This document shows positions 1-64,000 of a DNA stretch of 64,000 bases, one piece after another (the stretch's first letter is position 1; the number at the start of each line of letters is the position of its first letter). The DNA comes from Salipiger bermudensis (GTDB lineage Bacteria > Pseudomonadota > Alphaproteobacteria > Rhodobacterales > Rhodobacteraceae). Position numbers and translations under genes: made by a program. Below the pieces are notes generated by a model, which ran no database searches, had not been told where the DNA came from, and saw nothing but the letters and a program-made list of their open reading frames with translations. The stretch is taken from contig NZ_JAHVIA010000004.1 in assembly GCF_019801965.1 (NCBI RefSeq), positions 310,001 through 374,000 of the forward strand, given 5' to 3'.

Positions 1-293
1 GAGCGCCTGCGGCGCGCAGGTTTTGTCGACTTGCGGCCCGTCGGGCCGCCGTCTCCGCGGGCTTGGCTGGCGTGACGCCTTTGCCCGGGGGCGGTGCGGG
101 TGGTTTCGGGCGGGATTTGAGTATTTGCGACGTAGAGAAGGGGCTGGATTGGCGCGCTGGCCCCGGGGGTGTGCGGGGTGGCGATGGAGGCGTGGTGAGT
201 GTTTGGGACGTAGGGAAGGCAGGGGGCGCGGTGCTGGCGGTTGGGCTCGAGGGCCGGGGAGCTGCGCGGCGTTGGGGGCCGCGCAGGGGAGGG
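1..293. other. Left-edge intergenic stretch, no gene recognised
   Basis: I see no convincing gene here. The open frames are products of high G+C and have no recognisable domain or clear ribosome binding site. The stretch carries two similar short elements, around 111-140 and 192-219, that share GAGTRTTTGSGACGTAGRGAAGG-like sequence. They resemble the elements near 41.1 kb and probably belong to a dispersed intergenic repeat. The kynureninase gene ends at its right edge. Confidence 0.5.
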
Positions 294-1487
294 TCAGGTG
301 ACGCGTTTGCGGCGTTGGTATTTCGGGTGATCCCAGAGCGCGCCGCGCAGCACGCGGGCCAGCACCTCGACCGCCTCGTGGATCTCGGCCTCGCCGATAT
401 AGAGCGGGGTGATGCCGAAGCGCAGGATGTCGGGGGCGCGGAAATCGCCGACCACGCCGAGATCGATCAGCGCCTGCATGATGGCGTAGCCATGCTCGGA
501 GCGGAACGAGACCTGGCTGCCGCGGGCGGCGCCATCGCGCGGGGTGGCGAGGCGCAGGCCGGGGCAGTGTGTCTCGACCTCCTCGATCATCATGCCTGTC
601 AGCGCCAGCGAGCGCTTGCGCAGCAGGGCCATGTCGACCTTGTCCCAGATGTCGAGCGCGGCGTCGAGCGCCGCCATCTGCAGCACCGGCGGGGTGCCCA
701 CGCGCATGCGCTCGATGCCCTCGCCGGGGCGGTAGCCCTGCTCGAAGGCGAACGGCGAGGCGTGGCCGAGCCAGCCGGCGAGCGCCGGGTCGGCCTCCTC
801 GGCGTGTTCCGGGGCGACATAGATGAAGGCCGGCGCGCCGGGGCCGGCATTGATGTACTTGTAGGTGCAGCCGACGGCGAAATCCGCCTTGCCGGCAGCC
901 ACGTCGACCGGCAGGGCGCCGGCGGAATGGGCCAGATCCCAGATCGCCAGCGCGCCCATGTCATGCGCCTTTGCGGTCAGTGCCGCGACGTCGTGGCGGC
1001 GACCGGTGCGGTAATCGACTTCGGTGACCAGCAGCGCCGCGACCTCCTCGGTGATCGCGTCCTCGAGCTCGTGCGGGGCGACGAGGCGCAGCTCGTGGCG
1101 ATCGCCGAGCAGGCGGATGAGCCCCTCGGCCATGTAGAGATCGGAGGGGAAATTGCCGCGGTCCGACAGGATCACCCGGCGCTCGGGGCGCAGCTGCAGC
1201 GCCGCGGCGAGGGCCTGGAAGACCTTGATCGACAGCGTGTCGCCGACCACGGTCTGGCCCGGCGCGGCGCCGATCAGTCGGCCCAGCCGGTCGCCGAGCC
1301 GCTTGGGCATGTCCATCCAGCCGCAGGCGTTCCAGCCGCCGATCAGGTGTTCGCCCCATTCCTCGGAAAGCATGCGCTCGAGCCGGGCCGGGGTCGCCTT
1401 CGGCAGCGGGCCCAACGAGTTGCCGTCGAGATAGATCAGTCCCAGCGGGATGTGGAACTGGTCGCGGGTCCAGGCGAAATCGGTCAA
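294..1487 (-). CDS. kynU: Kynureninase
   Basis: PLP-dependent hydrolase that splits L-kynurenine to anthranilate and alanine (and 3-hydroxykynurenine to 3-hydroxyanthranilate) in tryptophan breakdown; cytosolic. The family signature YLDGNSLG is at residues 19-26, WDLAHSAG at 183-190 supplies the PLP-contacting Asp and nearby His, and the Schiff-base lysine is K210 in GCTYKYINAGPG. The length of 397 aa is normal for the family. The open frame extends further upstream, but the start is set by a GGAGGAG ribosome binding site just before a TTG codon at 1487. That TTG overlaps the stop of the upstream SDR gene (TTGA), so the two genes are probably translationally coupled. The other kyn genes are not in this window. 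Confidence 0.93.
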   Translation of the reverse strand: MTDFAWTRDQFHIPLGLIYLDGNSLGPLPKATPARLERMLSEEWGEHLIGGWNACGWMDMPKRLGDRLGRLIGAAPGQTVVGDTLSIKVFQALAAALQLRPERRVILSDRGNFPSDLYMAEGLIRLLGDRHELRLVAPHELEDAITEEVAALLVTEVDYRTGRRHDVAALTAKAHDMGALAIWDLAHSAGALPVDVAAGKADFAVGCTYKYINAGPGAPAFIYVAPEHAEEADPALAGWLGHASPFAFEQGYRPGEGIERMRVGTPPVLQMAALDAALDIWDKVDMALLRKRSLALTGMMIEEVETHCPGLRLATPRDGAARGSQVSFRSEHGYAIMQALIDLGVVGDFRAPDILRFGITPLYIGEAEIHEAVEVLARVLRGALWDHPKYQRRKRVT

Positions 1488-2230
1488 AATTCTCCTCCGG
1501 AAATCTGGATGGCCTGGCCGTCGATGCTGTCGGAGCCGGGACCGCAGAGCCAGAGCGCGGCTTGGGCGATGTCCTCCGGCGGGATCAGGCGGCCATGGGG
1601 GTTGGCGGATTGCACGAGGGCGGTGGCCGCGTCGCGGCTCAGCCCCTCGCGCTGCATGACGCGGGCGATGTTCTGCTCGACGATGTCGGTCTGGACATAG
1701 GCTGGGCAGAGCGCGTTGAAGGTCACCGGCTGGGCGAGGTGATCTGCGGAGAGGGCGCGCATCAGGCCGACGAGCCCGTGCTTGGCGGCGACGTAGGGCA
1801 CGGCGCGCTTCATGCCCTTCACCCCGGCGATCGAGGCAATCGCGATGACGCGGCCCCAGCCGGCCTCGAGCATCGCGGGAAGCACCTCGCGGGTGGTCAG
1901 GAAGGCGCCGTCGAGATTGGCGGCGAGGCTCTCGCGCCACGCCTCGAGCGAGATGTCGGGAAACTGCGCGGGCTGCGCCAGCCCGGCATTGGCGATCAGG
2001 ATCTGCACCGGGCCGTGGGCGGCGCTGGCGGCGGCGATGCCATCGCGCACAGAGGCCTCGGAGGTCACGTCCATGACCTGCGAATGCAGCGGCGGGCCTG
2101 CGGCCTCGAGCACGTCCGCGCGGCGGCCGCAGATCGTCACGCTGGCGCCGGCCTCGGCCAGCGCACGCGCGATCGACAGCCCGATCCCGGTGCCGCCGCC
2201 GGTCACCAGCGCGTGTCGTCCCTCCAGCAT
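1484..2230 (-). CDS. Short-chain dehydrogenase/reductase
   Basis: Classical NAD(P)-dependent SDR of 248 aa, cytosolic. The cofactor loop TGGGTGIG is near residues 10-17, the NAG motif (IANAGLAQ) near 80, the catalytic serine lies in the IASIAG segment and YVAAK gives the Tyr-Lys pair. It resembles 3-hydroxyacyl/3-hydroxybutyrate dehydrogenase-type SDRs, but substrate cannot be read from sequence. It overlaps kynU by 4 nt and is first in that operon, so a role in tryptophan/kynurenine catabolism or in using its products is possible by context only. Confidence 0.85.
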   Translation of the reverse strand: MLEGRHALVTGGGTGIGLSIARALAEAGASVTICGRRADVLEAAGPPLHSQVMDVTSEASVRDGIAAASAAHGPVQILIANAGLAQPAQFPDISLEAWRESLAANLDGAFLTTREVLPAMLEAGWGRVIAIASIAGVKGMKRAVPYVAAKHGLVGLMRALSADHLAQPVTFNALCPAYVQTDIVEQNIARVMQREGLSRDAATALVQSANPHGRLIPPEDIAQAALWLCGPGSDSIDGQAIQISGGEF

Positions 2231-2311
2231 TCTGCCCCCTCCGACTTGGTCGCGCGACCCTGACGCGGTTTCACGTCGCAGGCAAGGTGCGGGATTGCCG
2301 CTTGTTTAACT

Positions 2312-2342
2312 CATGCACACATGTGAATGTGTGGTGTGCATG
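2312..2342. promoter_or_regulatory. Inverted repeat, candidate operator
   Basis: Two perfect 9-bp arms, CATGCACAC and GTGTGCATG, flank a 13-nt centre. They lie in the gap between the divergent SDR-kynU operon and the MBL-fold gene, and end just before the latter's GGAGGAGG ribosome binding site. The geometry suits a dimeric repressor acting on the plus-strand gene. The regulator is unknown. Confidence 0.5.
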
Positions 2343-2358
2343 TGGAGGAGGAGAGATC

Positions 2359-3306
2359 ATGCGGGTCTGGACGACGATGGCAGCGCTGCTGCTGGCCGGG
2401 ACGGCAATGGCGCATGAGGATATCGCGGATCTCTATCCGCAGTCGGAGCTTTACAGCAAGCCGGTGGAATTCATCCCGCATGTCTGGAGCGCCATCGGTG
2501 CGACCGCGCCGCCGACCTACGAGAATTCGGGCCACAACAACAATCTGAGCTTCATCGTGACCGGCGACGGCGTTGTGGTGATCAATGGCGGCGCCTCGGT
2601 GCGGCTGGCGCAGGCGCTGCACGAGGAGATCAGGGCGGTCACCGACCAGCCGGTGAAGCTGGTGATCAACGAGAACGGGCAGGGGCACGCGGTGCTTGGC
2701 AATGCCTACTGGGCGGGGCTCGGGATCGACGTCCTGGCGCATGAAGATGCCATCGAAGTGGTCGAGGCGGATGGTGATTTCATCTTGCAGGGCATGCAGA
2801 GATACAACCAGGACAAGGCCGAAGGCACGGTGGTTTCGGTGCCGAACTTGTCTTTTTCCGACAATTATACGATCGAGATGGGGGATGTGAGCATCGAGGT
2901 TCTGCATCTCGGGCCGGCGCATGATCCAGGTGATGTTCAGGTCTGGATTCCGCAGTGGAGCATCGTCATCGCGGGCGACATCGCCTTCCACGAGCGCATG
3001 CCGCCGATCTTTGCCGAGACCTGCACGAGCTGCTGGATCGAGACCTTCGACGGGCCGTTCACCGATCTGGGCGCGACCTACGTGATCCCCGGCCACGGGC
3101 ACCCGACCAACATGGCGCAGGTGACGCGCTACACCTCGGATTACCTCAAGGACCTGCGCGCCAAGATCCGGGCCCATATCGACGAGGGTGGTGATCTCGC
3201 GGGGGCGTTCTATGTCGACCAGTCGAACTGGGCGCAGCTCGACACGTTCGAGGAACTGGCCACCAAGAACGCGGGACGGGTGTTCGAGGAGATGGAATGG
3301 GAATGA
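2359..3306 (+). CDS. Exported metallo-beta-lactamase-fold protein with altered metal motif
   Basis: Periplasmic MBL-fold protein of 315 aa. The start at 2359 is supported by a GGAGGAGG ribosome binding site and a signal peptide (MRVWTTMAALLLAGTAMA). The fold is indicated by GDGVVVINGG near 69-78, GPAHDPGDVQVW with H188, IAGDIAFHERMP with D207, and IPGHGHPTN with H246. The usual HxHxDH metal-binding motif is replaced at residues 106-111 by NGQGHA, within an otherwise family-like context (LVINE...VLGN). The metal site is therefore changed or partly lost. A CTSC pair lies near 222-225. It may be a hydrolase of the SoxH/quinoprotein-associated type or a non-hydrolytic relative. It is transcribed divergently from kynU. 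Confidence 0.8.
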   Translation: MRVWTTMAALLLAGTAMAHEDIADLYPQSELYSKPVEFIPHVWSAIGATAPPTYENSGHNNNLSFIVTGDGVVVINGGASVRLAQALHEEIRAVTDQPVKLVINENGQGHAVLGNAYWAGLGIDVLAHEDAIEVVEADGDFILQGMQRYNQDKAEGTVVSVPNLSFSDNYTIEMGDVSIEVLHLGPAHDPGDVQVWIPQWSIVIAGDIAFHERMPPIFAETCTSCWIETFDGPFTDLGATYVIPGHGHPTNMAQVTRYTSDYLKDLRAKIRAHIDEGGDLAGAFYVDQSNWAQLDTFEELATKNAGRVFEEMEWE

Positions 3307-3390
3307 CCGGCAACGGGCCCGCGCGAGGCGGCAGGCGCGGCCACGGCAGAGGCTGAAGGCGCCGGCGCAACGCGACATAGGCAAAAGGTG

Positions 3391-3424
3391 GAGCGACGCG
3401 GGGCCTCTTGACCCGGCGTCGCTC
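3391..3424 (+). terminator. Hairpin after MBL-fold gene
   Basis: A perfect 9-bp stem (GAGCGACGC/GCGTCGCTC) is followed by CTTGTCG. The T-run is poor, so it may be a weak or Rho-assisted terminator or only a 3' stabilising hairpin. Confidence 0.45.
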
Positions 3425-3470
3425 TTGTCGCCTCTTGGCACGGGTATTTCTCAAAGAGGGCTGGGCTCGC

Positions 3471-3926
3471 GTGATACGGAAATGGATCGACATTCCGCCT
3501 GTCTGGCTGCTGGCTTTCCTGTGCGTGGCCTATTGGCAGGCGCGCAACCACCCTATTGGGCTGAGCTTCGGGCCGGTCTGGGCCGATCTGCTCGGAGGGC
3601 TGCTGGTTGGCGGCGGGCTGTTGCTGGCGGCTCTGGCGCTGATGGAGCTGCGCCGCAGCCGGACCAGCTTCATGCCGCACGAGGAGGCGGCGCAGCTTGT
3701 CACCGGCGGTGTCTTCCGGCTGTCGCGCAACCCGATCTACGTCGGAGACGTGATGATCCTGCTCGGGATGATCCTCTATCTCGACGCGGTGCTGTCGCTT
3801 GTGCTGGTTCCGATCTTTGTCTGGGTTGTGGAAAAGCGCTTCATCGAGAAAGAAGAGATGCGATTGCAGCGAAAGTTTGTTGCGCGTTACGTCAGGTACT
3901 CGCAACAAACGAGACGGTGGCTTTAA
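3471..3926 (+). CDS. Isoprenylcysteine carboxyl methyltransferase-like membrane protein
   Basis: Small inner-membrane protein of about 151 aa, of the ICMT/phospholipid-methyltransferase type. It has hydrophobic segments near residues 9-20, 35-55 and 90-115. The family pattern GGVFRLSRNPIYVGD is followed by the ERFIEKEE-type acidic stretch (EKRFIEKEEMRLQRKF) and YVRYSQQTRRWL. These bacterial relatives are presumed SAM-dependent methyltransferases, but their substrates are mostly unknown. I chose GTG at 3471 with an upstream AGAGGG. An in-frame start at 3408 would add 21 residues of unlikely composition. It lies between the MBL-fold gene and pntA with no clear operon link. Confidence 0.72.
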   Translation: MIRKWIDIPPVWLLAFLCVAYWQARNHPIGLSFGPVWADLLGGLLVGGGLLLAALALMELRRSRTSFMPHEEAAQLVTGGVFRLSRNPIYVGDVMILLGMILYLDAVLSLVLVPIFVWVVEKRFIEKEEMRLQRKFVARYVRYSQQTRRWL

Positions 3927-4054
3927 ATTCGTGGTTGAATGTGATTAACCGGCGCGATGACATTGTGAGCCGCGGGTCGGCACGATAGACCCGGGCCATA
4001 CGGCATGTGCCGCAACGTAAAACAAGACCTCAGGAACCAAGGGGGATCCAAGAC

Positions 4055-5629
4055 GTGAAGATCGGAACGCCAAAGGAATTGGCGGCAGGAGAAAACCGGG
4101 TTGCGATGACGCCGGAGTCGGCGCTGCAGCTTCAGAAGCTCGGCTACGACTGCGTCATCGAGACCGGTGCCGGCGTGAAGGCAGGCTTTGCCGACGCCGC
4201 CTATGAAGAGGCCGGCGTCACCGTCGTTGACGGGCCGGACGCGCTCTGGTCCCAGGCCGACATCATCGCCAAGGTGCAACCGCCGACCGACGAGGAAGTC
4301 GGCCGCCTGAGCGCCGACAAGACCCTGATCTCGTTCTTCTGGCCGGCCCAGAACGAAGCGCTGATGAAAGAGGCGGCCGACAAGGGCGCCAGCGTCATCG
4401 CCATGGACATGGTGCCGCGCATCAGCCGCGCCCAGAAGATGGACGCGCTGAGCTCGATGGCCAACATCGCGGGCTACCGCGCGGTGATCGAGGCGGGCAA
4501 CAATTTCGGCCGCTTCTTCACCGGTCAGGTGACCGCCGCCGGCAAGGTGCCGCCCGCCAAGGTGCTGATCGTCGGCGCCGGTGTGGCCGGCCTCGCCGCC
4601 ATCGGCACCGCGACCTCGCTGGGCGCCATCACCTACGCCTTCGACGTGCGTCCGGAAGTCGCCGAGCAGGTCGAGTCGATGGGCGCCGAGTTCGTCTATC
4701 TCGACTTCGAGGAAGAGCAGGCGGACGGCTCGAGCTCCGGCGGCTATGCCTCGGTTTCTTCGCCGGAATTCCGCGAAGCACAGCTGGCCAAGTTCCGCGA
4801 GCTGGCGCCCGAGATGGACATCGTCATCACCACCGCGCTGATCCCCAACCGCGAAGCGCCCGAGCTCTGGACGCCGGACATGGTCGCGGCGATGAAGCGC
4901 GGCTCGGTGATCATCGACCTCGCGGCGGAGAAGGGCGGCAACTGCAAGCTCACCGTAAAGGACGAGAAGATCGTCACCGACAACGGCGTGACCATCGTCG
5001 GCTATACCGACTTCCCCTCGCGCATGGCGACGCAGGCCTCGAGCCTCTACGCCACCAACATCCGCCACATGATGACCGACCTGACGCCCGAGAAGGACGG
5101 CACGGTCAATCACAACATGGAGGATGACGTCATCCGCGGCGCGACCATCGCGCACAAGCATGACGTGACCTGGCCGCCGCCGCCGCCGAAGACCAAGGCG
5201 ATCGCGGCTGCCAAGCCGAAGGAGAAGGCACCCGAGCTGACGCCGGAAGAGAAGCGCGCGGCGGAAGTCGCGGCGTTCAAGGCGCAGACCAAGCAGCAGG
5301 TCACCCTGCTGGGCATCGGCGGCGTGCTGCTGCTGGCGGTGGGCCTCGTGGCGCCCGCGAGCTTCATGCAGCACTTCATCGTCTTCGTGCTGTCGGTCTT
5401 CGTCGGCTTCCAGGTGATCTGGAACGTCAGCCACTCGCTGCACACCCCGCTGATGGCCGTCACCAACGCCATCTCCTCGATCATCATCCTCGGCGCGCTG
5501 ATGCAGATCGGCTCGGGTTCGTGGCTGGTGATCCTCCTCGCCGCCGTTTCGGTCTTCATGGCCGGCATCAACATCTTCGGCGGTTTCATGGTCACACGGC
5601 GCATGCTCGCCATGTTCCAGAAGTCGTAA
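4055..5629 (+). CDS. pntA: NAD(P) transhydrogenase subunit alpha
   Basis: Alpha subunit of the inner-membrane proton-translocating transhydrogenase, which uses the proton gradient to drive NADPH formation from NADH. Domain I binds NAD(H): it starts MKIGTPKEL, has the Rossmann loop [10 protein letters not shown] near residue 173 and the mobile-loop region ([11 protein letters not shown]) near 320. After a Pro/Lys-rich linker the C-terminus holds four membrane segments (about residues 415-520). The two alpha halves that are separate in Rhodospirillum are fused here, as in E. coli and Rhodobacter capsulatus; 524 aa is normal for the fused form. GTG at 4055 is preceded by AAGGGGGA. The gene is followed 15 nt later by pntB. 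Confidence 0.96.
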
Positions 5630-5644
5630 GGGGAGGCCAGAGAC

Positions 5645-7072
5645 ATGGAATTCGGATTCACCACGGCGGCCTATGTGGTCGCGGCTGTCCTCTTCATCCT
5701 CTCGCTCGGCGGCCTCTCGGGGCAGGAGAGCGCGAAACGTGCCGTCTGGTACGGCATCGTCGGCATGGCGCTGGCGGTGTTCGCGACGCTGATCGGGCCC
5801 GGCTCGGGCCTGTGGCTGCTGTCGATCATCCTGATCGCGGCCGGTGGCATCATCGGCATCTACGTGGCCAAGAAGGTCGAGATGACCGAGATGCCGCAGC
5901 TCGTCGCGGCGATGCACAGCCTCGTCGGCCTCGCGGCGGTGTTCGTGGGCTACAACGCGCATTTCACCATGAAGGCCGTAACCGGCCCGAATGCCGCCGA
6001 GGCGCATGGCGCCTTCGCGGAGCTGGTGGCGCACAAGTCCCCGGTCGAGCTCAGCATCCTCTCGGTCGAGCTGTTCCTCGGCGTGTTCATCGGCGCCATC
6101 ACCTTCACCGGCTCGGTCATCGCCTATGGCAAGCTGGCCGGCAAGGTGAGCTCGGCGGCCAAGAAGCTGCCCGGCGGCCACCTTCTGAACGCGGCGGCGG
6201 CGGTGATCTCGCTGCTCTGCCTGTTCTGGTACATGGGCACCGGCGGCTTCTTCCCGCTGTTCCTGATGACGCTCTGCGCGCTGTTCATCGGCTATCACCT
6301 GATCATGGGCATCGGCGGCGCCGACATGCCGGTGGTCGTGTCGATGCTCAACAGCTACTCGGGCTGGGCCGCGGCGGCGATTGGCTTCTCGCTGGGCAAT
6401 GACCTGCTTATCGTGGTCGGTGCGCTGGTGGGCTCCTCGGGTGCCATCCTGTCCTACATCATGTGCAAGGCGATGAACCGCTCGTTCATCTCGGTGATCC
6501 TTGGCGGCTTCGGCGGCACCGCCGGTCCGGCGGCGGAGATCGAGGGCGAGCAGGTGGCGATCGACGCCGACGGCGTGTCGACCGCGCTGGACGAGGCCGA
6601 CAGCATCATCATCGTGCCGGGCTACGGCATGGCGGTGGCGCAGGCGCAGCAGAACGTGGCCGAACTGACCCGCAAGCTGCGCGCCAAGGGCAAGGAGGTT
6701 CGCTTTGCGATCCACCCTGTCGCCGGCCGTCTGCCCGGGCACATGAACGTGCTGCTGGCCGAGGCCAAGGTGCCCTACGACATCGTGCTCGAGATGGACG
6801 AGATCAACGAGGACTTCCCGGAGACCGACGTGGTCATCGTGATCGGCTCGAACGACATCGTGAACCCGGCCGCACAGGAAGACCCGAACTCGCCGATCGC
6901 CGGCATGCCGGTTCTGGAAGTGTGGAAGGCGAAGCAGGTCTTCGTGTCGAAGCGCGGCCAGGGCACCGGCTACTCGGGCATCGAGAACCCGCTGTTCTAC
7001 AAGGACAACACCCGCATGTTCTATGGCGACGCCAAGGCATCGGTGGGCGATCTGCTGACCCGGATCGACTGA
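5645..7072 (+). CDS. pntB: NAD(P) transhydrogenase subunit beta
   Basis: Beta subunit, 475 aa. About 280 residues of membrane segments form the proton channel, followed by the NADP(H)-binding domain III. Domain III markers are [10 protein letters not shown] near 325, the [14 protein letters not shown] loop near 360 and [20 protein letters not shown] near 400. It has a GGGGAGG ribosome binding site and sits directly behind pntA, so the two form one operon. A strong terminator follows. Confidence 0.97.
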
Positions 7073-7114
7073 TCCTATATGTGTGATTGGTGGGCCCGCG
7101 AGGGCTCATCCTGC

Positions 7115-7147
7115 GGGCGCGGCACCTCACGGTGCCGCGCCCTTTTC
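7115..7147 (+). terminator. Intrinsic terminator of pntAB
   Basis: A perfect 12-bp stem (GGGCGCGGCACC with its complement) closes a TCAC loop and runs into CTTTTCTT. It lies 43 nt after the pntB stop and separates pntAB transcription from the GTA cluster. Confidence 0.88.
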
Positions 7148-7216
7148 TTCGCCGCGGGCGCGGCGCCATCATCAAGCGTTAACAGGCGCTTGAGGGCCGG
7201 CGTTCGGTGCGGAAAC

Positions 7217-7245
7217 TTGACCGACCGCGCGCTCGGGCGTAGCTT
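7217..7245 (+). promoter_or_regulatory. Promoter-like sequence upstream of the GTA cluster
   Basis: TTGACC (7217-7222) and TAGCTT (7240-7245) are separated by exactly 17 bp, a good sigma-70-type spacing. A start 6-8 nt downstream would fall at or near the ATG at 7252, giving a leaderless or nearly leaderless mRNA. It is the best promoter candidate between the pntB terminator and g1. No transcript data are available. Confidence 0.5.
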
Positions 7246-7251
7246 CTGCAG

Positions 7252-7365
7252 ATGCTGGACAAGCCGCGCGCGGCCCCCGGGGACAGGCCCCCGAGGGGCT
7301 TTTTTGTTGCAAATGCACGGTGGCCTCGGGCGGAGACCCACAGGCAAGAAAGGTATCGAGCATGA
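7252..7365 (+). CDS. Possible 37-codon leader ORF of the GTA operon
   Basis: A short open frame starts with ATG right at the expected transcription start and runs through the terminator hairpin. It ends in a TGA that overlaps the g1 start (ATGA at 7362-7365). The predicted peptide begins MLDKPRAAPGDRPPRGFF and ends RQERYRA. The hairpin inside the frame and the ATGA junction would fit a leader peptide controlling readthrough into the GTA genes. Codon use is poor (AGG three times, CGA, TAT), so the frame could be fortuitous. Confidence 0.3.
   Translation: MLDKPRAAPGDRPPRGFFVANARWPRAETHRQERYRA
7273..7305 (+). terminator. Intrinsic terminator/attenuator in the GTA leader
   Basis: GCCCCCGGGG pairs with CCCCGAGGGGC, giving ten base pairs with one bulged A and a 6-nt loop. 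Six Ts follow directly (7300-7305). It lies after the promoter-like sequence and before g1, so a transcript begun at 7252 would end after about 50 nt unless antitermination occurs. It could also be the end of a tiny RNA gene. Confidence 0.7.
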
Positions 7366-7703
7366 TCCTGGTCCACCTCGAAGAGGAGATGTCGCGACTC
7401 GAAGACGAGCGCGACCGCATCGCCGACGTCCTCAGGGATCTCGGCGAGGACATCAGACGCCTCAAGGCGCAGATCGAAGACGGGAAGGCGGTCTCGAAGA
7501 CCGACGCGGGCAAGCTGATGAGCGATGTCCGCTACTGGATGAGGGCGTCGCATGAAACGGAGGCGCAGATCGCCAATGTCAGACGTAAACAGAAAGGGCT
7601 TGCCGGAGACTGGGCTCTCGATCTCGAACGCGCGCGCGATGAGATCGGGTGCCGCATGGCTCGCCTCCGCCGCTGCTGCGGTGCGGGAGAGCTTCCTGAG
7701 TGA
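7362..7703 (+). CDS. GTA gene 1, probable small terminase subunit
   Basis: First structural-cluster gene of the gene transfer agent, 113 aa. In R. capsulatus GTA (RcGTA) the g1 product acts with the large terminase in DNA packaging. The sequence is charged and strongly helical: a coiled-coil-like start (HLEEEMSRLEDERDRI) and an AQIEDGKAVSK turn, then DVRYWMRASHETEAQI. Position, size and helical character match g1. The ATG at 7362 overlaps the stop of the possible leader ORF. The 3' end overlaps the chosen g2 start by 65 nt, a sign of coupled translation. Assignment is by synteny more than by motif. Confidence 0.72.
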   Translation: MILVHLEEEMSRLEDERDRIADVLRDLGEDIRRLKAQIEDGKAVSKTDAGKLMSDVRYWMRASHETEAQIANVRRKQKGLAGDWALDLERARDEIGCRMARLRRCCGAGELPE

Positions 7704-8985
7704 GCTGAGCGAGGGGGAGTGCATGGCACTCCCCTTTCTTTTCGAGTTCTGGGCCATGCCGCACCAGTTGCCGCCCGAGGGTGACTGGCGCTCCTGGGTG
7801 ATCATGGGCGGGCGCGGCGCGGGCAAGACCCGGGCCGGGGCGGAATGGGTGCGCGCTTGCGTCGAGGGGGCGCTGCCGCTGTCGCCGGGGCGCTGCCGGC
7901 GGGTGGCGCTGGTGGGCGAGACCCTCGACCAGGTGCGCGAGGTGATGGTGTTCGGCGAGAGCGGGATCCTCGCCTGCTCGCCGCCCGACCGGCGCCCCGA
8001 TTGGCAGGCCGGTCGGCGCTGTCTGGTCTGGCCCAACGGGGCCGAGGCGATGGTATTTTCTGCGCATGACCCGGAGGGGCTGCGCGGGCCGCAATTCGAC
8101 GCGGCCTGGGTCGATGAGCTGGCCAAGTGGAAGAAGGCGCGCGAGACCTGGGACATGCTGCAATTCGCGCTGCGGCTGGGGGAGCGGCCGCAGGTCTGCG
8201 TCACCACGACGCCGCGCAACGTGGGCGTGCTGAAGGAGCTCCTGGAGCTGGAGAGCACCGTTGTGACGCACGCAAAGACCGAGGCCAACCGCGCCAACCT
8301 CGCGGCCTCGTTCCTCGAGGAGGTGCGGGCGCGCTACGGCAACACCCGTCTGGCGCGGCAGGAACTCGACGGGGTGCTTGTCACGGATGTGGATGGGACG
8401 CTCTGGACTCAGGCGGTGCTCGAGCGGGCGCGTGGGGCGGAGGTGCCCGAGCGCTTCGACCGCATCGTGGTGGCGGTGGATCCGCCCGCGGGCGAGGGGC
8501 GCGCGGCGGATGCCTGCGGCATCGTGGTGGCGGGCGCGATCTGCGAGGGGCCGCCGCAGGCCTGGCGGGCCTGGGTGCTGGAGGATGCCAGTGTGCAGGG
8601 CAGCTCGCCCACCGGCTGGGCCGAGGCGGTGGCGGCGGCCTACGGGCGCTGGCAGGCCGACCGGGTGGTAGCCGAGGTCAACCAGGGCGGCGCGATGGTC
8701 GAGACGGTGCTGCGGCAGGTGGCGCCGCAGGTGCCGTTGCGCAAGGTCCATGCCACGCGCGGCAAGGCGGCGCGGGCGGAGCCGGTGGCGGCGCTCTACG
8801 AGCAGGGACGGGTGAGCCACTGCGGCGCGCTCGATGCGCTCGAGGAGCAAATGGGGCTGATGACGGTCTCGGGCTTTGCCGGGCAGGGCTCGCCCGACCG
8901 GGTCGACGCGCTGGTCTGGGCGCTGAGCGAGCTCATCGTGACGCCGATGCAGGGCTGGCGGCGGCCGGCGCTGCGGGTGATCTGA
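7639..8985 (+). CDS. GTA gene 2, large terminase subunit
   Basis: ATPase-nuclease that packages roughly gene-sized random host DNA fragments into GTA heads. The Walker A motif GGRGAGKTR is at about residues 57-65 and the Walker B-like AAWVDELAKW near 155. The C-terminal RNase H-like nuclease domain shows acidic motifs (VVAVDPPAGEG, and RVDALVWALSEL near the end). The start at 7639 gives 448 aa and suits the family, but other in-frame starts exist upstream (for example 7552) and the choice is not secure. It is followed not by g3, as in RcGTA, but by a gene on the opposite strand. Confidence 0.92.
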   Translation: MRSGAAWLASAAAAVRESFLSELSEGECMALPFLFEFWAMPHQLPPEGDWRSWVIMGGRGAGKTRAGAEWVRACVEGALPLSPGRCRRVALVGETLDQVREVMVFGESGILACSPPDRRPDWQAGRRCLVWPNGAEAMVFSAHDPEGLRGPQFDAAWVDELAKWKKARETWDMLQFALRLGERPQVCVTTTPRNVGVLKELLELESTVVTHAKTEANRANLAASFLEEVRARYGNTRLARQELDGVLVTDVDGTLWTQAVLERARGAEVPERFDRIVVAVDPPAGEGRAADACGIVVAGAICEGPPQAWRAWVLEDASVQGSSPTGWAEAVAAAYGRWQADRVVAEVNQGGAMVETVLRQVAPQVPLRKVHATRGKAARAEPVAALYEQGRVSHCGALDALEEQMGLMTVSGFAGQGSPDRVDALVWALSELIVTPMQGWRRPALRVI

Positions 8986-9024
8986 GCCGCCATGCGGTCC
9001 GGGGTGCGCGCGCCCCGGGCAGGC

Positions 9025-9507
9025 TCAGAGCGGCTTTTGCATGGCGTAGTTGATCAGCGCCACGCCGCGGCGGATCACGCTTTGCTGGCGCAGAAAGTAG
9101 AAGCCGTGGCGCTCGAAGAACGGCCGGGCGGCCTTGCTGGCATCGGTGGTGAGGCTGCGCGCGCCGCCGGCGAGGGCGATCTGGGTGAGGGCGGCGAGAA
9201 GCTCGGCCCCGACGCCATGACCGGCGGCGGCGGGTCGCACGAAGGCTAGGTCGATATGGCCGGGCGCTACCAGGGTCATGATCCCCACCGGTACGCCGTC
9301 GCGCTCGGCCATCAGCCCCACCGAGCTGCCGACGCGGTCGCGCCAGCGCTCCGGGTCGAGCTTGGGACCGGCCCAGGCCTCGCGCTCGGTTTGGGTGTAG
9401 TGGGCGGCGGTGCCGATGAGCACGGCCTCGCGGAAGATCTCGGCCACGGTGGTGGCATCGTCGGCCAGGAGCGGGCGCAGAGTGGTCTGTGTCATCTCGA
9501 TGGTCAT
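9025..9507 (-). CDS. GNAT acetyltransferase inside the GTA cluster
   Basis: GNAT-fold N-acetyltransferase of 160 aa, similar in pattern to YafP-type enzymes: YTQTEREAWA near residue 40, the acetyl-CoA loop region RPAAAGHGVGAELLAAL near 97-113, and KAARPFFERHGFYFL near 125-140, ending NYAMQKPL. Substrate unknown. It reads against the GTA genes and sits exactly between g2 and g3, a junction that is closed in RcGTA. ATG at 9507 has a GGAAG ribosome binding site; a second in-frame ATG at 9495 is possible. Its orientation implies its own promoter in 9508-9749. It could be a passenger gene or a GTA-associated modifier. Confidence 0.82.
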   Translation of the reverse strand: MTIEMTQTTLRPLLADDATTVAEIFREAVLIGTAAHYTQTEREAWAGPKLDPERWRDRVGSSVGLMAERDGVPVGIMTLVAPGHIDLAFVRPAAAGHGVGAELLAALTQIALAGGARSLTTDASKAARPFFERHGFYFLRQQSVIRRGVALINYAMQKPL

Positions 9508-9749
9508 TCGGAACTTCCGTACAATTTCATTCGGACACGCGCAGCATTCTGTCGCGTTGGCGGAGACTATCGGGAGGCATCGATGAGCGCCAGTGCGCTG
9601 GGCGCATAGCTGCCTTGCCCCGTGATGGCCCGTTGCGCCGCCCCCGCGCGGAGCCGCCAGAAGTGCTTAACCTCTCGTTCATAGTGTCCTTCCTCAACGC
9701 GATGCGGACCCGGCGGTTCGCACCGGATCGGGTGAAGGAGCGGCGAGCG

Positions 9750-10940
9750 ATGGTGTTCGATTTTCTGCGCAGGGATCGCGAGGCGTCGGTGGAGACCGAA
9801 GCCAAGGCCTCGGCCACCGGGCCGCTGATGGCCTATGCGGGGACGGGGCGGGTGGCGTGGAGCCCGCGCGATGGCGGCGCGCTGACGCGCTCGGGCTTCA
9901 CGGGCAACCCGGTGGGCTTCCGGGCGGTGAAGCTGATCGCAGAGGCGGCCGCGGCGCTGCCGCTGGTGCTGCAGGACGCGGAGCAGCGCTTTGCCCGGCA
10001 TCCGCTGCTGACGCTGGTGACCGCGCCGAACCCGGCGCAGGGCAAGGCAGAGCTCTTCGAGGCGCTCTATGGGCACCTGCTGCTTTCGGGGGACGCCTAT
10101 GTCGAGGCGGTGCCGGGGGCGGCGGGGCGGCCTGCGGAGCTGCACGTGCTGCGCTCGGACCGGATGCGGTTGGTGCCCGGCCCGGATGGCTGGCCGGTGG
10201 CCTATGATTACATGGTCGACGCCCGCCGGCATCGCTTCGAGGTGCGTGAGAGCGGCTCCCCGATCTGCCATATCAAGGCCTTCCACCCGCAGGACGACCA
10301 TTACGGCCTGTCTCCGGTGCAGGCGGCGGCGCAGGCGGTCGACGTGCACAACAGCGCCAGCCGCTGGTCGAAATCGCTGCTCGACAATGCCGCGCGGCCC
10401 TCGGGGGCCATCGTCTGGACCGGCGGCGACGGCCAGGGCGGCATGGCGGCGGACCAGTTCCAGCGCCTGCGCGACGAGATGGAGCTGTTGCACCAGGGGG
10501 CGCGCAATGCCGGCCGGCCGATGCTGCTCGAGGGCGGGCTGGACTGGAAGCCGATGGGGTTTTCGCCATCGGACATGGAATTCCAGAAGACCAAGGAGGC
10601 GGCGGCGCGCGAGATCGCGGTGGCCTTCGGGGTGCCGCCGATGCTGCTGGGGATCCCCGGCGAGGCAACATTCGCCAACTACCAGGAGGCGCACCGGGCC
10701 TTCTACCGGCTGACCGTGCTGCCGCTGGCAACGCGGGTGACGGCGGCGGTGGGGCGCTGGCTGGCGTCGCATTTCGGCGAGGAGGTCGCGCTGATGCCCG
10801 ATCTCGATCAGGTGCCGGCGCTGGCCGCCGAGCGCGATGCGCAATGGGCTCGGGTCGCGGGGGCCGCGTTCCTCACCGCCGCAGAGAAGCGCCGGATGCT
10901 GGGGCTGCCGGAGCTGCCGAAGGGCGAGGCCGGTGAGTGA
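9750..10940 (+). CDS. GTA gene 3, HK97-type portal protein
   Basis: Portal ring subunit of 396 aa at the head vertex through which DNA is packaged and released. Phage portal (HK97 type) features include RSGFTGNPVGFRAVKLIAEA near 43, the LLLSGDAYVE block near 107, IKAFHPQDDHYGLSPVQAA near 172 and the late segment FGVPPMLLGIPGEATFANYQ. The start is set by GAAGGAG eight or nine nt before ATG 9750; the longer open frame upstream has no domain. Its stop overlaps the g3.5 start. Because of the reversed GNAT gene it lies 764 nt from g2, so it may need a promoter in 9508-9749 or long readthrough. Confidence 0.93.
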   Translation: MVFDFLRRDREASVETEAKASATGPLMAYAGTGRVAWSPRDGGALTRSGFTGNPVGFRAVKLIAEAAAALPLVLQDAEQRFARHPLLTLVTAPNPAQGKAELFEALYGHLLLSGDAYVEAVPGAAGRPAELHVLRSDRMRLVPGPDGWPVAYDYMVDARRHRFEVRESGSPICHIKAFHPQDDHYGLSPVQAAAQAVDVHNSASRWSKSLLDNAARPSGAIVWTGGDGQGGMAADQFQRLRDEMELLHQGARNAGRPMLLEGGLDWKPMGFSPSDMEFQKTKEAAAREIAVAFGVPPMLLGIPGEATFANYQEAHRAFYRLTVLPLATRVTAAVGRWLASHFGEEVALMPDLDQVPALAAERDAQWARVAGAAFLTAAEKRRMLGLPELPKGEAGE

Positions 10941-11160
10941 CCGGCGGCTGGAGCACGAGCCCTTCGCCTGCGCGCCGGCGCTCAAGCTCGAGGCGCATGA
11001 GCGGATGAGCCGGGTGCAGGTCGATGCGCTGAACGCGCGGCTCGACCGGCTCGAGCTGCTGCTCGAGCGGCTCGAGCGGCGGATGTGGCTCGCGGTCTAC
11101 GGTGTCGCGGGGGTGATCCTCGCGCAGGCGTTTCAGAGCGTCATCGCGGCGGCCCCCTGA
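10933..11160 (+). CDS. GTA gene 3.5, small membrane-anchored head protein
   Basis: Small protein of 75 aa matching the position and size of RcGTA g3.5. It has a helical, charged middle with Leu heptads (LDRLELLLERLERR) and a C-terminal hydrophobic segment (MWLAVYGVAGVILAQAF). The role within GTA is not clear; annotation pipelines call the family a GTA head formation protein. GTG at 10933 overlaps the portal stop and has AAGGGCGAGG upstream. Confidence 0.75.
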   Translation: MSDRRLEHEPFACAPALKLEAHERMSRVQVDALNARLDRLELLLERLERRMWLAVYGVAGVILAQAFQSVIAAAP

Positions 11161-11195
11161 GGGGCCGGCTGGGGGCAATAGGGAAAGGAACGGGA

Positions 11196-11738
11196 ATGGA
11201 TCTGGAGCACAAGTTCTGTCGCTTCGACACCGGGGTGACGCTCACCGAAGGCACACTGATCGAGGGCTATGCCTCGCTTTTCGGGGCCTGCGACCAGGGC
11301 GGCGACGTGGTGGCGGCGGGGGCCTACGGCGCCTCGCTCAAGCGGATGGCGGCGGAGGGGCGCGCGGTGAAGATGCTGTGGCAGCACGATCCGGCCCAGC
11401 CCATCGGCACCTGGGACGAGGTGCGCGAGGACGGGCGCGGGCTGCATGTGAAGGGGCGGCTGCTCGACACGGTCGAGCGCGGCCGCGAGGCGGCGGCGCT
11501 GATCGCAGCGGGGGCGATCGACGGGCTGTCGATCGGCTACCGCACCCTGCGCGCCACGAAGGACGGCACGGGGCGCAGGCTCCTGACCGAGCTGGAGCTC
11601 TGGGAGGTCTCGCTGGTGACCTTCCCGATGCTGCCCAGCGCACGGGTCGCGGCCAAGGGCACGAGCCCCGACGAGGCCGCGATGAACGAGCTGGCGCAGA
11701 CGCTGGAGCGCGCGCGCCAAGACCTGGCGCGCGGCTGA
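11196..11738 (+). CDS. GTA gene 4, HK97-type prohead protease
   Basis: Serine-type maturation protease of 180 aa that trims the capsid protein during head assembly. The family pattern is clear: FEGYASLF-like IEGYASLFGACDQGGD near residues 23-38, KMLWQHDPAQPIGTWDE near 60 with the conserved His, and DGLSIGYRT near 108 with the conserved Ser. AAAGGA precedes ATG 11196. It is directly upstream of the capsid gene, the normal order in HK97-type phages and GTAs. Confidence 0.92.
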   Translation: MDLEHKFCRFDTGVTLTEGTLIEGYASLFGACDQGGDVVAAGAYGASLKRMAAEGRAVKMLWQHDPAQPIGTWDEVREDGRGLHVKGRLLDTVERGREAAALIAAGAIDGLSIGYRTLRATKDGTGRRLLTELELWEVSLVTFPMLPSARVAAKGTSPDEAAMNELAQTLERARQDLARG

Positions 11739-11767
11739 GCGCGCCGATCAGGAACGGGATCGAGACC

Positions 11768-12949
11768 ATGACCAACACCGAGAACGTCTCCCGGGCCGGG
11801 GACGGCCATCCGGCCACCCGCGTCGGCGCCGCCATCGCGGGGCTTGTGGGCGATATCAGGGCCTTGCGGGGCGACCTTGAGCTGAAGATGCAACAACAGG
11901 AAGAGCGATTGACCATGCTTGACGCGAAACACCCAACGCCGCGCGGACGCCCGGCCCTGGCCACCACGGCAGAGATCGGTGCCCCGCATCGCGAGGCTTT
12001 CGATGCCTATATCCGCACCGGTGACGATGACGGGCTGCGCGGGCTCGTGCTCGAGGGCAAGGCGCTGTCCACGGGGGTCGCGGGCGATGGCGGCTACCTC
12101 GTCGATCCGTCGACCTCGGAGACGGTGAAATCGGTGCTCGACAGCACCGCCTCGATCCGCGCGATTGCCTCGGTGGTGACGGTGGAGGCGACCTCCTACG
12201 ACGTGCTGATCGACCAGGGCGAGACCGGCGCCGGCTGGGCCGACGAGACCACCGCCTCGAGCGAGACAGGCACCCCCACCATCGACCGCATCGCGATCAA
12301 GCTGCACGAGCTTTCGGCGATGCCGAAGGCGAGCCAGCGGCTGCTCGATGACAGCGCCTTCGACCTCGAGATGTGGCTCGCGGGGCGCATCGCCGACAAG
12401 TTCGCCCGCGCCGAGGCGGCGGCCTTCGTGCTGGGCGACGGGGCCGACAAGCCGCGCGGCTTCCTCAATCATGCCGCCGTCGACAACGCGGTCTGGACCT
12501 GGGGCAATCTCGGCTACGTGCCGAGCGGCGAGGATGGCGGCATCGGCGATGGCGACGCGATCATCGACCTGGTCTACGCGCTGGGGGCCGAGTACCGCGC
12601 GCGCGCGAGCTTTGTGATGAACTCGAAGACCGCCGGCGCGCTGCGCAAGCTCAAGGACATGGATGGCCGGCACCTGTGGTCGGACGGGCTGGCGGCGGCG
12701 GAGCCGGCGCGGCTTCTGGGCTACCCGGTGCTGATCGCCGAGGACATGCCCGACATCGGCAGCGGCACCGATGCCATCGCCTTCGGGGATTTCTCGGCCG
12801 GTTATACCATCGCCGAGCGCCCCGATCTGCGGGTGCTGCGCGATCCGTTCAGCGCCAAGCCGCATGTGCTGTTCTACGCCACCAAGCGGGTCGGCGGCGA
12901 TGTCAGCGATTTCGCGGCGATCAAGCTGCTGCGCTGCGCCACGGCCTGA
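11768..12949 (+). CDS. GTA gene 5, major capsid protein
   Basis: HK97-fold major capsid protein of 393 aa. The first 100 or so residues are charged and helical (scaffold-like, LELKMQQQEERLTMLDAK) and are probably cut off by g4. The shell domain starts near GKALSTGVAGDGGYLVDPST and ends VSDFAAIKLLRCATA. GTA heads are small and hold only a few kilobases of DNA in RcGTA. The start is ATG 11768; GGAACGGGA upstream is a fair ribosome binding site. A stable hairpin follows the gene. Confidence 0.95.
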   Translation: MTNTENVSRAGDGHPATRVGAAIAGLVGDIRALRGDLELKMQQQEERLTMLDAKHPTPRGRPALATTAEIGAPHREAFDAYIRTGDDDGLRGLVLEGKALSTGVAGDGGYLVDPSTSETVKSVLDSTASIRAIASVVTVEATSYDVLIDQGETGAGWADETTASSETGTPTIDRIAIKLHELSAMPKASQRLLDDSAFDLEMWLAGRIADKFARAEAAAFVLGDGADKPRGFLNHAAVDNAVWTWGNLGYVPSGEDGGIGDGDAIIDLVYALGAEYRARASFVMNSKTAGALRKLKDMDGRHLWSDGLAAAEPARLLGYPVLIAEDMPDIGSGTDAIAFGDFSAGYTIAERPDLRVLRDPFSAKPHVLFYATKRVGGDVSDFAAIKLLRCATA

Positions 12950-12968
12950 TCCGGAAACGGGACACGGG

Positions 12969-12988
12969 GGGCGGCCTTCGGGTCGCCC
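12969..12988 (+). other. UUCG tetraloop hairpin after the capsid gene
   Basis: An 8-bp stem (GGGCGGCC/GGTCGCCC, one G-U pair) closes a TTCG loop with a C-G closing pair, the very stable UUCG type. There is no T-run, so it is not a normal intrinsic terminator. It sits in the 153-nt gap between g5 and g6 and could protect the capsid mRNA 3' end or partly stop transcription. Confidence 0.6.
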
Positions 12989-13102
12989 GCGTGGGGCGCG
13001 TGCCGGGAAGCGTGTGTTGTCAGCTGCTCCCTCCGTCCGAGCAATGCACGCGGTGCGCGCCCGCTCGGGCGGGCGGTCGGGAGAGGTTTGCGGAGAAGAA
13101 CG

Positions 13103-13696
13103 ATGATGTTGATCGAAGAATCCCAGCTGCCCGAGGCGGCGCTGCCGGTCGCCGCGCTGAAGCGGCACCTGCGGCTCGGCACCGGCTTTGCCGAGGACGA
13201 CCTGCAGGATGCGGTGCTGGGCTCGTTCCTGCGCGCGGCACTGGCGGCGATCGAGGCGCGCACCGGCAAGGCGCTGATCACGCGGGGCTTTGTCTGGACC
13301 CTACACCGCTGGCGCGACCCGGAGGCAGAGCGCTTTCCGATCGCGCCGGTCACGGCGGTGACGCGGGTCGATATCGTGGACCGCTTCGGGGCTGCCGAGG
13401 CCGTTGAGGAAAGTGCCTACCGGCTCGAGCAGGACGGACAGGCGCCGCGGCTCTGCGCGCAGGGCTCGGTGCTGCCGACGCTTTCGGAAGGTGCCGCGGC
13501 GGAGATCCGCTTTACCGCCGGGTACGGCGTGGCCTTCGAGGATCTGCCGGCGGATCTGGCGCAGGCGGTGCTGCTGCTGGCGGCGCATTACTACGAATAC
13601 CGCGAGGCGACCGGGCTCGGGCAGGGCTGCATGCCGTTTGGCGTCACCTCGCTGATCGCGCGTTACCGCCCGCTGCGGATGGGGTTCGGCGCATGA
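13103..13696 (+). CDS. GTA gene 6, head-tail connector
   Basis: Gp6-type head-tail connector (adaptor) of 197 aa that docks below the portal. It is mostly helical (LPVAALKRHLRLGTGFAEDD at the start) and carries the AAIEARTGKALITRGF segment near residue 48 typical of the phiE125 gp8/gp6-like family. Two adjacent ATGs (13103, 13106) follow GGAGAAG. The stop overlaps g7 (ATGA). Confidence 0.85.
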   Translation: MMLIEESQLPEAALPVAALKRHLRLGTGFAEDDLQDAVLGSFLRAALAAIEARTGKALITRGFVWTLHRWRDPEAERFPIAPVTAVTRVDIVDRFGAAEAVEESAYRLEQDGQAPRLCAQGSVLPTLSEGAAAEIRFTAGYGVAFEDLPADLAQAVLLLAAHYYEYREATGLGQGCMPFGVTSLIARYRPLRMGFGA

Positions 13697-14031
13697 CCAT
13701 TCCACTTCTCAACCGCAGGCTGGTGCTCGAGGCGCCGGTGGTCAGCCCTGATGGCGCCGGAGGACAGGTCGAGAGCTGGGCCGCGATGGGCACGCTCTGG
13801 GCCGAGATCCGCCCCAAGGTCGGGCGCGAGGCGACCGGCGAGGCCGGGGCGCTGTCGGTGCGGGCCTTCCGCATCACCGTGCGCGGCGCGCCGCAGGGCG
13901 CCTCGAACCGGCCGTTGCCGGGCCAGCGCTTTCGCCAGCAGACGCGGCTTTTCCGCATCGTGGCGGTGACAGAGGCCGAGCCCGGCGGGCTCTACCTCAC
14001 CTGCGAAGCGCGCGAGGAGGTTTCGGCATGA
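13693..14031 (+). CDS. GTA gene 7, head-tail adaptor
   Basis: SPP1 gp16-like head completion/adaptor protein of 112 aa. It begins MTIPLLNRRLVLEAP and contains GGQVESWAAMGTLWAEIRP near 24-42 and LYLTCEAREE at the end. It closes the connector and joins it to the tail. ATGA overlaps couple it to g6 and g8. Confidence 0.82.
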   Translation: MTIPLLNRRLVLEAPVVSPDGAGGQVESWAAMGTLWAEIRPKVGREATGEAGALSVRAFRITVRGAPQGASNRPLPGQRFRQQTRLFRIVAVTEAEPGGLYLTCEAREEVSA

Positions 14032-14435
14032 GCTATGCGATGGCGGCGGTCCTGCAGGGCGCGGTCTATCAGAGGCTGGCCGGAGACGCGGCGCTCGCGG
14101 CGCTGGTGGGGGCGCATATCTACGACGCGCCGCCGGCAGGAACGTTGCCCGGCCTCTACATGACGCTCGGCGCCGAGACGGTCCGCGATGCCTCCGATGT
14201 GGATGGCCACGGCGCCTGGCACGACCTGACGGTTGCGGTGATCACCGACGCGGCCGGGTTCCAGTCGGCCAAGGAGGTGGCGGCGGCGGCCTGCGATGCG
14301 CTCGATGATGCGCCGCTGGCGCTGACTCGCGGGCGGCTGGTGAGCCTGCGCTTCCGGCGGGCGAGAGCGCAGCGCGAGAGCGGCGCGCTCAGGCGCATCG
14401 ACATGATCTTCCGGGCCCGCGTCGAGGATGATTGA
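14028..14435 (+). CDS. GTA gene 8, tail terminator (DUF3168)
   Basis: DUF3168-type protein of 135 aa that caps the tail tube before it joins the head. Typical features are LQGAVYQRLAGDAALAALVG near the start, GTLPGLYMTLG near 41 and HDLTVAVITDAAG near 64. Starts in an ATGA overlap with g7. Confidence 0.82.
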   Translation: MSYAMAAVLQGAVYQRLAGDAALAALVGAHIYDAPPAGTLPGLYMTLGAETVRDASDVDGHGAWHDLTVAVITDAAGFQSAKEVAAAACDALDDAPLALTRGRLVSLRFRRARAQRESGALRRIDMIFRARVEDD

Positions 14436-14464
14436 GGCGCCGGAGGACCCGGCCAGTGACACGT

Positions 14465-14480
14465 GGCGGAGGCTTCCGCC
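14465..14480 (+). other. Hairpin in the leader of g9
   Basis: A perfect 6-bp stem (GGCGGA/TCCGCC) with a GGCT loop ends 8 nt before the AAGGAG ribosome binding site of the major tail gene. Like the hairpin after g5, it flanks a gene whose product is needed in many copies. Confidence 0.45.
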
Positions 14481-14501
14481 GATCAGCAAGGAGCAAGACA
14501 G

Positions 14502-14924
14502 ATGGGTGCCCAGAACGGCAAGGACCTTTTGGTCAAGGTGGACCTGACCGGCGACGGCCAGTTCGAGACCATGGCGGGGCTGCGCGCCACGCGGGTGAGC
14601 TTCAACGCCGAGAGCGTCGACGTGACGACGCTGGAAAGCCAGGGCGGCTGGCGCGAGCTGCTGGCGGGGGCCGGGGTGAAATCGGCCAATATCTCGGGCT
14701 CGGGCGTGTTCAAGGATCAGGCCACCGACGAGCGCGCGAGGCAGATCTTCTTCGACGGCGACACGCCGGAGTTTCAAGTGGTGATCCCGGATTTCGGCAC
14801 CGTCGAGGGGGCCTTCCAGGTCACCGCGATCGAGTATGCCGGCAGCCATAACGGCGAGGCGACCTACGAGGTCTCGCTGGCCTCGGCGGGGGCGCTGAGC
14901 TTCGTGCCGGTGCCGGTGGCCTGA
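14502..14924 (+). CDS. GTA gene 9, major tail tube protein
   Basis: Major tail protein of 140 aa that forms the tube. It has the sequence order of the phage major tail family: KDLLVKVDLTGDGQFETMAG near the start, VDVTTLESQGGWRELLAGAG near 45-64, then ISGSGVFKD and IPDFGTVEGAFQVTAIEYAG. AAGGAG sits 8 nt before ATG 14502. The stop overlaps the g10 start by one base. Confidence 0.9.
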   Translation: MGAQNGKDLLVKVDLTGDGQFETMAGLRATRVSFNAESVDVTTLESQGGWRELLAGAGVKSANISGSGVFKDQATDERARQIFFDGDTPEFQVVIPDFGTVEGAFQVTAIEYAGSHNGEATYEVSLASAGALSFVPVPVA

Positions 14925-15244
14925 TGGTCAACCCGTGGCGCGGCGAGGTGGCGGTGACGCTCGACGGCGAGCGCCGGGTGATGCGGCTGACGCTGGGCGC
15001 GTTGGCCGAGCTCGAGGCGGCGTTGGGCGATGACACGCTGGTGGCGCTCGCGCAGCGCTTCGAGGAGGGGCGCTGCAGCACCCGCGACGTGCTGGCGCTG
15101 ATCGTCGCCGGGTTGCGCGGTGGCGGCTGGGAGGGCGAGGCCAGGGATCTGCTCCGGGCCGAGATCGAGGGTGGGCCGATGGTTGCGGCGCGGGCGGCGG
15201 CGGAGCTGCTGGCGCGGGCCTTCATGTTGCCCGGCGAGGGCTGA
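14924..15244 (+). CDS. GTA gene 10, tail assembly protein
   Basis: 106-aa protein of the gene-transfer-agent gp10/DUF3356-like group. It starts VNPWRGEVAVTLDGERRVM-like and continues LTLGALAELEAALGDDTLV, a pattern seen in tail-assembly proteins located between the tube and tape-measure genes. A chaperone role for the tape measure is inferred from position. It is translationally coupled to g9 and g10.1 (TGATG junctions). Confidence 0.78.
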   Translation: MVNPWRGEVAVTLDGERRVMRLTLGALAELEAALGDDTLVALAQRFEEGRCSTRDVLALIVAGLRGGGWEGEARDLLRAEIEGGPMVAARAAAELLARAFMLPGEG

Positions 15245-15444
15245 TGGAGCGCTTCGACTGGCCGGCGCTGATGCGCGCGGGGTTGCGCGGGCTGGGTCTG
15301 CGGCCGGCGGAGTTCTGGGCGCTGACCCCGGCGGAGCTGCGGCTGATGCTGGGCGGTGACAGCGCCGCCAGACCGATGGGACGGGCGCGGCTCGAAGAGC
15401 TGCTGGCGGCCTTTCCGGACGAGGTGAAAGGGGATCAGGAATGA
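15244..15444 (+). CDS. GTA gene 10.1, small tail assembly chaperone
   Basis: 66-aa protein matching the small conserved phage family (TIGR02216-like) between gp10 and the tape measure: MERFDWPALMRAGLRGLGL, then RPAEFWALTPAELRLMLGG. It starts in a TGATG junction with g10 and overlaps g11 by ATGA. Probably a tape-measure chaperone, by position. Confidence 0.78.
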   Translation: MERFDWPALMRAGLRGLGLRPAEFWALTPAELRLMLGGDSAARPMGRARLEELLAAFPDEVKGDQE

Positions 15445-16103
15445 GTGATTTCGGCAGTATGGACGATCTCGACGGCGAGATCGCGACGCTCGAGGCGAGC
15501 CTCGGCTCGGCCAGCGCCATGGCGGCGGGGTTCGATGCAGAGCTCAAGCGCATCCACCAGACCTTTTCCGCGACCGGGGGCAGCGTGACGCGGCTCGAAC
15601 GCTCGCTGAGCTCGGGGCTGGGGCGCGCCATCGACGGGGTGATCCTCGACGGCATGAAGCTCTCGGATGCGCTGGGCGTGGTGGCGCGCTCGATGGTGGA
15701 TGCCGCCTACCGAGCCGCGGTGCGGCCGGTGACGGATCACCTTGGCGGGCTGATCGCCGGCAGCATGGCGGGGATCTTCGGCGGGCTCTCGCCTTTCGCC
15801 CAGGGAGGGGCGTTCGCGCAAGGCAAGGTGATGCCCTTTGCCTCGGGCGGCGTGGTGAGCGGGCCGGTGGCCTTCCCGATACGCGGGGGCACCGGGCTCA
15901 TGGGCGAGGCGGGGCCGGAGGCGATCATGCCGCTCTCGCGCGGGCCCGACGGGAAGCTCGGCGTGCGCGCCAGCGCCGCGCAGCAGCCGCCGATGGTGGT
16001 GATGAACATCACCACGCCCGACGTGCAGGGCTTTCGCCGCAGCCAGTCGCAGATCGCGGCGCAGATGAGCCGCGCGCTGGGGCAGGGCCTGCGCAACCGC
16101 TGA
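15441..16103 (+). CDS. GTA gene 11, short tail tape measure protein
   Basis: 220-aa tape measure protein that sets tail length and is expelled on DNA delivery. The N-terminal helical part (LDGEIATLEASLGSASAMAA) is followed by a Gly/Ala-rich middle with hydrophobic stretches. The C-terminal part has GGVVSGPVAFPIRGGTGLMG and GEAGPEAIMPLSRGPDGKL, the signature of phage tape-measure C-termini. It is very short compared with phage tape measures, as expected for the short GTA tail. Confidence 0.85.
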   Translation: MSDFGSMDDLDGEIATLEASLGSASAMAAGFDAELKRIHQTFSATGGSVTRLERSLSSGLGRAIDGVILDGMKLSDALGVVARSMVDAAYRAAVRPVTDHLGGLIAGSMAGIFGGLSPFAQGGAFAQGKVMPFASGGVVSGPVAFPIRGGTGLMGEAGPEAIMPLSRGPDGKLGVRASAAQQPPMVVMNITTPDVQGFRRSQSQIAAQMSRALGQGLRNR

Positions 16104-16113
16104 GGAGAAGAGC

Positions 16114-16746
16114 ATGAGTTTCCACGAGGTGAGATTTCCCGCCGACCTGAGCTTTGGCGCGCTGGGCGGGCCGGAGCGGCGCACCGATGTCATCGAGCTG
16201 AGCAGCGGCTTCGAGGAGCGCAACAGCCCCTGGGCGCATTCGCGTCGGCGCTATGATGCGGGGCTCGGCCTGCGCGGGCTCGACGATATCGCGCAGCTTC
16301 TGGCCTTCTTCGAGGCGCGGCACGGTCAGCTTTACGGGTTTCGCTGGAAGGACTGGGCCGATTACCGCTCCTGCAAACCCTCGGGGACGGTGAGCCCCGG
16401 CGACCAGGTCATTGCGCGGGGCGACGGGGCGACGCGCAGCTTCCAGTTGGTCAAGGTCTACCGCTCGGGCAGCGCCAGCTATGCCCGCCCGATCAGCAAG
16501 CCGGTGGCGGGCACGGTGATCGCCGCGGTGCAGGATGTGGAGATGCGCGAGGGGGTGCATTTCTCGCTCGATCTGACCACGGGGATGATCACCTTCACCG
16601 ATCCGCCGCTGGCGGGTGTCGAGATCACCGCCGGCTACGAGTTCGACGTGCCGGTGCGGTTCGATACCGAGCGCATCAACGTGAGCGTCGCGAGTTTCCA
16701 GGCCGGGCAGGCACCCGACGTGCCGGTGGTCGAGGTGCGGGTCTGA
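16114..16746 (+). CDS. GTA gene 12, distal tail protein (DUF2460)
   Basis: DUF2460/TIGR02217 protein of 210 aa, the distal tail ring below the tube. Markers: FHEVRFPADLSFGALGGPER at the start, GFEERNSPWAHSRRRYDAG near 32-50, FEARHGQLYGFRWKDWADYR near 68-87 and ITAGYEFDVPVRFDTERI near the end. GAGGAGAAG lies before the ATG. Confidence 0.88.
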   Translation: MSFHEVRFPADLSFGALGGPERRTDVIELSSGFEERNSPWAHSRRRYDAGLGLRGLDDIAQLLAFFEARHGQLYGFRWKDWADYRSCKPSGTVSPGDQVIARGDGATRSFQLVKVYRSGSASYARPISKPVAGTVIAAVQDVEMREGVHFSLDLTTGMITFTDPPLAGVEITAGYEFDVPVRFDTERINVSVASFQAGQAPDVPVVEVRV

Positions 16747-17627
16747 TGGGGGCGGCGGAGCTTCATGCGCATCTCGCCGGGGGCCTGGGCACCGTGGCGC
16801 GCTGCTGGGCGGTGACGCGGGCCGACGGCCTGCGCCTCGGTTTCACCGATCACGATTGCGATCTCTCGTTCGACGGGCTGAGTTTTCGCGCCGATACCGG
16901 GCTCAGCGCCAAGGCGTTGCAGCAGGCCACCGGGCTCTCGGTCGACAATTCCGAGGCCATGGGCGGGCTGCGCGACGATGCGTTGTCGGAGGCGGATATC
17001 GAGGCCGGGCGCTTTGACGGGGCCGAGGTCGCGGCTTGGCTGGTCAACTGGCGGGACGTGAGTCAGCGCCGGATGCTGTTCCGCGGCTCGATCGGCGAGA
17101 TCCGCCGGGCGGGTGGGGCCTTCCATGCCGAGCTGCGCGGACTGACCGAGGCACTGAACCGGCCCTTGGGGCGGGTCTTTCAGGGGCCTTGTACGGCGGT
17201 TCTGGGCGATGCGGCCTGCCGCGTCGATCTGGACGAGCCGGGGTATTTTCACGAGGGCACGGCCGTGCAGGTTGAGGCCAATCGCGAGCTGCTCTTCGGT
17301 GCGTTGAGCGGCTTTGAGAAGGGCTGGTTCCAGCGCGGTCGGCTGGTGGTGCTGAGCGGCGCCGCGGAGGGGCTGACGGGGGCGATCAAGCGCGACCGTT
17401 CCGGCGCTGAGGGCCGGCGCATCGAGCTTTGGCAGCCGCTGGGCGCGGCGCTGGTGGCGGGTGATCAGGTGCGGCTCGAGGCGGGCTGCGACAAGCGCTT
17501 CGAGACCTGCCGGCTGAAATTCAACAATGTGCTGAACTTTCAGGGCTTTCCCGACATCCCCGAGGAAGACTGGATGCTGGTGCACCCGACCCGGGCGAAG
17601 GCCAAGGCGGGGGGGAGCCGGCGATGA
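16746..17627 (+). CDS. GTA gene 13, tail hub protein (DUF2163) with four-Cys set
   Basis: Baseplate hub protein of 293 aa (DUF2163/BR0599-like). Features: FTDHDCDLSFDGLSFRAD near 33-50, LRGLTEALNRPLGRVFQGPC near 130-149, and the conserved end NNVLNFQGFPDIP. Four cysteines cluster in two pairs, C149/C158 and C248/C255, as needed for the iron-sulfur cluster reported for the RcGTA hub. Starts by a TGATG junction with g12 and overlaps g14 by ATGA. Confidence 0.88.
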   Translation: MGAAELHAHLAGGLGTVARCWAVTRADGLRLGFTDHDCDLSFDGLSFRADTGLSAKALQQATGLSVDNSEAMGGLRDDALSEADIEAGRFDGAEVAAWLVNWRDVSQRRMLFRGSIGEIRRAGGAFHAELRGLTEALNRPLGRVFQGPCTAVLGDAACRVDLDEPGYFHEGTAVQVEANRELLFGALSGFEKGWFQRGRLVVLSGAAEGLTGAIKRDRSGAEGRRIELWQPLGAALVAGDQVRLEAGCDKRFETCRLKFNNVLNFQGFPDIPEEDWMLVHPTRAKAKAGGSRR

Positions 17628-18061
17628 GCGCGCGGATCGTGAGCGCGGCGCGGGGTTGGATCGGCACGCCCTATCGCCACCAGGCCTCGCTCAAGGGGGC
17701 GGGCTGCGATTGCCTTGGCCTGGTGCGCGGGGTCTGGCGCGAGGTCGTCGGGGCGGAGCCGGAGGCGGTCCCGGCCTATAGCCGCGACTGGTCGGAGCCG
17801 CAGGGCGAGGAGGCGCTGCTGGCCGCCGCGCTGCGCCACATGGCGCGCAAGCCGCTCGAGCAGGAGGCGGAGGGCGATGTCCTGCTGTTTCGCATGCGTG
17901 ACGGCTCGGTGGCCAAACATCTCGGCCTCCAGGCCGGTCTTGGCGAGGCGGCAAGCTTCGTTCATGCCTATAGCGGCCACGGCGTCGTCGAAAGCCGGCT
18001 GAGCCGGCCCTGGCGCCGTCGGCTGGCGGCGCGTTTCGCGTTCCCGGAAGGAGCAAGCTGA
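17624..18061 (+). CDS. GTA gene 14, NlpC/P60 cell-wall peptidase
   Basis: 145-aa NlpC/P60-family cysteine peptidase located at the tail tip; in RcGTA this enzyme cuts peptidoglycan to let DNA into the recipient. The start ARGWIGTPYRHQASLKGAGC leads to the catalytic Cys in GCDCLGLVRGVWRE near residues 27-40. The catalytic His is probably in KHLGLQ near 97. ATGA overlap with g13 and a one-base junction with g15. Confidence 0.88.
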   Translation: MSARIVSAARGWIGTPYRHQASLKGAGCDCLGLVRGVWREVVGAEPEAVPAYSRDWSEPQGEEALLAAALRHMARKPLEQEAEGDVLLFRMRDGSVAKHLGLQAGLGEAASFVHAYSGHGVVESRLSRPWRRRLAARFAFPEGAS

Positions 18062-21000
18062 TGGCGACAATCGTCTTTTCCGCCGTGGGCGCCGCCGTCG
18101 GCAGCGCCATCGGGGGCTCGATCCTCGGCCTGTCGATGACCGCGGTGGGCCGGTTCATCGGCGCCAGCCTCGGCCGCGCGCTCGACCAGCGTCTGCTGGG
18201 GCAGGGCTCGGAAAGCGTCGAGACCGGGCGCATAGACCGCTTCTTCCTCAGCGGCGCCGGCGAGGGCGCGGCGATCCCGCAGGCCTATGGCCGGATGCGG
18301 CTGGGCGGGCAGGTGATCTGGGCCACCGAGTTTCGCGAGCGGGTCGACAAGGAGAAGGTCGGCGGCGGCAAGGGCGGCTCTTCGAGCCAGACCGTGAAGA
18401 GCTACAGCTACTCCCTGAGCCTGGCGCTGGCGCTGTGCGAGGGCGAGATCACCAGCGTCAACCGGGTGTGGGCGGATGGCGCGGAGATCCCCGTCGGTGA
18501 TCTCAACATGCGGGTCTATACCGGCAGCATGGACCAGCTGCCCGATCCCAAGATCGAGGCGGTGGAGGGCGTGGGGCAGGTGCCGGCCTATCGCGGCACC
18601 GCCTACGTGGTGATCGAGGACATGGCGCTGGAGAATTACGGCAACCGGGTGCCGCAGTTGAGCTTCGAGGTCACCCGCCCGGTGCAGGACGATCCCGAGG
18701 ACGTGCCGCACATCATCCGCGCCGTGGCGATGATCCCGGGCACCGGGGAATACGCGCTGGCGACCGAGCCGGTGCATATGGGCTACAGCGAGAACGGCTC
18801 GGGGCTGCCGAACGTCAACAGCCCCGCCGAGGCGCCGGATTTCAACGTCTCGCTCGACCATCTGACAGAGGAGGTGCCGGGCTGCGGCGCGGTCTCGCTG
18901 GTGGTGAGCTGGTTCGGGGGCGACCTGCGCTGCGGCTCCTGCGAGATCCGCCCGAAGGTCGAGCAAAAGCAATTTGAGTCGAAAAACATGCCGTGGCAGG
19001 TCTGCGGCGTCACGCGGGGCATGGCGGAGGCGGTGCCCGAGCACGAGGGCCGCCCGGTCTATGGCGGCACGCCCTGCGATGCCTCGGTGATCCAGGCGAT
19101 CCGACGCATGGACACGCAGGGGCTCGACGTCATGGTCTACCCGTTCATCCTGATGGACCAGATGGCGGGCAACGGCCTGCCGGACCCGTGGAGCGACGCC
19201 GAGGACCAGCCCGAACTGCCATGGCGCGGGCGCATCACGCTCGATGTCGCGCCGGGGCGGCCCGACTCGCCCGATGGCACGGCGGCGGCGGAGGCGCAGG
19301 TGGCGGCATTCTTCGGCACCGCGCATGCCTCGGATTTCACCGTCTCAGATGGCGCGGTGAGCTATGCCGGGCCCGAGGAATGGAGCTATCGCCGCTTCAT
19401 CCTGCACCACGCGGCGCTCTGCGCGGCGGCTGGGGGCGTCGAGGCGTTCTGCATCGGCTCGGAGATGCGCAGCCTGACATGGATCCGCGGCGCGGGCGGC
19501 TTCCCGGCGGTGGCGGCGCTGCGCGCGCTGGCCGCCGAGTGCCGGGCGATCCTCGGGCCGGAGGTCAAGCTCAGCTACGCCGCCGACTGGTCAGAATATT
19601 TCGGCTATCACCCGCAGGACGGCTCGGGCGATGTTTATTTCCATCTCGATCCGCTGTGGTCGGATGACAAGATCGATTTCATCGGCATCGACAATTACAT
19701 GCCGCTCTCCGATTGGCGCGATGGCAGCGAGCACGCCGATGCCCACTGGGGCGCGGTCTATGACCCGGGCTACCTGATGGCCAACGTGGCAGGCGGCGAA
19801 GGCTATGACTGGTATTACCCCTCGCAGCAGGCCCGCGACGCGCAGCGCCGGGAGCCGATCACCGATGGTGCGCATTCCGAGCCGTGGGTGTTCCGCTACA
19901 AGGACCTTCGCGGCTGGTGGCAGAATGCCCATCACGAGCGCATCGGCGGCGTGCGTCAGTCCAATCCCACCGGCTGGGTGCCGGGATCGAAACCGATCCG
20001 CTTCACCGAGCTTGGCTGCCCCGCGGTCGACAAGGGCACCAACCAGCCCAACAAGTTCCTCGATCCGAAGAGCTCCGAGAGCGATCTTCCGCATTATTCC
20101 AATGGTCTGCGCGACGAGCTGATCCAGCGCCAGTACCTGCGTGCGATGCATGGCTACTGGAGCGATCCGGCCAACAACCCGGTCTCGGAGGAATATGGCG
20201 CGCCGATGCTCGACATGGAGCGCGCCTATGTCTGGGCCTGGGATGCGCGGCCCTACCCGTGGTTTCCGGGGCTCTCGGAGCTCTGGGCGGATGGCGACAA
20301 CTACCGGCGCGGGCACTGGATCAATGGCCGAGTGTCGTCGCGCACGCTGGCCTCGGTGGTGGCCGAGATCTGCGAGCGGGCGGGGCTGCGGGACTATGAC
20401 GTGAGCGCGCTGCATGGCTGGGTGCGCGGCTACGTGGTCGGCGCGGTGGCCGATTCGCGGCGTGCACTGCAGCCGCTGATGCTGGCGCATGGCTTCGACG
20501 CGATGGAGCGCGACGGGGCGCTCACCTTCATCCTGCGCCGCGACCGCCCGGTGCAGCCGCTGGCGCTGTCGGAGCTGGCCGTGTCGGGCGAGCTCGACGG
20601 CGATCTGGTGCAGATCCGCGCCGCCGAGGCCGAGATGGCGGGACGGGTGCGGCTGCGCTTTCTCGAGGCCGATGGCGACCACGTCGCGGTCGCCGAGGAG
20701 ACGGTGCTGCCCGACGACCGCACCCACGCGGTGGCCGAGACCGAGCTGCCGATGGAACTGACCCGGCGCGAGGCGCGGCTGACGCTGGAGCGCTGGCTCG
20801 CCGAGGCGCGGGTTGCGCGCGACACGCTGCGGTTCTCGCTGCCGCCGTCGCGGCTCGAGGTCAGCGCGGGCGACATCGTCTCGCTGCCGGGGGAGGCGGG
20901 AGAGGTGGTCGCACGGGTCGATCGGGTCGAGATCGGGGCGCAGCAGATGGTCGAGGCAGTGCGCTTCGAGCCCGAAGTCCACCTGCCGTCCGACTTCCCT

Positions 21001-21960
21001 GACGATGCCGCGATCCTGCGCGGCTTCGTGCCGGCGGTGCAGGTGCTGCCGCTGTTTCTCGACCTGCCGCTGATCACCGGCGACGAGATCCCCCATGCGC
21101 CGCATCTGGCACTCACCGCGGAGCCCTGGCCCGGCTCGGTGGCGGTCTACGATTCCGCCTCGGATGCCGATTATGCGCTGAACGAGATCATCGCAGCGCG
21201 CTCCGCCGTGGGCGTGACCGAGACGGCACTGGCGCGCGCGCCCTCGGGGCGGATCGACCGGGGCGCGGCGCTGCAGGTGCGGATGCTCTCGGGAGAGCTG
21301 GCCTCGATCGACGACGAGGGGCTGCTTGGCGGCGGCAATCTCATGGCGATCGGCGATGGCAGCCCCGGCGGCTGGGAGCTGTTCCAGTTCCGTGACGCCC
21401 AGATGGCGGGCGAGGGCACGTGGCTCCTGAGCCACCGGCTGCGCGGCCAGCTCGGCACCGATGCGCTGATGTCCGAGGTCTGGCCGGCGGGCTCGTGGGT
21501 TGTCCGGCTCGACGGGGTGCCGCAGCAGATCGCGCTGGCCGCGGCGCTGAGGCGGCAGCAGCGGCATTACCGCATCGGCCCGGCGCGGCGCGGCTATGAC
21601 GATCTGAGCTACGTCCACGAGACCCATGCCTTTGACGGAAACGGTCTGCGGCCCTTCAGCCCGGTGCATCTGCGGGCCGAGGATCAGGGCGGCACGCTGG
21701 CGTTGAGCTGGATTCGGCGCACCCGCATCGACGGCGATGACTGGGAGCTCGCCGAGGTGCCGCTGGGCGAGGAGCAGGAACTCTACGTGGTCCGCGTGAC
21801 GCAGGGCGGGGCGGTGCTGCGCAGCGCGCAGGTCAGTGCGCCCGCGTGGAGCTACGATCCGGCGGAAGACGGGCTCACCGGGCTCTTCGCCATCGAGGTG
21901 GCGCAGGTCTCGGCGCGCTACGGGCCGGGGCCGTTCGCAAGGTTGCCGCTCTCCGCATGA
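18061..21960 (+). CDS. GTA gene 15, megatron/host-specificity tail protein
   Basis: Largest GTA protein, 1299 aa, forming the central tail-fibre/baseplate complex that contacts the recipient and delivers DNA. A Gly/Ala-rich hydrophobic N-terminus (VGAAVGSAIGGSILGLS) is followed by a tail-assembly part (YGRMRLGGQVIWATEF near 80). The GTA TIM-barrel-like domain spans roughly residues 420-740: CIGSEMRSLTWIRG, LSYAADWSEYFGYHP and DFIGIDNYMPLSDWRD. A phage-tail_3 type region and a C-terminal receptor-side domain come after. Length and order agree with RcGTA g15. No frameshift was seen. Confidence 0.93.
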   Translation: MATIVFSAVGAAVGSAIGGSILGLSMTAVGRFIGASLGRALDQRLLGQGSESVETGRIDRFFLSGAGEGAAIPQAYGRMRLGGQVIWATEFRERVDKEKVGGGKGGSSSQTVKSYSYSLSLALALCEGEITSVNRVWADGAEIPVGDLNMRVYTGSMDQLPDPKIEAVEGVGQVPAYRGTAYVVIEDMALENYGNRVPQLSFEVTRPVQDDPEDVPHIIRAVAMIPGTGEYALATEPVHMGYSENGSGLPNVNSPAEAPDFNVSLDHLTEEVPGCGAVSLVVSWFGGDLRCGSCEIRPKVEQKQFESKNMPWQVCGVTRGMAEAVPEHEGRPVYGGTPCDASVIQAIRRMDTQGLDVMVYPFILMDQMAGNGLPDPWSDAEDQPELPWRGRITLDVAPGRPDSPDGTAAAEAQVAAFFGTAHASDFTVSDGAVSYAGPEEWSYRRFILHHAALCAAAGGVEAFCIGSEMRSLTWIRGAGGFPAVAALRALAAECRAILGPEVKLSYAADWSEYFGYHPQDGSGDVYFHLDPLWSDDKIDFIGIDNYMPLSDWRDGSEHADAHWGAVYDPGYLMANVAGGEGYDWYYPSQQARDAQRREPITDGAHSEPWVFRYKDLRGWWQNAHHERIGGVRQSNPTGWVPGSKPIRFTELGCPAVDKGTNQPNKFLDPKSSESDLPHYSNGLRDELIQRQYLRAMHGYWSDPANNPVSEEYGAPMLDMERAYVWAWDARPYPWFPGLSELWADGDNYRRGHWINGRVSSRTLASVVAEICERAGLRDYDVSALHGWVRGYVVGAVADSRRALQPLMLAHGFDAMERDGALTFILRRDRPVQPLALSELAVSGELDGDLVQIRAAEAEMAGRVRLRFLEADGDHVAVAEETVLPDDRTHAVAETELPMELTRREARLTLERWLAEARVARDTLRFSLPPSRLEVSAGDIVSLPGEAGEVVARVDRVEIGAQQMVEAVRFEPEVHLPSDFPDDAAILRGFVPAVQVLPLFLDLPLITGDEIPHAPHLALTAEPWPGSVAVYDSASDADYALNEIIAARSAVGVTETALARAPSGRIDRGAALQVRMLSGELASIDDEGLLGGGNLMAIGDGSPGGWELFQFRDAQMAGEGTWLLSHRLRGQLGTDALMSEVWPAGSWVVRLDGVPQQIALAAALRRQQRHYRIGPARRGYDDLSYVHETHAFDGNGLRPFSPVHLRAEDQGGTLALSWIRRTRIDGDDWELAEVPLGEEQELYVVRVTQGGAVLRSAQVSAPAWSYDPAEDGLTGLFAIEVAQVSARYGPGPFARLPLSA

Positions 21961-22238
21961 GGCCGGTGCTGCATGGCGACGTCATCTGCGCCGCCTGCGC
22001 CTTGCTGGCGGTGCGGCGCGGCGCGCGCTGGCGGCTGGCGCGCGAGATCGTGGCGCAGGCCGATGCCGCCGACCGCTACCGCCGCCATTTCGGGCGCGCC
22101 CATGCCGAGTGGGGCAATGGCACGCTGATGGCCGCGGCGCTGTCGCGCCCCGTCGCGCCGGAGCGCAGGCTCGACGATCCCGAATATGCCGATTGCCTTA
22201 TCCTCGTGCTCGAGGCGGTGCGGCTGCGGCATCGATGA
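21957..22238 (+). CDS. Small GTA-linked protein downstream of g15 (DUF7742-like)
   Basis: 93-aa protein that starts in an ATGA overlap with the g15 stop. It is Ala/Arg-rich and helical: MRPVLHGDVICAACALLAV, then ADAADRYRRHFGRAHAEWGN, then LDDPEYADCLILVLEAV. A small gene of this type follows g15 in other Rhodobacterales GTA clusters (the rcc01699 position; I believe it is named DUF7742). The function is not known to me. The coupling suggests it is made with the tail proteins. Confidence 0.6.
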   Translation: MRPVLHGDVICAACALLAVRRGARWRLAREIVAQADAADRYRRHFGRAHAEWGNGTLMAAALSRPVAPERRLDDPEYADCLILVLEAVRLRHR

Positions 22239-22319
22239 GGGACCCGGCTTCGCGAAATCATCAGCAGGCGAAATTCAAACCATCACGGTTTTGCGTTTCA
22301 GCCGCCTCGGCCTATCTGC

Positions 22320-22325
22320 TATAAC
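22320..22325 (+). promoter_or_regulatory. Possible -10 element of cysE
   Basis: TATAAC lies 24 nt before the cysE start in an otherwise GC-rich gap. The best -35 partner at 17 bp (TTCAGC) is weak. Listed as a candidate only. Confidence 0.28.
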
Positions 22326-22348
22326 AGCCGGATCAAACGGAGGTTACG

Positions 22349-23167
22349 ATGGCCGAAACCCGTGCAAGGATTGCCGAGCTGGACCCGGTCTGGGCCCGCA
22401 TCACCCGCGAAGCCGAACAGGCCGTCGCGGACGAGCCGCTGCTTGGCGGCATGGTGCATGTCTCGGTGCTGCACCACGCCACCATCGAGGGCGCGCTCGC
22501 CTTCCGGATCTCGATGAAGCTCGCCAACGGCGAGATGTCGGAGCAGATCCTGCGCGAGATCTGCGACGAGGCCTATGCCTCCGACCCGTGGCTGGCGCGC
22601 GCCGCGCGGGCCGATATCCGTGCCACGCACGATCGCGACCCGGCCTGCCACCGCTTCCTGCAGCCGCTGCTCTATTTCAAGGGCTTCCAGGCGGTGCAGA
22701 GCCAGCGCGTGTCGCATTGGCTGTGGGGGCAGGGGCGCAAGGATCTGGCATTCTTCTTCCAGATGCGCGCCTCCGAGCTCTTCGGGGTCGACATTCACCC
22801 GGCGGCCGAGATCGGCCAGGGCATCATGATCGACCACGCGCACTCCATCGTCATCGGCGAGACCGCGAAGGTCGGCAACGATGTCTCGATCCTGCACTCG
22901 GTGACGCTGGGCGGCACCGGCAAGGAAGACGAGGACCGTCACCCGAAGATCGGCGACGGTGTGCTGATCGGCGCGGGCGCGAAAGTGCTGGGCAATATTC
23001 ACATCGGCAACGGCTCGCGGATTGCCGCGGGCTCGGTGGTGCTGGAAGAGGTGCCGCCCTGCAAGACCGTGGCCGGGGTGCCGGCGAAGATCGTCGGAGA
23101 CGCCGGCTGCGATCAGCCGTCGCGCAACATGGATCAGAAGCTCACCGGCTGCAATTGCAGCGGCTGA
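22349..23167 (+). CDS. cysE: Serine O-acetyltransferase
   Basis: First committed step of cysteine synthesis: L-serine plus acetyl-CoA gives O-acetylserine. 272 aa. The N-terminal helical SATase domain covers about residues 10-110 (DPVWARITREAEQAVADEPL). The left-handed beta-helix with hexapeptide repeats follows: IHPAAEIGQGIMIDHAHSIV, GETAKVGNDVSILHSVTLGG and IGAGAKVLGNIHIG. The C-terminal tail carries the usual acyltransferase/cysteine feedback region. GGAGG precedes the ATG. cysE lies next to GTA clusters in several Rhodobacterales, so this is probably the ancestral neighbour rather than a GTA gene. Confidence 0.95.
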   Translation: MAETRARIAELDPVWARITREAEQAVADEPLLGGMVHVSVLHHATIEGALAFRISMKLANGEMSEQILREICDEAYASDPWLARAARADIRATHDRDPACHRFLQPLLYFKGFQAVQSQRVSHWLWGQGRKDLAFFFQMRASELFGVDIHPAAEIGQGIMIDHAHSIVIGETAKVGNDVSILHSVTLGGTGKEDEDRHPKIGDGVLIGAGAKVLGNIHIGNGSRIAAGSVVLEEVPPCKTVAGVPAKIVGDAGCDQPSRNMDQKLTGCNCSG

Positions 23168-23222
23168 GCCGGGGCCGCTCGGGACACGGGCCGAGCCGAC
23201 AAGGGCGGAGCTGGCACGGGCC

Positions 23223-23282
23223 CCGAGCCGAAACAGACCGAGCCGAAACAGACCGAGCCGAAACAGACCGAGCCGAAACAGG
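23223..23282. repeat. 15-bp tandem repeat, four copies
   Basis: CCGAGCCGAAACAGA is repeated four times head to tail (the last copy ends in G), with a degenerate partial copy around 23191. It lies between the cysE stop and its terminator. No protein is expected here. The array is a likely length-variable locus. Confidence 0.9.
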
Positions 23283-23284
23283 AA

Positions 23285-23318
23285 GGGCCGGGTTCCCAGC
23301 GAGGAACCCGGCCCTTTT
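23285..23318 (+). terminator. Intrinsic terminator after cysE
   Basis: A perfect 12-bp stem (GGGCCGGGTTCC with its complement) closes CAGCGA and is followed by TTTT. It ends cysE transcription and lies 20 nt from the end of the convergent MFS gene, which it may also serve. Confidence 0.88.
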
Positions 23319-23337
23319 CATGTCTGGGAGCGGAGGC

Positions 23338-24525
23338 TTACTCCGCCGGCACCACCGCGCCGCGGCGCGGGCGGGCGTCGAGCCAGGCGAGCCCCAGCAC
23401 CGCGACACCGGCCGCCCCGAGCCCCGCGCCGACGATGCCGGTGGCGCTGAAGCCGTGGCCCGCCGCCAGTGCCATGCCCGCGAGCCACGGGCCGAGCGCG
23501 TTGGCGGCGTTGAAGGCGGCGTGGTTGAGCGCGGCGGCGAGGGTCTGGCCTTCGCCGGCCACGTCCATCAGGCGCATCTGCAGCGGGATCACCAGGCCGG
23601 CGGTCAGGCCGAGCGCCATCACCACGAGGATCATCGCGATCCACTGGCCCATCACCGCGGCGTAGATCAGCGAGCAGACCACCATGCCGATCAGCAGCAG
23701 CAGGGTGCCGCCAAAATGCGACCACGCCGCGAGGCGTCCGGCGTAGTAATTGCCGGCGGTGGCGCCGATGCCGAAGCAGGACAGCGCCAGCGGGATCGCC
23801 CAGGCGGGGGCGTCGGTGGCCGAGATCAGCGCGGCGGAGAAGTAGGAATAGACCGCGAAGACCGCGCCGAAGCCCACGGCGCCCACCGCCAGCGTCAGCC
23901 AGACGGCACGGTTGGCCAGCGCCGAGAGCTCGCGCAGCGGGCTCGCCGCGGGGCCGTCCTGCGGCTGGGGCGCGACGCGGGCGATCATCAGCGCCGAGCC
24001 GGCGGCGATCACCGCGACCAGAACGAAGCACCAGCGCCAGCCGAAATACTGCCCGATGGCGCCGGCGGCGGGCACGCCGATGACATTGGCGATGGTCAGT
24101 CCCATCAGCACCTGCGCTACCCCCGCGGCCTTGCGGCCCGGCGGCATCATCTCGGCAGCAAAGAGCATGCCGATGCCGAGGAATGCGCCGTGCGGCAGGC
24201 CGGAGAGGACGCGCGCGATCACCAGCGTGTCGAGCCCGGTGGCGAGCGCGGTCAGCACGTTGGTCAGCATGAAAACTGCCATCAGAAGTACCAGCAGCAG
24301 CTTGCGCGGCAGCATGCTGCCCAGCACGGCCAGCACAGGTGCGCCGACCACCACGCCGATGGCATAGCCGCTCACCGCGAAGCCGGCCTCGGGCTCGGTG
24401 ACGCCGAGATCAAGCGCGTAATAGGGCAGGAGGCCCATTGCGGCGAACTCGGTCACCCCGATGGCGAAGGCGCCAAGGGCGAGTGACAGGATCGTCAGGC
24501 GGGCCTGGCGGTCGGTATAGACCAT
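23338..24525 (-). CDS. MFS transporter, DHA1 (AraJ/YdhP-like) family
   Basis: Inner-membrane major facilitator protein of 395 aa with about 12 hydrophobic segments. The N-terminal half has the typical DHA1 drug-efflux look: GAFAIGVTEFAAMGLLPYYA near residues 18-37 (the G-(T/V)-(T/S)-E-F motif of AraJ-like members), and VSGYAIGVVVGAPVLAVLGS near 50 with a shortened motif A region. Exported substrate is unknown: sugar-like or toxic compounds in relatives. Start chosen at 24525 with GGAG nine nt upstream. Convergent with cysE. Confidence 0.85.
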   Translation of the reverse strand: MVYTDRQARLTILSLALGAFAIGVTEFAAMGLLPYYALDLGVTEPEAGFAVSGYAIGVVVGAPVLAVLGSMLPRKLLLVLLMAVFMLTNVLTALATGLDTLVIARVLSGLPHGAFLGIGMLFAAEMMPPGRKAAGVAQVLMGLTIANVIGVPAAGAIGQYFGWRWCFVLVAVIAAGSALMIARVAPQPQDGPAASPLRELSALANRAVWLTLAVGAVGFGAVFAVYSYFSAALISATDAPAWAIPLALSCFGIGATAGNYYAGRLAAWSHFGGTLLLLIGMVVCSLIYAAVMGQWIAMILVVMALGLTAGLVIPLQMRLMDVAGEGQTLAAALNHAAFNAANALGPWLAGMALAAGHGFSATGIVGAGLGAAGVAVLGLAWLDARPRRGAVVPAE

Positions 24526-24683
24526 GGATGAGCTCCGGAGTGTCGGGGTGTGTGTCGGGGGTCTTGGACGGCAGGCGTGGAGACGCCTGCCGCATTGCAG
24601 CATGTCTTACGCTAACGAGTCCGAGGGGGGCCGCACAAGCCGGGTTCTCTGCAAGGGGGCCATGCGCCGGAAACATACATCCG

Positions 24684-24719
24684 GGAAAAAGGAAACGCCC
24701 GCCGGTGGGCGGCGGGCGT
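24684..24719 (-). terminator. Intrinsic terminator of the pdh operon
   Basis: Read on the minus strand, a 10-bp stem (ACGCCCGCCG/CGGCGGGCGT, 5-nt loop) is followed by TTTCCTTTTTT. It sits 27 nt after the pdhC stop. Confidence 0.82.
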
Positions 24720-24745
24720 CTCAATGATGCGGTCCTGACGACAGA

Positions 24746-26068
24746 TCAGGCGAGCATCACCATGGGGTTCTCGAGGTTCTCGACGATGGCCTTGAGCAGC
24801 TCGGCGCCGAGCGCGCCGTCGATGACCCGGTGATCGACCGACAGCGTCACCGACATCACGGTGGCGACCGTCAGCTCGCCGTCGTCGCCGACGACGGGCT
24901 TCTTGACGCCGGAGCCGACCGCCAGGATGGCGCCATGCGGCGGGTTGATGACGGCGTCGAAATTGTCGATGCCGAACATGCCGAGGTTGGAGATCGCGAA
25001 GCTGCCGCCGACATATTCATGCGGCGCGAGCTTCCGGTCGCGGGCGCGCTTGGCGAGGTCCTTCATCTCGGAGGACAGCGCCGAGAGCGATTTCATCTCG
25101 GCATCCTTGAGCACCGGGGTGAACAGGCCGCCATCGACCGCCACGGCCACCGCCACGTCGGAGGGCTTGAGCTTGAGCATCCGGTCGCCGGCCCAGACCG
25201 CGTTGGCGTCGGGCACCGATTGCAGCGCCAGAGCGCAGGCCTTGATGATGAAATCGTTGACCGAGAGCTTCACGCCACGGCCTTCGAGCTGCTTGTTGAG
25301 CTGCGAGCGGAACTTGAGCAGCGCGTCGAGCTTGATGTCGCGGCGCAGGTAGAAATGCGGGATGGTCTGCTTGGCCTCGGTGAGACGCGCGGCGACCGTC
25401 TTGCGCATGCCGTCGAGCTTGACCTCCTCGAAGTCGCGGCCCTCGTACATCTTGATGACCTGCTCGGCACCGGGGCCGGCGGGCATGCCGGCGGCTGCCG
25501 GTTTCGCGGCGGGCGCCTCGGTGGCTGCGGGCGCAACCTTCTCGGCCGGCTTCGCGGTGGCGTTCTCGACATCGGCCTTGACGATGCGGCCATGCGGACC
25601 GGAGCCCTTGATCTGCGCCAGATCCAGCCCCTTGTCGGCGGCGATACGGCGCGCCAGCGGGGTGGCGAAGATGCGCTTGCCGTCCGAGCCCTGCGGCGCG
25701 GCAGGGGCGGCGCTGGCAGCGGCCGGGGTGGCGGCTGCGGCCTTGGCCTCGTCCTTGGCCGGGGCCTTGTCCTCGGCGGCCGGGGCAGGGGCGGAGGACG
25801 CGCTGGAGATGTCGTCGGCGCTCTCGCCCTCTTCGAGCAGCACGGCGATCGGCGTGTTGACCTTCACGCCCTCGCTGCCGGCCTCGATGAGGATCTTGCC
25901 GATGGTGCCTTCATCGACCGCCTCGAACTCCATCGTGGCCTTGTCGGTTTCGATCTCGGCGAGAATGTCGCCGGAATTCACGGTGTCGCCTTCCTTGACC
26001 AGCCATTTGGCCAGCGTGCCTTCCTCCATGGTCGGCGACAGGGCGGGCATCAGGATTTCGGTGGGCAT
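24746..26068 (-). CDS. pdhC: Pyruvate dehydrogenase E2 (dihydrolipoyl acetyltransferase)
   Basis: Core of the pyruvate dehydrogenase complex; transfers acetyl from lipoyl-lysine to CoA. 440 aa. One lipoyl domain (residues 1-80) has the modified lysine in [11 protein letters not shown]. An Ala/Pro/Lys-rich linker follows, then the E1/E3-binding domain near 135-170 ([18 protein letters not shown]). The catalytic domain covers 215-440, with the active-site region [14 protein letters not shown] near the C-terminus. It is last in the operon, behind a small 87-aa gene. No E3 gene is in the window. Confidence 0.95.
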
Positions 26069-26072
26069 GTTG

Positions 26073-26332
26073 TCAGCTCTCCTCGGCGAGGGTCACGAGA
26101 TCGAAGGGCGGGCGCGGCTGGCGCGCCGCGGCCCGCGCGATCACCGCGGCCTCGATCTTGCCGCGATGGGCGGCGATCCATTCATAGGCTTGCTGGTGGC
26201 TCGGGCGCTCGCCCGGGCGCAGCGTTTCCATGAGGCACTCGGGCACGAAGGCCGTCCGCGCGACACCCGCCGCGTCCACCCGGACGCGGTAGGCCTCGCG
26301 CGCGACGTCGCGCCCGGTGACCTCGACCGGGC

Positions 26333-26336
<4 letters not shown>
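26073..26336 (-). CDS. Small conserved protein inside the pdh operon (possibly DUF5076)
   Basis: 87-aa protein placed between pdhB and pdhC. The GTG start overlaps the pdhB stop (GTGA) and the stop lies only 4 nt before pdhC, so it is surely co-translated with the complex. Sequence features: [20 protein letters not shown] (a beta-strand pattern) and [20 protein letters not shown] (a helix). I think it belongs to DUF5076, but this is from memory. No signal peptide or catalytic motif is visible. By context it could assist PDH assembly or activity. Confidence 0.6.
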
Positions 26337-27706
<1,370 letters not shown>

Positions 27707-27724
27707 ATCGTGTTCTCTCCTGCC

Positions 27725-28747
27725 TCAGGCCTCGATCGCGTCGCCCTGGGGCACGTCGTCGGAATAGATGTCGGTCCAGAGTTCCTCGAGCGCCGGCTCG
27801 GGGCTCTCCTTGGCGAACTCGGCGGAGGCGTTCACGATGTCCTTGATTTCCTTGTCAATCGCCTTGAGATCGTCCTCGGTGGCGTGCTTGCCTTGGAGCA
27901 GCAGGTCGCGGACGTTCTGGATCGGGTCGCGCTCTTCGCGCATCTTCTGGACTTCCTCGCGGGTCCGGTACTTGGCCGGGTCCGACATCGAGTGGCCGCG
28001 GTAGCGGTAGGTCTTGATCTCGAGGATGTAGGGGCCCTTGCCGGCGCGGCAGTGCTCGACCGCCTTCTCGCCCGCCGCCTTGACCGCCAGCACGTCCATG
28101 CCGTCGACCAGCTCGCCGGGGATGCCGAAGGGCGCGCCCCGGGTGTAGATGTCTTCGCCCGAGGTCGAGCGCTTCTGCGCGGTGCCCATGGCGTACTGGT
28201 TGTTCTCGATGACGAAAACCACCGGCAGCTTCCAGATCGAGGCCATGTTGAAGGTCTCGTAGACCTGGCCCTGGTTGGCGGCGCCGTCACCGAAATAGGT
28301 GAAGGTCACGCGGCCGTTCTCGAGGTAGTTGTCGGCGAAGGCGAGGCCGGCGCCCAGCGGCACCTGCGCGCCGACGATGCCGTGACCGCCGTAGAAGTGC
28401 TTCTCGCGGCTGAACATGTGCATCGAGCCGCCCTTGCCCTTCGAGTAGCCGCCCTCGCGGCCGGTGAGCTCGGCCATGACGCCGTTGGGGTCCATGCCGC
28501 AGGCCAGCATGTGGCCGTGGTCGCGGTAGGAGGTGACGCGCTTGTCGCCCTCTTCCGCCGCGGCCTCGAGGCCGACGACAACGGCTTCCTGGCCGATGTA
28601 AAGGTGACAGAACCCGCCGATGAGACCCATACCGTAGAGCTGACCCGCCTTCTCTTCGAAGCGGCGGATGAGCAGCATGTCACGGTAGTATTGCTTGAGC
28701 TCCTCGGGCGAGACGTTCGGCTTGGCAGCAGATTTCCGGGCGGCCAT
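27725..28747 (-). CDS. pdhA: Pyruvate dehydrogenase E1 alpha
   Basis: Alpha subunit of E1, 340 aa, which binds thiamine diphosphate and decarboxylates pyruvate. The TPP motif is GDGAANQGQVYETFN near residues 165-180, extended by IENNQYAMGT. Substrate-channel and loop residues lie in YRDHGHMLACG near 75 and YRYRGHSMSDPAKYR near 265. The start is ATG 28747 because GGGGAGG is right upstream; a longer frame from 28762 would include that ribosome binding site. First gene of pdhA-pdhB-small gene-pdhC. Confidence 0.96.
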   Translation of the reverse strand: MAARKSAAKPNVSPEELKQYYRDMLLIRRFEEKAGQLYGMGLIGGFCHLYIGQEAVVVGLEAAAEEGDKRVTSYRDHGHMLACGMDPNGVMAELTGREGGYSKGKGGSMHMFSREKHFYGGHGIVGAQVPLGAGLAFADNYLENGRVTFTYFGDGAANQGQVYETFNMASIWKLPVVFVIENNQYAMGTAQKRSTSGEDIYTRGAPFGIPGELVDGMDVLAVKAAGEKAVEHCRAGKGPYILEIKTYRYRGHSMSDPAKYRTREEVQKMREERDPIQNVRDLLLQGKHATEDDLKAIDKEIKDIVNASAEFAKESPEPALEELWTDIYSDDVPQGDAIEA

Positions 28748-28760
28748 GCGATTCCTCCCC

Positions 28761-28780
28761 AACTAGTTTAGTGTTAAACT
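28761..28780. promoter_or_regulatory. AT-rich palindromes in the pdhA leader, candidate operator
   Basis: AGTTTAGTGTTAAACT (28765-28780) is a perfect inverted repeat with 6-bp arms and a 4-nt centre. It overlaps a second palindrome, AACTAGTT (28761-28768). Both lie within 10 nt of the pdhA ribosome binding site in an otherwise GC-rich region, a good place for a repressor of the pdh operon. Confidence 0.5.
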
Positions 28781-28991
28781 TTCAGCCAGCCTACCCAGTG
28801 CGCGCGCGAGTGTCAAAGCCCGCTTCCCCGACGGCGCGAAAAAATCCGCGCAGCCGGGCAGGGTGTTCCGGCTCATGGATCGATCTGAGGAAGGAACTGG
28901 GGCGCGGCTGGCGCGGGGCAAGAAATCGCTTGCGCCGCAGGCGAGTTTTCGGAACAAATCCCGTAATAGAGAATTATTCCCGGAATCGATC

Positions 28992-29546
28992 ATGGATCAG
29001 AGCCTCACCACCCGTCTGTCGCAGCGCCTCGCCGCGCTGCGCGCCGAGCGCGGCCTGACGCTGGAGGCGTTGGCGGCGCAAAGCGGGCTCAGCCGTGCGG
29101 CGCTGTCGCGCATGGAAAAGGCCGAGGTCAGCCCGACGGCGGAGCAGCTCGGCAAGCTCTGTGCTGCCTACGGGCTTACCATGTCGCGGCTGCTGGCGAT
29201 GGTCGAGGAGGGCTTCCCGCCCTGCCTGCGCCGGGCAGAGCAGCCGGTCTGGCAGGATCGGGGCTTTTCCCGGCGGGTGGTGTCTCCGGGCAGCGCGGCG
29301 CTGGCGGGCGAGGTGCTCGACTGCACGCTCGCGCCCGATACCGACATCTCCTACCACCGCCCACCGGTGGCCGATCTCGAGCACCACCTGGTGCTGCTCT
29401 CCGGCCGGCTCGCGGTGACGCTCGATGACAGGCGCCACGATCTCGCCCCCGGCGATGCGCTGCGCTACCGCCTCTCCGGCGCCTCCCGCTTCCAGACCCC
29501 ACCCCGCGAGGGCGCCCATTACATGCTGTTCCTGGTGACCCCATGA
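28992..29546 (+). CDS. XRE-family regulator with C-terminal cupin
   Basis: 184-aa transcription regulator. The N-terminal helix-turn-helix (about residues 8-62) reads LSQRLAALRAERGLTLEALA, then QSGLSRAALSRMEKAEVSPT. A C-terminal cupin sensor domain runs from about 105, with HRPPVADLEHHLVLLSGRLA and LAPGDALRYRLSGASRFQ. Proteins of this type regulate small-metabolite uptake or detoxification genes. Start at 28992 follows GGAAT. It overlaps the downstream GNAT gene by ATGA and is divergent from pdhA, so it probably controls its own operon. Confidence 0.85.
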   Translation: MDQSLTTRLSQRLAALRAERGLTLEALAAQSGLSRAALSRMEKAEVSPTAEQLGKLCAAYGLTMSRLLAMVEEGFPPCLRRAEQPVWQDRGFSRRVVSPGSAALAGEVLDCTLAPDTDISYHRPPVADLEHHLVLLSGRLAVTLDDRRHDLAPGDALRYRLSGASRFQTPPREGAHYMLFLVTP

Positions 29547-30088
29547 CCGACCCGCTCGACGCGCCCGCCACGATCCGTCTGCTGTCGCCCGAGGAGGCGG
29601 CGCACTACCTCCCGGCGCTCGCGGAGCTCCTGCGGGCCTGCGTCGCGGATGGTGCCAGCGTCGGCTTCGTCATGCCCTTCACGGTGCAAGAGGCCTCGCG
29701 CTTCTGGGAGGCGGGGGTCCTGCCTTCGCTGGCCGGCGGCGGCCGCCTGCTCTGGGGCGCTTTCGTTGACGGCGAGCTGGTCGGTACGGTGCAGCTCGTG
29801 CTCGAGTTGATGCCGAACCAGGCGCACCGTGCCGAGGTCTCCAAGATGCTGGTCGCGCCCGCCTCTCGCCGCCGCGGCATCGCACGCGCCCTGATGCAGG
29901 CACTGCTCGCCGGCGCTGCCGCCGAGCGCCGCGACCTCGTCACCCTCGACACCCGCAGCGGCGACCCGTCGCAAGCGCTCTACGCCAGCTGCGGCTTCGC
30001 CGTCGCCGGCGAGATCCCGGGCTTCGCGCTGGCCCCCGAAGGCACCCCGCGCCGCGACCCCACGACCTACATGTATCGCCAGAGCTGA
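29543..30088 (+). CDS. GNAT N-acetyltransferase
   Basis: 181-aa GNAT enzyme, translationally coupled to the XRE/cupin regulator. The acetyl-CoA binding part is VSKMLVAPASRRRGIARALM near residues 92-111 (the R/Q-x-x-G-x-G/A loop), preceded by GELVGTVQLVLELMPNQAH. The C-terminus has LDTRSGDPSQALYASCGF and the usual aromatic end. Substrate unknown; the regulator pairing suggests modification or detoxification of a small amine, by inference. Confidence 0.82.
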   Translation: MTDPLDAPATIRLLSPEEAAHYLPALAELLRACVADGASVGFVMPFTVQEASRFWEAGVLPSLAGGGRLLWGAFVDGELVGTVQLVLELMPNQAHRAEVSKMLVAPASRRRGIARALMQALLAGAAAERRDLVTLDTRSGDPSQALYASCGFAVAGEIPGFALAPEGTPRRDPTTYMYRQS

Positions 30089-30214
30089 CCGTCTCTCAGA
30101 GGCAGGGCCGGTCGTGCCGGGCGCTGCGGGCGGGGCGGTGGAAGGCTCGAAAGGGCGCTGTGGGCCGTGGAGGTGGGGCCGCCGCGCCTTGGTCTCTCGG
30201 ATCGTCGAAAGAGC

Positions 30215-31744
30215 TCAGAGCTGTCCCTCGATCGGCAGGAGACCCGCGAGGCCGGCCGTTGCCTTGCGCAGGAAGGAGGCGCCGGGATCGGCCGAGAACA
30301 CCTCCGTCGCGCCGCCATGGGACCAGGTCCAGCGTATCCTGTCTTGTTCGTCGAGCGCGAGGCGGAAGGTGTATTTCGGAAGGTCCTGCTCAATGGCGCG
30401 CAGGAAGCCCGTGGCGGCCTGCCGGCCCTCGATGAAGACCCCCATCTCGGTGTTCAGGTCGATCGAGCGCGGATCGAAATTCAACGACCCGACGAAGCTG
30501 GTGTCCTCATCGATGATGATGAGCTTGGTGTGCATCGTCAGTTGCGTCCCGCTCTCGGCAGCGACCTCGCCGATCCGCGAGAGCGCATCGGCCCGCACTT
30601 CGTAGAGCTCGACCCCAGCGGCCAGCAGAACGGCCCGGTGGCGCATGTAGCCGCCATGCACATAGGCATGGTTGTTGGCGGCCAGCGAATTGGTCACGAT
30701 CCTGACCCGCACGCCGCGCTCGGCGAGATCGGTGAACAGCGCCGCGCCCCAGTTCCGGGGGACGAAATAGGGGCTGATGATCGTCACCTGGCTCTGCGCG
30801 CGTCGCAGCCGCTGCACCAGCGCATCCGCGACGCGGCGTTCGCCAGGGCCGGGCGCGAGGCGCAACTTCGACGGTGCGTCCGACACCACCCGGGCCCGCG
30901 CCCAGGTCGCCGGATGCCGCCCGCTGCGCAGATCCTTCAGGTAGGTCGAGCCCATCGCGCGGCGGTAGATGCCGCGCGCGCCCGCATCCGCGCGCGCCTC
31001 GAGCGTTGCGCGGACCTGCCCGGGATCGGCCTTGTCTGGCGTGAACGCCTCGATCGGGACGGACCAGCGGTCGTTCCAGAACGTCTCGAAAGCCTGCGAC
31101 AGCCCGGCGACCGCCGGTCCCGCCATGAACAGATCGAAATCGGCAAACTCGGTGCTCGTATCGACCTGGTAATACTCATCCGCGATGTTGCGCCCGCCGA
31201 TCACGGCGGTGCTGTGGTCGACGATCATCGCCTTGTTGTGCATCCTGCGGTTCACCCGCTGGAAATCGAGAAGGTAGTTCACTGCCGCGGGGCTCTGCCT
31301 CGAGAGGGGGTTGAACAGGCGCAGGGAGATCCCGGGATGCGCGGCGAGGTAGGCCAGTTGCCTGTCACTCGCCGTGGTGAAGACATCATCGACGAGAATT
31401 CTCACCTGCACGCCCCGGTCTGCCGCCCTGATCAAGGCAAGCGAGATCAGCGCCGCTGCGCGGTCCGGCTTGATCAGGAAGGTCTGCAGGTCGATCCGCT
31501 CTTCGGCGGCAGCGATCATCGAGAGCCGCGCGCCCAGAGCGTCGTTCCCCGAGACCAGCGGATGAAATGCCGTCTGCCCGTCGCGCCGCTCGCTCGCGCG
31601 GAACACGCGGGCTTCGGTCTCCGTGACGCTTGCCGCAACGGGCTTTGCCGCGCCATCGCGGGGCGCGTCGAACGGCACGTAGGTACAGGCGCAGAGCAAC
31701 ATTGCCAATGAGAGCTGCAACGCGACAAGCCGACCAATTCTCAT
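30215..31744 (-). CDS. Phospholipase D-like lipoprotein (cardiolipin synthase-like)
   Basis: PLD-superfamily protein of 509 aa with two HKD motifs: HNKAMIVDHSTAVIGGRN near residue 190 and HTKLIIIDEDTSFVGSLNFD near 415. The N-terminus (MRIGRLVALQLSLAMLLCAC) is a lipoprotein-type signal with a lipobox-like LCAC; Tyr-rich sequence follows. The architecture agrees with exported cardiolipin synthase C-like/PLD phosphatidyltransferases. I started it at 31744, where the lipoprotein signal begins; the open frame runs further up with no support. Substrate is not visible; phospholipid transfer or hydrolysis at the envelope is most likely. Confidence 0.85.
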   Translation of the reverse strand: MRIGRLVALQLSLAMLLCACTYVPFDAPRDGAAKPVAASVTETEARVFRASERRDGQTAFHPLVSGNDALGARLSMIAAAEERIDLQTFLIKPDRAAALISLALIRAADRGVQVRILVDDVFTTASDRQLAYLAAHPGISLRLFNPLSRQSPAAVNYLLDFQRVNRRMHNKAMIVDHSTAVIGGRNIADEYYQVDTSTEFADFDLFMAGPAVAGLSQAFETFWNDRWSVPIEAFTPDKADPGQVRATLEARADAGARGIYRRAMGSTYLKDLRSGRHPATWARARVVSDAPSKLRLAPGPGERRVADALVQRLRRAQSQVTIISPYFVPRNWGAALFTDLAERGVRVRIVTNSLAANNHAYVHGGYMRHRAVLLAAGVELYEVRADALSRIGEVAAESGTQLTMHTKLIIIDEDTSFVGSLNFDPRSIDLNTEMGVFIEGRQAATGFLRAIEQDLPKYTFRLALDEQDRIRWTWSHGGATEVFSADPGASFLRKATAGLAGLLPIEGQL

Positions 31745-32269
31745 GCGAAAGCCCCCGTAACCACCTGCGCGGCAGCGTTCCCTTGCAGACGCTGCCTCCG
31801 CCCATCCAGCCTGTGCGCTCGTGGAAAGGCAAGCGAGAGCGATCCGCACACGGATCGATCCAGGGCAATAGCGCATGTCCAGGACGATACGATCCGCATC
31901 ACCTCTCGAGCCATGACCACGATAAATGCGAGTGTTCTTTGATTGAGATCATGGAATGCGAGTATCATTCTTGGAATACATCCTTCGATGGGGAGGGCCC
32001 GTTCCCCTTTCTGTTCCATCACTTGGTATGTTTGTCCGGCCTGACTGAAAGGCCGCGCGCAACCTGCCGGAAGACATCCACGTAACGGGTCGGCTTCGTA
32101 TGTCGGTCTTAGAGCCAGGACCCAACTGGCCCTCCGACAAACGAACGCGGCAATGGCTCGAGCAGTGCATCGCGCCGCTCCGTGATCTGGTTCGCAACCG
32201 CGGCGAGAGCTGTCTTCCGCCCAGCGACCGGTTCCGGCGCGCGCCTGGTTTGTTAGGGAGGGACTTCAC
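31745..32269. other. Intergenic region with an AT-rich patch
   Basis: No gene was recognised. The stretch holds the divergent control region of the PLD lipoprotein and the beta-barrel gene. An AT-rich patch at about 31915-31985 contains AATGCGAGT twice (near 31924 and 31955) around an FNR-like box. The sequence 32000-32250 is unremarkable. Confidence 0.5.
31939..31952. promoter_or_regulatory. FNR/CRP-family-like box
   Basis: TTGATTGAGATCAT matches the FNR/Anr consensus TTGAT-N4-ATCAA at nine of ten positions. It lies 195 nt upstream of the PLD gene start and 318 nt from the beta-barrel gene. It is flanked by repeated AATGCGAGT. Single-site matches of this length can arise by chance. Confidence 0.42.
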
Positions 32270-33019
32270 TTGCAACGCACTGCCATGCTCGCACCACTTC
32301 TGGCGTCGCTCAGCGTGTTCACCGCTGCCGTGCCGGCGGCCGCTCAGGACTGGGAATTCAAGGTCACGCCCTACGCCTGGATGTCCGGGCTCGAGGGCGA
32401 TCTCGGGACCATACCGGGGTTTCCATCGCAATCGGTCGATCTCTCCTTCGGCGACATCTGGGACGATCTCGATTACGGGTTCTTCCTGTTCGGCAGCGTA
32501 CGGAACGGGCCGTTGGTCATCTATTTCGAAGGCTCGGTGGTGCAGACCGACTCGACGCTGAAGATCGGAGGCCCCGAGGTCGAGAAGGTCGGCATCAAGA
32601 GCCGCACCTCGACACTGGCAATGGCCGCCGGCGGGACCATTTCGCAATCGCCCAGGCATCATGTCGATCTCTACGGGGGCTTTCGATACTGGAACCTCGA
32701 CAACGAGTACCGCGTCACCACGACGAGCGGAAAGATCAAGAAGGATACCGACGCCAGCTGGACCGACCCGATCATCGGGGTGGCCGGACGCTACGCCATC
32801 AATGATCGCTGGGAGGCCTTCGGGGCCGCGGATATCGGCGGCTTCGGCGTGGGCTCGGAGTTCCAGTGGTCGCTGACCGCGGGGCTGAACTACGCCTTCA
32901 ACGAGAGCGTTGCGCTTGGCGTCGGCTGGCGTGTCCTGGATGTCGATTACGACGACGACGGCGTTGTCTATGACGCCAGGCAATCCGGGCCGATCCTCGG
33001 CGTAACCTTCCAGTTCTGA
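32270..33019 (+). CDS. Outer-membrane beta-barrel protein candidate
   Basis: 249-aa exported protein. The signal peptide ends PAAAQ near residue 25. The mature part alternates polar and hydrophobic residues as in outer-membrane strands (DYGFFLFGSVRNGPLVIYFE, HHVDLYGGFRYWNLDNEYRV, AVALGVGWRVLDVDYDDD-like end) and terminates in F (GVTFQF), as outer-membrane proteins do. A TTG start at 32270 is favoured because AGGGAGG is seven nt away; ATG 32285 has no ribosome binding site. Similar porin-like proteins are common but of unknown substrate. Confidence 0.75.
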   Translation: MQRTAMLAPLLASLSVFTAAVPAAAQDWEFKVTPYAWMSGLEGDLGTIPGFPSQSVDLSFGDIWDDLDYGFFLFGSVRNGPLVIYFEGSVVQTDSTLKIGGPEVEKVGIKSRTSTLAMAAGGTISQSPRHHVDLYGGFRYWNLDNEYRVTTTSGKIKKDTDASWTDPIIGVAGRYAINDRWEAFGAADIGGFGVGSEFQWSLTAGLNYAFNESVALGVGWRVLDVDYDDDGVVYDARQSGPILGVTFQF

Positions 33020-33027
33020 TCTTCACC

Positions 33028-33060
33028 GCGGCCCCGGACCACCAGCGTCCGGGGCCGCTT
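33028..33060 (+). terminator. Hairpin terminator after the beta-barrel gene
   Basis: An 11-bp perfect stem (GCGGCCCCGGA/TCCGGGGCCGC) with a 9-nt loop ends with TT. The stem is strong and the T-run short. Confidence 0.6.
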
Positions 33061-33397
33061 CACAATGGGAAAGAGGTTGCCGGATCTCAATCCGATCGGC
33101 CCATCGGCCAGCGCGGCGCAGGGGGGAGGTCTGCGCCGAAGATCGGGCCATCGAGACGCCCGCAGGCAGGGGCGCCGGAGGTCAGCGCCCGCCAAGCCGC
33201 AAGGCTTCGAAGAGCACGACATCTGCAAGCCACGGCGCGGCGGAGCCTGACGCCACGGGGCTACGGGCCGCGCATCACGGGCCGGCCGCGAGACGCGCCC
33301 GCTGCACTCAGTGCGAAAACCACCACGCCACCTCGCCGGGTCGGCGCAGCGCACCCGCGGCGCTGCCAAATGGAAGAACCAATTGAAAGGGAGAGAC
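33061..33397. other. Intergenic region upstream of the DUF3604 gene
   Basis: I find no gene or clear promoter here. Open frames are short and without ribosome binding sites. The last 15 nt supply AAAGGGAGAG for the following gene. Confidence 0.4.
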
Positions 33398-35320
33398 ATG
33401 AAATCCGCATCGCTTCTGACGACGCTTCTGCTGACCACCTTTCCGGTCGCCGCAGCGGCGCAATTCATACCGTCCGAGGAGTCTATTGAGGGGCTCTACC
33501 ACGGCAAGACCTATTCGCCCTACGCCCAGCGCTCCTTCCCGAGCCAGGTCTTCTGGGGCGATACTCACCTCCACACGGCGTTGTCCGTCGATGCCGGGCT
33601 GTTCGGCAACACGCTCGGCCTCGATGCGGCCTACCGTTTCACCCGGGGCGAAGAGGTGACATCGGCCACCGGGCTGCCGGTGAAGATGGGCCGACCGCTC
33701 GACTGGGTGGTGATCGCCGACCATTCCGACATGATGGGCTTCTCCATCGACATCGCCGCCGGTGCGCCCAACATCCTCAGCGTGCCGCAAGGCAAGGCCT
33801 GGTATGACGGCCTGCAGGCCGGCGGACAGGCCGCCGCGGACGCGGCGCTCGACCTGATCACGACCTTCGCGCAAGCCGAGCTTCCAGAGCAGTTCCTGGA
33901 GGATTACGCGCCCGGCTCCAAGGTCTACAACAGCGTCTGGGGCGATGTCATCGACGCCGCGGAGCGGTTCAACAACCCGGGCTACTTCACCGCCTTCATC
34001 GGCTACGAATGGACCTCTCTCGACAGCGGCAACAACCTGCATCGCAACGTGATCTTCCGCGAGGGCAAGGACAAGGCATCGCAGGTGGTGCCGATGGTCA
34101 CCCAGCCCCCCTATGGAAGCACGGATCCCCTCGACCTCTACCAGTACCTCGAGGATTACGAGGCCAAGACCGGGGGCTCCGTTCTGGCGATCGCGCACAA
34201 CGGCAACCTGTCGAACGGCATCATGTTTCCCGTCGATCAGCAGTTCACCGGCAAGGCCATCGACGCGGATTACGTCGAGAAGCGCGCCAAGTGGGAGCCG
34301 CTCTACGAGGCCACCCAGATCAAGGGCGACGGCGAGGCCCACCCGCTGCTCAGCCCGGACGACAGGTTTGCCGATTACGAGACCTGGGATGTCGGCAATC
34401 TCGATCTCAGCGCGGCAAAGACGGACGACATGCTGAAGGGCGAGTATGCCCGCGAGGCGCTGAAGATCGGGCTGCAGCTCGAGGATCGGCTCGGAACGAA
34501 CCCCTACAAGTTCGGCATGGTCGGATCGACCGACTCCCACACCTCGCTGCCGGCCATCGAGGAGGAGAACTTCTTCGGCAAGGCCGCCTCCGCCGAACCC
34601 TCGCCCACACGCATGGAGCATCCCTTCGCAAAGTCCGAAATGGGCACCTTCGAGGGCTACCAGCTCACCGCGTCGGGCCTGGCCGCGGTCTGGGCCGAGG
34701 AAAACACGCGCGCGTCGATCTTCGACGCCATGGAGCGCAAGGAAGCCTATGCCACCACCGGGCCGCGCATGATGGTGCGCTTCTTCGGTGGCTGGGATTT
34801 CACCGAGGACGACCTGCGCTCGCGCCAGCCGGCCTTTGTCGGCTACGAGAAGGGCGTGCCGATGGGTGGCGACCTGCGCGATGCGCCTGAGGGGGCGGAG
34901 GCGCCGGTCTTCATGGTCTACGCGCTGCGCGATCCGGTTGGCGCGAACCTCGACCGCATCCAGATCATCAAGGGCTGGATGGACGCAGCCGGAGAGACCC
35001 GGGAAAAGGTCTTCGACGTCGCCTGGTCGGGCGGGCGCGAGATCGGCGCGGACGGCACGCTTCCCGATGTCGGCAACACCGTCGATATCGCTGCGGCCAC
35101 CTGGTACAACACCATCGGCGCATCCGAGCTTGCGACGATCTGGACCGATCCGGAGTTCGACCCGGCGCAGAAGGCCTTCTACTACGTGCGCGTCCTCGAG
35201 ATCCCGACGCCGCGCTGGGTGGTCTACGACGCCCAGCGTTTCGGCATCGAGATCCCCGTAGGCGCCGAGACCATCGGCCAGGAACGCGCCTATACCTCGC
35301 CGATCTGGTACACGCCCTGA
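33398..35320 (+). CDS. Exported DUF3604 protein
   Basis: 640-aa secreted protein with a signal peptide ([20 protein letters not shown]). DUF3604 proteins share a PHP-like metal-site pattern and this one shows it: [16 protein letters not shown] near residue 50 (HxH), [13 protein letters not shown] near 108 (D-H), and [19 protein letters not shown] near 378. Length and order suit the family. Function is unproven: probably a metal-dependent hydrolase or phosphoesterase in the periplasm. AAAGGGAGAG precedes ATG 33398. It follows the beta-barrel gene on the same strand but 378 nt away. Confidence 0.83.
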
Positions 35321-35700
35321 CCGGCAACCCGACCGGACGGGTCGAGACCTGAAGCGTGGTCTGAGGCCATCGCCGAAGGTTTCGACCGGTCCGACCGTGT
35401 TGAACGGAGAGGCGAGGGGGACTGGCAGCCGAAATCCGGACACCGGGCTGGCTAGGAGTTGCAGTCTGTTGATCTCCGGCGAGATGGAGATCTGCCGGGA
35501 CAAAACGCAAGCGGCAGGCGCCTGACTCCAAGGCGCGGATCGCGCTGGACGCCCTTGAGGGCGAGGGTGCGAAGGTCCGCCGCACCAGTGGCGCGGCGCA
35601 AGTCCCGGCAATGCCGCGGCGCCGGCGAGCCGGTTCGGAGCACACCAGACGATGATGCGTTTCTGTACGCAGGCCCCTCGCGCACGCTCGGGCGACAGGA
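35321..35700. other. Intergenic, no gene recognised
   Basis: No credible coding region is visible. It links the DUF3604 gene and the transposase remnant, and could contain further decayed insertion-sequence DNA. Confidence 0.4.
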
Positions 35701-35860
35701 TCGAAAACGAAAGCGCCCATCCGGAAATGGGTGACCCTCTCCAACCACGAGCGCCCTCACTCGGCCCTCGGCGGCAAGCCCCCGGCGCTGGCCTGTTGGC
35801 GGGGAAGCGTATCAGCCAACCCGACCAGCAGGTGCACCGCGAAGCCGGAATTTCGCCAGA
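35701..35860 (+). pseudogene. Fragment of an IS3-type transposase C-terminus
   Basis: Conceptual translation gives IRKWVTLSNHERPHSALGG then KPPALACW, matching the end of IS3-family OrfB transposases (Y-N-x-x-R-P-H-x-A-L-G-G-K-P-P-A). The reading then continues one frame over as KRISQPDQQVHREA, the usual C-terminal tail of the same group. A frameshift near 35800-35806 and the loss of everything upstream show it is dead. No terminal inverted repeats were found. It marks a past insertion or deletion event next to the envelope gene array. Confidence 0.72.
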
Positions 35861-35887
35861 TCCAGTCCAGTGAACAGGGGGAGCTCC

Positions 35888-36385
35888 CTATCTTTCGGCT
35901 GCCACCAGTCCGGAAGGGAGTGGCTTTTCGCAGAAGAAGGCCCCTTGCCCATGAGCGCCTTCGGTTGTCATCGGGCTTTCGTTGGCACTGACGACCATGA
36001 AGACGGCCTCCATGCGATAAATCGCTTCACCATCCGGAAGCTCGAGGAATGGCTCGAGTTGCATGACATTCAGCGTTGCATTCGGTCCAGCCGCGGCGCT
36101 CGACATGCAAATCCCGTCCTTGCAAGTCCAGACGTCCTCCGCGACGAAATCCTCTGCACTCAGGAAGAGGGCAATCTCGGCCGCATCCCGGGACTCCCGC
36201 ACAGCGAGCCGAAGCGGCTCGACCTGAAGCTCGGAGGCAGCCTCGCCTTCGGTCCACGTGACCGCGCCTGTGCAGATGATGACCGGCCCACCGAGAGCCT
36301 CCTCAACGACGCCTTGCGCGTCTGCCGGCAGTGCCGTGCACAAGCCGGCAAGGAGCGTTGTTGCGGGAAGAATTCGATGCGTCAA
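35888..36385 (-). CDS. Secreted protein of unknown function
   Basis: 165-aa exported protein. The signal peptide is MTHRILPATTLLAGLCTALP with cleavage after ADAQ. Four cysteines in the mature part (in PVIICTGAVTW, VWTCKDGICMS and FFCEKPLP) could form two disulfides. I do not recognise a family. The TTG start has a strong AAAGGAGG five to six nt away. Last gene of a same-strand array of seven envelope genes. Confidence 0.65.
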   Translation of the reverse strand: MTHRILPATTLLAGLCTALPADAQGVVEEALGGPVIICTGAVTWTEGEAASELQVEPLRLAVRESRDAAEIALFLSAEDFVAEDVWTCKDGICMSSAAAGPNATLNVMQLEPFLELPDGEAIYRMEAVFMVVSANESPMTTEGAHGQGAFFCEKPLPSGLVAAER

Positions 36386-36470
36386 GGAAGCCTCCTTTTC
36401 AGGGTGGCGGGTTCAGTCGCCGATCGGCATTGAGACCGGCGGGAGCCTCAAGGCGCAGCTTCGACCACGC

Positions 36471-36686
36471 TCAACCCGCAGCCCCGTAGGGCCAGGCAAG
36501 ATTCAGGATCATCAGCGCGATGAACAGCACGACCAGGGTCACGATAGCCCTTTTGCCTTTCGACGCGTTGTCGAAACGGCGGTTCACGATGGAGACGACG
36601 ATCAAAATGATCACTGCGGTGGCGATCATGTGAGGGATGTCGAACGTTATTGCATGTTCCTTCTTGGCGGGCTCATGACCCGGCAA
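36471..36686 (-). CDS. Small membrane protein, two segments
   Basis: About 71 aa with two hydrophobic stretches: MIATAVIILIVVSIV near residue 20 and AIVTLVVLFIALMILNLAW near 47. The start is uncertain: TTG at 36686 lies inside the previous gene, and ATG 36629 has no ribosome binding site. Not recognised. Probably coupled to the upstream 92-aa membrane protein. Confidence 0.5.
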   Translation of the reverse strand: MPGHEPAKKEHAITFDIPHMIATAVIILIVVSIVNRRFDNASKGKRAIVTLVVLFIALMILNLAWPYGAAG

Positions 36687-36925
36687 ACCGTGCCGAGGAT
36701 CACGATGTTAAGCAGCGGCGCGAAGACGGCGAGCCACGGCTTCAGGCTGTCTGCGACACCATCGAGCCAAAGCACCCATGGCAGACCGAGCGGGATCAGG
36801 AAGACGCCCGACAGTGGATCGCGCTCCTGACCGAAAAGCCCGAAGGTCCCGATCAGCAGCAACGCCAAAGCCACTAGGTAAAGCGCTGCGAAAATCCTCA
36901 CGACCCATCTGCAAACGGTCGCCAT
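36647..36925 (-). CDS. Small membrane protein
   Basis: 92 aa with at least two and perhaps three hydrophobic segments (IFAALYLVALALLLIGTFGL; VFLIPLGLPWVLWLDGV; WLAVFAPLLNIVILGTV). No family recognised. It lies 8 nt after the lipoprotein gene and overlaps the next small gene by 40 nt, so the three look like one transcription unit. Confidence 0.6.
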   Translation of the reverse strand: MATVCRWVVRIFAALYLVALALLLIGTFGLFGQERDPLSGVFLIPLGLPWVLWLDGVADSLKPWLAVFAPLLNIVILGTVCRVMSPPRRNMQ

Positions 36926-36933
36926 CGGTGGGC

Positions 36934-37233
36934 TCAGTTCGCGAACTGCGAGAAGGCGGTGTAGCTGCCGTCATCCTCGATCCGGCACCCCCAGCTGGCG
37001 CCATCGACCGTCATGCCCACGAAGACCCGATTGTCGGGGCCGGCGGTGATCGGCGGGCGGGTGGAGATGCTTGCGTCAGGCTGGCCGACACGGACTTGCC
37101 GGATGCACTCGTCGACCATTCCTGGCGGCGCGACGATCCCGCCCGGCGAGGTTTCGGATCCGCTCGTCTCCACGCATCCAGCGAGAGCAGACAACACCGC
37201 GGCGCCGACGATGATCTGGGTCATAAGCTTCAT
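36934..37233 (-). CDS. Small lipoprotein, paralogue of 37727-38071
   Basis: 99-aa lipoprotein. MKLMTQIIVGAAVLSALAGC gives a lipobox (LAGC) with C20. The mature part has VDECIRQVRVGQPD, a conserved VFVGMTVDGASWGCRIEDDG and an aromatic end. The pattern C-x(n)-V-x-V-x-G-A-x-W-x-C-x-x-x-x-D-G-S is shared with the protein at 37727-38071. AAAGGA precedes the start. No known family. Confidence 0.72.
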   Translation of the reverse strand: MKLMTQIIVGAAVLSALAGCVETSGSETSPGGIVAPPGMVDECIRQVRVGQPDASISTRPPITAGPDNRVFVGMTVDGASWGCRIEDDGSYTAFSQFAN

Positions 37234-37256
37234 GTTTCCGGTCCTTTTCTCGCGGC

Positions 37257-37631
37257 TCAATTCGCCGCTTTGCGGATGAGGCGGACGATAAGGATGATGA
37301 CGACCGCACCGATCAGGGCTGCGATGAAGCTGCCCACTGTTCCAAAGGTCAGGCCCGCCGCGGACAGCCCGTAGGAGGCGAGGATCGAGCCTCCGATGCC
37401 GGCGGCGATGTTGCCCAGCAGGCCCGAGCCATGCCCCTTGACGATGAGGCCGGCCAGCCAACCGACGATGGCACCGATGACGATGACCAGCAGCAATCCG
37501 ATGACACCGCCGACTGCAACGCCCACGGCCTCGGAGGTGTCGTCCTGCGCGAACGCAGGGCCACACATGATGGGGAAGGTCAGCGCCGATGCGACGGCGC
37601 TGCGGAAACGGGGATCTGTGATGAACGTCAT
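37257..37631 (-). CDS. GlsB/YeaQ/YmgE-like stress membrane protein with N-terminal extension
   Basis: 124-aa membrane protein of the transglycosylase-associated (GlsB/YeaQ/YmgE) family, whose members respond to envelope and osmotic stress. The core GAIVGWLAGLIVKGHGSGLL is at 53-72, followed by GNIAAGIGGSILASYG and a hydrophobic end GAVVIILIVRLIRK. Unlike the usual short proteins (about 85 aa) it begins with a signal-like stretch ending GPAFAQ near residue 29 and an extra hydrophobic segment. It sits between two paralogous lipoproteins, 23 nt upstream of one. Confidence 0.78.
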   Translation of the reverse strand: MTFITDPRFRSAVASALTFPIMCGPAFAQDDTSEAVGVAVGGVIGLLLVIVIGAIVGWLAGLIVKGHGSGLLGNIAAGIGGSILASYGLSAAGLTFGTVGSFIAALIGAVVIILIVRLIRKAAN

Positions 37632-37726
37632 TCGCGAGGACCTCTTCCTGTCAGGTGTCGGGGGGGCGCATGTTTGCGTGTGCCGGAGCGGTGCAGACCT
37701 CGGTCGGCACTGCGTCCGCATGGGTC

Positions 37727-38071
37727 TCAGACGCCGTCGCTGCCCATGAACATGGTCGACGGATTGCTGCCGTCGGCGCTGACCAGGCAACGCCACGGGG
37801 CGCCGTTGGCCCCCACGCGCATGTAGACCGCATGCGCGGCTTCCGACGATTCCGAGCCAACCACCCTCACGCCGCCGTCGGTTTGCGAGGCAAGCAGGCT
37901 GCGGCAGGCATTCGTTGCTGCGTCGCTGGCTCCGAAGCTCCCCTCGATGAACGGCGGGCTGCCGGGCGAGACGGGCATCTGGCTGGGGGCCGGGCTGTCC
38001 GTCGTCTCGACGCATGCGCTCACCGCGGCAAGCGCAGCAAGGCTGAAGAGCAGTCTCACTGAGGTTCTCAT
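37727..38071 (-). CDS. Small lipoprotein, paralogue of 36934-37233
   Basis: 114-aa lipoprotein: MRTSVRLLFSLAALAAVSAC has a lipobox VSAC followed by VETTDSPAPSQ. The mature part has DAATNACRSLLASQTDG and AVYMRVGANGAPWRCLVSAD, aligning with VFVGMTVDGASWGCRIEDDG of the neighbouring lipoprotein. Start at 38071 after GAAAGGGAT. Function unknown. Confidence 0.72.
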   Translation of the reverse strand: MRTSVRLLFSLAALAAVSACVETTDSPAPSQMPVSPGSPPFIEGSFGASDAATNACRSLLASQTDGGVRVVGSESSEAAHAVYMRVGANGAPWRCLVSADGSNPSTMFMGSDGV

Positions 38072-38111
38072 CTTATCCCTTTCTAGCAAGCGGTTGGAAT
38101 GCCGTGCGGGC

Positions 38112-39164
38112 TCACTCGATCCCGAAGATGACGGCGTATGATTGAGCGCCGTTTGACGTGTTGTAGACGGTCACGCTGTGATCGCCGGTCTGCCAGAGCT
38201 GGCCACGGTATTCCTGCGACGCGCTCATTTCGTCGAGCAGGATCGACCCGTCGGGATTGGCGATGACGTAGGTCATGCCGGGCCCATTCGCCGCGAGGCG
38301 GAAATAGAGATCCTGGCCTTTGGATGCGCCGACAATGTAGCGACGTGATTGCTGCGGGAGGAGCTGCCCGCTGAGCTCGGCGCCGCTCGTTCCCGCAGCG
38401 AATTGCACCCTGACGGCCTCTCCGGAAGCACCGGCCATCGCCCCGCCGCCGTCATCCGCCGTGGCGGTGTCTTCACCTGGGGGGCCGGGCAAACGCAGAA
38501 AGCGGGCTGCGACCCATCCGGTGATACCGCCACCTTCGGCCTGAACGTTGCACCACTGATCTCCGTCCGACACAGTGCAGCCGCCGCGGTTGGACACACT
38601 GGTTCCGTTCGGAATCGTTCCCAGCAGGGCGCCGGAGGCGCGGGGCGCATCCCGCACGTTCAGCTGCCCGCCGGAGGTCGAGAGGTCGACCACGAAGAAA
38701 TCCTCTTCGGGCAGGAGCCCCGCGCCGCCCGAAGAGCCGCCCGTCGCGCCGCCGCCCGGCGCGATGAGGACATCGATCGAGTAGCCGACGGTCTTGCCGG
38801 TGTCGGCATCGTTGCCCATCAGGTAGACCCGGATCGCCCAGTCCTGGCTTTCGGGCAGGGTCACCTCGGCGCGCCGCCCTTCGTTGCTGCCATTGAAGAG
38901 GGCCGGAAAATCCTGTCCGGCCGGCACGATGTTGAAGAAGGCGGACCCGTTGCCATTGGTTCCGGTCACTGCAAGCGAGACAACCATCGTCTGACCGGCG
39001 CGGGCGCCAAGCACGTAGTCGATATACTCGCCCCCGACGATCGTGCCGTTGATCGTGGCGCTGGTTGCGCCGGGCTCGAACTCGATGCGGACGCTCTCCT
39101 GTGCGGCGGCCGGTCCCGTCAGCGCAAGCGCGGCTGCAAGAACAAGCGGCAATACTCTCTTCAT
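38112..39164 (-). CDS. Exported SH3-domain protein with duplicated beta module
   Basis: 350-aa secreted protein. Signal peptide MKRVLPLVLAAALALTGPAA cleaved near AAAQ. An SH3b-type domain lies near residues 155-235 (GGQLNVRDAPRASGALLGTI, then GGCTVSDGDQWCNVQ, GWVAARFLRLPG). The N- and C-terminal parts are related to each other: VRIEFEPGATSATINGTIVG near 25 and VRVQFAAGTSGAELSGQLLP near 260 start similar PPC-like beta units, so the order is beta unit, SH3b, beta unit. A cell-wall or ligand-binding role is likely. AGAGGA supports the start at 39164 over 39173. First gene of the array facing the AraC regulator. Confidence 0.78.
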   Translation of the reverse strand: MKRVLPLVLAAALALTGPAAAQESVRIEFEPGATSATINGTIVGGEYIDYVLGARAGQTMVVSLAVTGTNGNGSAFFNIVPAGQDFPALFNGSNEGRRAEVTLPESQDWAIRVYLMGNDADTGKTVGYSIDVLIAPGGGATGGSSGGAGLLPEEDFFVVDLSTSGGQLNVRDAPRASGALLGTIPNGTSVSNRGGCTVSDGDQWCNVQAEGGGITGWVAARFLRLPGPPGEDTATADDGGGAMAGASGEAVRVQFAAGTSGAELSGQLLPQQSRRYIVGASKGQDLYFRLAANGPGMTYVIANPDGSILLDEMSASQEYRGQLWQTGDHSVTVYNTSNGAQSYAVIFGIE

Positions 39165-39245
39165 GGATTGCATTCCTCTTGGTGGGTCTCTGGCCTGCGA
39201 GACATCTCGCCTCGGTCGATCCCGAAGATCGGTCTGAAATAACGT

Positions 39246-39420
39246 TGGTCCAATTGCGCTGCCGAGATTTCGGCTGGCGGCAAGGGCGCAGCATTGAGCT
39301 TTGAAACGATTTGGAAAAAAGGGCTCCAAACACCCGCGCCGCACCCAGAAAGCTATCGTCATGATTGCAGGACGTTGGCGACTGGTCTATCCAATTTGCG
39401 AAGGAGTTGTCCAATATCCG
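39246..39420. promoter_or_regulatory. Repeated TCCAAT boxes between array and AraC gene
   Basis: TATCCAATTTGCG (39388-39400) and TGTCCAATATCCG (39408-39420) form a direct repeat with a 20-bp period, two helical turns, just before the AraC gene start at 39435. A third related copy, TGGTCCAATTGCG, lies at 39246-39258, 80-95 nt from the start of the divergent array. Direct half-sites on one helix face are the usual AraC-family operator form. Confidence 0.55.
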
Positions 39421-39434
39421 AAAAAAGCGAAAAA

Positions 39435-40481
39435 ATGTCTGATCGAGACTCGGAAGCGCGCCATTCCTTGGCCGCTCTCGCTCCTTCGGTCCTGGGCCAC
39501 GGCTCGGCGGATGCGCTTCCGCGCGCGTCCGGTGAATTCCGGCTCAGCGCATTTCATAGCGGCGAGCGCTCGAAGCGCGCGAGACGCCAGTTTACCGGGA
39601 CGAGCGTCCTTCGCCTGCATGACGCGCGGGACGGGGAGGCCGCCGTCGCGATCAGCGATGTCGGCTCGATGAGCCTCGCCTATGTCCGATCGTCCGGGCA
39701 CGATGTTCTGGTCTCGGAGCTCCAACGTCCAAATCTTTTGGTGGCCGTAACCGGAACGCTGTCGAGCCAGAACCGGAACATGCGGATTGAGCGCGAGACC
39801 GAGCCGTGGATCCTGTTTGGTCGCGGCCCCCGCGAGACCACCGTCCGTCCTGCGCAGGACGCGCCCTACCAGGCCTTCGTGCTTTCGATGCCGCCGCAAC
39901 TGCTCGGTGACCGCCTCACACGGTTGGAGGCGCGCGGTGGCATCATTCGTGGGAAAGCTTCCGGAGGCGACGATCTGCACCTTGCCCGCCTCACCCTCGC
40001 ACTTGCCACACAGCTCTCCCTGTCCGCCGAGACCGCCCTGGAGCCGCGGCTGGCCGAGGCGTGGACGACGGTTCTGGTCGCGCAGATCGGTCGCTGCCTC
40101 GACCTGCACCTCCTGCCCGGAGGGCAAGCGCCATCAGACCAGTCGCACGACCCGTCCTTCGCCTATGTGCGCAGGGCCGAGGAGCTGATCTACGAGCAGC
40201 CGATCGCCAGTCTTCGGGAGGTCGCGCGCTCCGTGGGTGTCTCGGAACGGACCCTCCAGACCGCCTTTCGCAAGATACGTGGTGCCACGCCCTCTCAGGT
40301 GCTGTCCCAGGCAAGGCTCCACTGTGCAAGGCGCGCGCTGCTCGACCTCGCAGGCCCGCCCACCGTATCGGAGGTCTGCTCCCTTTGCGGCATCGATCAT
40401 CACGGACGGTTCAGCCGCCTCTACAAGGACGCCTTCGGCGAATACCCCGTCACAACGCTCAAGGCGCGTCTGCGGAAATGA
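39435..40481 (+). CDS. AraC-family transcription regulator
   Basis: 349-aa regulator. The C-terminal AraC DNA-binding domain (about residues 245-345) has two helix-turn-helix units: PIASLREVARSVGVSERTLQ and PPTVSEVCSLCGIDHHGRFS, then RLYKDAFGEYPVTTL. The N-terminal effector part has a cupin-like beta look (AYVRSSGHDVLVSELQRPNL) and is of the AraC-binding-like type. Start at 39435 was chosen over an upstream one; the ribosome binding site is weak and A-rich. It faces the envelope gene array, which it may control through the TCCAAT boxes. Confidence 0.85.
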   Translation: MSDRDSEARHSLAALAPSVLGHGSADALPRASGEFRLSAFHSGERSKRARRQFTGTSVLRLHDARDGEAAVAISDVGSMSLAYVRSSGHDVLVSELQRPNLLVAVTGTLSSQNRNMRIERETEPWILFGRGPRETTVRPAQDAPYQAFVLSMPPQLLGDRLTRLEARGGIIRGKASGGDDLHLARLTLALATQLSLSAETALEPRLAEAWTTVLVAQIGRCLDLHLLPGGQAPSDQSHDPSFAYVRRAEELIYEQPIASLREVARSVGVSERTLQTAFRKIRGATPSQVLSQARLHCARRALLDLAGPPTVSEVCSLCGIDHHGRFSRLYKDAFGEYPVTTLKARLRK

Positions 40482-41421
40482 ACCACCGAGGTCTCCCCGC
40501 GCTGCCGCGAGCTCGGTCGAAACCGTCCATTCGATGAGGGCTTGGAGCGCCTCAAGATCATTGAGGCCGGCAGGGCACATGCGCGACAAGGGCAGGGACA
40601 TCGGAGTTTCTTTTCTTGGCGATCGCGATGGCTTGGCACACAGTGATCGAAACGGTCGCTTGGCCCGTGTCGATCTCGTCAGCTTGCGCTCGAGATGATT
40701 GCGAAAGCGAGCAGGCAAAATCCGTCGCTTGATCTCGTGCCAGAGAACGGCCGCTGCCGCACCGCGTGTCGGCGGCCAGCGTCATGCTGCATCTAGCAGG
40801 GTGTCGTGGAGGGGCAGCCCTCTGCCACGCAGTGCACATCACTTGAGGGGTCCGGCAGCGTCCACAATCTGGCTGAGGCCGCGCCGAGGAGGATGCACTC
40901 TCTCGCGCATGATTGGCGCGATGACTTCCGAGATCAACGTCGTACGGTGGCCCTTGGACAGAGAGCTGGAATGAGCGGGGGCGCCTGTCTTCGGCGGGAG
41001 AGACGCGCGCATCCGGATGTTGCGCGAAATTCGCGGCCATCCACAGCCGGAAAGGGGGCGCTGCCCCCTCTTGGCGCTGTGCGCCAATTCACCCCCGAGG
41101 TATTTTGAAACCAGAGAAGACATGAGCGGAGCAATCTTGGCTTCTCTTCGTCAAAAATACTCCCGCCGGAGGCAGGCCGTCCGATGCCGCGGGCGATGAT
41201 CTCCGGCAAGGGCGTCAGCTCTGCCAGGGCCCCGAGACCGGCGCCCGGAGGCGACGGGTGAGATGATCCGTGCGGCGGCACGCCGCGCCGCCTTGTTTCC
41301 TCACAGCGCCCGGCGCGCCAGAGGCCCCCGGAAAAACCGCGCCGAGCCCTGAATCTCCTGTCGCCACAGGCCAAAGCCATGCCTATAAGGCCGCGACACA
41401 CGAGGAATCTGGGAGATCACC
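40482..41421. other. Long gap without a recognised gene
   Basis: About 940 nt hold no gene I can support. Minus-strand fragments such as RTTLISEVIAPIMRERVHPP (about 40880-40940) and MCPAGLNDLEALQALIEW (about 40525-40580) look protein-like but are in different frames with stops between, so this may be a decayed gene. The right part carries an inverted repeat at 41095-41165. The rpiA promoter must be near 41380-41420. Confidence 0.45.
41095..41165. repeat. Inverted pair of a GTATTTT...AGAGAAG element
   Basis: CCGAGGTATTTTGAAACCAG (with AGAAGA following) at 41095-41120 faces an inverted relative at 41141-41165, which on the minus strand reads CGGGAGTATTTTTGACGAAG and then AGAAG. The arms are imperfect but clearly related. 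Similar single elements occur at 111-140, 192-219 and about 3440-3462, always in gaps. Confidence 0.55.
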
Positions 41422-42204
41422 ATGAGCGGAGAGCTTTCGCCCATCGACAAGGCCAAGTTCGTGGCGGCCAAGCGCGCCGCGGAATACGTCCAGAGCGGCA
41501 TGCGCGTCGGGCTCGGCACCGGCTCCACCGCCGCCTGGCTGGTGCGCTGCCTCGGCGAGAAGGTGCGCGAGGAGGGGCTGCGCTTCCGCGGCGTGCCGAC
41601 CTCGACGCGGACCGCCGAGCTGGCCCGCGAGGTCGGCATCGAGGTGATCTCGCTCGACGAGGCCGGCTGGCTCGACCTGACCATCGACGGCGCCGATGAG
41701 TTCGACAGCGAGCTCAACCTGATCAAGGGCGGCGGCGGCGCGCTGCTGCAGGAGAAGATCGTCGCCACCGCCTCCGACGAGATGATCGTCATCGCCGATG
41801 CCGCCAAGCACGTGGAAACCCTCGGCGCCTTTCCGCTGCCGGTCGAGGTCATCCCGTTCGGCTGGACCGCGAGCCAGGCGCTGCTCGAGGAGGCGCTGGT
41901 GACGATGGACGTGCTCGGCCGCAAGACCACGCTCCGGATGAACGGCGACCGCGCCTACATCACCGACGAGGGCAATTACATCCTCGACCTGCACCTGTCG
42001 CGCATCGGCAATGCACGGCAGCTGGCGATGCTGGTCAACCAGATTCCCGGCGTGGTCGAGAACGGCCTGTTCATCGACATCTGCGACCGCGTGATCATCG
42101 GCTACGGCGATGGCCGGGTCGAAACCCGCGACATCAACGCCGGCACCGTCTCGGAAGAGCGCGTCGATTTCGTCGAGGACGACAACCTCTTCCGCGACAT
42201 CTGA
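41422..42204 (+). CDS. rpiA: Ribose-5-phosphate isomerase A
   Basis: Interconverts ribose-5-phosphate and ribulose-5-phosphate in the pentose phosphate pathway; cytosolic. 260 aa. Family motifs: GLGTGSTAAWLVRCL near residue 30, the active-site block DGADEFDSELNLIKGGGGAL near 90-109 with its Asp and Glu, followed by KIVATASDEMIVIAD with the conserved Lys nearby. A hairpin terminator separates it from the convergent START-like gene. Confidence 0.95.
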   Translation: MSGELSPIDKAKFVAAKRAAEYVQSGMRVGLGTGSTAAWLVRCLGEKVREEGLRFRGVPTSTRTAELAREVGIEVISLDEAGWLDLTIDGADEFDSELNLIKGGGGALLQEKIVATASDEMIVIADAAKHVETLGAFPLPVEVIPFGWTASQALLEEALVTMDVLGRKTTLRMNGDRAYITDEGNYILDLHLSRIGNARQLAMLVNQIPGVVENGLFIDICDRVIIGYGDGRVETRDINAGTVSEERVDFVEDDNLFRDI

Positions 42205-42214
42205 TCCCGGGCCT

Positions 42215-42240
42215 GCGGGGCGGCCCTTGCGCCGCCCCGC
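42215..42240. terminator. Shared hairpin between rpiA and the convergent gene
   Basis: A perfect 10-bp stem (GCGGGGCGGC/GCCGCCCCGC) with a 6-nt loop lies 11 nt after rpiA and 3 nt from the convergent stop. There is no T-run on either strand, so termination would be weak or Rho-aided. Confidence 0.5.
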
Positions 42241-42243
42241 GGC

Positions 42244-42726
42244 TCACTCCATCGACACCAGCCTGTGGTGTTGGCCGACGCCCTGCGCGATGGCTTCGTA
42301 GAAGCCGCGCAGGATGGCATCGGCCTCTTCCTCGCTCACCCCGTCGGCCTCGAAGCTGCCCTGCCAGCTCAGTACCGCCATACCGTCGCCGGCATCGCGC
42401 ACCCGGACCTCGCCCACGTAGTTCTTCACCGGCAGCGGCGAGGACTGGATCACGTAGTTGAAGCCGTGGCCCTCGGGATCGTACCAGGCCAGCAGAAGAT
42501 GCGCCTCGCCCCCCTGTGCCAGCCGGTTCACCTTGGTGGCCCCGAGCCCGTCGCCCTGGCGCTCCGAGCTCGCCACCGGCGGCATGATGGTCTCCGAGGG
42601 CTGGTGGAACTCCACCGTCTGCCACAGCGCCTCGGGGCTGGCCTCGTAGGTTGCGGTGATGCCGGTATCGGCGAGGGCGGCGACGGGCAGGGCGCAGGCG
42701 GCCGCCAGCAGGATCGCTTTCGTCAT
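42244..42726 (-). CDS. Exported SRPBCC/START-like protein
   Basis: 160-aa protein with a signal peptide (MTKAILLAAACALPVAALAD). The rest reads as an SRPBCC helix-grip fold: ITATYEASPEALWQTVEFHQ at the start, GATKVNRLAQGGEAHLLLAW in the middle and the long C-terminal helix SEEEADAILRGFYEAIAQGV. Members bind lipids or hydrophobic ligands; an exported form is less common. GGAGGAGAG precedes ATG 42726. Ligand unknown. Confidence 0.72.
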   Translation of the reverse strand: MTKAILLAAACALPVAALADTGITATYEASPEALWQTVEFHQPSETIMPPVASSERQGDGLGATKVNRLAQGGEAHLLLAWYDPEGHGFNYVIQSSPLPVKNYVGEVRVRDAGDGMAVLSWQGSFEADGVSEEEADAILRGFYEAIAQGVGQHHRLVSME

Positions 42727-42897
42727 GGTCTCTCCTCCTCTGATCGCCTGAATCTGGGGCGCGCCGGGCCGCCGGCCATGCGACATTCGTCGCGGCGGGG
42801 GCAGGGGGCTCGCGGCGGGCTCAAATGCCCGTGCCCGTCTGGCCTTCGCGAAAGCGCTGTGAGATACCAGTGCGAACTCTAATCAAGGAGACCCCTG

Positions 42898-44355
42898 ATG
42901 GCCGGTTTCGACTATGATCTCTTTGTCATCGGCGGCGGCTCGGGCGGCGTCCGCGCGGCGCGCGTCGCGGCCGGAGAGGCGGGCGCCAAGGTCGCGCTGG
43001 CGGAGGAGGATCGCTACGGCGGCACCTGCGTGATCCGCGGCTGCGTTCCCAAGAAGCTGATGGTCTTCGCCAGCGAATATGCCGAGGTGGTCGAGGATGC
43101 CGCCAATTACGGCTGGCGCCTCCAGGAAGGCCCGTTCGACTGGCCGAGCTTCCGCCAGCGCCTCAACACCGAGCTCGACCGGCTCGAGGGCGTCTACCGC
43201 TCGCTGCTGAAGAACTCCGGCGTCGACAGTTACGACGCCCGCGCCACCATCAAGGACGCCCATACCGTCGCGCTGTCGACCGGTGAGACCTTCACCGCCA
43301 AGCACATCCTCGTCGCGACCGGCGGCCGACCGGTGCGCCCGGAGGTGCCCAACGCCCATCTCGGCCTCGTCAGCGACGACATCTTCCACATGGAAGACCT
43401 GCCCAAGCGCATCCTCATCGTCGGCGGTGGCTATATCGCCTGCGAGTTCGCCTGCATCCTGCACGGGCTCGGCGTCGAGGTGACGCAGTATTACCGTGGC
43501 GCGCAGGTGCTGCGCGGCTTCGACGAGGAGGCCCGCGGCCTGATCGCCGACGCCATGAGCGAGCGCGGCATCGATCTGCATCTCGGCACCGACATTGTCG
43601 CCATGCGCTGCGCCAGCGAGGAGGATCTCGCCGGCCATGACGCCAACGGCATCCCGATGGGCGCGGCCGTGGATGAGGCCGATTACGTCGAGGAGGACAA
43701 TTCCAACCCCGACGGCCCGATCTGGGTCAAGGCCACCAACGGCAAGACGCGGATCTTCGACAAGGTGTTCTTCGCCACCGGGCGCGCCCCCAACACCCCC
43801 GAGATGGGGCTCGAGGAGGTCGGCGTGAAGCTCGGCCGCAAGGGCGAGATCGAGGTCGATCAATACAGCCAGACCGCGGTGCCCTCGATCTACGCCATCG
43901 GCGATGTCACCGACCGGGTGAACCTCACCCCGGTGGCGATCCGCGAGGGCATGGCCTTCGTCGAGACCGTGTTCCACGGCAACCCGACGCCGGTGGATCA
44001 CGAGCTGATCCCCTCGGCGATCTTCACCCAGCCCGAGTTCGGCACCGTGGGGCTGTCGGAAGAGCAGGCGCGCGAGCAGGAGCCGATCGAGGTCTACGCG
44101 ACCTCGTTCCGCCCGATGCAGACTGCCTTCGCCGGCCGGCCCGACCGGGTGTTGATGAAACTCGTCGTCTCGCAGGAAAGCCGCAAGGTGCTGGGTTGCC
44201 ACATCGTCGCCCCGAATGCGGGCGAGATGATCCAGCTCGCCGGCATCGCGGTGAAGATGGGCGCGACCAAGGAAGATTTCGACCGCACCGTCGCTGTGCA
44301 CCCGACCATGTCGGAAGAGATCGTGACGATGCGCAAACCGACCCGCAGCGCTTGA
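42898..44355 (+). CDS. gor: Glutathione reductase
   Basis: FAD-dependent disulfide reductase that keeps glutathione reduced with NADPH. 485 aa. FAD loop GGGSGGVRAARVA near residue 11; redox pair in GGTCVIRGCVPKK near 41-53; NADPH-binding GGGYIACEFACIL near 176; the C-terminal dimer interface with the catalytic His-Glu in VAVHPTMSEEIVTM near 462. The Cys-Val-Ile-Arg-Gly-Cys variant of the redox motif is the one used by glutathione reductases. Followed by hflK 72 nt later. Confidence 0.93.
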   Translation: MAGFDYDLFVIGGGSGGVRAARVAAGEAGAKVALAEEDRYGGTCVIRGCVPKKLMVFASEYAEVVEDAANYGWRLQEGPFDWPSFRQRLNTELDRLEGVYRSLLKNSGVDSYDARATIKDAHTVALSTGETFTAKHILVATGGRPVRPEVPNAHLGLVSDDIFHMEDLPKRILIVGGGYIACEFACILHGLGVEVTQYYRGAQVLRGFDEEARGLIADAMSERGIDLHLGTDIVAMRCASEEDLAGHDANGIPMGAAVDEADYVEEDNSNPDGPIWVKATNGKTRIFDKVFFATGRAPNTPEMGLEEVGVKLGRKGEIEVDQYSQTAVPSIYAIGDVTDRVNLTPVAIREGMAFVETVFHGNPTPVDHELIPSAIFTQPEFGTVGLSEEQAREQEPIEVYATSFRPMQTAFAGRPDRVLMKLVVSQESRKVLGCHIVAPNAGEMIQLAGIAVKMGATKEDFDRTVAVHPTMSEEIVTMRKPTRSA

Positions 44356-44427
44356 ATTTGAAAGCAAAATGCACAGGTATGTGCGGGATACGGATGACAG
44401 GACCTAGAGGGGAAGGAAAACAGCTTC

Positions 44428-45579
44428 ATGGCAGGTAACAGCGGCGGCCCTTGGGGCGGCGGAGGAAATCAGGGCGGAAGCCGTCCGCCAAGCGGCGGAG
44501 GCGGCGGCAACAACGGTGGCCGTAGACCCGAGGATCCGCAGATTCCCGAGATCGACGAGCTGATGAAGAAGGGCCAGGAGCGCCTGCGCGTGCTCATGGG
44601 CGGACGCGGCGGCGGCAATGGCGGCAACGCGCCCAAGGGCGGCGGCAGCGGCGGCCCCGGCATCAGCAAGGGCACGATCGGCATCGCGGCGCTGGTGGCG
44701 CTCGGCCTCTGGGGCTACATGAGCTTCTACACGGTGAAGCCGGAAGAGCAGTCGGTTGAGCTGTTCCTCGGCAAGTACAGCTCGACCGGCAATCCCGGTC
44801 TGAACTTCGCGCCGTGGCCGTTCGTCACCGCCGAGGTGGTCAACGTGACCTCCGAGCGCACCGAGACCATCGGCGCCGGCCGCGACGCCGACGGGCTGAT
44901 GCTGACCACCGATGCCAACATCGTGGACATCGAGTTCCAGGTGGTCTGGAACATTTCGGACCCGTCGAAGCTGCTGTTCAACATCCGCGACCCGCAGCTG
45001 ACGGTTCAGGCGGTCTCCGAGGCCGTGATGCGCGAGATCATCGCCGCGTCGAACCTCGCGCCGATCCTCAACCGCGACCGTGGCATCATCGCCGACACCG
45101 CGATGGAGCAGATCCAGGCGACGCTCGACGAGTATGACAGCGGCATCAACGTGGTTCGTATCAACCTCGACACCGCCGATCCGCCGCGCGAGGTGATCGA
45201 CGCCTTCCGCGAGGTCCAGGCGGCCGAGCAGGAGCGCGACCGGCTCGAACGCCAGGCCGACGCCTATGCCAACCGCGTTGTCGCCGAGGCCCGTGGTCAG
45301 GCGGCGCAGATCCGCGAACAGTCTGAGGGCTACCGCGCTCAGGTGGTCAACCAGGCACTCGGTGAAGCCAGCCGTTTCAGCGCCGTGCGCGAGGAATACG
45401 CCAAGGCCCCCGAGGTCACCCGCCGCCGTCTCTACCTCGAGACCATGGAGCGCGTGCTGGGCGATGTCGACAAGACCATCCTCGACGAGGCACTCACCGG
45501 CGCGGAGGGCGGCGTCGTGCCGTATCTGCCGCTCAACGAGCTGAACCGCAGCCGTAACACGACGTCGGAGGGCAACTGA
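44428..45579 (+). CDS. hflK: FtsH-associated regulator HflK
   Basis: 383-aa membrane-anchored SPFH/band-7 protein that forms a large cage with HflC around the FtsH protease and limits its access to substrates. The Gly/Asn/Arg-rich N-terminal tail (about 1-75, RPPSGGGGGNNGGRRP) is typical. A single membrane segment (IGIAALVALGLWGYMSFYTV) is near 88-107. The SPFH domain starts at VKPEEQSVELFLGKY, and the long Ala/Glu-rich helix is AEQERDRLERQADAYANRVV near 270. hflC begins 2 nt after it. Confidence 0.95.
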   Translation: MAGNSGGPWGGGGNQGGSRPPSGGGGGNNGGRRPEDPQIPEIDELMKKGQERLRVLMGGRGGGNGGNAPKGGGSGGPGISKGTIGIAALVALGLWGYMSFYTVKPEEQSVELFLGKYSSTGNPGLNFAPWPFVTAEVVNVTSERTETIGAGRDADGLMLTTDANIVDIEFQVVWNISDPSKLLFNIRDPQLTVQAVSEAVMREIIAASNLAPILNRDRGIIADTAMEQIQATLDEYDSGINVVRINLDTADPPREVIDAFREVQAAEQERDRLERQADAYANRVVAEARGQAAQIREQSEGYRAQVVNQALGEASRFSAVREEYAKAPEVTRRRLYLETMERVLGDVDKTILDEALTGAEGGVVPYLPLNELNRSRNTTSEGN

Positions 45580-45581
45580 TC

Positions 45582-46613
45582 ATGCGCAAGACGACCTTCA
45601 TTTTGCCGGCCATCGTGGTCGTGATCGTCGTGTTCCTGTCGTCGATCTTCGTGGTGGACGAGCGCGAGAAGGCGCTGGTCCTGCAGTTCGGCCAGATCAA
45701 GGCGGTCAAGGAGGATCCGGGCCTCGCCTTCAAGATCCCCTTCATCCAGGAAGTCGTGAAATACGATGATCGCATCCTGTCGCTCGACACCGACACCATC
45801 GAGGTCACGCCGTCGGATGACCGCCGCCTCGTGGTCGACGCCTTCGCGCGCTACCGCATCGCCGACGTGGTGCAGTTCCGCCAGGCCGTGGGCGTGGGCG
45901 GTGTGCGCACCGCCGAGGATCGCCTCTCGGGCATTCTCAACGCGCAGATCCGCGAAACGCTCGGTGCCGACCAGGTGACCTCCGACGTGATCCTCTCCGA
46001 GGACCGTCGCTCGCTGACCAACCGCATCCGTGACAACGCCCGCGCCTCGGCCCGGTCGCTGGGGCTCGACGTGGTGGACGTGCGATTGAAGCAGACCAAC
46101 CTGCCGTCGCAGAACCTCGAGGCCACCTTTGCCCGGATGCGCGCCGAGCGTGAACGGGAAGCGGCGGACGAGATCGCCCGTGGTAACGAGGCGGCGCAGC
46201 GGGTGCGCGCGCTGGCCGACCGGACCGTGGTCGAGACCCAGTCGGAAGCCGAGCGCGAGGCCAACGTGATCCGCGGTGAGGCCGACGCCGAGCGCAACGC
46301 GATCTTCGCCGAGGCCTATGGCGCGGACCCGGAGTTCTTCGCCTTCTACCGGTCGCTGCAGGCCTACGAGACGGCGCTCGAGGGCTCCAACTCGACGCTG
46401 GTGATGACGCCGCAGGGCGAGTTCTTCGAGTATTTCAACGGCCAGGGCGGCACCGCGCCCTCCGGTGAGGGCGAGGCGCAGTCCGCTGCCGCCGCGCCGG
46501 CCGAAGAGACCGCGCCAGCGGCCGAAGCGGCTCCGGGGTCTGCCGAAGACGCTGCGCCCGCGGCCGAGGAGGCTCCGGCCTCCGAGGAGGACGCGGCCCC
46601 GCTGTCGCAATGA
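45582..46613 (+). CDS. hflC: FtsH-associated regulator HflC
   Basis: 343-aa partner of HflK. N-terminal membrane segment (FILPAIVVVIVVFLSSIFVV), then SPFH domain (DEREKALVLQFGQIK, VVDAFARYRIADVVQFRQAV) and the helical part (RAEREREAADEIARGNEAAQ). The last 50 residues form an acidic Ala/Glu/Pro-rich tail that E. coli HflC lacks; such tails are common in alphaproteobacteria. Overlaps the next gene by 4 nt. Confidence 0.94.
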   Translation: MRKTTFILPAIVVVIVVFLSSIFVVDEREKALVLQFGQIKAVKEDPGLAFKIPFIQEVVKYDDRILSLDTDTIEVTPSDDRRLVVDAFARYRIADVVQFRQAVGVGGVRTAEDRLSGILNAQIRETLGADQVTSDVILSEDRRSLTNRIRDNARASARSLGLDVVDVRLKQTNLPSQNLEATFARMRAEREREAADEIARGNEAAQRVRALADRTVVETQSEAEREANVIRGEADAERNAIFAEAYGADPEFFAFYRSLQAYETALEGSNSTLVMTPQGEFFEYFNGQGGTAPSGEGEAQSAAAAPAEETAPAAEAAPGSAEDAAPAAEEAPASEEDAAPLSQ

Positions 46614-46801
46614 CACCGGGTGACATCGGAACGGGGATCGCGATGGTCCTCATCATCGAGGGGCTGGTGTACGCACTGGCCCCTTCGCTTGTCGAACGCC
46701 TGCTCGAGGCGCTGCGCCAGATGCCCCTCGAGACGCGCCGCAGGCTCGGCTTGATCACCGTGGCGACCGGGGTGTTGATGCTCTGGATCTTCCGAGGCTG
46801 A
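46610..46801 (+). CDS. DUF2065 small membrane protein
   Basis: 63 aa with two hydrophobic stretches: GIAMVLIIEGLVYALAPSLV and LGLITVATGVLMLWIF, joined by EALRQMPLETRRR. This is the DUF2065 pattern, and members of the family lie behind hflKC in many proteobacteria. ATGA overlap with hflC shows coupled translation and suggests a role with the HflKC-FtsH complex, by inference. Confidence 0.85.
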   Translation: MTPGDIGTGIAMVLIIEGLVYALAPSLVERLLEALRQMPLETRRRLGLITVATGVLMLWIFRG

Positions 46802-46846
46802 CCGGCCCGCGCTGACAGACCCCTGCAAGGGGCTCCTGCAAGGGCG

Positions 46847-47098
46847 GCGCGCAACGGCCCCGCGAGCAAAAGCGCGGCGCAACGGTCCCGGGAGCGAGAG
46901 CGCGGCGCAGCGGCTCCGGGAGCGAGAGCGCGGCGCAGCGGCTCCGGGAGCGAGAGCGAGTCGCTGGGGCCACGTGAGCGAGAGCGAGGCGCAGCGGCTC
47001 CAGGAGCAAAAGCGGCGCGCAATGGCTCCGGGAGCAAGAGCCGTGCGCAGCGGCCCCAAGATCAAGAGCGCGGCGCAACGGCCCCGGGACCGGTGCCA
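46847..47098. repeat. 28-bp minisatellite, eight full copies plus a partial
   Basis: Units of 28 bp, consensus CGGCGCAGCGGCTCCGGGAG followed by CGAGAGCG, are joined head to tail from 46847 to 47070, with a ninth partial unit to about 47098. Units 46903-46930 and 46931-46958 are identical; others differ by 2-9 bases. Most units contain the near-palindrome GCTCCGGGAGC. The unit is not a multiple of three, so it is not coding. It fills the convergent gap between DUF2065 and the chemotaxis gene. CCCCTGCAAGGGG at 46820-46832 is a small hairpin before it. No gene lies between 46802 and 47230. Confidence 0.92.
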
Positions 47099-47230
47099 GT
47101 GCTCAGGCGCTCGCGCCTCGGCTTTCGGGCCTTGGCCCTCGTTCTCGGCGCCTGCGGGGCACCGCATGCCGGCCCTGGGCGCAGTCCCCCAACCGATCCC
47201 GCCTTCTGACCCTCCGCAGGCCGCAAGGGC

Positions 47231-48730
47231 TCAGCCGGTGCGAATGCTGTCCTGCGTGTCCCGCGCCTGCGCTACCGCCATCTCCTCGTCCCAGCCATGC
47301 GCGGTGTTGGCGCTGGCCGCGTCCTCACCGGACCGATAGACCAGCCCCGCGATCCGGCCCTGCATGTCGTGAGTCATGGCGCTGATCTTCGACATCGCGC
47401 CGGAGGTCTGTTCCACCATCGAGGCGTTGCTCTGGGTGATCCGGTCGAGATCGACGATGCTCTGGCTGATCTCGTCGAGCCCCTTGGACTGGTCCTGCGT
47501 GGCGGCGGAAATGTCGGTGACGATGCGGTAGATCTCGTCGAAGCTGTCGACCACGTGCACGATCGAGCGTCGGGCATTCTCCACCAGCACCGCGCCGTCA
47601 TTGACCTGCGCCGAGCTCGACTGGATCAGCGCGCGGATCTCGCTCGCCGCTTCCGAGGAGTTGGCCGCCAGCGTGCGGACCTCGCCCGCGACCACCGCGA
47701 AGCCGCGCCCGGCCTCGCCGGCGCGCGCCGCCTCGACGCCGGCGTTGAGCGCGAGGAGGTTGGTCTGGAAGGCGATGTCGTCGATCAGCCCGATGATCTG
47801 GGCGATCTTCTCGGAATCCGCCTTGATCCGGCCCATGACATCGGCCGCGTCTCCGGCCACGCGCGAGCTGTCGCGCATCTCCTTCTGGGCGCGGTCGAAA
47901 AAGGCGGCGGTCTCGCTGGTCTTGCTGCTGGTGTCGCGCACGCTCTCGCTGATCATCTGCATCGCCGCGGTGGTCTCCTCCAGCGACGCCGCCTGGCTGC
48001 TGGTGCGCCGCGAGAGATCCTCGGCGGAGCCGGCCACGGTGGTGGTGATGCTCTGCAGCGCACCCATCGATTGCCCGATGCCGGCGACCAGCGTTTCGAG
48101 GGTGCGCGCCGCCTCGTTCATGGCGAGGCGCATCTCGTCGTATTTCCGGGGGAAATCGCTGTCGTCGGGGCCGGGCACGGCGTGGGCGAGGTTGCCCTGC
48201 GCCATTTCGCGAATGCCGGTCGCGAGATGATCGAGCGCCACCTTCTGCTCCTCGCCCCAGACCCGGAAGGTGATCGAGGTGACCTGTTCGATATCGAGCG
48301 CGAAGGCGCGGTTGAGCACCCCGAGCATGCGGCGGCTGCGCGCCGCGCGCGGGCCGACAAGCTGCCACGCGGTTTTGGCGAGGAAGCGTTCGAGCAGGTC
48401 CGACGTCGCGGCGGAATAGGCCGACATGTAGAGATCGAGCGGCAGCTCGATCCGCGCATGGGTGCGCCCGATGCGATCGAGCGAGGCGAAATACTCCGCG
48501 TCGAACCGGGCCTCGAGAAGGCGGCTCCAATGCGCCTCCTGGGCGGCGCGGGCATGGGCGACGCGGTCATCGCTCGTGAAGAAGGCGGCCGAGGCGGGAT
48601 CGGCCAGCGCCCGGGCATAGAAGCCCTGGAGCACCTTGCCAAGCTCGGGCCTGAGCAGGCGCCCGGCGGCCTTCAGAAGCTCGAGATCGCCATCGGTCAG
48701 GCCGAATTGGTCGAGTTTTTCCTGCGTCAT
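47231..48730 (-). CDS. Globin-coupled methyl-accepting chemotaxis transducer
   Basis: 499-aa cytosolic transducer. The N-terminal protoglobin domain (about 8-160) has the family pattern [15 protein letters not shown] near 37 and the haem-ligand region [20 protein letters not shown] near 87-106 (His90). A linker with HAMP-like helices follows and then the MCP signalling hairpin: [20 protein letters not shown]-like [20 protein letters not shown] and [20 protein letters not shown] near 340-375. No membrane segment is visible. HemAT-type proteins sense oxygen or redox gases and steer CheA. Start at 48730 was chosen at the globin N-terminus; the open frame runs further up. Confidence 0.9.
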
Positions 48731-48877
48731 GGCGCCATCCGCTGTTTCCGCGGGCTCCCCTATAGGCAGCAAGTCTTTCCAATTTCCGAACGGCGCCAGG
48801 GCGATCGCGGGTGATTTCCTGACATTCAGCGCTATCACCGGGTTTTCACATGCGCTTGAAGCGTTGCAACCTTTTCT

Positions 48878-48906
48878 TTGGTGGCGCCGGATTGCTCCTA
48901 TGTTAG
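48878..48906 (+). promoter_or_regulatory. Possible heat-shock (RpoH) promoter of the DegP gene
   Basis: CCTATGTTAG (48897-48906) matches the alphaproteobacterial RpoH -10 form CYTATNTNNG at all fixed positions. A TTG (48878-48880) lies 16 nt upstream, one short of the usual spacing, and the preceding base is T rather than C. A heat-shock promoter would suit a DegP-type protease. Confidence 0.35.
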
Positions 48907-48977
48907 CCTCATCGTGAGAAGGCAGGGCAGCCGTGCGGGGCTTTGCGCGGGCCGCTGCCGCAGAAAAGGAGTTCCAG

Positions 48978-50462
48978 GTGAACCAGGTGAAACCGCAAGC
49001 ACTTGCAGTGACACGCGACGCCGCCAGGCCGCTTCGGCTGTTCTGGCTGGCCGCGGTGTCGATGTTCCTGATCGTGTCCCAGACGCTGATGGCATCGGCC
49101 CAGAACGCGCCGGAAAGCTTTGCCAAGCTCGCCGAGCGCATCAGCCCCGCGGTGGTGAACATCACCACCTCGACCACCGTTGCCGGGCGCACCGGCCCGC
49201 AGGGCATCGTTCCCGAAGGCTCGCCCTTCGAGGATTTCTTCCGTGAATTCCAGGATCGCAACGGCGGCCCGGGCGACCGCCCGCGCCGCTCTTCGGCCCT
49301 GGGCTCGGGCTTCGTGATCTCGGAAGACGGCTACATCGTCACCAACAACCACGTCATCGAGGGCGCGGACGAGATCGAGATCGAGTTCTTCGAGGGCTTC
49401 ACGTTGCCGGCAGAGCTGGTCGGCACCGATCCCAACACCGACATCGCGCTGCTCAAGGTCGAGGCCGACGAGGCGCTCAAGTTCGTCTCCTTCGGCAACA
49501 GCGACAACGCCCGCGTCGGCGATTGGGTGATGGCGATGGGCAACCCGCTGGGGCAGGGCTTCTCGGTCTCCGCCGGCATCGTCTCGGCGCGCAACCGGGC
49601 GCTTTCGGGCACCTATGACGACTACATCCAGACCGACGCCGCCATCAACCGCGGCAACTCCGGCGGCCCGCTGTTCAACATGGGCGGCGAGGTGATCGGC
49701 GTGAACACCGCGATCCTGTCGCCCAATGGCGGCTCGATCGGCATCGGCTTCTCGATGGCGTCGAACGTGGTGACCAAGGTGGTCGACCAGCTCAAGGAGT
49801 TCGGCGAGACCCGCCGCGGCTGGCTCGGCGTGCGCATCCAGGACGTGACCGAGGACATGGCCGAGGCGCTCGGCCTCGCCTCGACCGACGGCGCGATGGT
49901 CTCCGACGTGCCCGAGGGCCCGGCGATGGAAGCCGGCATGCAGGCCGGTGACGTGATCGTCAGCTTCGACGGCCGCGAGGTGCAGGACACCCGCCAGCTG
50001 GTCCGCATCGTCGGCAACACCGAGGTCGGCAAGTCGGTCCGCGTGGTGGTCAACCGCAACGGCACCACCGAGACCCTGAAGGTCACGCTGGGCCGCCGCG
50101 AGGAAGCCGAGCGCACCTATCCGGCGAGCCAGGAGGTGACCCCGGAGGAGCCGGCGGAATCCGAGCTCATGGGCCTGACCCTGAGCCCGCTGACCCAGGA
50201 GCTGCGCGACGAGATGGGCCTTGCCGCCAACGCCACCGGCCTCGCGGTCACCGGCGTCGACGAGACCTCGGAGGCCTACGAGAAGGGCCTGCGCTCGGGC
50301 GACATCATCACCGAGGCCGGCCAGGCCGAGGTGCTGAGCATCTCCGAGCTCGAGACCAAGATCGAGGAGGCCAAGGAGGCCGGCCGGAAGTCGATCCTGC
50401 TGCTGGTCCGCCGCGGCGGCGACCCGCGCTTCGTGGCGCTGTCGCTCGAGGCCGACGAGTAA
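48978..50462 (+). CDS. DegP/Do-type periplasmic serine protease
   Basis: 494-aa trypsin-like protease with two PDZ domains, anchored or secreted to the periplasm, where it removes misfolded envelope proteins. An N-terminal hydrophobic signal ([20 protein letters not shown]) is followed by the protease domain with His in [14 protein letters not shown], Asp in [10 protein letters not shown] and Ser in [17 protein letters not shown]1 starts near [14 protein letters not shown] and PDZ2 near [17 protein letters not shown] 48978 after AAGGAG was preferred to 48933. Divergent from the chemotaxis gene. Confidence 0.93.
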
Positions 50463-50487
50463 GGCTCTTCGATTTAGAGACGCGAAT

Positions 50488-50515
50488 GGGCGGGTCCGCT
50501 GGGCCCGCCCTTTTT
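50488..50515 (+). terminator. Intrinsic terminator of the DegP gene
   Basis: A 10-bp stem (GGGCGGGTCC/GGGCCCGCCC, one G-T pair) with a 3-nt loop is followed by TTTTT. It begins 25 nt after the stop. Confidence 0.87.
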
Positions 50516-50656
50516 GTTTGGACGCTTAAGGGGGCTTTGTCTTGGGCGAGGAGGAGCGCATGGTCGTGGATGCCAGAGGCGGCAGGCAGACAATGTTGGC
50601 TGAGCGGACTTTCCTGACAGTCCAAATCTTTGAGAGACAGGCCGTTTTTGCAGACG

Positions 50657-51457
50657 CTACATGTCGACGATGATCGGACAGTGGTCCGAAACTTCGGGGT
50701 CGTAGATAACGTCAAACCCCTTCACGGCCTCTGGGCTATTGATCAGCATGTAGTCGGCGAAGCGGCCCGGCTTCCTGTAGTGCGAGTTGCGGGTGCCCTC
50801 GAACCCGTGGGTCGTCACGAGTTCGGTCATTCCGGCATCGGCAAAGATCGAGAGCGTCTTGCTGTCCGGCTCGACGTTGAAGTCGCCGCAGATCACCCTC
50901 AAATCGTCGGGCGCCGCCAGTTGGCTCGAGAGATCGCGCAGCCGATGTGCTTGTTCGAGACGCTCCGGCGTGTCCATCTTCCCTGCCAAGTCTCGGAGCC
51001 CGTGCATGTGCGTGACGCTCAAGGCGCAGTCCGCGTCGTAGTCCCACACGCGGACCCCATGAGCGCTTCGGGAGCGCGGGTGATCGCCGAAGCCGAGGGG
51101 AGAGTAGTCCTTGTGAATGAAGCCCTGAACCTGTCCGATGATCGGGAAAGAGCGATGAACGAAAGTCGCCAAACCCCACTGCGAAGGGATCGACACGTCG
51201 CCGTCCCAGAGGACGCCTTGCGCCGCGGGACAGAAGATAGCCACGTGGTCCGGCAGCGCCGATGCGACGTCGCGAAACAGGTTCGCGCGTTGGGGCAGGA
51301 CGTGATCGCCGTCCCGATAGGTCAGCCAATCCTTTTCGGACGATGGGCTGTGGATGACCTCCTGAAGGCAAAGGATATCGGGCGCGGTCGAGGCCAGATA
51401 GGGCAGCATCACGTCATGAAGCTTGCCGCCCCAAGCGTTCAAACACATAATTTTCAT
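50657..51457 (-). CDS. Endonuclease/exonuclease/phosphatase-family protein
   Basis: 266-aa EEP-fold hydrolase with no signal peptide. Conserved sites: KIMCLNAWGGKLHD at the start, DILCLQEVIHSP near 27 (metal Glu), LRVICGDFNVEPDSKTL near 185 (DxN) and EVSDHCPIIVDM at the end (SDH). The substrate may be a phosphodiester, DNA or lipid; the sequence does not tell. The codons next to its start overlap a short upstream frame by ATGA. Codon use is less GC-biased than the neighbours, so it may be a newer arrival. Confidence 0.82.
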   Translation of the reverse strand: MKIMCLNAWGGKLHDVMLPYLASTAPDILCLQEVIHSPSSEKDWLTYRDGDHVLPQRANLFRDVASALPDHVAIFCPAAQGVLWDGDVSIPSQWGLATFVHRSFPIIGQVQGFIHKDYSPLGFGDHPRSRSAHGVRVWDYDADCALSVTHMHGLRDLAGKMDTPERLEQAHRLRDLSSQLAAPDDLRVICGDFNVEPDSKTLSIFADAGMTELVTTHGFEGTRNSHYRKPGRFADYMLINSPEAVKGFDVIYDPEVSDHCPIIVDM

Positions 51458-51558
51458 GGCCCGTCATCCTCCTCGATGCTGACCTTGGTTAACGGGGCAG
51501 CGAGGTGCAAGTTGGGCTCGGAGCGGTAACCGTGCTCGGCCCGATCGCGCAGTTGCAT
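51454..51558 (-). CDS. Possible short ORF or gene remnant upstream of the EEP gene
   Basis: A frame ending KVSIEEDDGP stops in an ATGA overlap with the EEP start. The last 34 residues (MQLRDRAEHGYRSEPNLHLA then APLTKVSIEEDDGP) have a natural composition. Upstream the frame runs into the antisense of the transporter. There is no ribosome binding site at 51558. It could be the 3' end of a truncated gene. Confidence 0.25.
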   Translation of the reverse strand: MQLRDRAEHGYRSEPNLHLAAPLTKVSIEEDDGP

Positions 51559-51626
51559 GAGGCACTGCAGCGACCTCGGATCCTCGGCCCAGAGCCCCCG
51601 CCAAGTACCACAGCCCCGCAGCCGCC

Positions 51627-53297
51627 TCAGAGCAGCAGCAACACCAGCAGCTGCGGCGCGAAGATGCGCAGGCCCATGACCAGCGGGTAGATCGTCGCGT
51701 AGGCCACCGAGGCGGCGGGGGAGTCGTCCTGGGCGTTGGCGAAGGCCAGCGCCGGCGGGTCGGTCATCGAGCCCGCGAGCACGCCGCAGAGCGTCAGGTA
51801 GTTCAGTCCCAGCACGAAGCGCGCCACCAGTCCCACGATGACCAGCGGTGCCAGCGTGATGGTGGCGCCGTAAAGCACCCACGACAGGCCGTCGCCGGTG
51901 ATCAGCGTGTCGAGGAAGCGGTCGCCGGCCTTCAGGCCCACGACGGCGAGGAAGAGGATGATGCCGAACTCGCGCAGCGCGTGGTTGGCCGCCGGCGGCA
52001 TCACCCAGGTGAACGGCCCCCAGCTTCCGAGCCGTCCGAGCAGGATCGCCACCACCAGCGGCCCCCCGGCGAGCCCGAGCTTCAGCGGCGCCGGCAGGCC
52101 CGGGACGGCGATCGGGATGCTGCCAAGGAGCACGCCCAGCACGATGCCGAGGAACACGCCCGGGAAATCCACCCGGTCGAGCAGGCGCTTCTCGTCGCCG
52201 AGGATGCCGCGCACCTTCTGAATCATGTCGCGCGGGCCGACCACGGTGACGATGTCGCCGAACTCGAGCGTGCCGTCGCCCTGGGCCGGGATCTCGACGC
52301 CGGACCGCATGATCCGTGACACCGAGACGCCATAGCTTTCCTCGAGCCGCAGCGAGCGCAGCCGATGGCCCGAGGCGGCGTTGTCGGTGACCAGGATGCG
52401 GGCCCAGGAGAGCTCGGTGCCCTGGGTGCTGAGCCTGGTCTCCGATTCGACGCCGAGCACCAGCCGCATCGCCTGCAGCTTCTCGGTGGGGCCGACGAGG
52501 TGGAGGATGTTGCCGACCGCGAGCACCGTGTCGCGCTGCGGCACCAGCAATTCGCCATCCTTGCGCATGCGCGACGGCACCACGCCGGCGTCGAACAGAC
52601 CCGGCACCTGGCCCAGGGTCAGCCCGTCGAGATTCTCGTTGCGCACCACCACGTCGAGCGAGGGCAGCGTGCCCGAGCCCTTGCGGCGTTGCGCGTCATA
52701 GGCGCGCGCCTCGGCGGGGATGTCGATGCGGGCGGCGAAGCGCACCAGCAGCATGGTCAGCAGGATGCCGATGATGCCGAACGGGTAGGCCACCGCGTAG
52801 CCCAGCGAGGGCGTCGCCACCGCGTCGGCCCCGGCGCCCATGTCCGAGAGCGCCTGCGTCGCGGCACCGAGCCCCGGCGTGTTGGTCACCGCGCCCGACA
52901 TGATGCCCACCAGCGCCGGCACGGGGATGTCGAAGGCGTAGTGCAGCGCTACCGTGACCGCCACGCCCAGTAGCACGATGGAGGCGGCGAGCGTATTGAG
53001 CTGCAAGCCGGATTTCCGCAGTGAGCCGAAGAAGCCGGGGCCGACCTCGATGCCGATGGTGAAGACGAAGAGGATCAGGCCGAACTCGCGCACGAACTCC
53101 ATCATTTCGGGATTGAACTGGACCCCGGTGCGGCTGGCGAGGTCGCCAAGCGCGATGCCCGCGAACAGCACGCCGCCGATGCCGAGCCCGACGCCGCGAA
53201 TGTTGAGCTTGCCCAGCAGCAGCCCCAGCACCCCGGCCAGCGCCAGCGCCACGGTGGCCTGCGCCACCTCTCCCAGTCCGAACACCGTCCCGGTCAT
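51627..53297 (-). CDS. YidE/AspT-type transporter with two RCK_C domains
   Basis: 556-aa inner-membrane protein of the aspartate:alanine exchanger (AAE) family. Two membrane blocks, each of about five segments (residues 1-185 and 385-556), surround two RCK_C (TrkA-C) regulatory domains (about 210-290 and 300-375). Repeated family motifs: GLILFVFTIGIEVGPGFF near 71 and GIILFLAVVGLKAGDRFL near 440; MSGAVTNTPGLGAA and LAGSMTDPPALAFA are the duplicated substrate signatures. AGAGGACAGGACC precedes ATG 53297. Substrate unknown. Confidence 0.88.
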   Translation of the reverse strand: MTGTVFGLGEVAQATVALALAGVLGLLLGKLNIRGVGLGIGGVLFAGIALGDLASRTGVQFNPEMMEFVREFGLILFVFTIGIEVGPGFFGSLRKSGLQLNTLAASIVLLGVAVTVALHYAFDIPVPALVGIMSGAVTNTPGLGAATQALSDMGAGADAVATPSLGYAVAYPFGIIGILLTMLLVRFAARIDIPAEARAYDAQRRKGSGTLPSLDVVVRNENLDGLTLGQVPGLFDAGVVPSRMRKDGELLVPQRDTVLAVGNILHLVGPTEKLQAMRLVLGVESETRLSTQGTELSWARILVTDNAASGHRLRSLRLEESYGVSVSRIMRSGVEIPAQGDGTLEFGDIVTVVGPRDMIQKVRGILGDEKRLLDRVDFPGVFLGIVLGVLLGSIPIAVPGLPAPLKLGLAGGPLVVAILLGRLGSWGPFTWVMPPAANHALREFGIILFLAVVGLKAGDRFLDTLITGDGLSWVLYGATITLAPLVIVGLVARFVLGLNYLTLCGVLAGSMTDPPALAFANAQDDSPAASVAYATIYPLVMGLRIFAPQLLVLLLL

Positions 53298-53568
53298 GGT
53301 CCTGTCCTCTCGAAATCGGCACGTCGTGCGGTGCCTTGGCCTCCTTCTCGACCCTTGGGGCGAGTGCGGACAATGCTTTAGATCAAAAAACGTTGTTTGC
53401 GCAGGGACCTGCCCAAGAAGCGGCCGGATCTGCCTGTCGCTGCGGCGCGGGGCGTCGGGCGGCGGCCTTGCCTGCAGCGCAGGGCGGGCCACCAATTTGA
53501 TGGTTTCGCCCGCCCACGCGCTTCGCTATACGGAGCCCGTTTTGGATCTCCAAAAGGACAGGTGAGCT

Positions 53569-54863
<1,295 letters not shown>

Positions 54864-54864
<1 letters not shown>

Positions 54865-55103
54865 TGGCGCTTTCGCACAAGACCCGCAAGCGCCTGTCGC
54901 TGCTGCTGTTGGTGGTCTGGCTGCCGCTCTACATCGTGGCGGCGGTCAGCATCGTCAACGCGCTGGACCGGCCCTCGATCCTCGTCGAGCTGCTGGTCTA
55001 CGTGGTGCTGGGCTTCCTCTGGGCGCTGCCCTTCAAGGTCATCTTCAAGGGCGTCGGTCAGCCCGACCCGGATGCGCCGCGCCCGCCGGAGGACAAGGGC
55101 TGA
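54864..55103 (+). CDS. DUF2842 membrane protein
   Basis: 79-aa membrane protein with two hydrophobic segments: LSLLLLVVWLPLYIVAAVSI and LVELLVYVVLGFLWALPFKV, then a polar Pro/Asp-rich tail. The pattern fits DUF2842, a family of alphaproteobacteria. The ATG overlaps the purA stop, so it is co-translated. Function unknown. A terminator follows. Confidence 0.8.
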
Positions 55104-55128
55104 GCCCCGCAGCGATGCCGTAGACAAG

Positions 55129-55156
55129 AAAACGCCGCCCGCGAGGGCGGCGTTTT
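55129..55156. terminator. Bidirectional intrinsic terminator
   Basis: A perfect 12-bp stem (AAAACGCCGCCC/GGGCGGCGTTTT) with a GCGA loop has T-tracts on both strands. It serves purA-DUF2842 and the convergent lipoprotein gene. Confidence 0.88.
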
Positions 55157-55261
55157 GCATTGCTGAGAGGGCGCTTGCTTCGGCGGGGCTCGGTGCCGCC
55201 CGAGCGGAGCCTGCTCGAAACAGCGAGTGGCGCTCAGACGTCGCCAACCTCCGGCCAAGGC

Positions 55262-56342
<1,081 letters not shown>

Positions 56343-56346
56343 TCCG

Positions 56347-57057
56347 GTGCCGCGCCGGCTGCTGCCCTGCCTCGCCCTCTGGGTGTCGCTGGGAGTTGCC
56401 GCCGGCGGGGCGCAAGCGCAGGCGCTGACCGGCGCCACCTATGTCGAGCCGACGACACGCTACGATCACGGCGTGCTCGGCGATGCGGTGGAGTGGGGCG
56501 CGTTGCGCCTGAGCCGCGACGGCGCGCCGGATCTGCTGATCCGCCTGCCACAGACCCGCGTCTTCGAGGATCTGGCGCCGCGGCTTGTCGATCTCGGTGA
56601 GCACCGCGCCGCGATGGTGGTCGAGAGCGATCTCGAGCGCGGTGCGCGGCTGGCGCTCTACACCGCCGACGGCCTTCTCGCTGCCACGCCCTTCATCGGC
56701 CAGCGAAACCGCTGGCTGGCGCCGGTGGGGGCGGCGGATCTCGATGGTGACGGGCAGGTCGAGCTGGCCTATATCGACCGGCCGCACCTCGCCAGGCAGC
56801 TGCGCATCTGGCGCGTCGTGCCGGGCGCGCAGGCGCTCCGAGAGGTCGCCTCTGCGCCCGATCTCACCAATCACCGCATCGGCTGGGACTCTATTGCCGG
56901 GGGGCTGCGCGACTGCGGCGCCGGCCCCGAGATGGTGCTGGCGAGCGGCGACTGGTCCCGCGTCATCGTGGCGCGGGTGCGCGGCGGCGAGATCACCCGC
57001 GAGGCGCTCGGGCCCTACAGCGACGCGGCCATGGCGCGGGCGCTGGCCTGCCGGTGA
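56347..57057 (+). CDS. Exported FG-GAP/VCBS-type repeat protein
   Basis: 236-aa secreted protein starting at GTG 56347, 4 nt after the ferredoxin gene. Signal peptide MPRRLLPCLALWVSLGVAAG ending near AQAQA. The mature part has one clear calcium-type repeat (VGAADLDGDGQVELAYIDRP) in a beta-propeller-like sequence with aromatic sheets (LRIWRVVPGAQALREV). Function unknown. Same-strand spacing suggests co-transcription with the ferredoxin. Confidence 0.72.
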   Translation: MPRRLLPCLALWVSLGVAAGGAQAQALTGATYVEPTTRYDHGVLGDAVEWGALRLSRDGAPDLLIRLPQTRVFEDLAPRLVDLGEHRAAMVVESDLERGARLALYTADGLLAATPFIGQRNRWLAPVGAADLDGDGQVELAYIDRPHLARQLRIWRVVPGAQALREVASAPDLTNHRIGWDSIAGGLRDCGAGPEMVLASGDWSRVIVARVRGGEITREALGPYSDAAMARALACR

Positions 57058-57136
57058 TGCAGCGAGAGCGCGCCTGGAATGCCTTGCGGTCAAAGATCTC
57101 TTTGCTTTCGCGCCGCGCGCGCTTAGGGATGCGCAC

Positions 57137-57949
57137 ATGAGATTGCTATTTCTTGGTGACGTGATGGGCCGCGCCGGGCGGGCCGCCATCGCGGAAAGAC
57201 TGCCCAAGCTCCGCGAGTCGTGGAAGCTCGATTTCGTCGTGGTCAACGGCGAGAACGCCTCGAACGGCATGGGGCTGACCGCCGAGCACGCCAAGGGCAT
57301 CCTCGAGGCCGGCGCCGACGTGGTGACGCTGGGCGATCATGCCTTCGACCAGAAGGACATGCTGACCTTCGCCGAGAGCGAGCCGCGCATCATCCGCCCG
57401 CTGAACTTCGCCAAGCAGGCGCCCGGGCGCGGTGCCGGGCTCTTTACCGACCGCCGCGGCCGCAAGGTGCTGGTGACGCAGGTGCTCGGGCAGGTGTTCA
57501 TGAAACGGCCCTTCGACGATCCGTTCTCGGCGATGGACGCGGTGCTGCGCAAGCACCCGCTGGGCGGGCAGGCGCAGGCGGTGCTCGTCGACGTGCATTG
57601 CGAGGCGACCTCGGAGAAGATGGCGATGGGCCATTTCTGCGACGGCCGCGCCAGCATGGTCGTCGGCACCCACACCCATGTGCCCACCGGTGACGCGCAG
57701 GTGCTGCCCAAGGGCACCGGCTATCTCACCGATGCCGGCATGTGCGGCGATTACGACTCGGTCATCGGCATGGACAAGGTCGAGCCGATGCGCCGCTTCG
57801 TCACCGGCATGGGCAAGACCCGGTTCCAGCCGGCGCTCGGCGAGGCGACGCTTTGCGGCTTCTATGTCGAGACCGACGACCGCACCGGCAAGGCCGAGCG
57901 GGTCAAGATGGTGCGGCAGGGCGGACGGCTCGAGGCGATCGGGCCGTGA
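57137..57949 (+). CDS. YmdB-type metallophosphoesterase (TIGR00282)
   Basis: 270-aa cytosolic phosphodiesterase. Metal-site motifs: LLFLGDVMGRAGR near residue 3, VVVNGENASNGMGLT near 34, TLGDHAFDQKDML near 63, VDVHCEATSEKMAMGHFCDG near 151 and GTHTHVPTGDAQVL near 177. Bacillus YmdB hydrolyses 2',3'-cAMP and affects development. In alphaproteobacteria the role is unknown. ATG at 57137. Confidence 0.9.
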   Translation: MRLLFLGDVMGRAGRAAIAERLPKLRESWKLDFVVVNGENASNGMGLTAEHAKGILEAGADVVTLGDHAFDQKDMLTFAESEPRIIRPLNFAKQAPGRGAGLFTDRRGRKVLVTQVLGQVFMKRPFDDPFSAMDAVLRKHPLGGQAQAVLVDVHCEATSEKMAMGHFCDGRASMVVGTHTHVPTGDAQVLPKGTGYLTDAGMCGDYDSVIGMDKVEPMRRFVTGMGKTRFQPALGEATLCGFYVETDDRTGKAERVKMVRQGGRLEAIGP

Positions 57950-58110
57950 GCGCCGCGAAGGGGCGGCGTCATTTCGCGTCGCAAATCTGATCTTAACCAT
58001 ATTAGGGCGACACAGGGGCTGTGCCGCCGTCAGCAGCGCACGCCGTCGCGCTTGAAGTTTCACGGCGCTTTGTCAGTATGTGCCGGGTTGAGCAGAGGCA
58101 GATTTCCCGA

Positions 58111-59889
58111 ATGCAATTTTTCGACTTGAGCCAGACGGCGCAGGCTTACATCACCCTTGCCACGGTGGTGGGCATGTTCGTGCTCTTCGTCCAGGAACGC
58201 TATCCCACCGAGGTCGTGGCCATCGGTGGCGTCGGCGTGCTGCTGATGCTGGGCGTTCTGCCCTATGACGCGGCGCTGGCGGTGCTGTCCAACCCGGCGC
58301 CCTGGACCATCGCAGCGATGTTCATCGTGATGGGGGCGCTGGTACGCACCGGCGCGCTCGATGCCTTTGCCAGCTACGCGCAGGGCGAGGTCGCCAAACA
58401 TCCGCGGCGGGCGATCGCGGTTATCATGTCGGTGGTGATCGTCGCCTCGGCTTTCATGAACAACACGCCGGTGGTGGTGATGATGCTGCCGATCTTCGTG
58501 CAGATCTCCAACCAGCTTGGCGTGCAGCCCTCCAAGCTGCTGATCCCGCTGAGTTATGCGGCGATCCTCGGCGGCACCACCACGCTCATCGGCACCTCGA
58601 CGAACCTGCTGGTCGACGGGGTCGCCCGCACCAACGGGCTCGAGCCCTTCACCATCTTCGAGGTCACGCCGCTGGCCATCATCCTCGTCGCCTGGGGGAT
58701 GTTCTACCTGGTGGTGGCGGGGCGATTCCTGCTGCCCGAGCGGCACTCGATGGCCGGCATGCTGTCGGACCGGTCGCGGATGAAGTTCTTCACCGAAGCG
58801 GTGATCCCGCCCGACAGCAACCTCATCGGCCGCGACGTTTTGGGCGTGCAGCTCTTCAAGCGCGAAGGCGTGCGCTTGGTCGACGTCGTGCGCGGCGACG
58901 AGTCGCTGCGGCGCAACCTGCAGGGCGTCACCCTCGAGGTCGGCGACCGGGTGGTGCTGCGCACCCAGATGACCGAGCTTCTGAGCCTGCAGCGGAACAA
59001 GGAGCTCAAGCGGGTCGACCAGATCTCGGCGCGCGAGACCACCACCGTTGAGGTTCTGATCTCGCCGGGCTGCAAGATGGTCGGCCGCTCGCTGGGCGCG
59101 CTGCGCCTGCGCCGGCGCTACGGCGTCTACCCGCTGGCGGTGCATCGCCGGAACCAGAATATCGGCCGCAAGCTCGACGATCTCGTGGTGCGGGTCGGCG
59201 ACACGCTGCTGCTCGAGGGTGCGCCGGAGGACATCAAGCGCCTGGCCGACGAGATGGAGCTGGTCGACGTTTCGCACCCCTCGGCCCGTGCCTTCCGCCG
59301 CGGCCATGCCCCCGTCGCCATCGGCGCGATGGCGGCGATCGTGATCCTCTCGGCGCTCGGCGTGGCGCCGATCCTGTCGCTGACGGTGATCGCGGTGGCG
59401 GTGGTGCTGCTGGCGCGCTGCATCGATGCCGACGAGGCGTTTTCCTTCGTCGAGGGGCGCCTGCTGGCGCTGATCTTCGCCATGCTGGCGATCGGCGCGG
59501 CGCTCGACGCCTCCGGCGCGGTCGAGCTGATCGTGCGCGCGGTGGCGCCGTTGATGCAGGATCTGCCGGGGCCGCTGCTGGTCTGGGCGGTGTTCCTGCT
59601 CACCTCGGTGCTGACCGAGGCGGTGAGCAACAATGCCGTGGCGGTCGTGGTGACCCCGATCGCGATCTCGCTGGCACAGGCGCTGGGCATCGATCCGCGC
59701 CCGCTGGTGGTGGCCGTGATGGTGGCGGCGTCATGCAGCTTCGCGACGCCGATCGGCTACCAGACCAACACGCTGGTCTATGGTCCGGGTGGCTACCGCT
59801 TCTCGGATTTCCTCAAGGTCGGCGTGCCGCTGAACCTCACCGTGGGCGTGCTCTCTGCGCTTCTGATCCCGCTGATCTGGCCGCTCTGA
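58111..59889 (+). CDS. SLC13/DASS-type anion transporter with RCK_C domains
   Basis: 592-aa inner-membrane protein. Two blocks of membrane segments are separated by two RCK_C (TrkA-C) domains (about 215-300 and 310-390): VRLVDVVRGDESLRRNLQGV and VGRSLGALRLRRRYGVYPLA. The transport core has ASAFMNNTPVVVMMLPIFVQ near 115 and TEAVSNNAVAVVVTPIAISL near 505 (the SNT-like substrate/sodium motifs), plus GGTTTLIGTSTNLLVDGVAR near 152. Relatives include SAC1/SdcS sulfate or dicarboxylate carriers. Start at 58111 was chosen because the protein begins there in the family; the ribosome binding site is weak. Confidence 0.85.
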   Translation: MQFFDLSQTAQAYITLATVVGMFVLFVQERYPTEVVAIGGVGVLLMLGVLPYDAALAVLSNPAPWTIAAMFIVMGALVRTGALDAFASYAQGEVAKHPRRAIAVIMSVVIVASAFMNNTPVVVMMLPIFVQISNQLGVQPSKLLIPLSYAAILGGTTTLIGTSTNLLVDGVARTNGLEPFTIFEVTPLAIILVAWGMFYLVVAGRFLLPERHSMAGMLSDRSRMKFFTEAVIPPDSNLIGRDVLGVQLFKREGVRLVDVVRGDESLRRNLQGVTLEVGDRVVLRTQMTELLSLQRNKELKRVDQISARETTTVEVLISPGCKMVGRSLGALRLRRRYGVYPLAVHRRNQNIGRKLDDLVVRVGDTLLLEGAPEDIKRLADEMELVDVSHPSARAFRRGHAPVAIGAMAAIVILSALGVAPILSLTVIAVAVVLLARCIDADEAFSFVEGRLLALIFAMLAIGAALDASGAVELIVRAVAPLMQDLPGPLLVWAVFLLTSVLTEAVSNNAVAVVVTPIAISLAQALGIDPRPLVVAVMVAASCSFATPIGYQTNTLVYGPGGYRFSDFLKVGVPLNLTVGVLSALLIPLIWPL

Positions 59890-59900
59890 GCGCGGCGCCG

Positions 59901-59932
59901 GGCCAAGATTTTTCGTCCGAAAAATCTTGGCC
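59901..59932 (+). terminator. Hairpin terminator after the SLC13 gene
   Basis: GGCCAAGATTTTTCG pairs with CGAAAAATCTTGGCC (15 bp with a 2-nt centre). T-rich and A-rich arms make it active on both strands, and it overlaps a second hairpin at 59931-59961. Confidence 0.7.
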
Positions 59933-59961
59933 TCAAGAATCTTAGCCAAGATTTTTGAGGC
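59931..59961. terminator. Second hairpin, convergent gap
   Basis: CCTCAAGAATCTT pairs with AAGATTTTTGAGG (13 bp, one G-T pair, AGCC loop). It ends 7 nt from the stop of the convergent amidotransferase gene. The motif CAAGATTTTT occurs in both hairpins. Confidence 0.55.
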
Positions 59962-59967
59962 GGGGCC

Positions 59968-60702
59968 TCAGCCGTAGCGCTGCACGAAATTGCGCAGGAT
60001 CTGTTCCGGCCAGATCACCTCCGCCGCCCGACACATGGCGATCAGGTCATCCGCCTCGGAGGGGTCGAAATAGCCCTTGTGGCGGTAGATGCGGATGCGG
60101 GTCTCGAACCCGGCCGCATCGGCCTCGGGGTGGAACTGCGTGGCATAGACGTTGGCGCCGTGGCGGATCATCTGGAACGGGCAGGGGCCGGAGCTCAGCA
60201 GATGCGCCGCGCCCTCGGGCAGGTGCTGCACCGCCTCCTTGTGGCCCACGAAGGCATCGAACCGCTCCGGGAGCCCCTCGAGCAGGGGATCGCGCGCCCC
60301 GGCCTCGGTGCGGCTGCAGGTCACCGCGCCCACCGGCTCGCCATAGCGCGCCTTGTCGACCTCGGCGCCGAGGTGATGCGCGAGGATGCCGATGCCGTAG
60401 CAGCAGCCCAGGAACGGCACGTCCTCGGAGGTGATCGCCGGCATCAGGGACAGGCAGGCGGCTTCGATCCGCGCCTCCACCGCCGATTTGCTCTCCGCCG
60501 GGTCCGAGACGCAGCCCGGGCCCCCGCCGACGATGACGCCCGCGTAGTCCCGCGGGTCGAGCCCCTCGGGCAGCTCTTCGCAATCGAGCCGGATGCGATG
60601 CACCCGCTCGGGGGAGAGATCGCCCTTGGCGAGGAAGGCGGCAAACTCGTCGTCGCTGGCCTCGGCCTCCGGGCGCAGCTGCAGGATCAGGAAACGGCTC
60701 AT
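59968..60702 (-). CDS. Class I glutamine amidotransferase-like protein
   Basis: 244-aa protein with a GATase domain like those of GMP synthase (GMPS) and related free enzymes. Nucleophile Cys in FLGCCYGIGILAHHLGA near residue 98, catalytic His-Glu in ATQFHPEADAAGF near 190, and GGGPGCVSDPAES near 60. It resembles the stand-alone GMP synthase-like amidotransferases, whose acceptor is often unknown. Start set at 60702 by the methionine before RFLILQLRPE; the long upstream frame is antisense to other genes. Confidence 0.85.
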   Translation of the reverse strand: MSRFLILQLRPEAEASDDEFAAFLAKGDLSPERVHRIRLDCEELPEGLDPRDYAGVIVGGGPGCVSDPAESKSAVEARIEAACLSLMPAITSEDVPFLGCCYGIGILAHHLGAEVDKARYGEPVGAVTCSRTEAGARDPLLEGLPERFDAFVGHKEAVQHLPEGAAHLLSSGPCPFQMIRHGANVYATQFHPEADAAGFETRIRIYRHKGYFDPSEADDLIAMCRAAEVIWPEQILRNFVQRYG

Positions 60703-60798
60703 GCGCAAGGCTTTAGCCCGCCGCGTCCGATCCGCAAAGCGCAGATGTGATCGGCCCCCCGCTTGATTGCCCCACCCTGAAGAACATAACATGAACAA

Positions 60799-62031
60799 AT
60801 GGCCCGACTCACTCTCGATCAGAAGCTCGCGATTCTCTCCGACGCGGCAAAATACGATGCCTCCTGCGCCTCGAGCGGGGGGCAGAAGCGCGACTCGCGC
60901 GATGGCAAGGGGCTGGGCTCGGTCACCGGCTCGGGGATCTGCCACGCCTACGCGCCCGACGGGCGCTGCATCAGCCTGCTCAAGATCCTGATGACCAATT
61001 TCTGCATCTACGATTGCGCCTACTGCGTGAACCGGGTGAGCAGCAACGTCCAGCGCGCCCGCTTCTCGCCCGAGGAGGTGGTGACGCTGACGCTCGAATT
61101 CTACCGGCGCAACTATATCGAGGGGCTGTTCCTGTCCTCGGGCATCATCCGCAGCCCCGACGAGACCATGACCGACATGGTCCGCATCGCCCGCACCCTG
61201 CGGCAGGAGCACGGGTTTCGCGGCTATATCCACCTCAAGACCATCCCCGACGCCGCGCCGGAGCTGATCGAGGAGGCGGGGCTCTATGCCGACCGGCTGT
61301 CGATCAATGTCGAACTGCCGACCGACGGGGCGGTGAAATCCTACGCCCCCGAGAAGGACCCGGCGCAGATCCGCAAGGCGATGGCCGATGTGCGGCTCTC
61401 GCGCGAGGCCCGCAAGGAGCGCAGCTTCACCGGCAAGCGCCCGCCGCGCTTTGCCCCCGCAGGGCAATCGACGCAGATGATCGTCGGGGCCGACGGCGCC
61501 GATGACACCACCATCCTCGGCACCTCGACGCGGCTCTATTCCAGCTACCGGCTCAAGCGGGTCTATTATTCCGCCTTTTCGCCGATCCCCGACAGCTCGG
61601 CGGCGCTGCCTCTGATCAAGCCGCCGCTCATGCGCGAGCACCGGCTCTACCAGGCCGACTGGCTGCTGCGCTTCTACGGCTTCGAGCTGGGTGAGATCGC
61701 CTCGGCCACCAAGGGCGGCCATCTCGATCTCGAGATCGACCCAAAGCTCGCCTGGGCGCTGGTCAACCGCCACCGCTTCCCGATCGACGTCAACCGCGCC
61801 GAGCGCGAGCTGCTGCTGCGCATCCCCGGCGTTGGCACCAAGAGCGTCGGGCGCATCCTCGCCACCCGCCGGCACCGCACCCTGCGCTACGAGGACCTGC
61901 GCCGCATGGGGGTCAACCTCAAGCAGGCGCGGCCCTTCCTTACGGCGCTCGACTGGCGCCCGCGCGGGCTCGACGCCGCCGATCTGCGGGCGCGCTTCGC
62001 GCCGCCGCCCGAGCAGCTCCAGCTCATCTGA
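60799..62031 (+). CDS. Radical SAM protein, putative DNA modification/repair (TIGR03916-like)
   Basis: 410-aa radical SAM enzyme. The iron-sulfur motif CIYDCAYC (C69, C73, C76) binds 4Fe-4S and SAM. It carries FSPEEVVTLTLEFYRRNYIE near 89 and a C-terminal helix-hairpin-helix DNA-binding part (RELLLRIPGVGTKSVGRILA near 335-354). The whole pattern matches the family called putative DNA modification/repair radical SAM protein. The stop overlaps the next gene by one base, and that gene encodes the usual partner. Substrate unproven. Confidence 0.88.
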   Translation: MARLTLDQKLAILSDAAKYDASCASSGGQKRDSRDGKGLGSVTGSGICHAYAPDGRCISLLKILMTNFCIYDCAYCVNRVSSNVQRARFSPEEVVTLTLEFYRRNYIEGLFLSSGIIRSPDETMTDMVRIARTLRQEHGFRGYIHLKTIPDAAPELIEEAGLYADRLSINVELPTDGAVKSYAPEKDPAQIRKAMADVRLSREARKERSFTGKRPPRFAPAGQSTQMIVGADGADDTTILGTSTRLYSSYRLKRVYYSAFSPIPDSSAALPLIKPPLMREHRLYQADWLLRFYGFELGEIASATKGGHLDLEIDPKLAWALVNRHRFPIDVNRAERELLLRIPGVGTKSVGRILATRRHRTLRYEDLRRMGVNLKQARPFLTALDWRPRGLDAADLRARFAPPPEQLQLI

Positions 62032-63470
62032 TGCGCCGGGTCGTGCTGCCGGAGATCGGCACCTTCGAGGCCTGGCGCGACGAGGCGCGGGCGCTGCTGG
62101 GCGCGGGCGTGCCGCCCGAGGAGGTGCTTTGGCATCGCGGCGCGGCGGAGGCCGATCTCTTCGCCGAGGCGCTGCCGCCGGTGACGGGCGGGGCGGTGAC
62201 GGTGCCCAAGGGCTTCGTCGATCTCGCACGGCTGGTGGTCTGGCACAGCGATCCCGAGCGCTTTGCCCGGCTCTACGCGCTGCTCTGGGCGCTGGGTCAC
62301 AACCGCCGCCTGCTCGAGGATCGCGGCGATCCGCGCATCGACCGGCTGCGGCGGATGGCCAAGGAGGTCAGCCGCGACCGCCACAAGATGACCGCCTTCG
62401 TCCGTTTCCGCGAGATCGGCGATCCCGCCGCTCCGCGCCGTCGCTTCGCCGCCTGGTTCGAGCCCACGCATTACATTCTCGAGCTCACCGCACCGTTCTT
62501 TGCCAAGCGCTTCGGGGATATGGACTGGTCGATCTTCACGCCGGATCTCACGGCGCATTACGACGGGTTCGAGATCCGCTTCGCCCCCGCCGAGGCGCGG
62601 CCCGATCTGCCCGACGATGCCGCCGAGGATCTCTGGCGCACCTATTTCCGCAACATCTTCAACCCCGCGCGGCTCAAGGTGAAGGCGATGCAGGCGGAGA
62701 TGCCGAAGAAATACTGGCGCAACATGCCCGAGACGGCGCTGATCCCCGAGATGATCGCTGAGGCCCAGTCGCGGGCGCAGGCGATGGCCGAGGCGGCGCC
62801 GACGCTGCCGCCGGTCCGCGCCGAGCGCATCACCGACCGTCTGCGCGCTCCCGAGGCGCCGGCGCCGGTGGGCGACCGCGACGCGCTGCTCTCCGGGCTG
62901 GCGGGCTGCCGGCGCTGCCCGCTGTGGCAGAATGCCACCCAGCCGGTGGCGGGCGAGGGCCCGCTCGATGCGGCGCTGATGATCGTCGGCGAGCAGCCCG
63001 GCGACCAGGAGGATCTCGCGGGGCGGCCCTTCGTCGGGCCGGCGGGGCAGCTCTTCGACGCGGTGGCCGAGCGCGCCGGGCTGGCGCGTGACCGGGCCTA
63101 TGTCACCAACGCGGTGAAGCATTTCAAGTTTGCTCCGCGCGGCAAGCGGCGGCTGCACCAGTCTCCGAATTCGGGCGAGATCGCGCATTGCCGCTGGTGG
63201 CTCGACATGGAGCGCCAACTCGTGCGCCCGAAGCTCATCGTCGCCATGGGGGCGAGTGCTGCGGAAAGCCTGACCGGCGACGGCCGCCGCATCGGCACGC
63301 GGCGCGGCGCGCTCGAGAGCGCGCCCGACGGCACGCCGGTGATGCTGACATGGCACCCGTCCTACCTCCTGCGCCTGCCCGAGGGCGCGCGGGGCGCGGC
63401 CGAGGCGGCCTTCGAGGCGGATCTGCGCCGCGCCGCCGCGCTGATCGCCGAGGGCGATCCCGCCGCCTGA
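62031..63470 (+). CDS. DUF4130-UdgX fusion, uracil-DNA-binding repair protein
   Basis: 479 aa. Residues 1-260 are a DUF4130/TIGR03915-type domain ([16 protein letters not shown] near 80, [11 protein letters not shown] near 116). From about 282 it is a UdgX-type uracil-DNA glycosylase: GCRRCPLW (C293, C296), [15 protein letters not shown] near 317-331 and TNAVKHFKF near 359, then KRRLHQSP with H376. In Mycobacterium UdgX the equivalent His forms a covalent bond with the abasic site after uracil removal. A further cysteine is C387. H364 stands where family-4 enzymes have a Cys in VKC. It is coupled to the radical SAM gene and ends before murB. Confidence 0.9.
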
Positions 63471-63528
63471 CACCCCAGGGGCGCAACAGGGGCTTTACCG
63501 GCGCGGCGGGGCAGGGCAGAACAGCGCC

Positions 63529-64000
63529 ATGACCGAGACACACCCCTCCCAAACCCTTCCCGAAACCCGTGGCCGCCTGACCCCGGACCGTGACCTTTCG
63601 TCCCTCACATGGCTGCGCGTCGGCGGGCCTGCGGACCTGCTGTTCCAGCCGGCCGATCTCGAGGACCTGCAGGCGTTCCTGCGCGCATTGCCGCCGGAGC
63701 GGGCGGTCTTTCCGATGGGCGTCGGCTCCAACCTGATCGTGCGCGATGGCGGGCTGCGGGCGGTGGTGATCCGGCTCGGGCGCGGCTTCAACGGCATCGA
63801 GATCGACGGCACCCGCGTGACCGTGGGCGCGGCGATGCTCGACGCGCAGCTTGCCAAGCGGGCGGCGGCGGAAGGCGTCGACCTGACCTTCCTGCGCACC
63901 ATCCCCGGCAGCGTCGGCGGCGCGGTGCGGATGAACGCGGGCTGCTATGGCACCTACGTGGCCGACCACCTGGTCGAGATCCGCGCGGTGACCCGCGAGG
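63529..64000 (+). CDS. murB: UDP-N-acetylenolpyruvoylglucosamine reductase, 5' part
   Basis: Peptidoglycan precursor enzyme that reduces UDP-GlcNAc-enolpyruvate to UDP-MurNAc with FAD and NADPH. Only about 157 codons are visible; the gene runs off the right end. The frame is open from ATG 63529 and shows [18 protein letters not shown] near residue 26, [20 protein letters not shown] near 63-82 (FAD-binding loop), [20 protein letters not shown] near 124-143. The start follows GCGGGGCAGGGCAG, a modest ribosome binding site. Probably the edge of the mur/fts division cluster. Confidence 0.93.

Follow-up and report, generated by a model that had tools for sequence, protein, structure and literature searches.

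Results

Anatomy of the GTA leader

The window, a stretch of 64,000 nucleotides from Salipiger bermudensis, carries a GTA operon that begins with g1 and g2 and is preceded by a leader with promoter and terminator elements (Table 1). An initial annotation of this DNA had named a promoter, an ATG, a hairpin with six Ts, a 37-codon frame and an ATGA overlap, and direct reading of the sequence finds every one of these elements in its place. As read from the open reading frames, the TGA of the leader frame (7363–7365) overlaps the ATG of g1 (7362–7364). Transcription presumably starts at about 7252, 110 bp before g1, and the GC-rich hairpin at 7272–7300 runs directly into TTTTTT, the build of an intrinsic terminator. 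The conserved stretch at 7341–7361 is the probable ribosome-binding region. By eye, the hairpin loop ACAGGC, which occupies 7283–7288 in the window and recurs in the related loci L002–L005 and L069, has letters identical to the conserved stretch ACAGGCAAGAAAGG that precedes the ribosome-binding site of g1.

Table 1. Features of the GTA leader and the first operon genes (window coordinates)
Feature	Positions	Strand	Remarks
Upstream-gene terminator	7115–7142	+	12-pair stem followed by TTTTCTT; before the GTA promoter and outside the gate
−35 element TTGACC	7217–7222	+	direct reading; TTGAC conserved in relatives
Promoter spacer, 17 bp	7223–7239	+	GCGnnCGnT motif, 5 of 6 letters here (by eye); candidate site of the GafA C-terminal domain
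−10 element TAGCTT	7240–7245	+	direct reading and aligned leaders
Initial transcribed element ATGCTGGAC	7252–7260	+	consensus of the relatives ATGCTRGAMGARRTGGGC
Open frame, 37 codons	7252–7365	+	ATG at 7252–7254; spans the hairpin; judged no gene
Terminator hairpin	7272–7300	+	−23.4 kcal/mol including tail; covariation, fixed-rule count, folding
Terminator T run, six Ts	7300–7305	+	direct reading and aligned leaders
Conserved stretch 5' of g1 (ACAGGCAAGAAAGGTATCGAG)	7341–7361	+	by eye in aligned loci
g1, presumed small terminase, 113 aa	7362–7703	+	without Pfam match; precedes g2 as RcGTA g1 does
g2, large terminase of the GTA	7552–8985	+	Terminase_6N and Terminase_6C

Judged by sequence, the leader elements are unremarkable in the window alone and clearly beyond chance once they are compared with relatives. 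A sigma-70 consensus scan of 19 kb returned no sites against a mean of 1.3 in shuffles; the window promoter has 8 of 12 consensus matches by our own count, and the scan threshold was 9. Terminator-like sites in 19 kb numbered 8, with 5.7 expected. Folding of the whole leader (7247–7365) was shuffle-like (z −0.30) and that of 7247–7306 hardly more stable than shuffles (z −1.02), and the hairpin piece 7271–7308 gave −23.4 kcal/mol (z −2.63), with 1 of 200 shuffles equally good. As an alternative antiterminator fold we could discern by eye only a weak GGGC-GCCC pairing, and the full leader had no extra stability. A known Rfam RNA family was rejected as an identity for the leader, where none attains its gathering cut-off: the Rfam scan of the window gave no matches, the best overlap scoring 17 bits against a cut-off of 75.9.

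Conservation and covariation in related GTA loci

We scanned public genomes for the g2 terminase and took the best 80 of 583 relatives, which together with the window gave 81 loci. These best 80 of 583 range over Salipiger, Ruegeria, Roseovarius, Sulfitobacter, Aliiroseovarius and Rubellimicrobium, and the nearest match to the window among them is from S. bermudensis, at 95 percent. Most loci share a common plan ahead of g1: in the aligned leaders TTGAC, a spacer with TTTGCGnACGGTnTCnCG, TA at −10 and ATGCTRGAMGARRTGGGC from about +1 are followed by a hairpin of the form CGGCCCCGGGG...CCCGGnGGCCG and then TTTTT. By eye, the gene upstream of the leader varies between lineages while this plan repeats.

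The regular expression used to recognise leaders demanded TTGAC, TA and a loose GCTRGA core, left the hairpin free and matched 70 of the 81. Alignment A1 holds 62 of these 70, with L002, L003, L004, L005, L011, L016, L021 and L038 omitted for a poor hairpin or tail; because these eight poor-looking leaders were left out, the covariation count leans toward structure. TTGAC stands in 62 of 62 aligned leaders but was required by the selecting expression; it was present in 72 of 99 anchored loci when the search did not demand it. Within the element ATGCTRGAMGARRTGGGC the G/C/T/G positions are invariant in the 62 rows, whose choice had loosely demanded this core. A sigma-dependent pause, with TGCTAGA read as an extended −10, was rejected; it fits the A form (43 of 62 rows) and fails the G form (19 of 62).

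The aligned hairpin shows clear covariation: 7 of 10 pairs have two-sided changes that keep the pairing, and 0 of 500 shuffles were as good (62 leaders, uncorrected for kinship). Paired cells make up 95.3 percent of the aligned hairpin and fall to 23.6 to 55.8 percent when the pairing is slid by 1–3 columns.

With a fixed rule for a terminator (a hairpin of −12 kcal/mol or lower immediately 5' of a T tract and downstream of the promoter), one was found in 68 of 76 recognisable leaders. The 76 comprise the 70 recognised by the promoter pattern, 62 of them with a terminator, and six recognised through the leader model described below, 6 of 6 with a terminator, the model itself favouring the hairpin and so biasing these six; in the other five of the 81 loci no leader was recognised. 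Counted from the presumed start, hairpin ends fall between +38 and +53 (median +48), the middle 80 percent of them at +47 to +50. As controls, the fixed rule passed 38 of 723 random spans and none of 16 other TTGAC-N-TA sites. A wider rule, applied to the whole stretch before g1 and also catching terminators of the upstream gene, found a terminator in 68 of 81 loci; the opposite strand gave 5 of 81, shuffled sequences 2, 2 and 5 of 81, and spans further upstream 2 and 3 of 79. One control of the wider rule went less well, the g2 coding span giving 11 of 81, above the shuffles, the other strand and the upstream spans. In Ruegeria-type leaders (L018, about 2771–2810, and like loci) we noticed by eye a second conserved stretch after the terminator, TCTCGTGCGGAGA...CACGCATGAGG, which could pair around the region before g1.

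The central proposal of the initial annotation, that the leader holds a promoter and a terminator laid out with the geometry of a transcription gate, is borne out by the alignment, the covariation and the family model, which show these elements to be conserved ahead of g1 in related Rhodobacterales. Its further proposal of a leader ORF coupled to g1 did not survive the comparison, as the coupled frame is unconserved across leaders. Among 68 leaders with the element, the first codon is ATG in 56 and AAG, ACG, CTG, TTG or GTG in 12, and the frame runs for 5 to 165 codons, sometimes stopping inside the hairpin and ending in no fixed relation to g2 or g1. These 68 leaders thus hold no conserved translated leader ORF of the kind that a leader-peptide attenuator calls for.

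Placement of the leader across the family

A covariance model of the leader finds a sole strong place in the window's own genome, the window itself (E 7e-10; next best E 0.05). Applied to a family draw of 198 genomes, nearly all of different genera, with a match threshold of E 0.01, the model matched 140 of 198, and the g2 protein was found in 174 of 198. The leader lies 320–530 bp upstream of g2 on the same strand in 113 of the 150 genomes with a g2 place listed, and 37 of 150 model hits, 20 strong and 17 weak, do not stand before a listed g2. Strong matches (below 1e-6) were obtained in 125 genomes: 105 stand before g2, G061 is broken by a contig end, and the remaining 19 are without a listed g2. 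We opened 11 of these 19 together with G061 and found damaged GTA genes directly after the leader in seven, g1 and then the contig end in one, a leader at the contig end in one, and remnants in two. Among 46 viral contigs with the +1 element, all 31 with a model match have GTA genes, and the other 15, which lack a match, have none at E 1e-10 in the fetched part.

Two genomes illustrate what becomes of the leader when the GTA is lost. In G141 (L123) it now leads into another gene, which we take to be cysE-like, and in G095 (L125) the hairpin is interrupted inside by an inserted stretch, presumably insertion-sequence-like. Leader copies without a GTA look like leftovers. The alternative that the initial annotation had offered, a stand-alone tiny RNA gene, is unlikely, since each strong copy that was inspected proved to be the leader of a GTA, part of a GTA remnant or located at a contig end. 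In a class-wide draw of 240 genomes, model matches were confined to the window's own genome, one of two other family members listed in the draw and, weakly, two genomes outside the family, L174 (G332, E 2e-5) and L175 (G308, E 9e-5).

Loci without a terminator

Under the fixed rule 13 of the 81 loci are without a terminator, mostly in the window's own clade. No terminator was found in L002–L005, L011, L021 and L038, L014 narrowly misses the energy cut-off, and no leader is recognised in L012, L015, L019, L055 and L077. A g2 tree of 79 of the 81 rows (L039 and L080 were excluded for too little protein), with 12 loci labelled terminator-less and L014 counted as having one, needs at least six terminator changes and places 11 of the 12 in a 20-row group with the window. 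In this tree L002–L005 (Salipiger, Citreicella) are sister to the window and S. bermudensis; by eye, they keep the ACAGGC-loop hairpin and miss the T run. The S. bermudensis locus L069 passes the terminator rule with a weaker tail. Conservation of the hairpin in relatives, to which the initial annotation had tied its reading, holds for the family at large and for L069, but not for the terminator in L002–L005.

The GCTGGA core is kept in 9 of the 12 terminator-less loci (by eye), and GafA control therefore seems independent of the terminator there. Among 36 family loci without a model match, a terminator lies in the span in 11; eight of these are more than 400 bp before g2 and are therefore probably the upstream gene's. 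By eye, leader hairpins of differing sequence are present in L149, L154, L156, L159, L167 and L170, and most others of the 36 have none. The gate is common, not universal, and is being lost in the window's clade.

A link between a consensus −35 and the terminator appeared strong when counted by loci (63, 9, 8 and 19 of 99; 13 loci without an anchor and 5 duplicates removed, the near-duplicates L143 = L019 and L145 = L012 retained, and the anchors of L005, L154 and L167 misplaced as judged by eye), but it is not independent of kinship and was dropped. A kinship-aware comparison gave about 2 pairs in the same direction and 0 in the opposite one, of 6.

GafA and the promoter spacer

The window's genome has a single DUF6456 match, which lies in a GafA-type frame of 384 aa and is the only portion of that frame to be identified; the domain also matches the Caulobacter control genome. 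Across the family draw, DUF6456 was found in 178 of 198 genomes, with 122 of the 125 strong-leader genomes having GafA compared with 56 of the 73 others (Fisher p 5e-6, uncorrected for kinship). The spacer motif coincides at one register with the GafZ site GCGCCCG-CTGGCGC given in PMC11150451, at p about 0.005: 1110 of 200000 shuffled sites and 70 of 20000 column shuffles were as good.

In R. capsulatus, the C-terminal part of GafA is described as binding a fragment with the −35, the −10 and the start, and the N-terminal part as binding fragments that flank the promoter on both sides (PMC9638019). The transcription start and GafA binding are placed within 76–125 bp before g1 in PMC6363796, and the presumed start here, 110 bp before g1, agrees with this. 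GafA is reported to act through RNA polymerase omega in PMC9638019, whose main text speaks of neither terminators nor antitermination. In the window's genome we saw by eye a TTAAC-N6-GTAAC sequence (L120, 732–747) that starts 88 bp before the gafA start codon; PMC6363796 describes TTAAC-N6-GTAAC as a CtrA-type site for gafA.

Discussion

Lambda Q and phage 21 Q are factors of late-promoter antitermination. Like those systems, the locus described here has a sigma-70 promoter, a short leader and an intrinsic terminator before late genes; in the aligned leaders the terminator lies between the promoter and the first late gene, and the window's genome encodes a candidate factor of the GafZ type. 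If GafA is loaded from the candidate site in the promoter spacer, this would be a further likeness to Q, whose binding-site position is cited in PMC11150451. In contrast to the Q late genes, the operon here is domesticated, and GafZ is stated to have no sequence or fold likeness to Q (PMC11150451).

The closest parallel is the Caulobacter GTA, as described in PMC11150451. There GafY with IHF recruits polymerase and is needed for initiation. GafZ binds in the region separating −35 and −10; that paper gives evidence that it moves along with polymerase and suppresses termination, so that it probably takes the enzyme through a terminator located after the first gene. The locus studied here shares with it the GTA operon, a GafZ-type domain, GCGnnCGnT letters between −35 and −10 and a terminator between the promoter and most of the operon, and GafZ has one target there (PMC11150451). 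The two differ in that the Caulobacter terminator consists of three 150-bp repeats after the first gene, whereas the window's is an ordinary hairpin and T run before the first gene, about 48 nt from the presumed start. In Caulobacter, moreover, the −35 is degenerate, the first start codon lies at +251 and GafY and GafZ are separate proteins (PMC11150451), whereas the window's −35 is near-consensus and a single protein, GafA, stands in place of the two. R. capsulatus GafA is homologous to both GafY and GafZ, and Tran and Le suggested that it might have an unrecognised antitermination activity (PMC11150451).

The reading that we favour, with reasonable though far from full confidence, is that this segment controls the GTA operon as its leader and works as a lambda-Q-like gate at which GafA carries polymerase past a stop. 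A sigma-70 promoter with a near-consensus −35, able to fire by itself, would start the transcript at about 7252, and without an activator the polymerase would halt at 7300–7305, producing a roughly 50-nt RNA but no GTA mRNA. Once GafA is made, its GafZ-like C-terminal domain would bind the promoter spacer, the spacer-bound protein would join RNA polymerase at the start or immediately beyond it, and polymerase so modified would pass the terminator and continue through the operon; the logic would be that of the lambda Q system at the late promoter. The comparisons above show the anatomy of the leader, its conservation and covariation, its fixed distance, its single strong copy, its close link to the GTA, its presence alongside GafA and the match of its spacer to the GafZ site. 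On this reading the terminator would also work in the cell, GafA would be the antiterminator, and the element from +1 to +18 would take part in loading or pausing. We counted the single strong leader match in the window's genome in favour of the gate, as it parallels the one target of GafZ (PMC11150451). The GTA genes are probably switched on by polymerase passing the stop, and not only by initiation.

A bolder form of this reading, which we offer tentatively, would place control chiefly at elongation. The promoter would fire in every cell and yield the 50-nt RNA, the rare producers would be those with enough GafA to load and pass the stop, and the element from +1 to +18 would be a new loading or pausing site of the GafZ type, its core kept after decay of the terminator.

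We hold other explanations of the terminator to be less likely. It is unlikely that it merely damps leaky transcription, with GafA boosting initiation, elongation unaltered and ordinary read-through sufficing. The action through omega described for R. capsulatus GafA (PMC9638019) would suit such an arrangement, and the terminator-less loci still keep g2; against it, most leaders listed have a hairpin of about −20 kcal/mol or stronger with a T run, which should halt the majority of transcripts, and GafZ, a homologue of GafA, stays with the moving polymerase and gets past a terminator (PMC11150451). We give little credence to the idea that GafA only initiates and leaves the terminator to a different factor, be it an RNA-binding protein, a ligand or a small RNA. 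Although conservation of the element from +1 to +18 is close to that of the terminator (its core loosely demanded in the choice of rows), as might be expected of a binding site in RNA, no clear alternative antiterminator fold stands out, the full leader is shuffle-like, no Rfam family reaches its cut-off, and the promoter site is already accounted for by GafA.

The chance is slight that the RNA of about 50 nt is a small regulatory RNA acting elsewhere and that GTA read-through is incidental to it. Many small RNAs are built in this way, from a conserved 5' part and a terminator, and the late promoter of phage lambda gives rise to a similar short RNA that is likewise terminated, but no clearly GTA-independent copy was found among the strong matches before g2 and the 11 of 19 opened genomes. 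Control of the terminator by a leader peptide whose translation is coupled to g1, the strict form of the initial model, is very improbable: the ATG in 56 of 68 leaders and codons 2 to 4, whose variation falls mainly on third positions and leaves Leu, Glu or Asp in place in most rows, speak for it, and against it stand the non-ATG starts in 12 of 68, lengths of 5 to 165 codons, stop codons within the hairpin of some leaders, the lack of a fixed end, and an ATG at or next to +1 that leaves no room for a ribosome-binding site.

The proposed leader gate would be new as far as the literature searched goes, with the proviso that such a negative is no proof, and GTA antitermination is already known from Caulobacter. 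The remark in the initial annotation that no such leader had been described for a GTA holds for the leader terminator in the literature that we searched and is superseded for antitermination, which has been published for the Caulobacter GTA (PMC11150451). No description of a leader terminator or of attenuation at a GTA promoter was found in that literature, which was without most subscription papers and supplements, and the word terminator is absent from the main texts of the R. capsulatus GTA promoter papers PMC6363796 and PMC9638019. We looked for the R. capsulatus leader by way of a published primer, which gave a single match in another gene with the partner primer absent within 900 bases, and the published R. 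capsulatus g1-start pattern had 0 matches in 394 genomes. A further likeness may lie in the Bartonella GTA, for which antitermination is reportedly the subject, by its title, of work by Korotaev et al. in eLife in 2025.

If an always-on promoter with a stop about 48 nt downstream is the gate, the restriction of GTA production to few cells could be reduced to a simple measurement. The suggestion of Tran and Le for R. capsulatus GafA would, if the gate is real, become a family-wide prediction with named sites, and GTAs would appear to have kept the late-gene switch of their phage ancestor.

Reduced GTA loci

In four loci from four genera (L128, L129, L130 and L131) the GTA is reduced to the leader, g1 and a fusion of g2 with the last gene, all with the same joint. 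The fusion unites the first ~190 residues of g2 with residue 650 onward of the 1299-residue last gene (window equivalents ~8119 and 20008), and g1 was found by tblastn in 3 of the 4. One old selected deletion and recurrent deletion at a short repeat would account equally for the shared joint. The frame is open across the joint, measuring, from stop to stop, 832–849 codons in three loci and 418 in one. L127 has a comparable reduced GTA with another joint.
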